From positions 1,562,394 through 1,626,393 of the forward strand of contig OZ024891.1 of the NCBI GenBank assembly GCA_964017195.1: DNA of 64,000 nucleotides. The letters run 5' to 3'. The stretch comes from Siderastrea radians. Lineage: Eukaryota > Cnidaria > Anthozoa > Scleractinia > Rhizangiidae. A program made the position numbers and the translations under genes. Of the stretch, positions 1 to 64,000 are shown piece by piece (position 1 is the stretch's first letter; every line of letters begins with the position of its first letter). The notes beneath the pieces were generated by a model. The model had not been told where the DNA came from. It worked only from the letters and a program-made list of their open reading frames with translations, and made no database searches.

Positions 1-110
1 GTTTTGGGGATGATTCAAGGAAAATTACAAATTTTTTCCAGATGTTCTTGCAGATAAGCCACACCCCTGATTTTTAGCGAAGTTTTAGGGTAAAAAGGTG
101 CGGCTTATAC

Positions 111-937
111 CAGGGCTAAAAATTAACTTCAGTGCTTGGTCGCCACTCGGGCCAGTATCCCTATATTCTTAGTGGCCCAGGCCAAAATAAAGTGGCCCTC
201 AAATTTTCTCTACTAAAACAAAAAAATTTTAAACCATTTTTACTCGAATAAACGCCTCACGGATGTTTCGGCCCGCGTTTTCTAGTAGGGTGTTCGACTG
301 ACACGCCAAAAGAAATTTGCTTGATCTTGACATCGTCTTGAAAGCTCACATTTGCCAGTGTACTGTCGAGAAGTTGGTTAAATTGTTATAACAATAAAAA
401 CTTTGTTCGGTCTGTGTTGGGAATCATTCGTCTCGTTCTTCCTTACCCTGTAGGTCAGATCCTATAGGTTCTGATTTGGTCCATAAACTCCCAAAGAAAA
501 ACTGGACCATTTTTTCCTAATACGGACAAAACGATCTTCTCAACGTCTATAAACTACAGTATCACGATTTCTTTCGAATGCTTTTGAATTCAGGTGAAAA
601 GTAAGTCGATATTCATGTTTGAAAACGTACCGCATCTCGTGTCAATAAAATCAAAATGGCGTCTACATATCGGAGCGATCGAAAAACTCGATCACGAACG
701 GTTTCAATTTTGCACTTTAAAACGAAACTTTTACTACAATTGATGAACTTAGAGTCGAGGAAAGAAAGGAAAGAAAAGAAAGGTACTCCAAGGAAAAACA
801 TTTTATTTTGTTATTGTTATTCTTTTCGTACTTCTCAAATCGTAGTCGCCCTTGGGGCGATCAAACTTCAACTTTTAGTGGCCCTGGACACTTCTTAGTC
901 GCCACGGGCGACCGTGCGACCGCCAAATTTTAACCCT
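111..937. mobile_element. hAT-type non-autonomous DNA transposon with 8-bp target-site duplication
   Basis: The left end starts CAGGGCTAAAAATT and the right end finishes AATTTTAACCCT, an imperfect terminal inverted repeat of the hAT form. The direct 8-mer GCTTATAC flanks it at 103-110 and 938-945, the duplication length expected of hAT insertion. Both subterminal zones are rich in GTCGCC and GTGGCCC words in inverted orientation. No transposase reading frame is visible in the 827 bp, so it would have been moved in trans. It lies to the left of the last visible PHF21 exon, probably in that gene's next intron. Confidence 0.8.
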
Positions 938-1244
938 GCTTATACGCCGGTGTTTATGGTAAGTTAACTGTCATGGTGTTCAGCTAATGTTTCTGAAACT
1001 TCCACTTCTCAACGAGAATAGCGAAACTCAGTAAGGGAAACCTAGCAAAACACTGGCAGTCAGCCTTCGAATAGACTGGCATCCCACCCAGGGAGGAGAA
1101 GCTGCTTACTCCATTCATGTGGAAACCTGTGGTCAAAATGGCACTTAATTATCTTTAACATGTGTGTCTGATTGGTGCCAAAGCACCCCATTGGTTTAAA
1201 TTTATTTTATCCATTAGGTTATCAGCATTACATAAATTAGTCAC

Positions 1245-4200
1245 CTCGTCAACTGGAGAATCTCCAGATATGACACGCTTGTACTTGAATTTCTTATGCT
1301 TGCCATTTTCTGCATATCCATTAGGAACAGGGGAAGACGGGCTGGGTGAGTTGGGTGCACTGCTGAACTTGGGTGGGCGGCCTCTGCCTCTCTTTACTGG
1401 TAACATTGTTATCTTTTTTATTCTCTTGGGCTTTAAACAATAGAATTCATAAATTTACTTCGATGACCAGATGTACGAATATAAATGTATTGACCATAAC
1501 ACAGTGGTCAACATGTGGACATGTGGACATGTGAACGAAGAAGAGAAAAATAGACTTAGGGCCTCCACAGACCAGACATTTCGTTCTCCGCGACAACTAT
1601 TTGTTATCGACAACTAAAAATGCAGTGAGATTAGTTGTCGACAACTAAACGCTAAATTTTTAGTTGTCAACAACTAGGCAGTTTCCCTTTTCCAAAAGGG
1701 AAACTGCTTAGTTGCAAGTTGTCGACAACTACGTTTTTGACCATTTTCCCCATGTGTGGGAATGATTGGTTTAGTTGTCGACAACTATCATAACTGCGTG
1801 GTCACGTACTACGTTATGAGCATGCATAGTGAACGTTAGTTCCCAAGCTTTTGCTGGCCTGACTTAGTTATCGACAACTAACACTTCAATGTTTGGAACC
1901 CTTGCATCGGACAGAATTAGTCGTTGATAACAAACAGTTGTCAACAACTAAATGTCTAGTCTGTGGAGGCCCTTATATATTTCACCCTAGAAAGTCATGC
2001 TTGGTCAACAGATTTTTACTATTTTTCTAACTGACATGGTGATTAACAGCATGGATGTTACAAAAGAATGCTACAGTGCTGTTGATCCTTATAGCTAAAA
2101 CCTGATTTGGGAATTTATTACAGACAAACCTTGATCATCCTGGCTGTCAAATATCTGGGCTTTTTAACTAACCGGACTTTTCGCCGCAGTTCTAATTTAT
2201 TTGTGACCATTTATATGTACAACTGGTGGCAGAAACAACTAAGTAATTTGTTGAGATAGGCTTAGTTTATTCCAGTTGTACTCCCAGAAAAAACCAACTC
2301 AGTGACAATGCTATCAGAGAAGATGAAGTCAAGCACGAAGCTGTTCAGTTCTAGCTGTCTGTGAATACAGTCTCCTCTTAAAATAACCAAGATTAAGTCC
2401 TGCTCTTATAAATCTTGATTGATGATGGATTTGGTATCAAGTGATCTAAAAAAAAATCGACAGTCCCACCAACCTTGAATGAACAAGGTTCAACTACACA
2501 GGAAGAACTTAAGAGTGAAGACCAGTAAACTATTTTACTGCAACGTGTGATCATCTCTCACCTCTGGGTCAATATCCAGTGCATTCTGGGGAGAAATACA
2601 AGTACTCCTTCTTTTTCGTTCTTGTCTCTTGAGCTGAATTTCTGTTGGGAAAATTAATGGCTAGTGTTCATCACAATTTAACACTTCAAAATTTAGATAA
2701 CTTTTCACATAACTTACAAAATGTGAAAGGAAATATTACTGGTAGTGCTGCACCATTCATAACATTATCCTTATATATGATATTAATAATTTTTAATGTA
2801 CATACAATATACTATAAATTTGCAAAATAAGTACATGTACTTTACATGGCACAGGAGAAATAAGAAATAAGCAGCCACGGTATCCACAAGATGACACATA
2901 GACAGTAAAAATATATTGCGTGCTTTTAACCATGAATAACAAATAATAAACATTTAGCACTGTTGATGTGGAGTCAACCCTAACATAAAATACTTTATCA
3001 CTGAAATGTTTGATCCTTCCTTGTAAGATAGTTTCTATGAATCCCAGATTAATGAATAATTTTGGTTTGAACAAAATTTTTAAATGTAGATCGAATACTG
3101 GAGCAATATTTTACCTTTCAAGCTTTTGTCATGGAATGTGTTAAATTGCATAAATATTGACCAACAAGTTGACTATCACACTTAATAGCAGAAATGATAA
3201 ACATGTCCAACCTTTGTTGGCCTACATAATAAGATCTAGATATGAAAATAAGACTTCCTAAATCCTGATGAATACATTCTTCTTCCTCTTTACCCTCAAG
3301 GCAGATTAATATGGATATACTGATATACTTCATTTTGTATGCTTGATTTCCACCAAGGTATTTTGAGGAACCAATGAGCCAATAGCATAATTCACATTAT
3401 AAGTATCAAAATATAGGACATTTATAATTTCCACTTAAGGCACATTATTGTACGTGTAACTGCTCACTAAAATTTTTTTTATTTATTAATTTTTTTTGCA
3501 GTGAGTGTATACCAAACCAGTGAAATACTAACTGATGTAAAAACTTTGCACATGCAGTCAGCAAATTTCAGTTGCCAATTGCATTTAATAAAAAGAGACA
3601 AGAATGGAGATACACATGCACAGGAGCAGATCCAGGAAATTCAGAAACAGGGAGCTAAAAACCTGGGAGTCTTGCCCCCACTGGAAAATTAAAAAATCTA
3701 CGTTCTTTGACATGCTACTTCCTTCAATTCTGGGAGCATCCATGTCCAGAAATGTGAGCCTTTGGATGACAGATTTTAGTATTTGAAGTATGTTGCCTAT
3801 TAAAGATACCCACACAAAATGGAGAGTTGCAGACGTCCTTGCCCACCCTTCCCCTAAATATGCCTAATAGTACGATACATACTTTGCAGATGATTGGAGA
3901 TCCTAAGCTTTGGTGGCCAATCAGAACACATAAACAAAACTACACTCATCACATCTGTATTTCTAACAATTTTTAAAACAAAGTACACGTGTGTAGCATA
4001 TTTGGTGATCATCGAGACCAACGGAAGTCAGTTGTTTAATTTGGTTTCATCATCATTATTTAATCACAAAACTTACCGATTAGAGTTTGTGGTGTAATTA
4101 GTCCTAAGGCGGCCATGAATTCCATTTTCTACAGAGTTGAAAAGCAGGGAAGGGAATCAATTGACATATCATAAAACATTCTCAAGATAACGTCAACAGA

Positions 4201-7200
4201 ATATATGACAAACCAATAAAAACAAAATAATGATCAGAACTGTTCCTTTGGTATTACACTGTATTTATCAAATATAACATGCTACATGGGAATGACTTCC
4301 TGTTCTGGTTCGTATCAGGATTGTGTGATCTGTTTGTACAATAATTTGACAGGGAATTCACCTTTCCTCTTTCCCGGTCTGTTATTATGTATTATGTTAT
4401 TACATAGTATCAAGTCAGGAATTTCCTGAGATGTCTAGTAAATAATTATTGTAGTTCTTCAGTTACTGCATTTGTTAAATATTTCCACGCACTTGTATTT
4501 ATTTGGAAAACTAGTCACTGTGAACAAACTGAAAATAAGGTGACCTAGAGCAGCAATGCACTGTTAACTACATATTAACATTTTTTACCTTGGGTTCAAC
4601 AATCTTTTCAGGTTGCTTGTTGACATCCTGTGATTGTGAACACGTGTTTTCTGAGGTGGGGCGCGGAAGGATTGGCTGTAAGTGATGTGATGTAAAAGAC
4701 CTTCCACTGAACCTTAAAGCACTGGGTCTAATTTTATTATTCAGCTGATAATGTGTAGGCACCCTGATAGGATTTCCTACTGGCGGCTGAGCCGAATGAA
4801 CAGATGTGAAGACTGTTGGGGCCATGTGGACTGGTGATGCACTTTGACCCGTGAACTCTATTTTTCCATGCTGCAGCATAAATAAAATATGAAAACACTA
4901 AGTATTTAAAAGTAGCTGACTAATGTAGAAGTCTGAATAATACATTAACCAATAACTTTTAAGAATTTGTGGAGGCAGGGTACTAATAAAAGTGGTTAAT
5001 GCATCTTAAGTTCAATCATTCTTTAATCAAAAAAATCAAAGTGTCAGTGGTTCAAGGTAGTTGAGGATGGTCACTACATCTTGATGTGCTGTTTCCTAAG
5101 ACATGAAACTTTACCCCATGTTACCTCCACCCAGGTGTACAAAATTGCTGTGAGTAACCTTACGATCAACCAGCGTCTCATTCAGGAGAAAGACGTAATA
5201 CTCCTAGTCACTTCAAGCTACAGAAACCAACGTTAAGTGCTAGCTTGCCTTGTGGCCCACTTGTGACCCACGGGCAACTTTGCCTTGCTTTTTTTTAATT
5301 TACAAGAATTAGTATAAAACGAGACAGTTGCAAATTGAATATGGGGGAGTCAGGATGTCGTAGTGGCCATCATTCGCACCTCCCTCCTCTGCCACCCGAG
5401 TTCACTCCTAATTTGGTTCGTACATGGGCTGAGTTTCAATCAATCTCAACCTGACTTCGAGGGTTTTTCTCCGGGTACTCTGGTTTTCCTCCCTCCTCAA
5501 AACTGACTCCCAGCTAATTACATCTGGCTGTGTGGTGCTGTCCTCTGAGATCATACATGGACCGTATAGTGGCTGCCAGAGGTGCCATGATATGCACTTG
5601 GCCCAATCTCGTTGAGCTGCGTCCTTCGCAATTCAGTCTTCAGACTGCAAGTAAGGGTGATTAGCACAGCAGATGTTTTTTCTTTTTCTAAGTTTTTTTT
5701 AAATTAATAAGCACTTTGAGTGCAAGCAATGTTTGCAAGCAACTACCTGTGAAGATACTATAACAACTGGAGGAGGTTTGGGTTTCAGTCGTGGAAGCTG
5801 GATCGGTAGTGGCTTGTGTGGTTGTGCCAGTATTACAGGTTTAACATCCAGAGGTTCTGTTTTGATAGGCAGTTCCATTTTTGTTGATGGCTCTAGTTTG
5901 ATGAGTGGTTTACTTGCTGGAAATGCTGCTTCCTTGTTTTCATGTGGTGAAATGTTACTTGAATTGTTGTCGCTAAGTGGTGACTTGAAATTATTTTCCT
6001 GCAATAAAACCAAAAACTGTTATTTCATTACACACCCACTGAAAAACATAGATTATCACAACAAAATTTGGCTGTTTTTTGTCTGAACATGTACAATCTT
6101 GGTGCAGTTATGGTTAGGACAAGACATGACAAGGTGAAAGAACCAAATACAGTAATATCTCTTCGACTTCTTTTTCAACGAACATTTTGTCCATTTTGTC
6201 ATACAAATTGCCACTTTTGTATCAGACATTTGTAATTTCGTCCTCATTTAATATGTTTTAATACCTCTGCCTTGAACTCAGTCTTGTTTATCAGCTCTTG
6301 TCTCAGCTGCTTTACCACATGACTCTGCAATAAAACATGTTGGCAAACTTTTCACTTACTTTCTGGACTGGTCCTTGATTAAAAAAAACTGTCCTTTAGT
6401 AGTACAAATTGTTTATTTTTCAGGTACACAGAGACATTTACACAGTGTAGCCTCAAATTTCTTCCCTCCTTCAATACTTGCAATAAGTTATAAAGTTATG
6501 TTACTAGATTAATAGTTGAAAAAAAAAACAAATCACTAAAATACATTTTTTTGTTGGCAATTAGCAAAAAAAATTGACAAAAGTTTTTCCCTTGGGAAGA
6601 AATGTACAGAGTTCCAAAATTTATGGCATGAAAATAATTTCATCCATTAACTGAAGGAAACACAATTTTGAGTTGTCATAACATCTATTTTGTGTCACTT
6701 TTCTAAGGGCATCATTAAACCTCATAAACCCAACACATCAGTCAAAGTTTTGACAATGAAAAAATTTGACACTTGACAAGCGAAAGTATAAAGACTTCTG
6801 ATCTCACTTCCGTCGACAGAGAGCGATCAATTGCACAACTCGCTTTGCAAAGTGATCGCGACTTCCGCGAACGGAATGAACTTTTATTCAAACTCTTAAT
6901 TTTATCGTTCGATGGCCATGTTTTCGCTTGCATCGCAAATTTCACAACAAATCTCGGCGATATTTCGCGGCAAAAGATATTTTTAGGTTCCGCATGTCAC
7001 ACCTGTAGCGAGTCCCACGGGATTTTGCCGCTTTCTGATTGGCTCTTGTAAGCAATGAATGCCCTGCATTTTAATTTTTTACCACCCTCTATGCATAGAC
7101 CAAAACCTTCTTTCCCTATATTTGCATGTGATTTTTCATGTCCACCCACAGTTATTTTTTGCTCCCCAAATAAACTTGTTAGAACGTAAAAATCTTACTT

Positions 7201-7859
7201 GTTGCTCGCTTAGACTTGTGATATGTGCCTGAAGACTTTGTAATTTTTTCTGAAGGTCGGGATTCTGCGAAAGAGAGATATTCGTGTTTGAAAATATTTC
7301 TCAAAAACTGCGCCAAGGCAAAACAATTGAAACCCAACACAGTGAAACATTCTTATAATAAAAGAAGCGAAATATGTTTACCTGTGGGTCTGTCTTGATC
7401 TCTTGGATTAAAATCTAGAAAAAACAAAAGAATAAAGAATAAAATCAAAGTTTTGAGCGAACTGGAGCTATCCGTCGCAAATAACGCATTTAACTTGAAG
7501 TTCAAGTGAAGTAATGGGGTGGTATACACTCACTGCGGAATTGATTAAATATGTAGCCGGCTCGCTCGAGTTTGAACAATTTCTCGACTTCGCTTTCGCC
7601 GCAGAATAACGGTTCTAGAACTTACAAACTTAAATGTTGCCGTTTAGTGTACCAATATTAATCTCTTTCAAAGTTAGAGCCGACAACAAGGCGATATAAA
7701 TGAGCATTCAGTAGTTAGAATATCGCAAAATCCTTTGCTAATCAGCATGCATAACACTTGTGGAGATAGTTTGTCAATGGCAGTTCGAAGTCGAAAATGC
7801 CGTACCTGATGTTGTTGAAGTTGGCTTTTCAACTGTGTTCGTAATTTTTCCAACTCCAT
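1245..7859 (-). CDS. PHF21: PHF21A/BHC80-like PHD-finger chromatin protein (5' and middle exons; 3' end outside window)
   Basis: In vertebrates PHF21A is a subunit of the LSD1-CoREST complex and reads unmethylated H3K4. Coding exons, in order: 7806-7859, 7382-7414, 7199-7264, 6265-6324, 5747-5998, 4589-4870, 4077-4128, 2562-2641, 1245-1430; all have GT/AG borders and compatible phases, giving about 355 codons. The start is the ATG at 7859 (MELEKLRTQLKSQLQQHQ), matching the family N-terminus. The first four exons form a coiled coil (NPDLQKKLQSLQAHITSLSE). Then come proline-rich low-complexity exons, the conserved MEFMAALGLIT segment (4077-4128), a basic stretch KRQERKRRS (2562-2641) and an AT-hook KRGRGRPPKF (1245-1430). 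The PHD finger should follow but is not in the window. The 33-nt and 52-nt exons are easily missed. The acceptor at 1430 could be 6 nt further downstream. Assigned by motif order, not by alignment. Confidence 0.88.
1559..1972. mobile_element. TTA-flanked MITE packed with TAGTTGTCGACAACTA palindromes
   Basis: The ends are inverted: GGGCCTCCACAGACCAGACA on the left, and the reverse complement of the right end reads GGGCCTCCACAGACTAGACA. TTA flanks it at 1556-1558 and 1973-1975, a 3-bp duplication as in PIF/Harbinger elements. About seven copies of a 16-bp palindrome or its variants (AGTTGTCGACAACT, AGTTGTCAACAACT) are scattered inside. There is no coding capacity. It lies in a PHF21 intron. Confidence 0.8.
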
Positions 7860-8357
7860 CGAACAACAAGCTCCTTCTTTCCGGGTATTTTTTCGTTATT
7901 TCTAAAAGGCTAAACGGCGGAGGGGTACCATCTACGCTCTCCGAAGGGAAATGAAATGACCAAATACGTACACCAACGAGAGAGCAGCGCTGGCAAGTGC
8001 CCGGATGAAGGGTGCTTGCTCGCTCAAACTAATTTGAATAACCCTTCGGGTATCCCCGCTATACCCTAATCCCCTGAGGATGAAAAGAGACTTAAAGATG
8101 TGTTTCGAAATGCTTTTACGGTTAAGCAGCGTATCTGTATTTGTGATTTAAGCAAGGAATTGGTGAAATATCAAATAATAATTTCCTGTTTTTGGTTAGA
8201 CTAGTTTTTTACCGATTAATTTTAATGCTAATTGAAAGCTAGGGGCAAGTTTACTACCTACGGAGGCAATATCCCATAACTTAACCCATAACTTTTACCC
8301 ATAACTTTTTCCCATAACTTGCTTCTCCGCACCAGCGCATGTGTGTTGCACGTCAAA
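7860..8357. promoter_or_regulatory. Shared upstream region of divergent PHF21 and NUP50
   Basis: The two start codons point away from each other across 498 bp, so this interval must hold both 5' UTRs and probably a bidirectional promoter. No TATA box is evident. On the NUP50 side there are four copies of CCCATAACTT (8273, 8285, 8298, 8311) at 12-13 bp spacing. Promoter function is inferred from layout only. Confidence 0.5.
8273..8320. repeat. Four tandem CCCATAACTT decamers upstream of NUP50
   Basis: The word CCCATAACTT starts at 8273, 8285, 8298 and 8311 with short variable spacers. The array ends 37 bp before the NUP50 ATG. It may be a 5' UTR repeat or a cluster of binding sites; the sequence alone does not say which. 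Confidence 0.75.
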
Positions 8358-11300
8358 ATGGCGAAGAGAGTGGCTGATAGAGAACTGACTCAAGATAATT
8401 GGGACCAGGAAGATGAAGAAGAAGAAGTAAGCAAATCGCTTCACAGCTGAAAGTTTGTTTTGTCATTCGTTTCCTTTCCATGTGTTAATAACTTCATATT
8501 TCTATGAGGGACAGTTACAAATATGAGTTTATCTGGCGTGCATGCATGGCCCGCGCACATTTTTTCCCGGTTTTGTCGTTTCGAGGAAGTTAAAGTCTTC
8601 TTTTATTGACAGGCTGGGCATTTTAAGGTTGCTTCCAGTGAAGATTTAAGCAAAAGAAAGTAAGTTAAAAGCTTTTATTTATGGATTGATGTCGATGAAA
8701 TCGAAACTTCGACCCCCGGGCATCTTTGTTCGAATATTTCTCCTTTCTTTTCCCCGGGTAAAAAAGCTGTTCAAATACCCCCATTTTAGGGCCGCAGGGC
8801 CTCGACGTTTCCTTTTACAGCTCCGTCAAAATAAGCTGTTGTGGCTCTAAGACACCCAGCCGCTAAGAAAGAAGGGAAAAAAAAACATGATACCCCTAAC
8901 AAGCAAATACCACATTGTATTTTCTACCAAAACACTGAATGAGGTGTGTGTAGCTCAGGGTATGCCGTCGTCAGGAGATCTGAAATCTGGAGAAGTCTGC
9001 CTCCTGCTCAGGGGCTTCATTTCGCACTTTGGTCGCAAACAAAGGTGAGCGTGAAACGTGAGTGACTGGTGACAGAGCGCGAAGGACCATGAGAAGGAGA
9101 TAGAAGAGAGGTGCCTGCTTTCTCCTTCCTGCCCTCCTTTGCACATGAATTTCCATTGCGAGAGAGACGTCTGGGAATGAAGCAGTGGAGAAGTTGTTTC
9201 TTTTTGCACCAAACCGCATTATAAACCCACCCCCCTCCCCAAATTGACCTAACCCTACCCCCCAGCATCAACCCACCCTTGGCCCACCCACAAAACCAAC
9301 TCAGTCCTGCAAATTGAGCAAGAGCAGGGAATTTGCAGAAATCTGGGTATCCTCGAATGGGACAGTTGCTTATATGGCTGTAATGTTGAAAACATATCTC
9401 CTTCTGATTCTGTAAGCGTTGGAACAGACCGGGTGAACGATGTGCAATAAATTATGCAGCTAGGAATCACAACATGAATTTGAAAAGCAGGGTTTTTTTT
9501 TAATATCTGGGCAAAAATTGGGGTTGAAATCTTAGGCCATTGGAGAGAAGATCCAAAGTTGCTTTTATCCAGGGGATTTGGTGATCCATATGATAGAACA
9601 GGACATGAGTTCCATATCTGGGAGACTCCCGGATCGTCTGGGAGTCACAGGCAGGAAAATTTGCAGGAACTGTGTTCAGAAAGCCACGCTGAAGTTTTAA
9701 CCTGGCTTAAATATTGCACCTGGGCTGAAATTCGCCATGTAGTTGCAGTTGAACTTCAGCCGGGGGGGTGGGCTGAAATTTTAGCCTGTGCTGAAATTCG
9801 CCATGTGGTTGGGCCATAATTTATAAAACCAATAATAATAAACAATTATTCACCAAAGTGGAGGTCAATATTTATCTCGCTGCTTCATGGCTCAGCAAAT
9901 ATCCACCACTCTTCACCGACACTGAGGTAAATAATTGCTTTAGTATATACCAAACCTGTAGAAAAACAGCACCAAATAGTTCCTTTTTTCTGAGGAATGA
10001 GGGAAAATTTGCACACAAAATCCAGAAAAATCCCAGGAGGTGAATAGCAGATCCCAAGTCTGAGTAGCCAATCAGAGTGCACAAAAAACAGTATCCACTG
10101 ATTTGGTACATACTAACAACTGATATCAACTTAAACAAGAATTTTGGTAGTTTGGCAGAGTTTGCCATGAGAGTTTGCCATGAGAGCCTGCTCACTAGCT
10201 AGCAAGAGTTATTTACTTTAAATTTTGGCTTTTTGCTGCAGGATCATCAAGGCCAAAAGAAGAGTGAACCCCTCAGATAATCAGGTATAAAAGTACTGTC
10301 AGTTGCATCCAAACATGGCTATGTTGTGGAAAAAAAAGTGACCTAATTTAGTATCAAACATGGCACTTTGTCATCAAACAGTTGAAGTTTAAATCCGCTT
10401 TAAGGATTTCTATCGTTGTGTAAATTTTACGCACATACAGGCATGAAGATTTTATTTTTGACTTTAGTCTGACATATGTAAATTTTGAATGCCAGTACAT
10501 GTACCTGTGTTTGTGAATAAATGAATCTCATTTTTGGTACAGTCACTGTGATTTTAAAGAAGTTGCTGAACACTTGAACATGTAGGCTGTTAAAAATGTA
10601 AATTTTCTTGCAACCTCCAACCATTTCTAATATGTTCAAGTTCACGACAATTTACTTTTTTTGCAACATCCCACTATTAGTCCTGCAGAATCATGTTTTC
10701 TTCAATCTCTGGTTTTGGAATGTCATATTAAAAACCTGGAAACAATAATATTAACGACTATTTATTTTATTTTATGTTTTTATACAGTCATGTTAACCAA
10801 TTTTTGGAAGGAAAGGAATTAGCCCTTGTGTACTTGTTAATAGAAGTTGCATCTACAACTGCGATGATCTTCTTTACGTTTAATTCTTCATCCCACAGTT
10901 CCATTTATGATATTCATATTCATTTTTTCATCTTCATCCTTCACAGGTTTATAACAAATCAACTAAATCACCAGCTCCCAGTTGGCTTGTTAGCTCAAAA
11001 GTTGCATCTATAACTGCGATGATCTTCTTTATATTTAATAGTAATATTGTTGTTTTGTTGTTTTAGGGTGGAGGTGTTTTCCAGGGATTCTCAGGATTTG
11101 CTGGTCTCAACAACAACACTAAGGGTTTTGGCTCTAGTGCTTTTGCTGTCAAACCTCTAGCAGGAATATCCAGTTTGTCATCAGGCTCAGCAAATGCATT
11201 CAGTGGTTTTAAACCCACCTCAACAGAAACTTCAGCCGGCCTAACCCTAGGCAAAGACAGTAATCAAAATGGCTTCAAAACTATTTCTTCAGACAGCTCA

Positions 11301-12925
11301 CAAGTGCCTAAACCCTCAAGCAGTTCTTTTAATGACAACCTCAAGGCTTTAAATGAAAGTGTAGTTGCTTGGATACAGAAACATGTTAAGTTGAACCCAT
11401 ACATCGATTTAACGCCAATATTTAATGACTATAAGGAACACATGAAAAACATTGACATAAAATTTTCCAGTTCAGCGAACGAAAGAGACTCACCTTCAAG
11501 TGCGTCACCAGCAACAGGCTTAACAAACCAACCTGTAATGACTTCATTGTTCAGTGCTCCCCCTCAGCCGACGGAGAGAACAGAAGAAAAGAAAACAGAG
11601 GCAGTAAATACAGGTAAGAGATTTGATCTCAGTATGCAGTTTTTAAAGAGTGCTACATGTACTTGAAATATTTGTGGTTGGTTAGGTCGTGCAAAAAGCT
11701 AGAAAATTCTGAGAAAACTTTTTGCTGAGGAATCTAATGTGATACCCTCTGAATATTTGGCATAATTGAATTCATCTCATGCCATAACTTGTATTCTAAT
11801 GAAAATGCAATCCAATTTTTATTGTCAGAAGGCAAGAGTTCTGAGAAGGAACCTGCGGCATGCGAGGCTGGAACATCCGCAGAGGGAACTGCAGAAGACG
11901 AAGTTCCCAAACCACAAAGGTACCGGTAACTTGCTTTGTTGAGAATACCTTCACACCTCAATGTGCAAAGTGCAACCATTGTGACCATAGGATAATTGAC
12001 ATAACAAAAGCAGGCAAATTATTGTTACAAGTTGTCACACTTCAAACTGTGACACTAATAATAAATTGTTATGACATGAATTGTAGAGGATTATATTCAT
12101 TTGTCTACTTTATTGCTACCTTCATATTAAGGAGTTTTGAGGAAAGCATCAAAATGATAACTTTTTTCGTTGAAAATGCTGGAAAACTGACTACTGATGA
12201 TCAGTACAAAGTCAGTGAAAATATCATTTAATACATTTTCTATAGGTGTTTCACAAGAAAAAAGTTGCATCTCCTGATAAAAAGAATAACTGCTTTTCAG
12301 TAGACTTCTTGTTTATTTCTGGCATGTTGGTATGAGCAGAACTGAGATTAGTGATGACTTTGCGTGTGCTGCCCTTTGAAAATGTTTAATTTGTAGTAGT
12401 AAGCAGCTTAATAACACGAATATTAGGCAGTAGCGGTCTGGTCCTCTTGCCTGTTGATGTGATCCGGTATAGGTTTGACAAGGCTGAGTGCAAGTTTTAA
12501 TAATACCAAATTAGTTGTATTAACAAGTATGGATCATTGTTTATTTTAGTGTTGTGGTTGCTGAAGAAGGAGCGTTCTATTCCATAAAATGTAAGCTTTT
12601 CTTCAAGCGTGAATCAACTTGGGCTGAGTTGGGAATTGGAATGCTGAACCTCAAGAAACTGGAAGGAAAAACTCAAGTGCTGGTGCGACATGATACAGCT
12701 TTGGGAAAAATTATTTTAAATGTGTACCTTGCTGAAAGCACCCCTATCAGTCGATCCGGGAAAAACAACGTGATCTTGGTATCTGTACCAAACCCTCCTC
12801 TCTACACCAAGGACAGTGAGGGAGATAACAGCAAACCAGCAACTTATTTAATTAAAGTGAAAACTGCTGAAAATGCAGATGAACTCTTTGCTCAGCTGGA
12901 TAAAAACAAACCATCCAGCAATTAG
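8358..12925 (+). CDS. NUP50: Nucleoporin NUP50 (NPAP60), complete
   Basis: NUP50 is a mobile nuclear-basket nucleoporin that binds importin-alpha and Ran and speeds cargo release after import. Six coding exons, 8358-8426, 8613-8659, 10242-10284, 11067-11613, 11829-11919 and 12550-12925, join in phase to 390 aa (the human protein is somewhat longer). The N-terminus MAKRVADRELTQDNWDQEDE and the basic KIIKAKRRVNPSD match the family's importin-alpha-binding segment. Exon 4 carries FG-type dipeptides (GFSGF, GFGSS) and the conserved VAWIQKHVKLNPYIDLTPIF block. Exon 6 is a RanBD1 domain: EGAFYSIKCKLFFK, GKNNVILVSVPNPP and a closing VKTAENADELFAQL. A polyadenylation signal lies at 13726. The gene shares its upstream region with PHF21. 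The identification is secure on motifs, but no search was run. Confidence 0.95.
8945..9850. other. NUP50 intron 2, no gene seen; short internal duplication
   Basis: Overlapping short frames near 8955-9470 on the minus strand show no family motif. A direct repeat GCTGAAATTCGCCATGT occurs near 9725 and again near 9790, so part of the intron has duplicated locally. No coding or RNA feature can be supported here. Confidence 0.5.
10846..11040 (+). repeat. Direct repeat in NUP50 intron 3
   Basis: About 43 bp reading GTTGCATCTACAACTGCGAT and onward at 10846 recurs with few changes at 10997 (GTTGCATCTATAACTGCGAT). The second copy ends about 25 bp before the acceptor of the large FG exon. This looks like a tandem duplication of the intron's 3' part. 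Confidence 0.75.
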
Positions 12926-13725
12926 GATTTCTCTTTTTGAACACTTCCAAAGAATGAATGTGAGAATTTGCAACACAAATGGTACCAGGGAAAAGTTCCG
13001 CTCAGTAGCTCTCATTTGCCTTACCCAGAGACACAAAAGGTGGAACTTTGTGCAACACTAGATATGATCCTAAGAGGGAAAGGTTAAGCCAGTGGCACTC
13101 CGAGCAATTTTATAAGCATGTTGCAGTACAGAAATGTTTCTAAAAACAGTCAACAGTATCAAATACTACAAGGGTGGTTTTGCCAGAGATCCTGCCATAT
13201 GGCATATCAGATTTTAGCTTAAAATTTGCTGGTAATTCAACAGCTATTGCCTTTGTTTGCCGTATGTTTGCCACTGGAATTTAAACCTAGAGACTCCAAT
13301 AAACCAGTTGGTTTTCTAACTAGACTATGTGGAAGAATTTTTTACCAGGAAAATGACCAGTAAACGTTCCTCTGGCACAACGATAAAATTTACATGCAAT
13401 TTCAGTGGAAATTCACTGACAATCAAATTTGCCACAGCAATAATCAGCATGTGTGTGCCAGGTTTTTGTTAAGATCCCAACATGAAATAGGAGCAGATAT
13501 AATGACATGCCTGGGCATTGTTAACTACAAAATAATGACAACTTAAAACTGCAAGATTAGTGAGTTGAGTGGAACTCTTATTTTCTTGGAAAGGAAACAG
13601 TTTTTAATAAGCTCAACAACCTTATTATCGTCTGTGTAAAGATCCTGGAACAATTTTTAGTTTATGTTTGTAGTCTAATGAATTAGATTTTGCTTTCAAT
13701 ATTGTGAATTATCTATTTTGAATCT

Positions 13726-13731
13726 AATAAA
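13726..13731 (+). terminator. Polyadenylation signal AATAAA for NUP50
   Basis: The hexamer AATAAA occurs in CTAATAAAGC about 800 bp after the NUP50 stop and is followed by a T-rich stretch (AGTTTTTTAC). It would give a 3' UTR of roughly 0.8 kb. Upstream sequence from 12926 has no other convincing signal. Confidence 0.6.
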
Positions 13732-14434
13732 GCAAAGTTTTTTACACTGCTCGCTTTCTCTTTGATAGTCTGTGTCTCCAGGGCTAGGAAGTGATGATAA
13801 AACTTGAATAACCAAAACATGTTCACACAACACACCAGCCACACTAACAAAGTTCATTTATTATAATAAATTCGCTCACCTCAGAAAATGGTTACTTACA
13901 AAGAATTACAGCAATAACTGAAAGTAAATTGTAAATAAGGCACGGTAGTCTGTCTGGTATAAATGTCCACCTCTCGAAAAGAACCCTTGTTGATGGCATT
14001 GACTAATTATTTAAACAGTTAGCAAGATTATTTAATTAAGGAAGATTAATCAATTAACAACATGGCTGAAAAACCTGTGGCCCTCAATCAAAAACTACCA
14101 GCCTAAAACTAAAACTACACAGTACATTTAAGTATACAATAAATATCTTGTTTCACTGTACAGCTTGCTAAAAATTATTATGCTAAAATTATTTGTGATA
14201 ATGCTGATATTTCAACAAGTTGAGTGGAAATCATCTTCAGCCATGTAAATCACAATCTGAACTTACACCACATCAACCCTGGCAGAAATCACTGAAAGCA
14301 ACCAACCTTGCATCTGCAACATGACAGGTCGACACACTACTGCAAAATACTACTTACAGACATTTTAATAAATAATTACTATGGACGGTATGGTGCAAGT
14401 GAGAGTCCATTAATACAGACATTAGACTCTCTCC

Positions 14435-14903
14435 CCCAGGGCGGGGTACTGATGGGGATGTGCGAAGCCCTTTTTGGGGTAGAAATTTGCTTTCCGAGGC
14501 CTTATTTTGTTGACAAAAATATAAAGCAACATCAAGCCCTCATTTAGTAATATAGCAGATATTATTTAATTTATATCAAATACATTAAGAGTTCCATTTG
14601 TTGTTCCCAGGACAAAATTTTTTGCTCTCAATGTTCGAAAAATGACTGCAGATTGCCTAATGTTTTCGGCAGGTGCCTGAGAATGAAACTTGGGTGCAAA
14701 AAATTGTCTTGATGTTTTTTTGTTTTTCTTTTTAATTTTCATGCAGAGAAAAAATGGACTTTTCTTGGGTCAAGTTCTGGGCTGTTGGACTTTTTTTGGG
14801 TCTGGCTTTGGCCTATAGGCCTTTTTTTGGGGTATAACAATTTGTCTTCACTCGCAGATGTCCATCACTATTATACCTGAGTACCTTCTCCCCCACCCCC
14901 GGG
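14435..14903. mobile_element. CCCAGGG...CCCGGG non-autonomous element with 8-bp duplication
   Basis: The left end is CCCAGGGCGGGGTACTGAT and the right end, reverse-complemented, starts CCCGGGGGTGGGGGAGAAGG, with GGTACT shared further in. The flanking 8-mers CTCTCTCC (14427) and CTCTGTCC (14904) differ at one base, fitting an older 8-bp target duplication. It resembles the 19731-20156 element in its ends and its 8-bp duplication. It has no coding capacity. Confidence 0.6.
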
Positions 14904-15242
14904 CTCTGTCCATTGGATGTGGATTACATCACAGAGGCTTGACTGTATGGAAGGTACCAACACTGATTGTATATTAAAAAACTGAATGACAGACAGTATA
15001 AATGCTACCAAGCAACCAGCTCCCAAAACTTCATAAAAATTTGTCAAGGTACAACTTGTACAAGAAAACTAGCCTGATTGTCAGGTGGTCTGTTCCTATC
15101 ACACATAGGGCTAAATTTAGAGCAAAAATTGCTAAAAATGGGCACTATTCGCTGATAGGCATCCGCTGAGGAGACACACTATCGCGTCACGTGATCGATT
15201 TCGACCAATGGGAGCACACCAAAATTTAGTGTTGAACTATAA

Positions 15243-15281
15243 ACTATACTATACTATACTATACTATACTATACTATACTA
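15243..15281. repeat. (ACTAT)n microsatellite, short array
   Basis: About eight pentamer repeats of TATAC/ACTAT. The same motif forms the longer array at 16843-16965. Confidence 0.9.
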
Positions 15282-15736
15282 CTAGTTCGTAAGGGACAAA
15301 CGTTACTGACAAAGTAGACACGCAAATGAGTTGACAAGCAGACATTGTCATAAAGAATTAGATATAAGTGGCAATAATTATCAAATAATTTTTCAGTTTT
15401 AACCTTGTGCTAGGACAGGTTTTTTCTTTTTATAAATGGCTTCTTTCTGCAAGCGGACCTCTCAGACGTGTTATTTCATAATTGGTAAATTTCGATCCGA
15501 ACTCGTGACTGGGTTAAGCTTATAAGGCGATTCCCAAACAAATTGTTTGGTTGATTGTTGAGTCCAGTTGATAAAGGTACGATAATTACAGTCTCAACCT
15601 TGATCTTTTAACAATGAGAATGAAATTATATTAGTTTGTCTTTTTCTTCGTCCTGGTTTTAGCTCAATCAGCGAATATAAGGTTTCAAGGAACAGTGAGC
15701 AGTCGCATTGCAAATTTTGTTAAGTAACATTTCTTT

Positions 15737-16245
15737 ATGGCAACATTTTGTCATCATAAATATTTTAAACGAAGAATTGTGCACAATATACCTGGCACTG
15801 GCGCGGAGACAATAGTGTCGGCTATGAAAGATGTGTTATTGAAACTACAGTTGTCATTAGCTAATTGTAGAGGACAATGCTATGATGGAGCCAGCAACAT
15901 GTTTGGACACAAAACTGGTGTGGCGAAAAGAATCCAGGCCTTCAAACAAAGGCTTATACTACTCACTGTCATGGACACTTCCCAAGTCTAAGTGTGAAGG
16001 ACACCACGAAAAACTGTAAGTTGTTATCAGATGCTATGGACACAGCAAAAGAAATTGTTTCCCTCATAAAGTTTTCTCCAAAACGAGAAAATCTACTAGG
16101 GGAAATAAAAGAAAACCTTGAGAGACCTGAATCTGAAGCCAAGGGCATAATAGGTCTTTGCCCTACTAGAGGGACAGTACGCGCAAGCTGTTTTCAGCGA
16201 ATCCTGGACAGTTACGCAGCTCTTCTTCAATTCAGGAGTGGATAA
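15737..16245 (+). pseudogene. Fragment of hAT/ZMYM1-type transposase, frameshifted
   Basis: Two frames carry consecutive parts of one protein. The first (15737-15991) has NCRGQCYDGASNMFG, a hallmark of ZMYM1-like/DUF4371 hAT transposases. The second (from 15994) has DTTKNCKLLSDAMDTAKEI and LCPTRGTVRA, where the family usually has LCPTRWTVR. The frame changes near 15950-15990 within the TTHCHGH region. Neither the N-terminal zinc finger nor the C-terminal dimerisation domain is visible. It is a decayed transposon copy, not a host gene. Confidence 0.75.
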
Positions 16246-16842
16246 TTTCCCTTGATGAGAAACTCCAGTCCGATATATGTGGAAGGATCATTGGATGCCA
16301 AGCACAAATAAACACTTTTGACTTCTTCTTCAGGTTGAAATTAGACGATTTTAAACAGTCATAAAGAAAGAACAGACAGACTTTCTCTTCTTGACATTGC
16401 AAACAAATTAACAGATCACAATAGTAACAAAAAGCAAACTTTTGGTATCTTTAAAGCATCTGATTTACAGTAAATATCAGCCACTGTCTTATTTACCAGT
16501 TTTGTTATATTTTTAAATACACTGTTGAGTTGACAGCAGCTCAGGCAAAATCGTTAGATTTTTGGGTTATTTATAGTAATTAAAGGTTGATATCAGTTGT
16601 ACTACAGTCAAGGAAGTTTCAATTTAGTGATAGTTAATTTACAGATCCGATAGCAACAGCACTGAACACTGATTTGGATATAAATATTTAGTTTGCTATT
16701 TATAAATGCATTTCCCGTCATTTTAGAGGAATTAAAATCAAAATTTTCAAGTATGCCCTCCATCCCCACCCCCATATTGGCTCACGCGTTCGTCTTTAGC
16801 CCCCCTCCCCACTCAAAAACTTGCTGTGCGGTCCCTGTACTG
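16246..16842. other. Non-coding interval, nothing recognised
   Basis: AT-rich sequence between the transposase fragment and the pentamer microsatellite. No splice-bounded frame, hairpin or terminal repeat was recognised. Confidence 0.4.
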
Positions 16843-16965
16843 TACTATACTATACTATACTATACTATACTATACTATACTATACTATACTATACTATAC
16901 TATACTATACTATACTATACTATATACTATACTATACTATACTATACTATACTATACTATACTAC
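16843..16965. repeat. (TATAC)n microsatellite beside the ABHD14-like stop codon
   Basis: About 24 nearly perfect pentamers with one slip (TATATAC near 16921). The array ends 10 bp from the stop codon of the minus-strand hydrolase gene, so it is almost certainly transcribed in that gene's 3' UTR. The pentamer is open in several frames, which produces spurious LYYTI-type ORFs. Confidence 0.95.
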
Positions 16966-16975
16966 GACCTTGTGT

Positions 16976-17761
16976 TCAATCCAGTTTCCCAAGAAACTCA
17001 AGCACTTTGGTATGGAATTCTTCTGGGTTGTCAAGGTAACATGGATGTGTTGCTCCTTTCATCATGAAAACCTCACTATTCGGGATCTCTTTCATTTTAT
17101 CAGCATATTGTTCAAAACCTTTGTCCTTTTCCCCATAAACTATTAAAGTAGGAAGATCAAGTTCTTTAAGGTCTGCTTCATAATTAGCTACAGCTCCTGG
17201 AGCAACTGGAATAAAGCCTCGTAATTCTCTGCTGTGCTCTTTGTTCATTACAAACGGTATAGCATACGAACCACTCATAGACGGAGCCACAACAACTGGC
17301 TTCTCTAAGTTCAATTTCTTTAGTAATTCGGCCAGGAATTGAACTTTCCCTTTTGCATCAGTGGGGGGCTTGACACTCATGGAATCTCCATGTTCTGGTA
17401 GATCCACCGCTAATACAGTATAGCCTTTGGAGCTCAAGGCCTTGAATGTTCCGATATCTTGCCAATTTCTGGACGTGAATCTAGCACCATGTAACAGCAA
17501 CACTGCAAATTTCGAGTTTTCAGCTAAAACCTGACGATAAAATATCCCTTTATTGTTGTCATCCCAGCTGAGATATTTCTCCTCTACGGTTTGATCTTGC
17601 GACTCCATGTTGACCACTTTATCATTTGCCGTCACTCCAGAGTTCGTCCACCAGTGCTTCCACAAAGAGGAATAGAAAAACAAAACAGCCAACGCAACAA
17701 CTGAAAGCAGAGCGATGATAAATTTCCATTTGATCGTCACGTTCAAAGCCAAGTTCGCCAT
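16976..17761 (-). CDS. ABHD14: ABHD14-type alpha/beta hydrolase with N-terminal membrane anchor (copy 1)
   Basis: An intact single-exon gene of 261 aa. Residues 12-30 (FIIALLSVVALAVLFFY) form one membrane segment, as in ABHD14A, whereas ABHD14B is soluble. The hydrolase core follows: VLLLHGARF (residues 87-95), AVDLPEHGDS, then the nucleophile region APSMSGSY with S163 in the family's S-x-S-x-S setting rather than the textbook G-x-S-x-G. The acid is D213 (VYGEKD) and the histidine is H239 (GATHPCY). ABHD14B is reported to act as a lysine deacetylase that makes acetyl-CoA; whether that applies here is unknown. The start is the first ATG before the hydrophobic segment, aligning with the neighbour's start. 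It is head to head with the copy at 18353. No intron suggests origin by retroposition or an old intronless lineage. Confidence 0.92.
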   Translation of the reverse strand: MANLALNVTIKWKFIIALLSVVALAVLFFYSSLWKHWWTNSGVTANDKVVNMESQDQTVEEKYLSWDDNNKGIFYRQVLAENSKFAVLLLHGARFTSRNWQDIGTFKALSSKGYTVLAVDLPEHGDSMSVKPPTDAKGKVQFLAELLKKLNLEKPVVVAPSMSGSYAIPFVMNKEHSRELRGFIPVAPGAVANYEADLKELDLPTLIVYGEKDKGFEQYADKMKEIPNSEVFMMKGATHPCYLDNPEEFHTKVLEFLGKLD

Positions 17762-18352
17762 ATTTAGGTCGTCGGTCCCTACCCTTAGTTCTAACGAAGG
17801 AGAGAGGAACGGAGCAAAATACGACCGGATTAGGCTAGCGCAGGGAGGGGAGGGGGGGGGAGGTTAGACTAAATATTCGTAGTTTTTGCTCCATGTTTTG
17901 TTTATTTGTTTTCTTTCCTTATTTTTTCATATTGGCAGGTGACGGGATAGAAGATAGTTTAATATTTTATTTTATTATTACTTTTTTATTTGCGAGGTTT
18001 TACCTGCCTTTCCACTCCCCACGCCCTACCCCCTCTTTCCGCAACTTCTGGCCGTCAAGACGATGTGTTGGCGATGAATATGTTTCCACAGTAATTTTAT
18101 GGTCTTTCAAACATTTATGTGCAGGTTGATCCATATGTCCTTTCAAAAACAGTGTTCATTGCGTGTCGTGTCGCCAACTGGCTCCAATATAATTTTTGCC
18201 CGACCAATTAGGGCACGCGTTCATATCAACAAAAACATGGAATATTGTTTTTGCAGGCCAGCATAGGCAGCTGGGAAGGCTGCAATATCACGCTCGAGTG
18301 TGTCATGTCAAGTGCACTTTACGTTCCTTTGGCTGCAAAATCTACAGATTAC
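17762..18352. promoter_or_regulatory. Divergent upstream region between two ABHD14-like genes
   Basis: A gap of 591 bp between opposed start codons, containing a G-run (near 17847-17860). A TTTTTGCAG acceptor-like site at 18250-18258 may mark the end of a 5' UTR intron of the plus-strand gene. Bidirectional promoter use is inferred only. Confidence 0.4.
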
Positions 18353-19090
18353 ATGAAGGTGGGGCGAGTTTCAACGGTCACGATCAATTGGAGAGTTATT
18401 ATCGGTATTTCTCTAGCCGTAGCTGTAATTTTATTATACTATTTGTTATCACCGGGTGGAATGGAGTTCCGCGGGTACCTCGAATGGGAAGGAGAAGTAA
18501 ACGGGATATATTATCGTCAAGAAAGCCCGAGTCCGTCCGGTGGTCGATTACCCGTGTTGTTTCTTCACGGTCAGGCTTTCTCTTCGCAAACCTGGGATGA
18601 TCTCGGAACTTTGAAGTTCCTGCGTTCGAAAAATTACAACGTCGTGGCAATAGATTTGCCTGGTTACGTGAAATCAAAAGAGTTTGCAACAGTTCCGAGG
18701 ACCTCTGAAGAACGTGCAGCTTTTCTTAACAAGGTCATCGAAAAGCTCCAAATTGAGCGACCTGTTATCATATCGCCTTCCATGAGCGGTTCTTATTCCC
18801 TGCCTTTCATTTTTCAAGGCGATCAGGGACGAAATCTGCGCGGATTTGTTCCCGTGGCACCAGTTGGAACCGAGAAATATACCGAAGAAGAATACAAAAA
18901 ACTTGATTTGCCTGCATTGATTGTCTACGGCGAAAACGATGAAACTCTTGGCCTTTCTTCCCTGCGAAGGCTGAGAAATATCCCCGGAAGTGTTATTCAT
19001 ATGATGAAAGGCGCAGGTCATGCCTGTTACATGAAAAACACCGACGAATTTCATGAGAACTTGGAGAAATTTCTTAGCAAACTAGAGTGA
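18353..19090 (+). CDS. ABHD14: ABHD14-type alpha/beta hydrolase with N-terminal membrane anchor (copy 2)
   Basis: A 245-aa single-exon paralogue of the 16976-17761 gene. The frame is open from an ATG at 18245, but the ATG at 18353 (MKVGRVSTVTINW) is preferred because it aligns with copy 1 just before the membrane segment (residues about 14-31). The core has FLHGQAFSSQTWDDLGT, AIDLPGY, the nucleophile region SPSMSGSY (S145), the acid D196 (VYGEND) and H223 (GAGHACY), so the triad is complete. The two proteins share layout and many motifs but are clearly diverged, so the duplication is not recent. Base composition is somewhat richer in GC than the flanks, as expected of coding DNA. Substrate unknown. 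Confidence 0.93.
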   Translation: MKVGRVSTVTINWRVIIGISLAVAVILLYYLLSPGGMEFRGYLEWEGEVNGIYYRQESPSPSGGRLPVLFLHGQAFSSQTWDDLGTLKFLRSKNYNVVAIDLPGYVKSKEFATVPRTSEERAAFLNKVIEKLQIERPVIISPSMSGSYSLPFIFQGDQGRNLRGFVPVAPVGTEKYTEEEYKKLDLPALIVYGENDETLGLSSLRRLRNIPGSVIHMMKGAGHACYMKNTDEFHENLEKFLSKLE

Positions 19091-19722
19091 CAGCTGAACA
19101 TTCATTATTAGTGTATTTTTATAATCTAAAGTCATTCGCCACTTTAGAAACAAGTAGGGGCCTGAGACCAAATACAAAATATAGCAGAAATCAACAACTA
19201 ATTTACAACGAAGTGGTCCATCACATGAGAGAGCATGTCAGAATTACTGCCTTGCCAAGTTTGAGAACGTTTGGATGAAACTACGAGTTTTCAAACATAG
19301 GGAAAATCCCCTTTAACCGTATAAACGCTGTAAATTGTCTGATTTTTGGAAGCCATAATTTTATTGTTTATAGTCAACCAATTGGTTCCAAACTTGGCAG
19401 GATCACTATATCAGACAACTTGAAAACTCCTTCCCAGTCCTTTACTTATTTCTAAAGTGGCCAGTTAGAATTAAGAAATAAGAAAGAGAAAATGCCCTTT
19501 TACAAGTTATAGACACACTTGGAACCAGTCCTGACTGTGTGTCTTAGAATGGTGTCTGTCTTAGAGGCAAATAAAGGGATGGATTGAAGTTTGACAGGGA
19601 CTAAGTACTGGTACTTCATGTGTCTTGTCTGGAAACTTGACTGTCTTAAAGAGAAGAGTGCACTGTAGGCAACTAGATCTTTATCTATCTTTGAACGCTA
19701 ATAGTGCAATCATCCTTAGAGT
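19091..19722 (+). other. 3' flank of the plus-strand ABHD14-like gene
   Basis: Probably 3' UTR and intergenic DNA. A possible polyadenylation hexamer AATAAA lies at 19570. No other feature seen. Confidence 0.35.
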
Positions 19723-19730
19723 GGAATTGA

Positions 19731-20156
19731 CCCAGGGGGGGGGGGGACTCCCATATGAAAGTGACGGGGATGCTCGTCAGAAAATTAGAATTAACACCCT
19801 AAAGGAGACCAATCTAGGCGTGGCTCCGGCTTTATTTAACCCCTAAGGGAGGCCATGCAAAAACAGACAAGTAAATAAGAGCTATAGAGATGTTAATTGC
19901 GCTAAAGATGTTGCAATCGAATGCTGTCTTCTATGAGTAAATTTTAACAACGGCCATTTCTGTGCTGCTCTAGACCACTAACACAGTATAATATAGATAT
20001 TTCTTCACACGCAACCCTAAGCTATACCTGTGTGGGTAAAAATATTGGCAGCTTTCCCTCCTCAACACCCTAAGTGAGACCAAAATCTGCAATTTACAAC
20101 CCAAAGCGAGACGAGGAGCATCCCCGTCACTTTCATATGGGAGGCCCCCCCCCGGG
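19731..20156. mobile_element. Foldback element with CCC(A/G)GGGG ends and GGAATTGA duplication
   Basis: GGAATTGA is directly repeated at 19723-19730 and 20157-20164, an 8-bp target duplication. The inverted ends read CCCAGGGGGGGG and CCCGGGGGGGG, each followed by CTCCCATATGAAAGTGACGG and GGATGCTC in the inward direction. It is 426 bp with no coding capacity. The short frames with the peptide YESDGDA on both strands are merely the two arms being read. Confidence 0.85.
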
Positions 20157-20164
20157 GGAATTGA

Positions 20165-23100
20165 GAAGTTTGAGTCCTTGTTGTCAGCTTGCATAGTTAA
20201 GGATGTTCATGTTTGCATAAAAGGAATCTTGTCTGCAAAGCCATGTAAATGAGAAGTAAAGCTGTGAAGACAAATTGTGATGCTAAATACTAACCTCGGC
20301 TCGATTTCTGCCGCTCTCTCGAGTCCGGTCTTTGATCCTCCCTGAGAAGAGGAGGAGCATGGGCTCATTTCCCGAAAAGCGGCTGGTAATCGTGCCTAAG
20401 ACTAACCATGATTCCACAAGGTGCTCTCATTATCATGGTTCTGCCACTTAAACTTTGCCATTGTGCAAACATAAATCCTTTAGCTCTTCAGGCCAACTTG
20501 ACATAAGCCTCTGTGTTGATGTGTTCCTGAGTGGGACACTTTTTCCTCAGTGTTTACAGGTATACAGTGGATATGCAAGGGATAAATTCAGGCTCTAAGT
20601 TTTTTTTTCCCCAAAGAGTCAGTGATACCAATTTATACACCTCAACAGAGAGAGTTACAGCACAGCATCAGATAAAAGGATAAGAAATGCCTGAATCTTT
20701 ATACCAAAGGTCTAAGGCAGAAACCACCAGACTTTGTACTGAAGAATTTGTCAGTATTTTATTGAGCAAAATGGAATGATCAGATTTAAGAGGTTTTCAA
20801 TTTAAGAAGATGACTGTATTGTGGGTGAGCTTTCATTCAGGCCAAAGTAAAGTGGCCAAAATGAAATGCACAGGGCAGCCAGGTTTGCACTGTATTGTGA
20901 CACAAGTGCATCTAAATTGGTTGTTTTGTGGAGGGGGGCAGGATCCCGGGAGAAAAGGGGGCAGGAGATGTATGGGAGGTGGGAGGACAAGGGGTGGGAG
21001 GTGGCAGGAAGCAGGAGAAATTGGGGAAAATTATGCAATATTGCACAAAATTTTGTAATCGAAAAAAGTGCAAAAAGGGGGGAGCCAACAAAAATAGGGC
21101 GGGAACCGGGATTTAAGGGTACAGGGAGTGAGAAGCTTCAACTCCTGGTCCCCCCTCCTCCCACTATTGTGAAAAAATAAATCATTTTCAGTGGCGCCAA
21201 TCCAGGATTTTTGAAGAGTCGGGGGGGGGGGTGCGGTTGACCTGACCGAATGATAACGGAACAATCTGAGACAAAATCCCCTCTGTTATAGTTAGTTTTG
21301 ATCTCTTTCATAATCTCAAGCTTAAGCAACCCAGAGAGGGGTGGTGGCTAGCTCCCCAATCCACCCCCCTGGATCTGCCCCTTATTTTCCAATTGGTAAG
21401 GGAAAGTTCTAATTTTTGATGATTTACATATCTTAACTGAAAATTCATTTCTTTTGTATTAACTATTTCACTATGAAGTATTAATGAGTTTCATTAAAGC
21501 TTGTAATTAATTTCACATATTGTCTTTACCTGTAACACAACAGAGAAGTCACAAGAGCAAAGAAAATCATTGATAGAAAAATCTTTCATGTACTACCAAC
21601 TTGTCACAACTATTGCAGAAATAAATATGTGTGAAACTGAAAGGAAAATGGATCCCTACTGATTTATATTTTGATCTCTTTCAAACACAGAAAACATTTG
21701 ATGTGGGTCCTAATCGTGGAAATGAAATACCTGACTTTTTTGTCACTCCCTCCCCTCCCCTCCCCGCCCTCCCCTCCCCCCTCCCATCCCCCTTTTGCAA
21801 AAAATGCTTTCAATGAGTAAACCTGTTGCTAAGTACCAAAATGACATTAAAAAGGGAATGGATATTTTCAATTGAAAACTCTTTTTTCATTTTCTTTTGT
21901 CTTAAATTTATTTTAAGTCACAAAAAGATTCTAAGGAAGCTTAAATTCTACTTCTTTAAAAGAGTAACATTTAACACGCTGCAACTCCGTAACTGCGACT
22001 AAAAGGTTTCTATTTGATTATGACAGTGCAAATAATACATCGACAAACAAGTCACCTTTTAAAGAAAAAGAGCTGTTTGTTTTTACTGCATTACTCCTTT
22101 GTGGCTGTAGAAAATAAGAATTAAAAGAATCTAAATAGAACATGGAAGCAATGGGAATAAAAGAGTGTACTACTAGGACAAAACTTTCAAGTGAAGAACA
22201 TTACATTTCATTAAAACAGTCTGACACATTGAAATATTATTATTTACTTTCATTCTTCGAATTTAGCTGAGATTAATTAAGAAATCAGACGGTTGTTTAT
22301 AGTTCGTACTGAAGGTGTCAGATTGCTGGTGCTTTGTTTAAGTTTAAAACAAGAGTAAAGTGGTCACTTCGTAACTGCTCATGTGGCCTTTTTGCCAAAA
22401 GTAAGCGGATTTATGTCTTCGTTGAACAAGGTAAGATACCACATCCAATTATCAATTTTATAAAAGCGTCCTTAACTTAAATTTGTTTGGTCTAATGGCG
22501 ACCACCTCCCACGTTGAAAATTACAACAAAAATTTTCGACTAGGAAAAAACCATTTCTACGAGAAAGTGGTTTTCAAAAGTCAAATTTTAATAGTCACAC
22601 TTCAGATTTCATCCATAGGTTTAAGCTCTAATGACCAAGTAATATGACTCAACAAGACTTGGCCAGAGGTCATAGGCTGAACGTTGTAAGAGGGTCTCAA
22701 AGGGAAGATAGCTTTGATGATTGACGGTAAAAGATAGAGCTTTTTGACTTACAAATTCTAAGTGTTTTGAAGGTTAAAGGATGTAAAAAGAAACTCCCTT
22801 CGACAGTTTTAAATTTGATGCCCACTCTCTTCTTTTATGGGGTTGGTTGGTTATCTCCGGATATCATTCTTTTTATAACAAGTAAAATGTTGCTTTGACA
22901 GTTGACGGTAAACTTCATGGAAGGCTGGGTAAATTCTTTATAAGCGGCTAACTTCGTAAAAAACGTGAAAAAATATCACATCAAGAAACATGCATGAGCT
23001 TGTTTGGAAGATTTTGTATAATATGGTTACTATTTCCTGAACGTTTTTGGAATGGGTTTCGGCCGAGCGAGGTGCCTTGATGAAGATGTTTCTAAATTTT

Positions 23101-23247
23101 TACGCTCATGCCAGTGAAAATAATTTTTTGACCTTATAATGCATCACAACTATTTGCAACTTGCTGGAAGTGCTGTATCTCCAAAGTTCAATCCGGTATT
23201 TGTACCGCTGATAACTGTCGGTTTTTTGCAGAGCAACGTAAGCTGCG
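20165..23247. other. Upstream region of the EGF gene, no gene seen
   Basis: About 3 kb without a supportable gene. It includes G-rich blocks (20930-21030, 21216-21230) and a C-rich tract (21747-21792). A donor-like AACAAG/GTAAGA near 22430 could end a non-coding first exon of the EGF gene, since the start-codon exon at 23248 has an acceptor (TTTTTTGCAG) just upstream. Confidence 0.4.
21747..21792. repeat. C-rich tract, quadruplex-prone on the minus strand
   Basis: A run of CCCTCCCCTCCCC type with many C-triplets and quadruplets. The minus strand would satisfy a G-quadruplex pattern. Upstream position relative to the EGF gene is the only hint of function. Confidence 0.5.
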
Positions 23248-24973
23248 ATGAATTTCTGGATTTACCTCTCTGCCATTGCATTGCATCTTGCGGCTTTTGA
23301 TACACGTAAGTGGTTAGATTCAAGGTTAAGAACTTTCGTGATGAGAATGTTGACAATGTTCCTTTTTTTAACAATTTTTTAGATCAAAACTTGGTTCCCG
23401 GGTTCTTCGTGATCCTCAGTGAAGAAGTCTGCATAAATTTCGATTTTGAAGTTGGCGCACTCTACTGAAGCCGTGATTCCGTTTTGTTTTTCATGAACTC
23501 TATAATACTTCGACAGCCAACGGGGTAACGGAAGCCCCGCTTCCCCCACCCTCCACTCCCGTCCATTCAAAACAATTTTGAACTGGTTCATAAAGAAGGA
23601 AGATAAATTAAACGTAACGTTACTGTTTCTGTTCAGACCTGGGTTAGCGGGAAATTCAGGCCTAAGCAAAGGTACGTTTCATTCAAGGATCCTGATTCAA
23701 GGAGCTGTAAGTCAAATCTGCGATCAGCTTAAGTATCGTTTGGAACTTCTGCCCACCCCGTTCTTTTTGGACAAAGCACAACCTTTCTTGCGACCCATCG
23801 AATGTTGTTTGAGGGCACCTTTCTTTCCACCCCACCTCACTCTTTATTTGCCTAGTTCGTGGGCCTCCTTATTTCGTCGGGGTCGAGCCGTTTCGGGTCA
23901 CGTGTTCCGAGCAAGCCGTTCGTCTCGGATACGTCAACGAAATGGATTGACCGTGAAGGCCTGGGAAAAAGCCATACAAGAACTAGGCAAACTCTTTATA
24001 TGGCAGTGGAATCTAACTGAACATTCGTAGAGTTCTTTTGTAGACCAACGAAACGATCATGGAATATCTGTTCTTTTACAGTGGCATCAAAGCCCCACAC
24101 CAAATGCGTCCGTTCATACAAAAAAGAAGGATGTTTTAAGGCCAATTCGAAACCTCTGAGCCAGCTACTAATAACTGACAGAGATTCAAGAAGCCCCCAA
24201 AATGACGGACATGCTTTGGACTGGAAGAAATGGGAAGAATCTATTCATAGGTGTGAAGGCAATACCAAATAACATTGATATTTTCATATCTTTTTGCTAT
24301 AATCATTTCATCTTTTAATTGAATGAGAGATACATTATTAAATATTGCCAACACCTGTATTCAAATAGCGGTTTGCTCATGTGCAATACCATGTGCCACT
24401 TTTCTTTTACGCAGTCATGCGCGTACAACAAAGTAAAAGGTTTGCTCATGCGCTATCCAGCTTTGTAAACATAATAAATACCCAGCCGACCCTTTCCACT
24501 ACATGTACAGCCTAGTATTCAGAAACGAAGCAACCATGCTCTTGGGAAATCAGACTTTTCAATACCAACAGTTAACACGGTCACCTTTGGTAAACAGAGC
24601 GTCAGCTATTTAGGCCCAGTGCTATGGTCTAAACTGAGCTCAGAGGTCAAACAATCTGAGACCACACAGGTTTTTAAAACTCGAGTGGGAAGTACGAGAC
24701 TGGATGAACTATTAAAATGACAAAACAGTGCCATTGCTCACTATGTGATAGTTAGTTGTTAGTTCTGAGTTAGTCAATTAGTTAGTAAGTTAGATATTTA
24801 GTTAGTTAGTATTTTCATTACGTTTACTTGAATTATATAGGAAATTATTGTTTATATTGTTTAGACATTAGTGCATTCTTAACAATTTGTAATTAGTATA
24901 TAGTGTGTCCTCAATTAGCACCCTGTCTTTACAGGGTGCTAGATCACTTTGACACAAAAATAAAGTTATTATA

Positions 24974-25006
<33 letters not shown>

Positions 25007-28000
25007 CAATATTATTATTATTATTATAAAACAAGTGTAACATTCAGTTAACGTAGCTTATGGACAATTGCGCAGTTACGCAGATAACTATTACTGTCTG
25101 AGATGACCACGTTTATGTCCAATCTCGTTCCCAGCGTCCTTTCACGTTTTTACCTCAAGTCAGTAAAACCCTCTTAAGAGATTAAGACGATTTCCGCTCA
25201 ACGTTCGAGCAGTAAGTGCAAAAATTAAGTTACCAAAAAAATACTTGCAGCACTGTCACATTTTGAGAACAGATAAGAAGAACTTATCGTTACTTTTGCT
25301 CCCAAGCTGACCCCGCGAGAGAAAATTGGATTTGAATTTATCCATATTTCAATTAAAAAGACGCTTCATGTCAGTTGAAAACAAAATGGCGCCCGTTTTT
25401 AGCATACTTTTACGAGATTTGAAATTAATTTTCTTGAGAATGCTTGAGAATTTCATCGCGGGGTCACCTGGGCAAGTGAACTAGAGTGAGATGTTTCAAA
25501 TAGCATTTAAAATGTTACCGTGTTATGCGTAGTTTTTTGGTAAATATTTTTTGCACTTATTGCTCGAACGTTGAGCGGAATCCGTCTTAATCAGTCTTCT
25601 ACCATTTTATTCAATGCAGCCTGGCCTGCCGCTGTGCCGAGGCAACACGAAAGCGAGGCTACAAAGTGTTTGGACTGCAGAACTATGGAGAATGTTGGAG
25701 TGGGCCTGGTGCGGAAAAAAATTTTCGCCGCGATGGTCCTTCAGACAAGTGTTTGATGATTCTTAGAAACCCTCTTCCTCCCTGCGATAGAAACGATTAC
25801 AGGGAATGTATGGGCCAACCTAATGTGAACTACATATATAGCATAGGCGAGTGAAATGTTTTTTTACGTTCTCTCATAGTCTGCGTCGAAAATCAAAGGA
25901 ATGGTTGGTCTTTATAAACTTAATAACGAAATACTTAATACTCATAAATCGCCTTTGATCAAATCAAATTATGATAGTATCGACGGAGAAAGGTCTGCAA
26001 AGAGTGTTCACTTGTTGTCAGGACGTGATGTGCGTTGATCTATGGGATAGCCACGCGTTTTACCTGGCGCCGAGACAGGCATAAAACTGAGGAAAGTATA
26101 AATGTACGGACAAAGTTTATTTTTACAGCATCCATCGGACGGGCTGCGTCCGCGTGTATTTTGTTCGGGTTTTTTCGACGTGTTCATGCTAGTTGTCAAC
26201 ATAATTTTGAGACGTTAAGGCATTTTTAATGAAACTTAGTATTCTTGAATTGCGAAAAAAAAAATACATAGCTGAATAGCAACGAGGGGAAACCAAAGAA
26301 TACCTGTACTGATCTAATACAAAATAAAATCAAATGAAATTCATAGGGTGCTGGTTCAGAACAAAACGAGTGTGACAACAATCCATGCAAGCACGGAGGC
26401 ACGTGTGTTGAGCTGAAACCAAGTGCATATAAATGCGAGTGCACCAAAGGCTTCACGGGTAATCACTGTGAGACAGGTATGGTTACCATGACGACGATTC
26501 GTGGCCTATTTTCTCAGGCTTGACGATCAAAAGGTTCCGTTTTTTCACGCATCTGCAGAATAAACTAACTTTGAATATTGTGAACACTTGTGTTTAGATG
26601 AAGATGAATGTACGAAGAGTCCATGCAAAAACAGAGGGACCTGTGTGAACACGCCAGGAAGCTTCAGATGTGTTTGTCGTGAAGGGTTTAATGGCAATCT
26701 TTGTGAACGAGGTATTATGCGAAAATGACAGTAACCGCCTAACGCTAATTTTAGTTTAAGACTGGAGCTCAAAAGAAGTCTCTTATTTGGAAGAGGACGC
26801 TTCAGGCTAACATTGCATGAAAAAACCTGGTGCGCCTTTGCTTGGAATCAATTGAAACACTTCTGGAGGAGCCTTTAATTGGAGCCAATCATTAATTCTC
26901 TCAACTGTAGGTTTCGTTGTGACAAAGAGACTATTGGCTATACTGCTAGGTTTCAGTACTTCTAATGCGCGACAACGAGGCTTCCCAACATGCACTCGCC
27001 ATGCACCTCGTGGCACCAGGTCACAGCGAACCATCTTTAACAAATCCAAGTTCTTGATACGAAGCAAAGGTAGTCAAAAAACGGGTCACCCCTGGAGTTA
27101 AAACTTTGTGTACTCCATAAGACATCTCTTTCGACAGTAAATATCTCCCTTTCGGAACTTGAACCGGATGCATTGATTTGTCCCTCTGAAGAAATCAATT
27201 GAGGCGGAAAATTGTCTTAAACAAGGCGGACAGTCGAGGGTAGCCTGAAATTGCTTACGTTAAAAAAACACAGTTTATTACTATCGAATGTAGAGTTAAT
27301 GTTGAGTTTTAAAAATCCAATCCTCAACTTTGTAACGTAATATGTAAACCGGCTTATTATGCAGATGAAGATGAATGCGCGAAGACTCCGTGTAAAAATG
27401 GCGGAACGTGTGTCAACACAGTAGGAAGCTTCAGATGTAAATGTCCCCACCAATTTCAAGGAAATGTCTGCGAACAAGGTATTTATTACTGTTTGCTTAC
27501 AGAGCGTGGTTTTGTTGATTGTTTTCAAAACAAAATAAATGTAAGCACATCAAAGGCAAATATCCAGTGAATCAATGAGATTTTGGAGCAGAAGCAAGCA
27601 ACCGGTGCCAAGTGCGGTAAAGCGCGCACATACCAAATCGTAAGAGTGGACTTTGAGAAAATCGATCAGTATGAATACATCTGCTGCTAGTTGGTTAAGT
27701 CTTCCTATTTCACCCCGATGGGTTAGAGATCATTTTGCACGCGATTTTCCCAAACCAATTGTGGATCACAGTAGACGAAACCGGACACAAATTATGCTCC
27801 TTAAATATACATTGAAAACTGTTCTGACCGGCATTGGAATCTAGTGACAGGACTAGTTTGCAGTGCGAATGATGGTCAGATATCGAGCACTACTCATACC
27901 AATGATTCAACTTCGGCACCAAATAAACATAAAATCTCTTTGAGCCTTGTCGTACTCCTTCAGTTCGTAGATCATCTTTCTCTAAAGTGAAAACTTCTCA

Positions 28001-31000
28001 AGAGTGGCTGAGTGAATTGTATTTAAGCCGTAATTCTACCTTTTCCCTTCACACTGTCCAAAACGGATGTCTCTCTGAATATTTTGACTGGGTTTGAGCT
28101 TTTAGCCCGTTAATGTACGAAAATGACTAATCTAGGGCCGTACGTACACATACGTGACAATAACTCACTAATCAAAATAGTTTATGACTCTCTGTTTTAC
28201 TTTCCTCCAGATTTTGATGAATGCGGGGGAAAGCCATGCAAGAATGGAGCCACGTGTGTAAATACTGTTGGCGGGTTCCGATGCAAGTGTCCCGCGGGAT
28301 TTAAAGGCCAACTGTGTGAGCTAGGTAAATAGTGTGTGGTGTAAAACTTGGCCCTTAAAAAGTAAGTAAGTAAGAAACTTTATTTACGTGTCAAACCATG
28401 TAGCTTGGGATAACCCCATACTAATTAGGGGACACAAAATAACAACATACAAAACTTAAGATAGAAACAAAAATGTAATAAAACTATTAAACAAACTCGG
28501 TAAATGTGCGCAAATTACTATCTATTGCTGTATGTACACACAAATGGCAATAATGAATCAAAAAACTATTTGATGGCTCTGTCATTTACCTTGTTACAGA
28601 TCTTGATGAATGCAATGGAAAGCCATGCAAGAATGGAGCCACGTGTATAAATACTGTTGGCGGGTTTCGATGCATGTGTCCCGCAGGATTTAAAGGCCAA
28701 CTGTGTGAGCTTGGTAAATAGTGTGTGGGGTAAATAACTTGACCTTTACTCTGTAAATGTGTGCAAATTACTATCCATTGCTGTACGCACGCACAAATGG
28801 CAATACCGTGTGGCACTAATTTTTGCGGTTTTTTACAATCCGCAAAAACAAGTTCCTGCGAAAAAAATTTCCCTCAAAAACTTGCTCCGCAAAAATTTTC
28901 TCCATAGCGATCGCCTTTTACATCTAATGTAAAATCATTTTTGTGGCTAGTTACTTGAATCGTTTCTTTCGTTTGAGAAACAAAACGAAATCACAAATGA
29001 AACGATGAAATTACAGTCGGTCCACTACAAGTATTTAGCTGTTGAAAGCTTTAAGAAGGTATTAACTGAAAACATGTTATACATCTTCATGTTGTTCACC
29101 CAGGAGCCCATGTTCACTGCATTCGATTGTTTGTACTTAAAAATAATTATAATTGTAATTCCAAATAGAAGGCAACTTTTTGACAATCGCAAAAATTAAT
29201 TCCCAGCTAGAAAAATCTGTTTTTCCCAATCGCAAAAATTGGCTCCCGTAAAACACAAAAAATTGCCCATTCGCAAAATTAAACTCCCGCAAAATTTTAG
29301 TGCTAACACGGTAATCCACTGATTTACTTTGTTCCAGATCTTGATGAATGCACAGGAAAGCCATGCAAGAATGGAGCCACATGTGCAAATACTGTTGGCG
29401 GGTTCCAATGCAAGTGTCCCGCGGGATTTAAGGGCAAACTGTGTGAGACAGGTAGGGGACGTATGAATTCAAAACGCCGTGTGGAAAGATCGTGACGGCT
29501 CTAAACATACGTACGAAATTTGTTCAAGTACTGTTGTACCGTTTTAGAGGATACTGAAAGCAAGCTTGCCAACCGGGCTCAACAACTCTCCTACGTTATT
29601 TTAACGTTTAAGAACACGATTAGGCGAAAATTATGAAGAACATGATGAGGTACTGGTAATCATTACCTGTAGTAAGACAACCCGGTAATATTTGAAGCTA
29701 CACTAACCCACAACCAACGACCAAGTAAGATGCCATTTACAACATTCGTCCGTTTTTCACTGTAAGTGTATGTGTAAGTTTCAGCTTTAGTATGGTCCTA
29801 GGAACTTATTAACCTCTGACTGTTTTAAACCGGTTTTGTTTAGATGAAGATGAATGCACGAAGAGTCCATGCAAAAACAGAGGAACCTGTGTGAACACTC
29901 ATGGAAGCTTTAAATGTTTATGTCGTGAGGGTTTTCACGGCAATCTCTGTGAACAAGGTACTTTGTGACCATTATGCCAGTGACATATCGTTAACCTGGT
30001 ATTTTTCATAAAACAGTGATACCAATTGCAAGTCACTGATTTTACCTCTTTTTGAAACTTCGATTCCCTTGCCTTTCGTCTAGATTATTTAATTAATATT
30101 CACGGAAAAAATCTCTGAATGAAATGATGACGGCCATCGCAGAACCTGAAAAAAGTCAGGCTTGAACGGGTAAAAAATGTTGGCCAAAGAGAGATTTTTC
30201 ACACCTCGCTCGCCAAGGGGCGGACGTAAACAGGAAAACAAAGTCTCAAATTAAAAAAGCCTCTGGGGATGCCGAAGCCGGCATAAGGCTCGACAAATAC
30301 GGAGTGTTTTCATATCAGTTTTAATTATGCTCATCCTGTGTAGTTGTAGATGCTTGTCAAAGTAGTCCTTGTCTAAATGGGGGCAGCTGTGTCAGAAATG
30401 GAAATGGCTTTAAATGCAACTGCGTGAAAGGGTTCATCGGAATACGATGCGAAAAAGGTAAGAAAACATTCCAAGCAGAATTCAGTGCGTAAAACAATCC
30501 TGCGAGTAAGACCCAACGTAATACAGGAGTGGCAACTTAACACATGAGGATCTAAGTTCCCATGATGTGGCTTGCGTACAGGGTAATATGTTATAAAGCG
30601 AGTCATAACAAACTTAGGCCACGAAAAAAATTCTCCACAGGAGATGCAAAATGATGCGAGGGTGTGTCAAATAAAGCTGACAGACTTCAATTAGCAAGGA
30701 GTTTGGAGCACGCTGTTAAAGTAATTATCTTAATTATCCCCACAGAGAATCAAGAAACACAGATATTACGATAACACGCGCGACCCACGTTTAAACACGA
30801 GGCTAAATGTTGCGGTAATGACAGGAGGTACAATTCTTCACGCGGCATCTTTAGAATCAATCCCAACTGTTCGCATGATTCCTTCCATCACATTACATTA
30901 TTAATTACAGAGTATACATTCAAAAGATTTTCTATCACCAGCGTTGACATTTCTGCTCCCGTTCTCGTTGCACGACTGATTGAAACATACAGCTTCCACA

Positions 31001-34000
31001 ATGCAAAATAATGCCGCACTGATTGTATAGAATAAGTATCACCCTAAGTTAAGACACAGAAAGAACTCTCGACGACGCAATTTTCGATGGCCGGTCACGT
31101 GATTTGCAAGAAATGCGCGAGCTTGCGTGACGCGTGTGGTTACCATTGTTTACGCTCAATTGCTCAGCCGTCAATGTTCGCTATGCCTTTTAGTACATTG
31201 TACGATCGCAGGATTTAAGGTTAAATTTTTACAAACTAAGTAATATTCTACTTTGGCGGGACTTTCAAAAGTTAAATAGCGTCATGTTTTCGATCTGCAA
31301 GCCATTCGATGCGCCGCTTTCATGGATGAAGCAGGACTGTCGACGGCATCCTTGCCAGGTTGCCATCTTGCAAGGGTCACAAGCGCATCGCTTGATCCTC
31401 AAAAGAATTGGTATATTCTTACCAAGAACGTCTGTGGTACGCGACCGACAGATTTTGCTAAAAGCGAAATATTTAAGACATTTCCCGACGAGATCCAAAG
31501 CGTTTCAGCGCGGGAACTTTTGCCCGCCAAATCTTCGCACCGCTCGAAGTTTAACAGGATGCCGAGTAATCTGTACGTGGCTTCGACATTTGGTCTATGT
31601 GCTGGTCTCCTGCGACAGAAGGAAATTCCACCAGATAGTCTGGTTCGCTCACCATTATTTAACTCGGTGATCAACATGTTTAACTCCGTGCAGTTAGACA
31701 TGGATCGCGACGGGATCCGGAATTTTGATTCTGGCGGGAATTTCTGCCCAAGCCTGCACTGCTCCCGGCTTAAAGTTGAACTCGAGGAAAGGAAAGCCGT
31801 GATTGAATCTCTCGAGTTGGACCTTAAATCTCTCCAATCTCGAATTAGTGAATTAGAGACCGACATGGAGACGAGTTTCGTTTCCACATCCTCTTCAGAG
31901 CCCTCATCCCCGTCTTCTTCATCCTCGCCATCATGTTCGCCACCATGTTCGCCATCATCTTCATTCAGTTCCATAGAGGACACGAAGAACAGTCCTAACT
32001 TGGGAACAACAACCAGAAAGAGAAGAGTGCTTAACAAGTGCGGTAGAGTGATGGCTTCACTGAGCGATGTCTCACAGAAGTACCAAGAAACAATATCCTG
32101 TGTACTGGGGAACAGTTTTATTTTTGGGGGCGAGGCTGAAAAGGGACAAGTCAGGGATATCATTTCTGGGGTTGTGGAGATGGTCATGGAGGCCAAGGGC
32201 AAGAGAGGCTTCTCTGAGCTTTTGTCTTCAGAAGCAAACGCTCGTGTACTCCAGAGCATGAGAGTTCCCGACTGGGTACTTTTGTACTTCAAGTTACAAG
32301 CGAGGCTTCCGGATTCAGCATGGCAAACACTGCTGAATTTGTCTCAACTTGGAAAAAGTGGGGTAAGTACTTTGTATTAACTTCATCATTATAATAAATA
32401 AAATTATTTATCTGACGTTTAGGGGTGGTGGTACTCGTAGTTTCTTCAGTAGAAATTTGGCTGGTCAGGGCGTCTTGTGGCTTGCATAAGATCTTATTAC
32501 CTTATTGTAAGTTCTTCACTAGTAGAAGAAAAAAAAATTGTTAGAAAATATCCCTGCGCAGAAAATGCCCAATCTAGTTTTGGTATTGATTTAATTAATA
32601 ATTTATTGGTAATGTGATACTGAAATTAATATTTGCTGCTCATAATTTGAATAATTATTGTCCTTTGAAAACTTTGGGCTTGGTCAATTTGCACTTCTTT
32701 GTTTCTTTTTTTTTTCAATCCTTTAATTACATAACTGTAGTCACGGTGTTCCAAGTGCAGAAGACATTAAAAATATTTATATAAATGTGATCATATAACT
32801 TAAGCCCTTTTAAAGCCCATTTTAATTTCGTCTTGTTTTATTTTAGAGGTGTGATGACACACCTTTACTGCTAACCAAGAATGAAATCGCAGCAGTGAAA
32901 AAGCTGGTTTTCTCCATTGTAAGAAAAACAATGAAAATTGCAAAGGTCGATGGTGCAGACTTTGAGGCTTGCGACGTGGACCTCAGCTCCGTTCTAGTGT
33001 GGGCTATACGGGAGCAACGTCTACACTCGCAGGACACAACAGATATGGAATTTAATATTAAACTTGATGGCCGTCCTCTTGGAGGTACGTATTTTATGTG
33101 TCTGTTTTTCTTAAGAAAATGCATGTGCTATGACTATCCATCCAAGTTCATCATAATTACTTATTAAAGCATACATTGTATGTGCCTCACTTCACATATA
33201 TGTAATGACCCAACACACTCTCACAAGCAAATCATGTTATTTTTTCCTCAAGCATTGTTGAGAAGCACATGCTTCTCTAAAAAGTACCTCTCTTGTGCTG
33301 TTTATGTATCTCATTACGTTTTTGTCTCAAATGATTATTATTATTATTATTATTATTATTATTGTTATTATTATTAAATACACTCAAATGCATTTATTAT
33401 TTTCGTATTATGACTGTAAGTGAGATTCATGCTCTATGGCAGTAATATGAATGAACTAATTTTCTCAAACTCATTAATTATGCATTAGGTAATAAACCAA
33501 TTGCCTGGCCCCATTTGGGTCACATTGATGCCCCTTTCTACCCCCGTAAAGAACAGATGAAATGAGGCGTGTTTGGATATCCATACACACCTACTAGTGG
33601 GATTTCCAAACACGTGTGTTTGGAAATCTGAATTAGCAAAAACAATGCAGTGCTTGAATAAAATTAATGTTTAGTACCTTCCATGATAAATTTTTGTTTG
33701 CAGTTAACATTTATGTTTAAATTGGCCAGTTCATGGGATTTACATTTACAGAGCAATTCGTGAACATTGCTAGACACTGTGGACAATTTTTTTTTCTCGA
33801 TTGTACCTAAGACTTGCTGGGAAAGCTACAACTGTTCTTCAAGTCTTCGCACTTGGTGAAGGCAATCTTTGAATTCATGCATTTCCCGAATTGCTAACAG
33901 CCCTTGTTGTTAATATATATCACTTCAATCATGGCAATTCCTTTTTCTTTTGTTTCTCATCGTGTTTACATGATTATTACATTTCTTTTGTTTCTCATCT

Positions 34001-37000
34001 TGTTTACATGATTATAACATTTTCTTGTAGGCAAAGATCAAGTAGCTGTTGGTCTTGCACCCATCGATTTTGAGAACAAGAGTTCAGAAAGTGCCTTATC
34101 CATCTATCCTATTGCCATAGGAAACTGTAAAGAGAAAAGGTCAGGGTAATCATTTCTTTATTTTCTAAACACATACTGTTATGACAGGTGGTAAATAGTT
34201 CTCAAAGCAGTAAACGAGTTTGCAGTTGAACTGCTTGTTAACCTTGGCACGTCTCTTAAAAACAACTGACTGACAGTGACTATTTCATTACAAACAGATC
34301 ACAAACTCTATTTAGGTAACAATTTGAATACACAAGGCAATTTTATATACATATAATTATGTTGGTGTATGTAGAAAAAGTTAACTTGTTTTGAATTGAA
34401 ATTAAGCATTACCCAAAGAGTCGTCAGCAGTGAAACAGAGATATAGCATGTGATATTCATATTATTTTATAAATAAAAGATCAATTTGTGTTTCTCTTTC
34501 AATAGGGCAAATCTAAAACAATTAATCAAGAACCTTAATTGTCAAAAAAATGTCATCAAGAAGCATGGCATTATTGTGGATGGCAAAAAATACAACATCA
34601 CTTTTACAGGTATCCCTTTAAACTTACAGTATAATATGCACAACAAGTATATATGCACACAAGCACCAACGTAACCCAAGTATAACCTTAGGTGGCCACA
34701 TACTTTTTAAATACACTGAAATGGAAAACCAGTCGTTTTAAGAGATCTTTTCTACCTGCTATGACAAAGTTGTAATAAAACAAAGACACTGATTATATGT
34801 TATATAGATATTTCTATTTTTTTTTTATATGTTTTAATGTGAATATTTGTAATGCATTTTTATATTGTTAGGATTTCTTATTGTTTTGTCTTGTATTGAT
34901 TATGCAATTCAGTCTTTTGGCTCTAATGTAATTATTTCGTATTAAACTACTGTATCTATATCTCTATTAGTTTTTTAAAGCTACATTTTGTAATTGTCTC
35001 TTTTTCTTTAATTGTTCCAGTGACTCTTGATTACAAGGCTCTTCTACTTCTACTTAATAAAACAAGTGAAGAGGACTTCCTTCTCGGTGGCAAAGGTTAT
35101 GGCGTTGAATTCTGTGCATTTTGTGATGCAATAAGGGTAATTTTTGTTGATTTTATTCTTATTTAAAGACCATAGTTAATAAAGAAGGATGTACCCACTG
35201 ATTGTTAACCACTTACCATCACTCATGATGAGCTTGAGTGGCTTCAATTGGCATTATCTCAATTCTTTAAATGGTGCTACATTGAAAATTCAGGGCCCCA
35301 TTTCTTAAATTTCCCAATATTTTTTGGGCCCAGAAATAATTAACTATAAAGCTACTTTTTGAGTGCAAAGTCATCCTTGCATTGCTTATAAATTAACTTA
35401 CATGTAGATAGAACTTTTGTTGATTTTGGAAACTATGCAATAAAAGTCTAATTAGAGAAAACAAGTCAAACTGGTTTATCAGCTAAAAACTTCACAACAA
35501 TTCTATATAAATTATTTTGATTGAGAATAACCATGTATGTAGGTCCTGAAAGATATCAGAACTTTTAGGAATCAGGGCTCAGGGCAGTCAATACACAAGG
35601 GCAAGGTGCCAAAGATTTCCCTTATAAGCTACTTTAATTTCTTCACTTCCATTTAGTAAAGAAATTAGTGACAGGCCTGAATAAAACATTTTAAATTAAT
35701 GTCTCTTTAGGCCTGCACATGTCATGGTGCCGACGTAGATGAAACCTGTTTGGATTGTTTGAGGTCAAAAGCCAACATTGGAAGGTATAAGCAACTTGTG
35801 TGGATTTTAAGATACTCAAGGTTTTTAAACTTGGTTTTGAGGTGTTTCAAAGTTCAATGTCTTTCCCTGAAATACACCAGATTCAGAATATTTGGAAACC
35901 CTGTTGTTCTTTGACAGAATTAGTGACCAGTAATTTCTCTTGGATCTTTATTTCAGATGTACGGGTCTCCGGGATGACTTGAACTTCTTGCTGGAAGAAG
36001 ACCTAAACAATGTCAATCTTTGTTCACTTCATTGTGAGATGAGAAATTGTGAACAGCTTTTGGGGTCTCTGGGTTTGTTCGCACATCGCGTAGGAACCCT
36101 TGACAAGTTGAATGAGGCTTTGGATGATTATGGTCCTGAAATCTGTAGGGGATTTCCACGAGTTACTGTGAAAGAACGAAAAGGACAGCAGACTGCAATA
36201 GAAAGGCAGAACATACGTGTGGCCTCTTTTTCAGGTATCCTAGCTGTTAAAAACAATGTAAAGCAGTTTTTCACTTAAGTTTATGTTCTAAATGTGCAGT
36301 TATTAACATCAGTGATGGGATTCATTGAAACATCACATTTTATTACTTATTATCCATTTGTAGGATCTACAGAGAGAGAGATTCTGAAGAACTTTGAAGA
36401 CATCATAGAAAGAGCCCTACCTCTGAATAAAGTTGCATGCTACTATAAAGAGTGCTCTGGAGCTGCAAAGGAAGTCGTTTTGAGTTATGTTACCTTTTTT
36501 GAAGAAAGAAAGTTGGTAGGTGCATGTGATTTACATTATTTGTCCTGCACCTTTTGTGTCTGTTAGGTCATACTTTTAGTCATTAACAAACTTAAAAACA
36601 ATATTTGTTGAATGTATTACTAGTAATATGGATCTTTATTATTTACAGTTTGCAAGTGAGATGCTTAAAAGTGGGACTTTTTTAAGAGATTATGGCTCCA
36701 GACAAGAAAAAGTTGACCTTAATGACACAACAGGTTAATGTCAATGTTGAATTGTTGATTAACAAAACGATCTGAATTTACATGTAGTTGATGGCTATGA
36801 AATGAGGAGACAGCTTACAATCATGTAATTTTATTTAATAAAGGCAGTTGCTTTAACTTCAATCTGCACTTACATTATAGTTGATTAAGTCTACTGTACT
36901 GTAGCTAGGTACTCATCATGTCTCCTTTGCAGTTGCAGACGTTGTAGTCTGTTTGAGGTAGCAGCTCTTTTTTGAAACATAAGGATCAAGTTAAAGTATA

Positions 37001-38962
37001 GTTTATGTAGAAAATATGTGTTATCAGTAAAATTAACTTTTCTTGTTCACGTATTATTTGTTGGTGATTAATTTCCAGCTAAACCACCCCTATAAGGCCT
37101 GCCCCCACCCTCCGTGTGATCAATATAAGATTTTGCTTTTCCCTCCAGATCTGAAAGCCTTCTTGCAAAACTTGTATGCATGTTGGGAAAACAAGCAGAG
37201 GGAAGTGGAGGAAAGATTCCTGTACTGTGAGAGCCAGGTAGCAGTTGAGGAACCAAAGCCCAAAAAGAGGAAAAGAGGACAGAAGAAGGCACCACAACAA
37301 AACCCTGAAGACCCCTTTGCAGAGCTTGCAGCTGAGCTTCAAGTCGAGTTCTTCACTAAGGTATCAATTGGTTCAGTGAGCTGAATGAGAATGATGCAGG
37401 TCTTATTTTATTAGCAATGACCTATTGGAGTTAACTTGCATGTAGTTGTGGGTGCTTTAATTAATTAAAACAGCACACTTACTTAATACTTTCTGCCTCC
37501 TTTGGGCAATTACTGGTGAAACGTTTTTGCATGCATACAAGCCTAACAAAGTTCAATTGATTTCTTTTTCTTTGATTTCTTTCTGCTGGCTCATGATCAA
37601 CGTGCTTGATACAATAATTACACTACAGGTACACTAGCACTGTAGAAATATTTTTTTTTTGATGTTTCCATTTTCGTTTGCTAGCATTCCTTAAAATATA
37701 ACGAAAGGTAAATTAATAATAATTAACTTCGAGTTACTGTCAGTGATCTTAACACTATGAAATATTCTCTATTCCAAGGTTTGCTGTGACTGGAGAGAAA
37801 TCGCTCTCGTTATGCGTGACAGGGTGTTTGAAGAAAAGGAAGAGCAATGTATTGACGTTCATGATGTTAAGGTAGATGTATTTGAGTTTAAGATCAAATT
37901 GAATTAACTTTATGTTGTATTGTGGTTGAATGTTTTCGGATCCTTGGCTTAAAAGATTTCAAACCAGTTCAATTTTTGTTTTTATTTCATTCACGTTATG
38001 AGAATAAGTCTGCCAGACAAAGAAAAAAAATAAAACTGGCTTTAAAATTCTAAACCTATTAGAAAAAATTAAAGCAGAAGTGTTACACAAGGTGGTTTTT
38101 ATACCAGTTGGGTTGCAATGAAACTGCAATAATGACCATTTAACTGCCATAAATTTAGCCTCTCTAGGTTGTGTGACATAACTGTCTTTTAGGAAAAAAT
38201 GAACAGCAGTCAAAATGCGTCTTAAATGTATTTAACTGTATCTATCTTTGGGATTACTTTGTAGTGCAAAGAGTGGGGATTTTTGTTGAAGAAGCTGTTT
38301 GGACTTACTCTTGGCATTGGCGATTACGGGCACCTTGTCGTTGATCATAGTGCCATGCTTCTGCGGCAGTTTCGATCTTTTCATAAATATTCAGGCCAAG
38401 GGTTCGAGTCCTCACACAAGCTTCATCGGCAGTTGTATTCAAGGGCAACCAACCATGATGCATCTGGACCTGGTCAGTCCTGTAAGTATCAAATTTTCAG
38501 GCTGATTATTACCCCATTCCTAGCTTAAGCAGTCACAGACACTTTGAAGGGAAGCAGGCTAGTTAGGGTTTTTTTTGTTTGTAGACTCATGTATTAGGTA
38601 GTTCTTTTTCATTATTCAGCCAGCTCATGTGGTAAATAGTACAAGCTCCCACAAGCAGCTGCCTATTCATTATTTTTAATACTTCTATTACAATAACAAA
38701 TAAAGGATCTGTCTCTCTCTCTCTCTCTCTCTCTCTATCCAGAAAAAAATGAAGCCAAATAATCAACCACTAAATACGCATCTTAATATCTGTATTAAAT
38801 TGGAAAAAAATTTCTTTCAGTGAATCAAATCCTCACCCACTGGTATGCAACCATGATGTTATCGCTACGGTATGCATTCCATGAGGCAAGAGACTGCATT
38901 TCTACAGGTGTGTGTATTAAAAATATTAAAGTGTGAGTTCAGAGTTCATTGTGGACTGCATA

Positions 38963-39007
<45 letters not shown>

Positions 39008-42000
39008 ATAATGTCCTTTAAATTATTATTTTATTGAATAAATAAATACAGTAGTAAAAAATAAATACATAAATATGTACATGGCTTTCAACAGTTATAG
39101 AGTGCAACAAAAGTATTGAACACAGCAGCCAAACTAAAATTATTTTCTCGTAATAGGAAAGAAGAAGTTTGCATACCGCGGGTGTGGTTGGAAACCTGTT
39201 GACGTGAAGTTATGGACAGTGGAAAAGAAAACATGGATCATAACAGTTGCTAAGCTGTTCGATCAGATGTTTGGCAGTGACTTTCTGTCATACAGTTATG
39301 ACAAACAACATGGCACCAAGGTGGCAGATGAAGTGACATCCAATTTGATAGAATACTGCCATGACCACTGGGAAAACCAATATGCCACTTTGAACAAAGA
39401 CTGTCCTGGAGTCATCAAAGGCCAGATACAACAGCCAGCACAGCAGCCAGCACCTTCACAGCAGCCAGCACCTTCACAGCAACCAGCACAGCAGTCAGCA
39501 CCTGCACAACAACCAGCCCTTGTAGAACCAGACATATGTAAAACCTAAGTTGCCGCTATTTTTGTGCTATGTAGGGCTATGTCTTAGCTATGTATAGCTC
39601 AAGACTGCCTATGTTATTACTATGTAACATGCTACAGTACATAGTCCAGGGTATGTAAAACATATTTTGAAACTATGCCGAGGCTATTTGTAAATCACAT
39701 AGTCTTTAAATACATATGTGAACACTAATTAAAATCTTAACATAGCTTTGACATAGATATTTATTTTCTTTGCTTCTGACAAAGAGTCTATGTATTTACT
39801 ATGTGACAATTCAACATAGCTTTTAAATAGCATGCTGACATCCAATTTTATAAGTAAAAGGTTACACAGCTTTAACATAATTCTATTTATTTCCTATGTT
39901 ATGGCACTGACAAATGAAACATCCTTTGTATTTACTATGTGACAATCTGACATAGCTGTTAAATAACCATGTTGAAGTTAACATCAAAGGTAAAAAGGTG
40001 ACATAGCTTTTACATAATGCTATTTATTTCCTATGCTGTGGACATAAACAATCAATGCATCCTATGTATTTACTATGTGACCATCCCACTTAGCAGTGTG
40101 CACTCAACAATACAGTGTTTTTTACAAATGAAAATGCAGTCAAACTTCAATTAAGTGGCCACCCTCTATTACGCTGCCAGTTATCAAAGTTATCAAAGTC
40201 CCCAAATTATTGTTGGTAAAATACTGTATATAAAACCTCTTCAAAGTGGCCACCTCTATAAAGTGGCTTCTGCCACCTTTTTGGACATCTCTATGAGGGT
40301 TTTCTATTTTCTTTACCCCTATTAAGTAACCACCCAAAATCTAATAAATGGACATGGGGGGTCTGAAAAAGGTGATGACCGATTAAGAGTCCGAAATGGG
40401 ATGCAACAACTTTTAGAAACTTTCAAACAGTTATCCTTTGCCAAATCAAATGATCTAGTTTATGCATTGAAGCTCCCTAGTCGAAAGCTACAGACGCATG
40501 TGCAGGATTCTTTTACGTAATACCCTTTGGTATATAGGGTTCTTTGAGACCTTGTCACAGGATTTTCTTGAAATCAGATTTGTGCGAGAGGATATTGCAT
40601 TTCCACACAATTTGTGAATACAGTATTAAATAGGCTTTATTATTTGCAACAGTAGTCACAAGCCTCCAAGCATGTTTGTATTTGGATAAATTGATGTTTC
40701 TACTAAGTCTCATGCTAATAAATTGCTAACACTACTGTTATAGACATCATACCATGGAGTTTGTAATGATAACTAATGTGATAATATTTACAGGATAGTG
40801 ATACTGGTCAGTCTTTTTCATAAGGATCTGGTAGCAGACAAAAGTAATATCCAGATGACACATCTACTCTGAGAAATTTTCTCATAATGTTCACCACAGG
40901 GACAGCCATGAGTCTAAAAGAGAGAACACAGAAAGTTATTAAATAAACATATGAAGCTAACTGTAATGCTCTGATAATCAAACGGAAAATCAGGTGCCCA
41001 ATTAATGGCGTGCTTGCTATTAACAAAAAATACATAGTCACTGCAAGTGGTGGTGATACATAAGAAAATATCTAATGCAAAAGAAGGTACCTGTTTGATG
41101 TCTTCACCCTTGTAAAGTGGTTAACCATTGTTCTGTCCCTGTACTTGGGCAGCTGCTCATCGTCTCTCTCTGAAACTTCTACTACTGCAAAGTACTCACA
41201 GGGCAGGTCACAGCTGCAACATTTCTGATGACTGCATACTAGTCATCACTCATTTCGAATTCATGACCAATCTTCTGCATGCAGGATGCATCGTGGCCAC
41301 CAGCTGTAGTTTGCGAACCATCGTTGAAAGATGATTGAGTTTTGTTCATTTCATTAGACAGACATTCGTCTAAAAGTTTTTGCTTCTTAAATGGTGAAGT
41401 GTTGTTTCCCAAGTCTACTACTGATGCGTCTACGAACACCTCGGATGAAAAACTCCCCACGAATGTCAACAATTTCGTTTTCGCGTGTGGGGCTACTGGA
41501 ATCAATTTTACGTCGCCATCTTGTTGTTTTGGGCACTTCTACTGTTGAATCGTACAGCCAACGGCTACTCCATCTTGGCCTGGACATTTTACTTTAACTT
41601 TTGGGATTTGTGCACTGCGATGTGCATTACACTTCAGTCAATTTGAACGCTACATCGGCCGCCATCTTTTGCTTCACAAGAGCCTGGTTACAAATGCAAA
41701 CTTTGCTTGGTTACCTAGCAGTAAGCAGCAACTCTGGCGGCGGCTTTCGCAAAATGACAGTGCGGTAAAAATCAAACAAGATTTCTTAGGTGTGATATTT
41801 TGCTGTCCAGTGGAAATCGTGCCTCCTCAAATGAAAATACAATGCGATCGATGTGTGATATTTCACAGCGTCTCTTCGAGTTTAAGCGTCGCTTCACTAT
41901 CTTGCTTGTTTGCGGTGGAAACTTCACTTTATCTTCTTTTAAAGCACGTTCCAGTGGATCCTTTCATTAGCTTTTCATTCATTCATTCATCTTTGACACT

Positions 42001-45000
42001 TTTAAAAGGTAAGAAAGAGAATTTTGCTTATTATAAGCTTAAAGGGACAGTATCACAAGGATTTTGCTCACGTTTAATTCCACTGAAAAGCCAATAGTCG
42101 CATTTACATTTATGAAAGCCTAAAAATACTGGTCATTTTCTTGTTCAGACAACATACTAATTCAGTGAAGCTATTACTGAGTGTCTTTGGCCACGGATGG
42201 CCACGATGGAAGTGCATTACAACTTGAAAACGTCCGGCGAAAGTTTTCAAATTCTGTGCTTGTATCTTGCAAAAATCGTTAAAAACTTATTATGGTTTGC
42301 TCTCCTTCCAAACATTCACTTGATATCTCCCTCTTGATGTTCCAGGAGCATTTTGTGTGTGAGTGAAGGCATTTCATCTCAATTTCAGCGAAGTTTTGAC
42401 GAAACGCGAGGAAAATCCCCGTGACACTGCCCCTTTAAGCTTGTTTAAGATTTATTTGAAGATTGTTTTGAAACTTCAAACCGAAAAAAAACTTGAAACT
42501 ACAACAGGTTTTCATGTGCGTTTGAACCAAAGGATCCTCGATTTGACAGACTCTTCCTCTTATTTAGATGTATGTATTGATTTCTTGGAGTACAAGGAAT
42601 GGTGTAGTGCTAGGAAGAGAAGAACTTGAAGTGAGATCAACTTCAAAGCTAACAATATTATTATGAATGGAGGAAAGATGGAACTGGGAGCAACTAAATT
42701 AAGTCAAAACCATGTTCTCATTATCTTATCTTGGATGCTTCTCAAAGAAAAAAAATACATTTTTAGTCTTTGAGTGCTCTTTTGTTTTGTAGTTAAGATC
42801 ATGTTGTTCATTTTACAGCAAAAAGTACCCTCGGAGTTGTATTAACATCACAGATTGAAAATGAACCCATCAATATTAAAAATATATATTACTGTTTTCT
42901 TTATAGGGAGAGAGGAAAACCGAAGAGACAACCTCTGAAAATTGAAAGTTCCTGCAGTAACTGTAATTTGTACTGCTGATTTTTGTATTAGGTGTTGTTG
43001 CTTGGTATTTATACTTTTTTTGCTTCATATATGGATTATTTCAAGTATCGAGCACTGTAAGAGGAAAAGTTTATTATTAAAAACATTTTAAAGTAATCTG
43101 GTGTTCTTGTTTTGATAAGTAAACTGGTTAATTCTGTTTGGATGGATCAGTCAACACCATGTTTCTGCTATGTAAATTCTATGCAATGGGATATACTATC
43201 AATATTTCAAAGCTATTTAAATGCTATTTATACCATATATTTTTTCTATTCCAATGCTATGTAAAATCTGTCTAAACCCTATTTAAAAACTATTTTTGTC
43301 ACATGCTTTCTCTATTTGAAAGCTATTGATTATCTATCTCATTCCTATTTAAAGGCTATTTATATTGTATGTTATCACTATGTCAATGCTATCCAATCAC
43401 TGCCAAGCTGCATTTTGACTTTGCAAAGCTTTATCTAAAAGCTATGTTAAAACTATTTCAAACATATGCAGATACTATTTAAAAGCTATGTCATTTCTTT
43501 GACATTGATCTCTTTGCAACTACATGTACATAGTTTTGAAATAGACTATGTAAAGGTTCCATTTGACTAGCAAAAACATAGCATTTCTTATCAAAAAAAA
43601 ATAGAAGGGGCATATGAATTACACAGAGTTTAAATAATACCACTGTATGGCACTGAGCATAGTTTTTAAATACTTATGACATACCCTTTGCATAGTACCA
43701 TGACATAGCATTTACATAAGTTGTACATAGTGTCTGATTCTACAAGGGAGCACAGCAGCCAGCACCTGTACAACAACCAGCACAGCAGCCAGCACCTGCA
43801 CAACAACCAGCACAGCACCTAGTAACTGGACAAAAGCAAGTAACTACAGAGACAGCAGCAACAGTAACGAAAACTAGTGGATGTTCTCCAAAAGCTGTTG
43901 TCATTGAAGATGAGAGTGATGTCTTGACAACACAGCAAACTGTCCTTCAAAGTGCAATTGCTAGTGCCAAAACTAGAGCTGAAGTAGCTGCTCTTTACAG
44001 TATGATTCCACCATTAAGATCCTCTTCTGCTCTAAAGGCAGTTTATGGTGTGCCTTCCATTTCTGATCCTTTCTCTTCCGCAGTGCGTCCGTGTGAAAGT
44101 GACATCGAGTCTGCTCAAAAGCTACTGATTGACGAGCAAAAAGCTGGCAAGAATCCCACTGGGATTGAGATTGAAGGACTGGGACAGTTTTCTGAAAGTG
44201 CTCTGGCTGTTCTGAAACGTTTTTGTGTGATAGCCCAAATGTATCACAAAGTAACATCCGAAGCCAAATGGCTATCACAAATGAAATTCTCTCCTGGAGA
44301 AGTTGTACAACTCCAAGATGCCCTTTGGCATCATTCAGCCACTAGCCCAATACTGAGGTATGGGAAAAAGGGAATTGATTCCACTTCATTTGCAGATCTT
44401 GTCGAGGAGCGATATGTTGACAGCTTTATTATAGACATTTGTATAAGCAAGTTCCTAGATGAATTCAGCATTAAGGAAAAGAACACCACAGTATACTTTC
44501 CAACCGAGTTTTATGTTTGGATGAGCTCAAATGACAAGAACTTCCAACAGCTCCAGTTAAGCGAAGTAGTAAATTTACAGCTGGCAAATACATGTATCAC
44601 AGACCTGCAACAAATGTTGGTGCCAGTGTATATGCCCAACCACTGGGGCTTAATATTCATTGATTTAGCAAACCAGGAGTTGTATTTTGATGATGGACTG
44701 AAGACAGTTGTTCCCTCCACAGCACTTCCTTCTGTCAAGCACTCTTTAGAATTACTCCTTGAGATGCATCCATATCATCCAGCTCTTCAGACAAAGTTTT
44801 GGCGAAATTGCTTCCACTTTCAGCGCTTTGGCATGCCATCTCAAGCACCAGTTGATTCAAAAATGATTGGTGTTGGAAGCTGTGGGATTGGTGTAATAAT
44901 GGCTGCAAGAGATATCATCCACTATGGACCAGTGTGTGTGAATAACTTTCAGTGGCGATACTGTGATATGGATTTGCACAGGAAACATTTGATGCTGCAG

Positions 45001-48000
45001 ATTCTAAACTGGAAAAATCCATGAACTTCACGCCATTATAATTAATGCAACAGACTATCCTGTCTCTCTTGGGTAGTCAGTTCAGTTTTAACTGTTGTTA
45101 TCTGAAGGCAGAATTACCTCAAACATTTCTTTTTTTATGTTTTGATTTTTTTATCAGCAGTTCTGTCTCTCTTGGGTAGTCAGTCCATTTTGGACTGTTG
45201 TTATCTGAAGGCAGAACTTTAACATTTTTGTTATTATTTTATTTTATTTTTTTAACAGTTCTGTCTCTCTTGGGTAGTCAGTCCATTTTGGACTGTTGTT
45301 ATCGTATATCTGAAGGCAGAACATTAACATTTTTGTTATTATTTTATTTTATTTTTTTTTTACAGTTCTGTCTCTCTTGGGTAGTCAGTCCATTTTGGAC
45401 TGTTGTTATCTGAAGGCAGAACGTTAACATTTTTGTTGTTATTTTATTTTATTTTTTTTTACAGTTCTGTCTCTCTTGGGTAGTCAGTCCATTTTGGACT
45501 GTTGTTATCTGAAGGCAGAACGTTAACATTTTTGTTATTATGTTATTTTCCTTTTTTTACAGATCTGTCTCTCTTGGGTAGTCAGTCCATCTTGGACTGT
45601 TGTTATCTGAAGGCAGAACTAAAATTGTTTTTTGTCTTGATTTTTTAAAGGTTCTGTCTCTCTTGGGTAGTCAGTTCAGTTTTGGACTGTTGTTATCTGA
45701 AGGCAGAACCTAATTTTTTGTTTTGTTTTGTTTTTTTTTTCTACCTCAAGGTCCGTTCCTTGTCGTGGTGAGGTAGCTTGTGTGTCTCAGTGACCTGGAG
45801 CAATACCAGCAAATTAAAAAAAAAGTTTCTCCTGTGGAAGGGCTTCTTGCTGGATTGGTTGAAGGGTAGAGGCCAGACTAATATGGACCATCACCAATTA
45901 TCAAGTTAATACATTGGCTTTACACCCAGAAAGTTCCCTAATTCTTTTAGACTGTTGTTTTCTGATTGTAGAATTTAATAGTTTTTGTTTTGTCTTTTTT
46001 TTAACAGTTCTGTGTCTCTCTTGGGTAGTCAATCCTTTTTGAACTGTTGTTATCTGAAGGCAGAACTTTAACATTTTTGTTATTATTTTATTTCATTTTT
46101 TTTTACAGTTCTGTCTCTCTTGGGTAGTCAGTCCTTTTTGGACTGTTGTTATCTGAAGGCAGAACTTCAACATTTTTGTCATTTGTTTAATTTTTTTTTC
46201 TCTTGGGTAATGGTAAACTTTAACATTTTTGTTATTATTTTATTTTATTTTTTTAACAGTTCTGTCTCTCTTGGGTAGTCAGTCCTTTTTGGACTGTTGT
46301 TATCTGAAGGCAGAACTTTAACATTTTTGTTATTATTTTATTTTAGTTTTTTTACAGTTCTGTCTCTCTTGGGTAGTCAGTCCTTTTTGGACTGTTGTTA
46401 TCTGAAGGCAGAACTTTAACATTTTTGTTATTATTTTATTTTATTTTTTTTACAGTTCTGTCTCTCTTGGGTAGTCAGTCCTTTTTGGACTGTTGTTATC
46501 TGAAGGCAGAACTTTAACATTTTTGTAATTTATTTTATTTTATTTTTTTCTCTTGGGTAATGGTAAACTTTAACATTTGTGTTATTTTTTTATTTTTTTT
46601 AACAGTTCTGTCTCTCTTGGGTAGTCAGTCCTTTTTGGACTGTTGTTATCTGAAGGCAGAACTTTAACATTTTTGTTATTATTTTATTTTATTTTTTTTA
46701 CAGTTCTGTCTCTCTTGGGTAGTCAGTCCTTTTTGGACTGTTGTTATCTGAAGGCAGAACTCTTAACATTTTTGTAATTTATTTTATTTTATTTTATTTT
46801 TTTCTCTTGGGTAATGGTAAACTTTAACATTTGTGTTATTATTTTATTTTTTTAACAGTTCTGTCTCTCTTGGGTAGTCAGCCCTTTTTGGACTGTTGTT
46901 ATCTGAAGGCAGAACTTTAACATTTTTGTAGACTTCCATGCTTGAGACTTCAAAGCTTGAAATATAATATTACGTTTAAAGGGGCTGAAGGACGTCCTAG
47001 AATAACCAATTGTAGTCCAGAAAGTAAATATTTCACAGAAACTTGTCATGAAATGGCCAATCAACGCCAACCGAACTTCCATCAGCGTGGTGGTTTTCCG
47101 GTAGAAAGCTTGCTGCGTGACTTTGTTACTGACGTCCTGTCGAGTTCTTGTTGTCGTTGATCCACCAGTTACACATGATTGCCTGGACACAATTTGATGC
47201 ACACGCGATAGCATAGCTACCATCGTTCGCAAGAACCGAGTCTTTTAACCGACAGCTGCGCAAGTCATTTGTACATAACTGTATTCCTGTGTATATTTTC
47301 CTGTAGATATTTTTCTTCGTTTTGTATATAATTCTCGATTTCCCTGGAAATTATGGCCAGAAACATGCGAAAGTCTGTCAAGGACAAGGACCATTTAAAA
47401 ACAGTAAGGAAAAATGCAAGGCGGAGATGGAGGAACAAGAAAGCAAACGAGAAAATCCAGAAAAATTTGGTTAATTTTATGAAGCTGCCCGAGCGCTGTC
47501 AACATGCTGGCAGCGCGGAGAATCGCAGTCCGGGAGAAGTCGTGGAATTGCCAGCAAGAAAACTGGAGGAAAAACCTCAGAGCCATCGCTCCAATGAGCC
47601 GCGTGTTCTCAACGATGCACCACGTGTTGGCGAAAAGGAGAAACATAGCCCGGCAGAAGTCGTTGAATTGCCAGCAGAAAAACCGGAGGAAAAACCTCAG
47701 AGCCATTGCTCCGATGAGCCGTGTGTTCGCAACGATGCACCACGTGCTGGCGAAAAGGAGAAACATAGCCCGGCAGAAGTCGTTGAATTTCCAGCCAAAA
47801 AAACGGAGGAAAAACCTCAGAGCCATCGCTCCGATGCGCCAAATGCCCCGGCCATAAAAGAAATTCGCCAAACCGAGATCGTCCGATCTGAAAAATTTTT
47901 GGGTTGTGGGACCTTTGGAACATGTTACCTAGCACGCTACAGGGGATGCTTGGTCACCGTGAAAGAATTTAAAGTTCGAGAGAAACTGTCCTTGGATGAC

Positions 48001-51000
48001 GTTAAAAAAGACGTTCTCCACGAGGCAACAATGATAACCTACTTGGGAGACCACCCGTGCCTGCCACTGTTGTTTGGAGTAGTTACAAGGAGCCTGCCCT
48101 TGCGTCTGGTAACTCAGTTTCATGGCGAAAAAGAGCAAAGTTTAACACTGTCACGCGCTGTGCGCAAGAAGGAACTCGGCAAGCAAAATTGGCTGGAAAT
48201 CCTAAAAGGAATCATTAAAGGCTTAGACCATACCCACAAACGTGGCATTCTCCACAACGACCTGAAAGCCAACAACGTTGTGTTAGAAAAGCGATCAGAA
48301 GCGTGGAATCCAGTCATTATCGACTTCGGGAAAGCTCGTTTTATTGCAAATCCAAAACCGAACATGTCTTTGTCAGTCTCCAGCCAAGACGCTTACCGAA
48401 AGCGATACCCACATATCGCCCCGGAGATTGTTTCCGGTAAAGGTAGACAAAGTATTGAGTCGGACATTTTTTCTTTTGGAAGAATTGCAGTAGATGTCTT
48501 AGATTTGCTGCCGACGGCAACTGCGAAATCTTTAAAGGCGGCAAATAAAGCATGCTCTGTCGAGCCAACAAAACGCCCGGCGTTAATCAAACTATATGCC
48601 GCCCTTTTAGAGTAACTGTAAATGAGACAATGTCTTGTTTTCTTTTGAATCCTGTTTGGAGCTAGTGTGCCTAATTTCAGGCCACAAACAGGGGACTACA
48701 AACGTAAGTCATATATCGAAGAACAGAAGCTTCTGCGAAAATCAATTTAATACGTTTTCAGTGTTTCACTTTCACGTTTCCGTTCAAGTCGTATTTTAGC
48801 TTGTGTGCATGCATAAATATTCGAGCGAATTGTGTAAGTCTTATATTTTTGCAATAAATGAATTTTCCAGCAGATCACCGCTAATTTCTTCGCGCGAGGG
48901 TGAACGTGATCGGATGTTCTCGCGCGTATCACCGAAATTTTCCTCGAGTTAAGACATCTGGGAATTATATCTGATGTCAAAACACGCCAGATCTTTGGGG
49001 ATTTATGTTTCACTTTGCATGCGCTTTGTAAGTCAATAAGTCGGAAAAAGCGTTACCGCAAACATTAAAAACGACGCCGCAGGCACTCTAATCTTGCGAA
49101 CTTTGGTTTTCGGTTACAGTTAATAATAAGCCATGGGTAGATTCAATCTACCCTTAGCCTAATTTGCATAAATTTTTTTCGTGGCCTAAGTTTGTTATGG
49201 TTCTCACAATATAACACAGTCAAGGACGCAAGAAGGTTTATTTATTAACTTCACTATCCCATGAAAGTGCAGGTAAAATTGACTTTTTGCTGAACACTGG
49301 GCTCCTTCATTTGTTATTTTCAACTTTCTTTCCGCAGATTTTGACGAGTGTTTGAGGAGCCCATGTTTTAATAGCGCCACGTGTGTTAACACCTTCGGAA
49401 GCTTTAAGTGCATCTGTCGCGCAGGATTTAAAGGGAAACTTTGCGAACAAGGTAATTTTAAAATATATCTACAAAATTGGCATCCTAAGAGAATAGAAGT
49501 TGATGTTTCGCGATGCTTGCCAGTTTTGCATTTTTCTTTCTTTTTTTTATTGCAGACGTGGACGAATGTACCTTAGTGCGATGTCAGAATCATGGAACTT
49601 GTGTGAACACTGTAGGCTCCTTTAAATGTCAGTGTAAACCTGGATTCACTGGTCCACTATGTGAAAATGAAGGTACGGGATACAATCACTTAGGCTACGT
49701 TTACACGGGACCAGTCCGGAACCGTTCCGAACCGGACCGGACCGGATCGGCTTCTGTTTACACGGAACCGTGTGGAACCGATCCAGGTGTTTACACGGGA
49801 CCGTTCTGGAACCGGTCCGGATCGGATCCGATACTGGACCTGCAAAACAGCAGGTCCAGTTTTGGATCCGTTCCGGACCGGTTCCAGAACGGTCCCGTGT
49901 AAACAGAAGATCCGTTCCGGACCAGTCCCGTGTAAACATAGCCTTAAATCATGTTTGTGTGTATGCTTAACAAATTTCAAATCAAGACGGCTATTCAGAA
50001 GTCATCTTCCCCACTACAATAGACTACATCGTAGAGAGGGGCCAACCTCGTTCCCATGGTCTTTCGCAATCCAACATGGCGGCGGGTCGGGCGCGAGTCG
50101 TCATCTATGCCAAAGACCACGGGAACGAGATTGGAGACGTCTAGGTCTTTCAACAGCATAATACCATCACGAGAGCGTCAACGAAGGCAGTCGAATAACA
50201 CCTTAGGGAAACTGGCAACGCTATCAATATTGACAACACTAGAATTAAATCGCCAAACGACAACGGAGATTCAGTGCTAGGCTCTCTTCCTCAACCGAGA
50301 TTGTGGATTCGACCTTCCAGCGGTTTACCTAGACATTTTGTTTCAGGAGTGAACATTTATCACTTAAGGTGTCTGAACACAGTTTGCGCGCGCTCTCATT
50401 CTCGTTCCCAGAGCCTACGATCTGTTTTGTCAGCGGTGGGATCGTAGGGCTCTGGTATCAGCCATTACCGGATGTCGTGAAATTCACAACATCCGGTAGC
50501 GCATGTCCACTTCGTTAAGGTGCTATTGCGCCTGCTCCGTTCTCGTCCGTGGAGCTCTGGGCATGACAATTCTGACAACAACTGAGAAATTTGAATTCCT
50601 ATCGATCGAGTCGTGGTGCTTTATGGATCGACTAAAAGCTGTTCGGGACCCTCTTACCACCATTTTCACTACTACGCGACTGTTTTTTCAAAACACCTCT
50701 GAGCACTTTGCAATACGCTTCCGTCAATCATGCCTTATATGGAAAGTGTGTGATGTTACCGCAATTGAATTGAGCTCGAAGGAATATAGCCTCCCACGCA
50801 GTCGTTTTTAGGAGAGTCTGCGCAGCATTGCGCAGTTAACAACACCTTTTTTAGCCTCTGGGAATGCTCCAAAATGGGGTTTTTTTCCCTAAGGATCGCA
50901 CATATCGCGCCTTCTTTGTGCTTTTGCACAAAAGGAATTTTTTTTAAAGAAATTTCGACATTTCTTCAGAATTAAATACCCGCTCGGTGGATTATCCTAT

Positions 51001-54000
51001 GTGGTGGATGGTAAGCTTGCGTTTAACCTCGTGAGTTAGCTAAACCGAAGTGTGAAGTAAAAATTCTAGCTTTTCTGACTTGATAATAGCATACGACATG
51101 TTGTCGGTTGATCGCACGCCGATCATGATTCGTTCTCCCGTTGCATACTCTATCCACTCCTGAATTTCGTCCTCGTACACTTCGGGATATTGCCAGATTT
51201 ATACTCGTGGTGAATAACATGTCGTGTGCTATTTTCAGGTCAGAAAAGCTAGAATTATTACTTTACACGTTGGTTTAGCTTATTCGCGAGTTTAAACGCA
51301 CGCTTACCATCCGCCGTATAGGATAATCCACCGAGCGGGTATTTAATTCTGAAGAAATGTCGAAATTTCCTTGCAAATATCTGCCAAACGTGAAGTATTC
51401 TTGCAACACCAACGACTCTAAAGCCTCTTACTAGTCAATATATGACTCGCCAGCGCAAATTTACGGGATAATTTGGCGCCATTGGCGCCATCCTTATTCC
51501 TTCGAGCTCAATTCAATTGCGGTAACATCACACACTTTCCATATAAGGCATGATTGACGGAAGCGTATTGCAAAGTGCTCAGAGGTGTTTTGAAAAGAAA
51601 AGTCGCGTAGTAGTGAAAATGGTGGTAATCTCCTGTAATTAGCGGAAAACCTGCTTTAAAAGGAACAAACTTAAGAAGCTGCCTTTCGTGCCGTAGTTGT
51701 TCAGAAGAACGATTGTCCCTGCATTTTGCTCACGGGTTTTGGATTTGTATCTTGCCTGATTAAAGGTATAATATTATTGCATTTGCGTTATATTGAATTG
51801 TACAGTTATTTTATTACATTCGTCTGGTTTCTGTTGTATGAGAATGTCAACTGTGTACTTATCGTTTCGCCATCCCTAAACGCTATACTGTATTACGTTT
51901 TACCCCATCGAAAATTTCCAGAAGCATTTGGCGCCCAAGTTTTTAAACATCGACATCAAGAGGTCATTACAAAAGTTGATGAGACAAGCTTTAGTTTTGT
52001 AGAAATTACTGTAGCGAGGAAAGAATCGCTGGCATTTAGCGACAATCTCAACACTTTGAATTTAAATTTGGTCGCTTAATCTGCCCTAAGCCGCATTCTT
52101 TGCGTGGAAATTGATCAAGTCAATATATTAATTAATGCCCTGATTAATTCAATCGGAAATAAAACGTTATGCGTGGAAGCCAAAAAATTTTTACGTTATT
52201 GCGCATACAGTTTGAATCGGCCAATCAAAAAAAATTAATTTTTGGCCGTTACCAGAGCTACAAGAGACGTCATTTAAAAAAAGCCGCGTAGCTCTGGGGA
52301 CGAGAATGCGCGCGCTCTTCGATTTGTACTGCTGACGTGAATAAGCGCGCGCACAAGGCTTTGAAAAAAAACAGGGATATTCTTGAGGTAAATTAAAATT
52401 AGTGTCTCTGCGCTTGAAATAGAAAATGGGGGAAAAAATCCTCAGACGTTTCGAGACTGCTGTCTCTTCTTCAGTCAGAAATAATGCCATTATTTCTTAA
52501 AATAAAATAAATAATGCCATTATTTCTTTTTTTATTGGGCATTATTTCTCACTGAAGAAGAGACAGCAGTCTCGAAACGTCTGAGGATTTTTTCCCCCAT
52601 TTTCTATTTCAAGCGCAGAGACACTAATTTTAATTTTATAATACCTCAAGAATATCCCGATTTACATGCGCTACACAGTTTTAATGCAATTTTCCGTTGA
52701 AAAAAAACAAACATGGCGCCTGCACAGCGATCATTTCATTTTGTTCAGTGAAGATTGTGCAAGTGTTTTTTCCGTGCTAACAATCAAACAATTTGTTATG
52801 TGTCTAAAACTTTTTTTTTCAATGTATTAAAGGTAATACTATTGGAAAATACCCTGCCTTTCTGGGATTGTTTGTGTGAATCGAGAAAGATCGAGAATCC
52901 TGTCAAATGCAGCGCATGCGCAGTTAACCAGAAAATTGTGACTGCACGATTTAGTGAAAATGCACTGATTTCCACAGAACCGCTCGTTAGAATATCATGA
53001 AATTTGGTAGAATAATAGTTCAGAACACGCCTGACTCGCCTGTAAACTAAAACTGAAATCTGACAGAGGATATATTCAGAAAACGTTAAAATGCAAAACA
53101 CAAAATAACGGAAGATCTCTCTGTCAAAATTTCACGATACCAGTGTTAATAGGCCAGTATCTTTCTTAGTTTTCTAGAGACAAATGATGGAAAAAATCTA
53201 ACAACTGGATTGTCTGAAAATAAGTCAAACCCATTATTTAATGCTGGTTTACTACCAGCTGTGTTGCCATGGTAACGATACGTAGTCCAATAAAACATAT
53301 CAAAAAACAGTCTTTTTTAGTTGAACTTGCACCTTGCTAATTTTGGCTGCCCAACTGCTAGTGGTTTGAAAATAACGATGAATAACGCATAGGTACAAAA
53401 AAAAAACTCTGTTCGAGATTTGAGATTCTGAAAAGGAAACATTCTCACAAATAATTTAGTATTATATGTTGTTATTAACTTTCCTAGAGAGTGGTTGCCA
53501 GATGAAGCCCTGTAAAAACAATGGAACATGTATTGACACGCATTCCACTAAGTACAAGTGTCTCTGCTCTCCTGGATACACTGGCACAGAATGTGAACAA
53601 GGTACTGCACTCTCTAAAGGCAGACTCAACTGATTTTCGTAATGAACGTGAGCTCTCCTAAGAAAACAGCTGTAATCATGCTTACCTTGAACGTGAATTG
53701 ACGCGAATTACCTATTTGCATTTTAAAACTCTTTTAAACTGTTTCTTGATACCCTACAATTTATCACCAGATATTGACGAGTGTGCTCAATTGAACCCAT
53801 GTAAGAATGGGGCGAGCTGCATCAACCATCCAGGAGGATTTAAATGTGTGTGTCCAGTTGGTGTAACAGGAATGCTGTGTGATTCAGGTACAATTCAGTA
53901 ATTTCAATGGCCAATAGTAGACTGTGCAAAGAAACACCTGTTTGTCTTGACTGTAAAAATTTAAAATGCGCTCTAAAACAATAAAAACAAGCAAAGAAAC

Positions 54001-55175
54001 AGTCAAAATCAATCGAACCCAGATTTTTTCTCGCGCACTTTCAGACATCGATACCTCGCACACTTAGTTCCCACCTCGCGAGTGATAATCGCCTTTGGCA
54101 TTCAGGATAAATCAATAGTGACTTAGTGCGTTTTTTAACTTTGCGCTTTGTTTTCCACTTTGCGCTCTGCACGGCTACTTGGCGAACGCGTTTTCCCGCG
54201 TTTGGCATCGCGGTTTTTCTGCGCCTGGCTGACTGGTTCCATGTTTTCCCGCGACTGACACGGGTTGCATTTTTTTGCTTTAAGTTCTGATTGGTTGATT
54301 TCCTTGGTTTTGGGGTTATTATAGACGCAAAATACCCATAACATTTTATTATTTCCCCTACAGATGTAAATGAATGCCGAAATCCGATTTGTTTAAATGG
54401 TGGTACATGTGTGAATACGCAAGGAAGTTTTTACTGCATGTGCAAGAGTGGATATAGTGGAACACACTGTGAGAAAGGTTTGTGATATCTTTTTGCTTGG
54501 GACAAGAAGTTTTGTGTCTTTGAAAATGTAATGTAACGCACTTGCAGAACCCGGTCCTTAAACAGAAAATTATGTCTCCGATGGGACAATGAAAACTGGT
54601 TTGAAATCTAAAGGCTCAGATAATCTTTTGAACTCTCCACCCACCGACCCCCCCCCCCCCCCACCCCCTCACAAAAAAATAAAAATAGATAAATAAATTA
54701 CAACTATTACCTCCGGGGCTATTCTGTGATCACATGATCAATGCTTTTAGCAGGAGGCTGTTCCAAGCCTGGCATATACGACCTGGGTCTTATAATTGAC
54801 GGAAGTGGAAGTGTGGGTAACTCAGGCTTCGTTCAGACCAAGCTGTTCCTTCTTAGACTGATTGACCAGTTCCACATCAGCTTTCAGACAACGCACTTTG
54901 GAATAATTGTTTACAGCGACAGAGCCAACTTAATCTGCAGATTCTCCGATCAGAATTACTACGGTTCTAAAATGTTGCTCAAGTGGACGATTCTGGGACT
55001 GGAGTTCCCGGATGGAGACACCAGAACAGACAGGGCGCTAAGGATGGCGGGAAGAAATTTGTACAGTAACATTGGAGGCGACAGAGATGGAGTGCCTAAT
55101 GTGTTGGTGGTAATAACTGATGGTATTACTGCGCATGGCAGTGAGCCCTACAAGGATGTTCTTAAGCCTTTGCAG
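23248..55175 (+). CDS. Secreted modular protein: GECWSG domain, 13 EGF modules, vWA domain (3' end not found)
   Basis: Exons: 23248-23305 (start plus signal peptide [14 protein letters not shown]), 24082-24250 and 25620-25846 (cysteine-rich domain), then EGF exons 26360-26476, 26598-26711, 27365-27478, 28211-28324, 28600-28713, 29338-29451, 29844-29957, 30344-30457, 49338-49451, 49556-49672, 53488-53601, 53771-53887, 54364-54477, and vWA exon 54751-55175. Each EGF exon is 114 or 117 nt, phase 1-1, with six cysteines; most begin with a calcium-binding-type D-x-D-E-C. The vWA exon has the MIDAS motif DGSGSVG and [11 protein letters not shown], and ends in phase 0; the rest of the domain was not found downstream. 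The product is probably an extracellular matrix or adhesion protein. Joining EGF 8 to EGF 9 over 18.9 kb is inferred from matching phase and module type; two separate genes remain possible. Several EGF modules look recently duplicated. Confidence 0.75.
24510..25027 (+). mobile_element. 5'-truncated LINE: last reverse-transcriptase ORF codons, 3' UTR and (TTA)n tail
   Basis: A frame ending TGA at 24720 contains [16 protein letters not shown] followed by VFKTRV and LDELLK, a C-terminal motif common in non-LTR retrotransposon polyproteins. It is followed by a 3' UTR with a hairpin (GCACCCTGTCTTTACAGGGTGC) and a (TTA)n tail at 24977-25027. Most of the element is missing, as usual after incomplete reverse transcription. 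It lies in an intron of the EGF gene. Confidence 0.75.
25184..25593. mobile_element. Full-length foldback element 26 bp before an EGF-gene exon
   Basis: The left arm begins ATTAAGACGATTTCCGCTCA and the right arm, reverse-complemented, begins ATTAAGACGGATTCCGCTCA. The pairing continues inward through CGTTCGAGCA and again around the TGACCCCGCGA words. The element is about 410 bp and non-coding. It ends 26 bp before the exon at 25620, so the branch point and polypyrimidine tract lie right at its border. Confidence 0.75.
28211..28800 (+). repeat. Recent tandem duplication of an EGF exon with its intron flank
   Basis: Exons 28211-28324 and 28600-28713 are nearly identical. The downstream introns also match: TAGTGTGTGGTGTAAA versus TAGTGTGTGGGGTAAA, and AAATTACTATCTATTGCTGT versus AAATTACTATCCATTGCTGT. 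The exon at 29338-29451 is a third close copy. Copy 1's intron carries an extra insert of about 130 bp (near 28362-28494, starting with TAAG repeats). Confidence 0.9.
28806..29311. mobile_element. TA-flanked MITE with GCAAAA-rich arms in the EGF gene
   Basis: The left end is CCGTGTGGCACTAATTTTTG; the right end, reverse-complemented, is CCGTGTTAGCACTAAAATTT. TA lies on both sides (28804-28805 and 29312-29313), as for Tc1/mariner-type insertions. Both arms repeat TCGCAAAAAT or CCGCAAAA words. It separates EGF exons 5 and 6. Confidence 0.8.
31322..45024 (+). CDS. RAG1/Transib-like core fused to a Ulp1/SENP-type cysteine protease; split by a DNA transposon
   Basis: Exons 31322-32362, 32847-33084, 34031-34139, 34506-34609, 35021-35136, 35711-35784, 35957-36234, 36364-36515, 36649-36733, 37149-37360, 37779-37871, 38265-38481, 38821-38907, and 39157-39516 with 43751-45024, all in phase: about 1,479 aa. 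Exon 1 has a coiled coil ([19 protein letters not shown]) and a Ser/Pro-rich run. The core resembles RAG1: D421 ([10 protein letters not shown]), C529-x2-C532 ([13 protein letters not shown]1 CTLCDAT), LHCEMRN (RAG1 LHCDIGN), H857-x4-H862, and E882 exactly 20 residues later, as in RAG1 from H942 to E962. The position expected for the second Asp reads IAIGN (457-458), so catalysis is doubtful. After a QQPAP linker, a C48 protease-like domain shows NHWGLIFID (H1353), YFDDG and VGSCGIG (C1433). No element ends were found around the gene. Confidence 0.75.
33333..33376. repeat. (ATT)n microsatellite in an intron of the RAG1-like gene
   Basis: An uninterrupted ATT run apart from one G. No coding role. 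Confidence 0.9.
38711..38736. repeat. (TC)n microsatellite
   Basis: Thirteen or so TC dinucleotides in the intron before exon 13 of the RAG1-like gene. Confidence 0.9.
38964..39005. repeat. (AAT)n microsatellite
   Basis: About 14 AAT units in the intron before the last RAG1-like exon, followed by A/T-rich AAATAAAT sequence. Confidence 0.9.
41237..41587 (-). pseudogene. Decayed unassigned ORF inside the 4.2-kb transposon
   Basis: A frame starting ATG at 41587 ([20 protein letters not shown]) shifts near 41520 into a second frame reading [20 protein letters not shown] and continuing through [12 protein letters not shown] to a stop near 41239. The two together would make roughly 115 codons. 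No family is recognised. It may be a captured exon or the remains of an element protein. Confidence 0.4.
42043..42434. mobile_element. TTAA-flanked MITE nested in the 4.2-kb transposon
   Basis: TTAA lies on both sides (42039-42042 and 42435-42438). The inverted ends read AGGGACAGTATCACAAGGAT and AGGGGCAGTGTCACGGGGAT. A TTAA duplication fits Kolobok- or piggyBac-type transposition. It is 392 bp and non-coding. Confidence 0.85.
45056..46925 (+). repeat. Hairpin-forming tandem satellite, unit about 98 bp, about 15 full copies
   Basis: Each unit has GTTCTGTCTCTCTTGGGTAG, then CAGTCC-loop-GGACTG, then TTATCTGAAGGCAGAAC, and a T/A-rich spacer (ACATTTTTGTTATTATTTTA). The central CAGTCC/GGACTG and the outer GTTCTG/CAGAAC can pair, so each unit could fold into a stem of about 58 nt. 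Full copies start near 45060, 45165, 45263, 45368, 45467, 45566, 45654, 46010, 46110, 46261, 46359, 46457, 46606, 46705 and 46861; truncated copies (TCTCTTGGGTAATGG) occur near 46199, 46549 and 46803. The array starts about 35 bp after the stop of the RAG1-like gene. An unrelated stretch at 45740-45960 interrupts it. Confidence 0.93.
47353..48615 (+). CDS. Intronless protein kinase with 40-residue N-terminal repeats and an HND catalytic loop
   Basis: A 420-aa uninterrupted frame. Residues 1-50 are very basic. Residues 59 to about 163 are a tandem repeat of 40 aa ([11 protein letters not shown] ... EEKPQSH), encoded by 120-bp DNA repeats. The kinase domain starts near 178: glycine loop GCGTFGTC (184-191), K204 (VTVKEFK), E224 (HEATM), HND at 301-303 in [10 protein letters not shown] where most kinases have [12 protein letters not shown] (DFG 324-326), IAPEIV, and [12 protein letters not shown]. 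The catalytic Lys, Glu and Asp residues are present, so activity is plausible. The domain ends early, close to the stop. The lack of introns suggests a retrogene lineage. It lies on the same strand inside the 18.9-kb EGF-gene interval. Substrate and subfamily not assigned. Confidence 0.88.
   Translation: MARNMRKSVKDKDHLKTVRKNARRRWRNKKANEKIQKNLVNFMKLPERCQHAGSAENRSPGEVVELPARKLEEKPQSHRSNEPRVLNDAPRVGEKEKHSPAEVVELPAEKPEEKPQSHCSDEPCVRNDAPRAGEKEKHSPAEVVEFPAKKTEEKPQSHRSDAPNAPAIKEIRQTEIVRSEKFLGCGTFGTCYLARYRGCLVTVKEFKVREKLSLDDVKKDVLHEATMITYLGDHPCLPLLFGVVTRSLPLRLVTQFHGEKEQSLTLSRAVRKKELGKQNWLEILKGIIKGLDHTHKRGILHNDLKANNVVLEKRSEAWNPVIIDFGKARFIANPKPNMSLSVSSQDAYRKRYPHIAPEIVSGKGRQSIESDIFSFGRIAVDVLDLLPTATAKSLKAANKACSVEPTKRPALIKLYAALLE
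47527..47840 (+). repeat. 120-bp coding tandem repeat in the kinase gene
   Basis: Two full units and one partial unit of 120 bp, each containing GAAAAACCTCAGAGCCAT. Copies 2 and 3 are more alike than either is to copy 1, indicating growth by local duplication in frame. Confidence 0.9.
48853..48858 (+). terminator. Polyadenylation signal AATAAA for the kinase gene
   Basis: AATAAA occurs in TTTGCAATAAATG about 240 bp after the kinase stop codon. It is the best candidate signal in that flank. Confidence 0.5.
49693..49943. mobile_element. TTA-flanked MITE with GGCTACGTTTACACGGGACC ends
   Basis: TTA flanks at 49690-49692 and 49944-49946, as for PIF/Harbinger. The left end GGCTACGTTTACACGGGACC matches the reverse complement of the right end (GGCTATGTTTACACGGGACT). 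The inside repeats GTTTACACGG and GGACCGG words in both orientations, so the 251 bp can fold almost fully. It starts 20 bp after the donor of EGF exon 10. Confidence 0.9.
50640..51633. mobile_element. Large foldback (about 1 kb) in an EGF-gene intron
   Basis: The stretch 50640-50790 (CTCTTACCACCATTTTCACT onward) is repeated inverted at 51494-51633, and 50947-51100 (GAAATTTCGACATTTCTTCA onward) inverted at 51205-51365. The two arms are therefore nearly half a kilobase each, with small mismatched islands, around a centre near 51150. No frame in it resembles a known protein. It may be a foldback transposon or a palindromic duplication. Confidence 0.8.
52374..52663. mobile_element. Foldback with about 110-bp near-perfect arms
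   Basis: The left arm 52374-52487 (GGGATATTCTTGAGG onward) pairs with the right arm 52548-52663. The arm includes CAGTCTCGAAACGTCTGAGG. The spacer holds two AATAATGCCATTATTTCT copies. The high arm identity suggests a recent insertion. Confidence 0.85.
54751..55175 (+). other. von Willebrand A domain exon of the EGF gene
   Basis: This exon reads [20 protein letters not shown] at its start, giving the MIDAS D-x-S-x-S motif after a hydrophobic strand. [11 protein letters not shown], the T of GDTRTDRAL, and [10 protein letters not shown] mark the other strands and MIDAS loops. It supplies about 141 codons, roughly three quarters of a vWA domain. It begins in phase 1 and ends in phase 0 at CTTTGCAG/GTACAG. 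The last helix-strand part must be on a further exon not found in the window. Confidence 0.85.
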
Positions 55176-55301
55176 GTACAGAGTACCAGAGAGGGTATAG
55201 TTAAATGTCAGGGGAAAAGTAGGAATATTAGTGCAGGTGTATAATTAAGAGAAGTGTTGGCTTGTTACAGGCAGAAATGTCAGCAAACATCACTATATAG
55301 G

Positions 55302-55472
55302 AAAAGATAGAATATTCAGCACGTTGCGAGCGTCGGACAAGAATAAAACGTGAATCCCTAACGGGAATCGAATCCGCAAGTCCATGACATTCCGTACACC
55401 GGTCGTACGCCCTGACCACTGAGCTACTGGGAGACTTGTAGCGAGCAAGGTCATATCTATTTATCTACTGAC
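55302..55472 (-). mobile_element. tRNA-derived SINE, copy 1
   Basis: On the minus strand, CCCAGTAGCTCAGTGGTCAG is a polymerase III A box and GGATTCGATTCCCG a B box, followed by a non-tRNA tail (GTCCGACGCTCGCAACGTGC). Near-identical CTATATAGG and CATATAGG flank it at 55293 and 55473, a probable target duplication. The anticodon arm is disrupted, so it is not a functional tRNA gene. It lies just after the vWA exon. Confidence 0.8.
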
Positions 55473-55481
55473 CATATAGGT

Positions 55482-57422
55482 ATCTTTCCTGATCACAGCC
55501 GGACGTGGAATGAAGGTATAGGTAATATCTTCGTAGAGCATAGATATAGCCTTCTTTTTGCCATGCAAGTACCATTAGAACCAGAAGCAATTTTACAAGC
55601 GGACCTTTGGCTAGATCAGGATCAGCAATGAGCTTAAGAAACCAGATAAGTTAAGAAACAGAATTTTACAAACAGCTAAGGAGCGTGTCTTCCTTAATCT
55701 TGCCCTGATTCTTTCGGTTAGCCGGAACTAACGAAACTAGCCTTCTTCAGGGCTTGGAGAGCTAAGTGAATGGCTTTGAATAGAGCCTGAATAGAAAAGC
55801 TCGTAGTCTAGGTTTTTGGCAAAAAAACATAGATCGCACAAATTTATGGGAAAAGGCATTTTGCTCTACCGCCATTTTGGTTTACAAAATTGTTTTTACA
55901 AGACCATTAAATGGCCTTGAACGGTTCACTCATTTTTTCAAACCACTATAGAATGCAGGCCACTTTTAATCAGATACCAAACAAGCAGCTTCCTCGTTTC
56001 ATAACTGACTGCCGAACCACAGGCAGCCCAACTGCCGAACCGAACGAGCCACCAAATAGTGCATGAGCCAGGACCCGAAATTTGGCCGATTGGTACCACT
56101 CAGGGGGACAAAGGCTAATGTCCATGGTGATGTAGGTCAACATCCCTAGTTTACATTTTCGGGTGATAGCATTGCCAATTGTGTCACCTTCAGGGGGAAA
56201 ATGACACCTTTTCTTACCCCTCCCCCCTTGGGTCATTTTCCAACGTGAGAATTGTACATAGCATTCCCAACATAATTTACTTGCTTTATTGTACGGAACT
56301 GGGGAAACGACTTAATAAACAAGTCAAAATGAGGTCCAGTCAACCAGTACGCCATTTTAATCAATACTTTTGGAAAGGGTCTAATCACATGACTGGTTAC
56401 GTGAGCTTTAACAGTCGAAAACGCATTCTTTTCTTTCTAGTGTTTTCTTATTCGACAATATTACACTGTTTTATGTTTTAATCTTTTCCTACTTGCTAAA
56501 GATCATTATCACAGTACTTTAAAGCCGAAAAAATGTCTACTGTGACAACAAAATTTCAATTTTTGGCATCCTTGATAACTAGTGCCCAGTCCCCTACATT
56601 TCATTTGAACTAAACAAAGTGGCCTATCGCTGCCAATAGGTCGAATTTTGCTATTTAGTTGGATTGCGTAAGTCACATCTGCTCCTGCTAATTTGAATTG
56701 CTCTGAAAAATGGAAATAGAACTAAGTTTCATCATGTGAAATGTGAAGTTTCTTTTTAATGCTTTCCTTTGAGTTAGTCAATAAGTTACTGTCACGTGTT
56801 AGGGCGGTTTTCTTGAGTGTCGTGATGGCAAAACAAAAGCAATTACTCTGACCAATTACAACAGACACAAACAACACAATGAACCAATCAGAAGGACAAG
56901 CAAATACATGTAACCGATGCCAAGCACGAAACGATTGTGAGCACGTCGGGATAAAATTTGGTTTTGGTTTCACTTTTGACTGGTTGAGAAAGTGGCCCTG
57001 TCTTTTTTTTACCAACCGCAGAGCAAAGTAAGGCAAAACCAAAGCAAATACAAATTACTTTCGACAGTCAATTAAAAACTGCTCTATTCTGGACTTGATT
57101 TTAGCACAGTTAAACATGCTTTCACACCGTATTTGTGTTCTTGAGTATCCATTAATCTTCATGTGCCAGAGTACTTTAGTCTCACTCTAAGTTCAGAGGT
57201 ATTCAAATGCAACAACTGCTACTCAACTGTTTCACTTCTGCAATGCATAAACAAGACAAAAATCTCTGGAACTTGACAGTTAGGCCTTGACAGTGGCCGA
57301 GGAAAATAACAATGCAGTATCATTTATATAAGTGGACTTCTCAGTAACCACCTTCATCCTCCTCTCCGCTATGTCCATCAACAATGACTTTCACATTCTC
57401 CTGTACGGTTTGGATCCTGCAG
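55482..57422. other. Non-coding interval, nothing recognised
   Basis: About 1.9 kb with only short frames lacking family motifs. If the EGF gene continues to the right, this is intron; otherwise it is intergenic. Confidence 0.4.
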
Positions 57423-60400
57423 TCAACACAAGTCTAGCTGTGTACATGTTAGGACGTTCGCCATGCAAACGTAGTCTGAAAGTCTGAACGATCTGGGACA
57501 TCTGCATGCAAGACGCTCCAGCACTGCCTCGGGAGCAGGCTTTCCATCCATCCAGTCAATTGGCAGACTTGATTCGTCTTCCGCTGAGCTTCCCATCTTC
57601 CATCTGAATCCAATTGGGTCAAGGATTGATGGGCTACACTTTAGACTGCGCCTCCAAATACACGCTTGATAGTTTGCCCGCGTGGTGTCCTTTGAAGGCA
57701 GTCTTTGCAAGATGGTAACTGGTGCGACTCAATCTCTCCATTCTTCGCAAAGAACAGATTGTATCTATGATCATTCAAGTCACTTGCATTTGCCCCAGAT
57801 GAGTAGAAAGAGCAGATTACTTTCTCGATGCCCCGGAAAAGGTCTTCCGCAAGGTCCCAGGATGGACTCAGCTCAGTGAATTCTTGTTTTGCATCATTGT
57901 CTGACTTGACAATCTTTAGGGCGATGAGTTTGCCGTTACCAGCAAAAGCACCAACTGTGTCACATCAGGTGAAGGAATGAAGACCAACGAGAGCCTGAAA
58001 AACATCTTCCCCGATAGTAGCAACCAATTTACTAATGTCAATCAACCTTGTGCGTGTCTGAGTACCTCATTTCTGGAACAGACTGGCATCAATGGAACTA
58101 GAAAAGGCCAGAAGCAGCACAAACACATCGGTATCTTCTGAGCTGACCACCACTGCGTCATAACCACCTTGCACGTAGCAGTAGACGAGTGACAGCCTCC
58201 TCTTGGCAGCTGCATAACTCCGGCACTTCCACTGTTCTGTCTCCAGAAATCCTTAAGCATTTCTCCTCACACGTGACATACAGCTCTTTTCTATTTCGCT
58301 GAATTCTCTGGACGTACTGCTCAGTACGTCAGGAGGATGCCAGGCTTCCAAAGGCGATCTGGGTGCTTTCGACGCTCACTTTCTGTATGAGAGGCATCTC
58401 ATCAAAAACCGTAGCTGAGTTATTTGGTGACCCGTCAGCTAGCTGGACATTCTTTCGCAGTTAAGAAGGCAATGCCGCCTTGTTGTTCTTCTGAGGAAAA
58501 TCCTCTGCTGTCTACAATGCCCAAGGCATAGGACCAAGGCTATGTTGCAGCTTGTCCTTGGCTTCAATTTTCCGACTTTGTCCCGTAATTATCATTCTCC
58601 CGAAAAGAGATCTGTTGGCCTTGAGTATCATGGTTCTTCGCTGAGTCGAGACTGTTTTCTTCTTACTGAGTGACGTAAACATCGTCAGTTTTTTCAACTT
58701 CACAGGATCATAAAACTTCTTCTTGGGAGGGGAGCTTTGAAGCCTTTCCTCCTTGAATTGCTGGAATTTTTGTTCTCAAACCCCACAGGCGTGAAGTAAG
58801 TGATATGGCATATCTACAGGAGCATCTTTCGCTGTCGAGATGATGTTGAGGTCTTGGTTTCCTACGAATGGATTATTCCAGCTCTCGATGAGGGCTTCAA
58901 CTGCCAATACTTGGTCTTCATCTTTAGGCATTCTCGGTGATTGCATCTTATCGTGGTGAAATTGAGGTCACTTTGCTTGTACTAAACTCCTCAGCTGATC
59001 GAGAAAAGCACACCTGTACTCTGCCGTAAGGTAAAATCTATTTACAGCACCGGTCTTGTCATGATCCCTGTCTTCGTTGTCTTTGTTGACACTTACGTCA
59101 ATGGTGTGATCCACGAGAATCCTCCCAAACGGACTCTCGCCAGCTACCTGCACAGAAAAAATGACCTTCCATAAATTCCAATGTACATCACGATGATCCA
59201 CTGGAAGGGTCGCCATTTGTGCGCTGTATACTAGATATCTTGCATAATTGAACTTGTCGTATGCAAAGAACCATGGGATCATATGATGAACTGCATAGAG
59301 ATGTAGCAACCAGTTACCTTCTTGCAGTAAGGCCTGGTATATGCGCTTGTGAACTCGAACTGTACATCTCCTTCAAGGACGCCTGAGACCGGACCTTCTG
59401 CGATTATCCCTGATTCAGTGCCGATATCGCGCAAACCAGTGTCTTGGAACGGTTACCGTTTGCTAATTATGGATAGAAAGTTGAAAATTGTATGAAAAGT
59501 TCCCACCCTGAGAAGAACTTCAGCGTAGAGATCTTTGTGCTTCCAGGCGACCTCACAAGCTTTGGCGTAAAGTGCTTGGTCCAAGACAACCACAATCTCA
59601 GGTTGATTTAAAATCTTCCTGATACCCTCTGACTGACATAAGATCTAATTGACCGTGGATAGCTGAGTCACGGGAGCATTTACTGTAGGAAGATACCCAA
59701 CAACATCTTGCATAACCAGTTTATGGCTATGAAACTTGATGTTAAAGCCTGTCCACCTTGGGGTCCGCTGATTGTTTCCTTTAACTAGTCATGCAATAAG
59801 CCAAAGTAGGTCCTTTCTTCTAGAATCTTTTCCTGGCCACCATAATCAATCGTAGGTGTTCCGAGAGGCTGTGGTCCTACCCTGTCTCCTGGAATGTATA
59901 AGGCTAGAGGCTGAACTTCCTGCGTGACAGTCCTCCGCGTTCGTTTGCTGATAACTGGAGGCTGTATACTGGGGAGTTATGGTCCGTACACCTTGGGTTA
60001 GAGGGCAATGCCATTAACGAATTAAGTGGTTCTCTCTCCTGCGAGTGTCTCCACTGACCTGTCGATGTTATCCCACGCCAAGTTGGGGAACACGTTAGGT
60101 TGAATAGTCCCTAGAAGAACCACCTTCTGGTTTAAGTTTGCTGCCATCTTCTGTAGGCACAAAGCTGTGTCATTTTTTTCGAGCTGAGAAAAGGACACAC
60201 CATGTCCGAGTCTATTCAGCATTTGTATTAATTCTACATTTTCAGTCAGAGTTTTCACCCCATACGACAGCAGAATGTGTTTAGGTTTTCTTTGGCCGCA
60301 GATGTTGCATAAATGAGATCTTGGCTGAAAGAGTTGATCAACATCTTTATTCTTGAAAAAGATGGAATATTCAGTTTGTCACGAGCGTGGGACAAAGAAA

Positions 60401-60830
60401 AATTCTGAGTCCCCGACGGGAATCGAACCCATGATCTCCCGTAACACCGGTCGGGCGCTCTAACCACTGAGCTACTGGGAGACTCGTGGCGAGCGAGGTC
60501 ATATTTACTGAGTTCGTTGTGACACGCGTCCTGCATACTGCTAGGATCAGCAATGTCGAAAGCACCGTGTGTGATAATAAATAAAGATCAACTGCGATGC
60601 AGTCGCCAAGGAGGACTCCAGTAAAGAATCTGACCAGACATTCTGGAACTGGGAAATTGTCTGGAACAACATGTCCTCGATGAATTGACCACGAGTTGGT
60701 ATACTTTGGTATACTTCATATCCGTAACGGAACGTCGCACGTGAGCAGGACACTTGTCAATGACATTTGTAATATCTGTGGTTGCAAGCCTGTGGCTTTC
60801 AAGTTCCTTTTCCAAAAGAAGCTTTTCTTT
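57423..60830 (-). pseudogene. Decayed cnidarian transposon ORF with nested SINE
   Basis: Successive minus-strand frames carry ordered pieces of one large protein: near 60600-60815 (ITNVIDKCPAHVRRSVTDMK), 60022-60258 (LIQMLNRLGHGVSFSQLEKN; NVFPNLAWDNIDRSVETL), 59550-59900 in broken frames, 58968-59309 (MIPWFFAYDKFNYARYLVYS; HTIDVSVNKD), about 58040-58260, and 57423-57710 (TTRANYQACIWRRSL; LPIDWMDGKPAPEAVLERL; a C-terminal Cys-rich tail). I recognise these phrases as belonging to a high-copy uncharacterised element protein in cnidarian genomes but cannot name its superfamily. Stops and frameshifts throughout make it a pseudogene. A SINE interrupts it at about 60350-60500, so the SINE came later. 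Confidence 0.65.
60352..60505 (-). mobile_element. tRNA-derived SINE, copy 2
   Basis: On the minus strand, CCCAGTAGCTCAGTGGTTAG (A box) and GGGTTCGATTCCCG (B box) are intact, followed by TTTGTCCCACGCTCGTGAC. It shares the upstream phrase CTCGC-ACAAGTCTCCCAG or CTCGCCACGAGTCTCCCAG with copy 1 and a similar tail. It sits inside the decayed transposon ORF. Confidence 0.85.
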
Positions 60831-61392
60831 AACCCTCTACCTAACTTAAAAATAGCCTGATGTTTCAATTAAAAAAGTCTAGCCTGAACCTCTTCATTAC
60901 ACACTTCAATCGTCTGAAGGGTCAGTTATGCATTTTTTACGGTTTCTTCATGAAAAACCCCAGCTTACATGAAACAACTCCACTCGTGGTTGTGACACGA
61001 GGCAAAGGGGTCAGCGGCTCGGACTGAAGGCTCAATAAAACTTTTTCAGTGCATAAAGATTATCATCGCAAGATCTCAAAGAAAAAAAAGAGTCGTTTTA
61101 ATTCTTATTTTGCAGAAGATAAATCCCCACACCCTGATAGGTAGGACAGTAGCTGTTCATGATTAACTGGAAGTGCAGGATAGGACTAAAAATTTACTCA
61201 CCCCACCCCCTTGAAAAATCATGGAAGATGACACTTTGGCAAATGCTATCACATATATTCTTTTACTAAGGGTAAAGAGCTTTCCAAAAATGTATGTCAC
61301 TCTTTGTCCCCCCAAGTGGTACGATTCACCCCCCCTCACTCATGCACTGAAATACATGGTCCCATCACTTAACACGCATATTATCTGGTTCT

Positions 61393-61974
61393 TTACAAAC
61401 ACTGGCGAAACAAACGAGCTACAAAATACACAGACTCAGGACTTAACACACATATAATACGGTTTCCTTGGGCGTCCCTGCATTGTGTAGTTATTCCTTT
61501 ATTAGTGTCTGTTAACAAATCATCCTTCTGAGTGATGAATATCAGAGGACGCCGCTTCTGAATGAGATACATATTTTCCGGCTCTGATAAAATCGTTGTA
61601 ATAAATAACACTTGCGTATTACTTGGCAGGATCGTAAAGTCAATATCATCGCTGTTGGAATTGGCAATCATGTCAGCAGAGACGAGTTGATTGAGATCGC
61701 CATGGGAAGAAAAGAGCGGGTCATACAAGTTGACAAAATCCAGCATTTTCATGCCTCGTATCTCAGAGATGCCATTCACAAGATTTGTTGAGACCTTCTT
61801 ATGAAGGTCTTTATGGTTCATACAGCGGTGATTAAATAAAAAGAGGGGTACAAACCTTAACACTAAATAACACGGGAAATCAGTTTGGACATTTAAATAA
61901 TTCGGTTCTAGAAGACCCAGGCTTGTAAGAGAAACGAGCTGGCGAAACGCAACGGACGTCGGAAAAGAGAACAA
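61393..61974 (-). CDS. Unassigned 193-codon open frame
   Basis: The longest open frame in the right part. It contains LRFVPLFLFNHRCMNHKDLH, then NGISEIRGMKMLDFVNLYDP and TILPSNTQVLFITTILSEPE. The amino-acid mix looks protein-like, but no family is recognised and no splice sites, signal peptide or clear promoter support it. It could be an exon, a piece of another mobile element, or chance. Confidence 0.3.
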   Translation of the reverse strand: MFSFPTSVAFRQLVSLTSLGLLEPNYLNVQTDFPCYLVLRFVPLFLFNHRCMNHKDLHKKVSTNLVNGISEIRGMKMLDFVNLYDPLFSSHGDLNQLVSADMIANSNSDDIDFTILPSNTQVLFITTILSEPENMYLIQKRRPLIFITQKDDLLTDTNKGITTQCRDAQGNRIICVLSPESVYFVARLFRQCL

Positions 61975-63240
61975 GAGTGGTAAAACATGACAGGCAACTC
62001 GCTAGACTGATTCTTGTAAAAAGACCAACGTGATTGAAAATCAGTTTACTGGGATGTAAACACGTTAAGAAATAAACAAGAAGAGTTTACTTGTGTTTTG
62101 TTTCCTTCCCACTTATTACTATAATTTATTGGAATGAGTCCGAAGAAGTCGTTAATTCCCAGCTAATTTTACTCATTTGTTCTTGCAGGTGCTATTCTTC
62201 TTCTTATTCTACCATTTTTTCCGATACAAATACAGGGCGAACTCACTTAAACTGCAATTTTTGTAAAGGCAAAGGAGGAAACAGTCTAAACTGAAAACTA
62301 AAATATTAACCTTTAATATATCCTGAAATGGCCGTCGCAATCTCCAGCAATCTCGCGAACTTAAGGAGTATTTACAGTTTAAGTTTTACAATGTTAGGAA
62401 ATAAAAGCCCTTAACTTTGCGCAGAAAATAAACAAACAGTACCTTACTCAGCAAATGAAATTTACAAAAACTCTATCTGACCCAACAGGAAAGCATCATT
62501 CATATAGACAAGCTTAACTCGTAACACGTAAAACTACTCATACAGTGGTACCCTGCACGTAGTCTAGTATCTAGGCGCTTTCTCTTGCCTCGTTGTCCGT
62601 GCAAGGCCTGGGGTGGGAGGGAGTGACGTAACCGCGCTTAAGTAGAATCCAGGCCTACACGAGTCGAACGCAAACGGACTGGACTGGCCTTGCACGCTGA
62701 CGTCTCGTGTTTTCCTTTTGCCCAAGGAAGTAAGCAAAAGACGTTTGCGCGCCGGCTGTGAAACTGCTTAAAGGCACTCGCGACAGCACAATTTATAAAC
62801 ACGTTGAGAGAATAAAACATCTTATAAAAAAAACATTCTGAGAGAACTACAAAGTAGTGCAAAACATCACTTGTTTTACGTAGTTTACTTCAGTCCACAC
62901 ACACACAATGGGTATACAGTGGAATCACGCCCAGTATATATCGCCACACACAGTTTTGCAGAATGAAGTCAGGACGGGGAAAATTCCTCTTCGCATCTAC
63001 TAAGCTTTTGTCTCAAAATCCACTATTTTCTCACATCTCTCACATTCACAGTGTATCAAACAGTCAGAACTTCAATCAGTTAAAGTCTCAAAATAGACAG
63101 GTTTCCGAAACCTGTCCTTGACTTTCCACTTTCATGACTCCTGTACAACAGGAGATCTCCTGGTACAATAAATAATATATATTTTTCTGTTAAAATATAT
63201 TAAATATCTTTTTAAAAGAAGGCAAAGCTGTTTTGTTCAG
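61975..63240. other. Non-coding interval, nothing recognised
   Basis: AT-rich, with a GC-richer patch at 62560-62760. No splice-bounded frame recognised. It may include 3' UTR of a minus-strand gene entering from the right. Confidence 0.35.
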
Positions 63241-63242
63241 AC

Positions 63243-63540
63243 TGTGTCCTGTGACGGCTGGACACTGTTAACTGACACCTGTCAATAATCAAATGCGATC
63301 ACTTGCGTGATGAAATGAGATTCGTCAATCATCAATAACAGGTTGCACTCGATGAATTGACAACCGTTAATTAAAGTGATGACTGGCTATGCAATAAACT
63401 GACAACTGTCATTCATCATCAACAGCTTGGCACTGGTAAAGTCACATTTGTCAATCATAAATGATGGCTGAAGCATCAGTCTAAGTGACACCTGTCAATC
63501 ATTAGTGACGGCTGGACACTCGGTGAACTGACATCTGTCT
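63243..63540. repeat. Degenerate tandem repeat, unit about 50-60 bp
   Basis: Five or six diverged copies built on CTGTCAATCATxAxTGACGG followed by CTGGACACT and GGTGAACTGACA. CTGTCAAT or a close variant recurs near 63280, 63395, 63450 and 63492. It would lie in the 3' UTR of the putative terminal exon at 63502-63621. Confidence 0.65.
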
Positions 63541-63621
63541 TGTGGGTGAAGGAGGAACATGTGACGGTGGTGGAGGGGAGACTGGGGCGGGTAGGGCGAG
63601 GATGGTGTTGTCAAACGTGAC
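63502..63621 (-). CDS. Possible terminal coding exon of a minus-strand gene beyond the right edge
   Basis: On the minus strand a pyrimidine-rich tract (TATTCCTTTTTTCATGTTAG) forms an acceptor. After it, a proline-rich frame of 39 codons with SPPPPSHVPPSP runs to TAA at 63502; a second frame is open to a nearby stop as well. No family can be assigned from so little sequence. Confidence 0.25.
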   Translation of the reverse strand, partial: VTFDNTILALPAPVSPPPPSHVPPSPTRQMSVHRVSSRH

Positions 63622-64000
63622 CTAACATGAAAAAAGGAATACACCTGAAAAAACATTCAATTCTGATCGTTTTGAAAACTAGTGCGACTTTTAAGCAAAA
63701 CCCTGCAGAAAAGTGTAACAATATAACAAAGACGATACGAGCGCAGCTCACCCGAGGTAATACGACCATCGTTGAAGATCACACGAAGACTTCATATAAT
63801 CTGAAGATACCCAAAGACCCTTCAGGCTTTCAGGCGTCAACAACCGAGGAGTTCAGAGGATTGCCAAAGACACGCAAAGTTTACTGAAGTTCAATCGAAG
63901 CACAAAAAAGAGGTGACAACGATAAAGGAAACTCAATGAAAACACGAAGAAGACCAAGACTCCGATTATCGCTAACCCGGGTTTCAAAAGTTAACCACAG

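What the first reader, a model, noticed from the sequence alone, without database searches (positions are those of the whole stretch)
31322..45024. A RAG1-like recombinase core fused to a Ulp1/SENP-type protease
Seen: at least 14 in-phase exons give C-x2-C in [18 protein letters not shown]-x4-H, and a Glu exactly 20 residues after the second His, then a Q/P/A linker and a protease-like domain with NHWG, YFDDG and GSCG. Known: RAG1 has CTLCDAT, LHCDIGN, H937-x4-H942 and catalytic E962, also 20 residues after H942. Inference: this is a diverged RAG1/Transib-superfamily protein joined to a cysteine protease, a pairing I do not know from described RAG or Transib elements. It could be a domesticated recombinase, a new element family, or a host regulator reusing the fold.
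Basis: partly seen in the sequence, partly recalled or inferred. Interest (0 to 1): 0.93.

Follow-up and report, generated by a model that had tools for sequence, protein, structure and literature searches.

The report
RAG1-like recombinase fused to SENP-type protease
A genome that looks like a coral's or sea anemone's carries a many-exon gene whose protein joins a DNA-cutting core of the kind found in RAG1, the enzyme that assembles antibody genes, to a protease that looks like those that strip the small tag SUMO from other proteins.

The parts
31322..32362 (+). Exon 1: start ATG (31322-31324), family-specific N-terminal domain, Ser/Pro-rich stretch, start of the region that matches RAG1 from residue 459 on
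   Evidence: matches P0001, P0009-P0011, P0013, P0015 (blastp) and L001 exon 1. An upstream exon is not excluded
32847..33084 (+). Exon 2; carries D421 (33066-33068), equivalent of RAG1 D600
   Evidence: D in 13 of 14 rows with the motif (P0004 has Q)
34031..34139 (+). Exon 3 (donor 34139|gtcagg)
   Evidence: donor chosen by L001 and homolog lengths
34506..34609 (+). Exon 4
35021..35136 (+). Exon 5; D501 (35029-35031), equivalent of RAG1 D708, and C529/C532 (35113-35115, 35122-35124), equivalents of C727/C730
   Evidence: 15 of the 15 rows that reach it keep D and CxxC (P0015 ends before it)
35711..35784 (+). Exon 6
35957..36234 (+). Exon 7; LHCEMRN with H586 (equivalent of RAG1 active-site H795) and E588 (position of D797)
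   Evidence: 12 of the 12 rows that hold the region keep LHxExRN
36364..36515 (+). Exon 8
36649..36733 (+). Exon 9
37149..37360 (+). Exon 10; includes basic stretch [12 protein letters not shown]
37779..37871 (+). Exon 11
   Evidence: missing as a unit from gene models P0004 and P0007
38265..38481 (+). Exon 12; H857/H862 (38331-38333, 38346-38348), equivalents of H937/H942, and E882 (38406-38408), equivalent of E962
   Evidence: 8 of the 8 rows that reach it
38821..38907 (+). Exon 13
39157..39521 (+). Exon 14: YRGCGW segment and first half of the Q/P/A repeat linker; its last 5 bases belong to the inserted transposon
39517..43748 (.). DNA transposon insertion inside the linker exon: 18-bp terminal inverted repeats CCCTTGTAGAAYCAGACA (17 of 18 matching), AG on both sides as target duplication; the GT and AG used as splice sites lie inside its inverted repeats
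43747..45024 (+). Exon 15: second half of the linker and Ulp1/SENP-type protease domain (about 43945-45021); H1356 (44641-44643), D1372/D1373 (44689-44694), Q1423 (44842-44844), C1436 (44881-44883); stop 45022-45024

Best explanation
One gene encodes a nuclear DNA recombinase of the RAG1/Transib superfamily with a C-terminal Ulp1/SENP-class (clan CE) ubiquitin-like-protein protease tethered by a flexible Q/P/A linker. Shown: gene structure, RAG1-type fold in a close relative, presence in sequence of every RAG1 active-site and zinc residue looked for, Ulp1-type fold and catalytic residues, and the same fusion in one member each of two anthozoan clades. Inferred: the core binds DNA as a dimer and may still nick and hairpin it; the protease removes SUMO (or NEDD8/ubiquitin) from the recombinase or from proteins on the DNA, which would protect the complex from modification-driven silencing or turnover. 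The window copy is most likely a long-resident host gene of transposon origin: single copy in the window, 15 exons, no transposon ends found, nearest relative an Actinostola fragment at 73% over 113 residues.
Against: Sequence similarity to RAG1 alone is weak: no Pfam RAG1 hit, no RAG1 chain at E<=10 with the A1 profile, hhalign P 0.011-0.036; the core HMM ranks RAG1 second among RAG1 plus 2000 shuffles, one shuffle scoring higher. Mean model pLDDT is only 52.8 and 45.2. In the core model the CxxC region (about 190-270) and most of the HxxxxH-to-E region (529-584) are under 60, and rmsd to RAG1 is near 11 A, so neither the zinc sites nor the third catalytic residue is placed. The core was modelled for P0003, not for the window protein. 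Actinostola has several copies, two nearly identical (P0006, P0008; haplotype copies are not excluded), which is transposon-like. The splice sites of intron 14 match consensus poorly by eye. No activity data.
Confidence: 0.62

Rival explanations
1. It is the transposase of a living or recently living transposon family of the RAG1/Transib superfamily (a new clade, or Chapaev), and the window copy is one insertion whose ends have decayed. The protease helps the element escape host control, as suggested for deubiquitinase-bearing Helitrons.
For: At least five Actinostola models, two nearly identical; catalytic set kept; transposons of several classes carry Ulp1/C48 or deubiquitinase domains (PMC3212892, PMC2528002, PMC9741609, passages).
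Against: 0 pairs of CACWRTG-like ends with exact 5-bp duplication between 24-31.3 kb and 45-56 kb; none of the 25 of 53 inverted pairs shown in 29.5-47.5 kb brackets the gene; 15 exons, with introns shared with a distant relative; pairing of the window gene with P0005 (96/92; P0005 fills only 16% of the columns).
Confidence: 0.3
2. A retired recombinase: the RAG1-like core is now only a DNA-binding and dimerization scaffold that brings the protease to chromatin, with DNA cleavage lost.
For: Fusion to a regulatory-type protease; P0004 has Q in place of the first Asp; the residue at the place of RAG1 D797 is E in 12 of 12 rows that hold it.
Against: The D/D/E, H795, CxxC and HxxxxH equivalents are kept in all rows that reach them but for the Asp of P0004, which a pure scaffold would not need.
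Confidence: 0.3
3. The core belongs to another DDE family (P element, hAT, KDZ, CACTA) and its likeness to RAG1 is only the shared RNase H fold.
For: No transposase family hit in Pfam for the core; Hermes and P-element structures appear lower in the lists; one Actinostola model (P0012) is joined to a TNP-like RNase H domain.
Confidence: 0.07
4. Two neighbouring genes, a recombinase and a protease, were joined by the reader and by me across 4.2 kb.
For: The 4.2-kb gap; weak splice sites there; no RNA data.
Against: Removing the insertion at its AG duplication gives one in-frame exon with an unbroken QQPA repeat; P0003 has the same order in one gene model.
Confidence: 0.04

Closest known systems
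RAG1 / RAG1L (ProtoRAG, RAGL transposons; described in corals too, PMC7204232 and PMC9435367, passages read)
   Same: Fold of the core over mouse RAG1 459-1008; equivalents of D600, D708, H795, E962, ZnC2 and ZnH2 residues with the same H-to-E spacing
   Different: 12-16% identity to RAG1 in the structural alignments; no RING or zf-RAG1 hit in Pfam; Ulp1-type protease at the C-terminus; no kelch hit in the 10 neighbouring ORFs scanned; 15 exons
Transib transposase (HzTransib)
   Same: Second fold family in the VIA list
   Different: Canonical Transib proteins have no identifiable domain beyond the core (PMC4411706, passages); no CACWRTG ends with 5-bp duplication here
Chapaev / Chapaev3
   Same: Placed in the Transib superfamily and known from sea anemone (PMC4411706, passages)
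   Different: Not compared: no sequences at hand. This is the main open question of placement
Ulp1/SENP proteases (peptidase C48)
   Same: Fold, order His-Asp-Gln-Cys, sequence profile match
   Different: No Pfam hit for the domain; substrate unknown
Transposons carrying Ulp1/C48 domains (plant CACTA-ULP and KI-MULEs, oomycete Cryptons) and deubiquitinase-bearing Helitrons
   Same: Recombinase or transposon protein paired with a ubiquitin-like-protein protease (PMC2528002, PMC13317346, PMC3212892, PMC9741609; passages)
   Different: Other recombinase classes, none RAG1/Transib in the passages seen

Membership tests
RAG1/Transib superfamily recombinase (protein) | RAG1/Transib fold of the core | tested here: met
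RAG1/Transib superfamily recombinase (protein) | Catalytic D600, D708, E962 and active-site H795 | tested here: met
   D421, D501, E882, H586 by motif and spacing; the RAG1 D600 motif is recalled; geometry in the model not measured
RAG1/Transib superfamily recombinase (protein) | Zinc residues C727/C730 and H937/H942 | tested here: met
   C529/C532 and H857/H862 in sequence, E 20 residues after the second His; low-confidence stretches of the model
RAG1/Transib superfamily recombinase (protein) | Significant sequence-profile relation | tested here: inconclusive
   hhalign P 0.011-0.036, score above all 81 shuffles run; core HMM ranks RAG1 2 of 2001; no PDB RAG1 hit with A1
RAG1/RAG1L proper | N-terminal zinc/RING region | tested here: inconclusive
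   No such Pfam match at E<=1 for the 1484-aa model; an upstream exon was not excluded
RAG1/RAG1L proper | Adjacent RAG2L (kelch-PHD) gene | tested here: inconclusive
   10 ORFs of the window scanned with Pfam, none kelch; the ORF lists read by eye had minimum lengths of 40-90 aa, so short exons could be missed
Intact Transib/RAGL transposon | CACWRTG-type inverted ends and 5-bp target duplication | tested here: not met
   0 pairs in 24-31.3 kb against 45-56 kb, control mean 0.34
Chapaev | Chapaev core and Chapa domain | not tested
   No Chapaev sequence available to the tools used
KDZ transposase | KDZ domain | tested here: inconclusive
   No KDZ hit among Pfam matches of 15 rows at E<=10; that Pfam holds the family is recalled
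Ulp1/SENP (C48) protease | Clan CE fold | tested here: met
   (model mean pLDDT only 45.2) and sequence profile
Ulp1/SENP (C48) protease | His-Asp-Gln-Cys active-site residues in this order | tested here: met
   H1356, D1372/1373, Q1423, C1436, shared with P0003; that this is the C48 order is recalled
Ulp1/SENP (C48) protease | Cleavage of SUMO or another ubiquitin-like protein | not testable with these tools
   Needs enzyme assay

The most novel reading that the evidence does not exclude
A separate, anthozoan-wide branch of the RAG1/Transib superfamily, kept for hundreds of millions of years as host genes with an intact DNA-cutting site, in which ubiquitin-like-protein proteases are a standard and exchangeable C-terminal module (Ulp1/SENP type in two clades, another Cys-His-Asp type in a third); it would carry out regulated DNA cleavage coupled to deSUMOylation in animals without V(D)J recombination.
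Probability: 0.22. Interest if true: 0.92.

Novelty: new variant of a known kind. Interest (0 to 1): 0.77.

Why it matters
RAG1 is the textbook case of a tamed transposase, and its relatives are used to trace the origin of adaptive immunity. A RAG1-like core that kept its active-site residues inside a many-exon anthozoan gene, joined to a SENP-type protease, adds a domain design not seen for RAG, RAGL or Transib in the paper listings I obtained. It offers a possible second taming of this enzyme, tied directly to ubiquitin-like signalling, which RAG1 itself touches through its RING domain (PMC4411706, passages). Both activities are testable with purified domains.

Tried and rejected
Rejected: LHCDIGN as the catalytic D708 site (it holds H795 and D797). 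My own first exon-3 donor, which added two residues (corrected). A two-gene reading. A Transib-like element with recognizable ends.

Led nowhere or of little weight: relatives outside animals. Single-protein locus scans found none in viral contigs or bacterial genomes, but one search also missed L001, so these scans are insensitive; a DNA pattern gave 0 in viral contigs and one contig, L001, in bacterial genomes, which holds intron-split exons of this animal family and is taken as contamination; plasmids gave none; BFVD gave none at E<=0.001. Protease-only search of long proteins: 0 of 1428 candidates at E<=0.01; it did not return the known P0003 either, so this null means little. The clade-A C-terminal domain gave no hit in PDB or Pfam; its Cys-His-Asp reading is by eye. 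PDB search with the bare exon 15 gave nothing significant, its best rows being exosome chains at 0.1. The first PDB profile search (A1) had a TATA-binding protein as best row (E 0.0062), a match of low-complexity linker. Papers: ten searches, of which 97 concerned intron gain; some searches listed 10 of 39, 8 of 10 and 12 of 27 papers; no RAG/Transib-protease fusion in the listings; PMC8355894 passages held nothing on it; subscription journals are mostly not held.
Full report
What is in the sequence. Window 31322-45024 (+) joins as 15 exons with GT-AG junctions at all 14 introns and one open frame. A contig fetched later (L001, below) and the homologs showed that the donor of exon 3 is at 34139, so the protein has 1482 residues. 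P0001-P0004, found by protein search, match separate exons of the window in order by tblastn, with 7, 7, 10 and 6 stretches. That the host is an anthozoan is inferred from these relatives.

Residues. With RAG1 numbering checked against the PDB chain, catalytic D708 is in GYDEKLV and E962 in SEGNE; PMC7204232 (passages) names H795 as an active-site residue, and this is the His of LHCDIGN. That D600 lies in a DG motif 19 residues before the stretch compared, and that these residues are the catalytic and zinc ones, is recalled. The family shows D421 (KLDGRP), D501 (VTLDYK), C529-x2-C532, H586 (LHCEMRN), H857-x4-H862 and E882. Counts over the 16 proteins, the rest being rows that do not reach or hold the region: D1 in 13 of 14 (P0004 has Q), D2 15 of 15, CxxC 15 of 15, LHxExRN 12 of 12, HxxxxH and QGFE 8 of 8 with the 20-residue spacing.

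One gene, split by a transposon. The 39517-43748 stretch begins and ends with the 18-bp inverted repeat CCCTTGTAGAAYCAGACA, found nowhere else in the window with up to 3 mismatches. It is flanked by AG on both sides. Of overlaps of 0-6 bases tried, 2 and 5 keep the frame, and only 2 is a real match of the flanks; it gives one frame through the linker with an unbroken QQPA repeat. So exons 14 and 15 were once one exon coding the recombinase end, linker and protease together. The GT and AG that I use as splice sites lie within the inverted repeats and would leave nine extra bases, in frame. Whether the cell splices it is not shown. Actinostola P0003 has core, a different low-complexity linker and the same protease in one model.

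The family. Two searches gave 15 proteins, named ones being from Oculina, Actinostola, Exaiptasia, Acropora (all Hexacorallia) and Paramuricea (an octocoral; group memberships recalled). A tree has three groups: A = P0002, P0004, P0009, P0010 (weak, 81/74); B = window, P0005, P0001 (99/99); C = nine rows (100/99). P0005 was cut to its matching part, P0012 lost its first 430 residues, and C-termini were trimmed. The Ulp1-type protease occurs in B (window) and C (P0003), so the fusion should predate their split. In A, P0002 and P0004 end instead in a shared domain with NTCPIDN, GQHY and YDG, a Cys-His-Asp order that recalls ubiquitin-specific proteases by eye; no database match supports this. 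Several predicted proteins are partial, so absence of a protease in them means nothing.

Gene or element. L001, a contig in a MAG labelled Lentisphaeria, holds exons 1-7 of a relative nearest to P0013-P0015 in genomic DNA, open in each exon, with introns at the same place and phase for 6 of 6, read by eye from the printed translations and ends. In homologous models, 10 of 28 ends of internal gaps of 18 or more residues fall within 3 residues of a window junction; about 9% per end, 2 to 3, would be expected (my estimate), and 10 of the 28 ends lie in the junction-free variable part of exon 1. P0009 and P0010, from short contigs of unknown kind (longest 2312 and 5040 bases), run in one frame through the equivalents of exons 1-8, which looks like spliced RNA but is not proof. 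No Transib-like ends (0 pairs, control mean 0.34) and no kelch neighbour were found; 5 of 10 neighbouring ORFs scanned hit common domains (kinase, two hydrolases, VWA, EGF) and 5 hit none. Against a plain host gene, Actinostola has at least five models, two nearly identical (haplotype copies possible). I hold an old transposon-derived gene family as most likely, with an active element family as the main rival. The own-genome search did not complete, so copy number is unknown.

Comparison. RAGL transposons with RAG1L-RAG2L pairs are known in corals (PMC7204232, PMC9435367, passages). The Transib superfamily is described as Transib, TransibSU, Chapaev and Chapaev3, with RING and Chapa domains as the extra modules (PMC4411706, passages). 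Ulp1/C48 domains occur with plant CACTA and Mutator elements and oomycete Cryptons (PMC2528002, PMC13317346, PMC3212892, passages), and deubiquitinases with Helitrons, where protection of transposition proteins from degradation is suggested and cnidarian genes joining such domains to transposon-associated regions are mentioned (PMC9741609, passages). The pairing with a RAG1/Transib core appears in none of the listings of my searches.

Mechanism. The likeliest reading is a nuclear DNA-bound enzyme whose protease clears SUMO or a related tag from itself or from chromatin proteins at its binding sites. The fold, residues and fusion are shown; DNA cleavage, protease substrate and cellular role are inferred.

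Noticed in passing
39517-43748: A 4.2-kb transposon with 18-bp inverted ends and AG duplication sits in coding sequence such that GT and AG inside its ends could act as splice sites, leaving 9 in-frame bases: a candidate intron gained from a transposon.
   Followed up: partly
42035-42442: A smaller element with 41-nt, 85% complementary inverted ends is nested inside that insertion.
   Followed up: no
45060-46930: A tandem repeat array with a unit of roughly 100 bp starts about 35 bases after the stop codon.
   Followed up: no
P0002 and P0004 C-termini (relatives, not in the window): Clade-A members end in a different conserved domain with invariant Cys, His and Asp (NTCPIDN, GQHY, YDG), possibly a second kind of ubiquitin protease fused to the same core.
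   Followed up: partly
P0012 (Actinostola): Model joins a TNP-like RNase H domain (one member of A2 matches it at E 2.7e-13; precomputed for P0012) in front of this core; may be a gene-prediction merger.
   Followed up: no
L001 (DDLT01000143.1): Contig filed under a Lentisphaeria MAG carries intron-split animal exons: contamination in a bacterial genome record.
   Followed up: yes
16979-19087: Two alpha/beta-hydrolase ORFs on opposite strands, each nearly 300 codons.
   Followed up: no
47332-48612: Single-ORF protein kinase with a repetitive N-terminus, just downstream.
   Followed up: no
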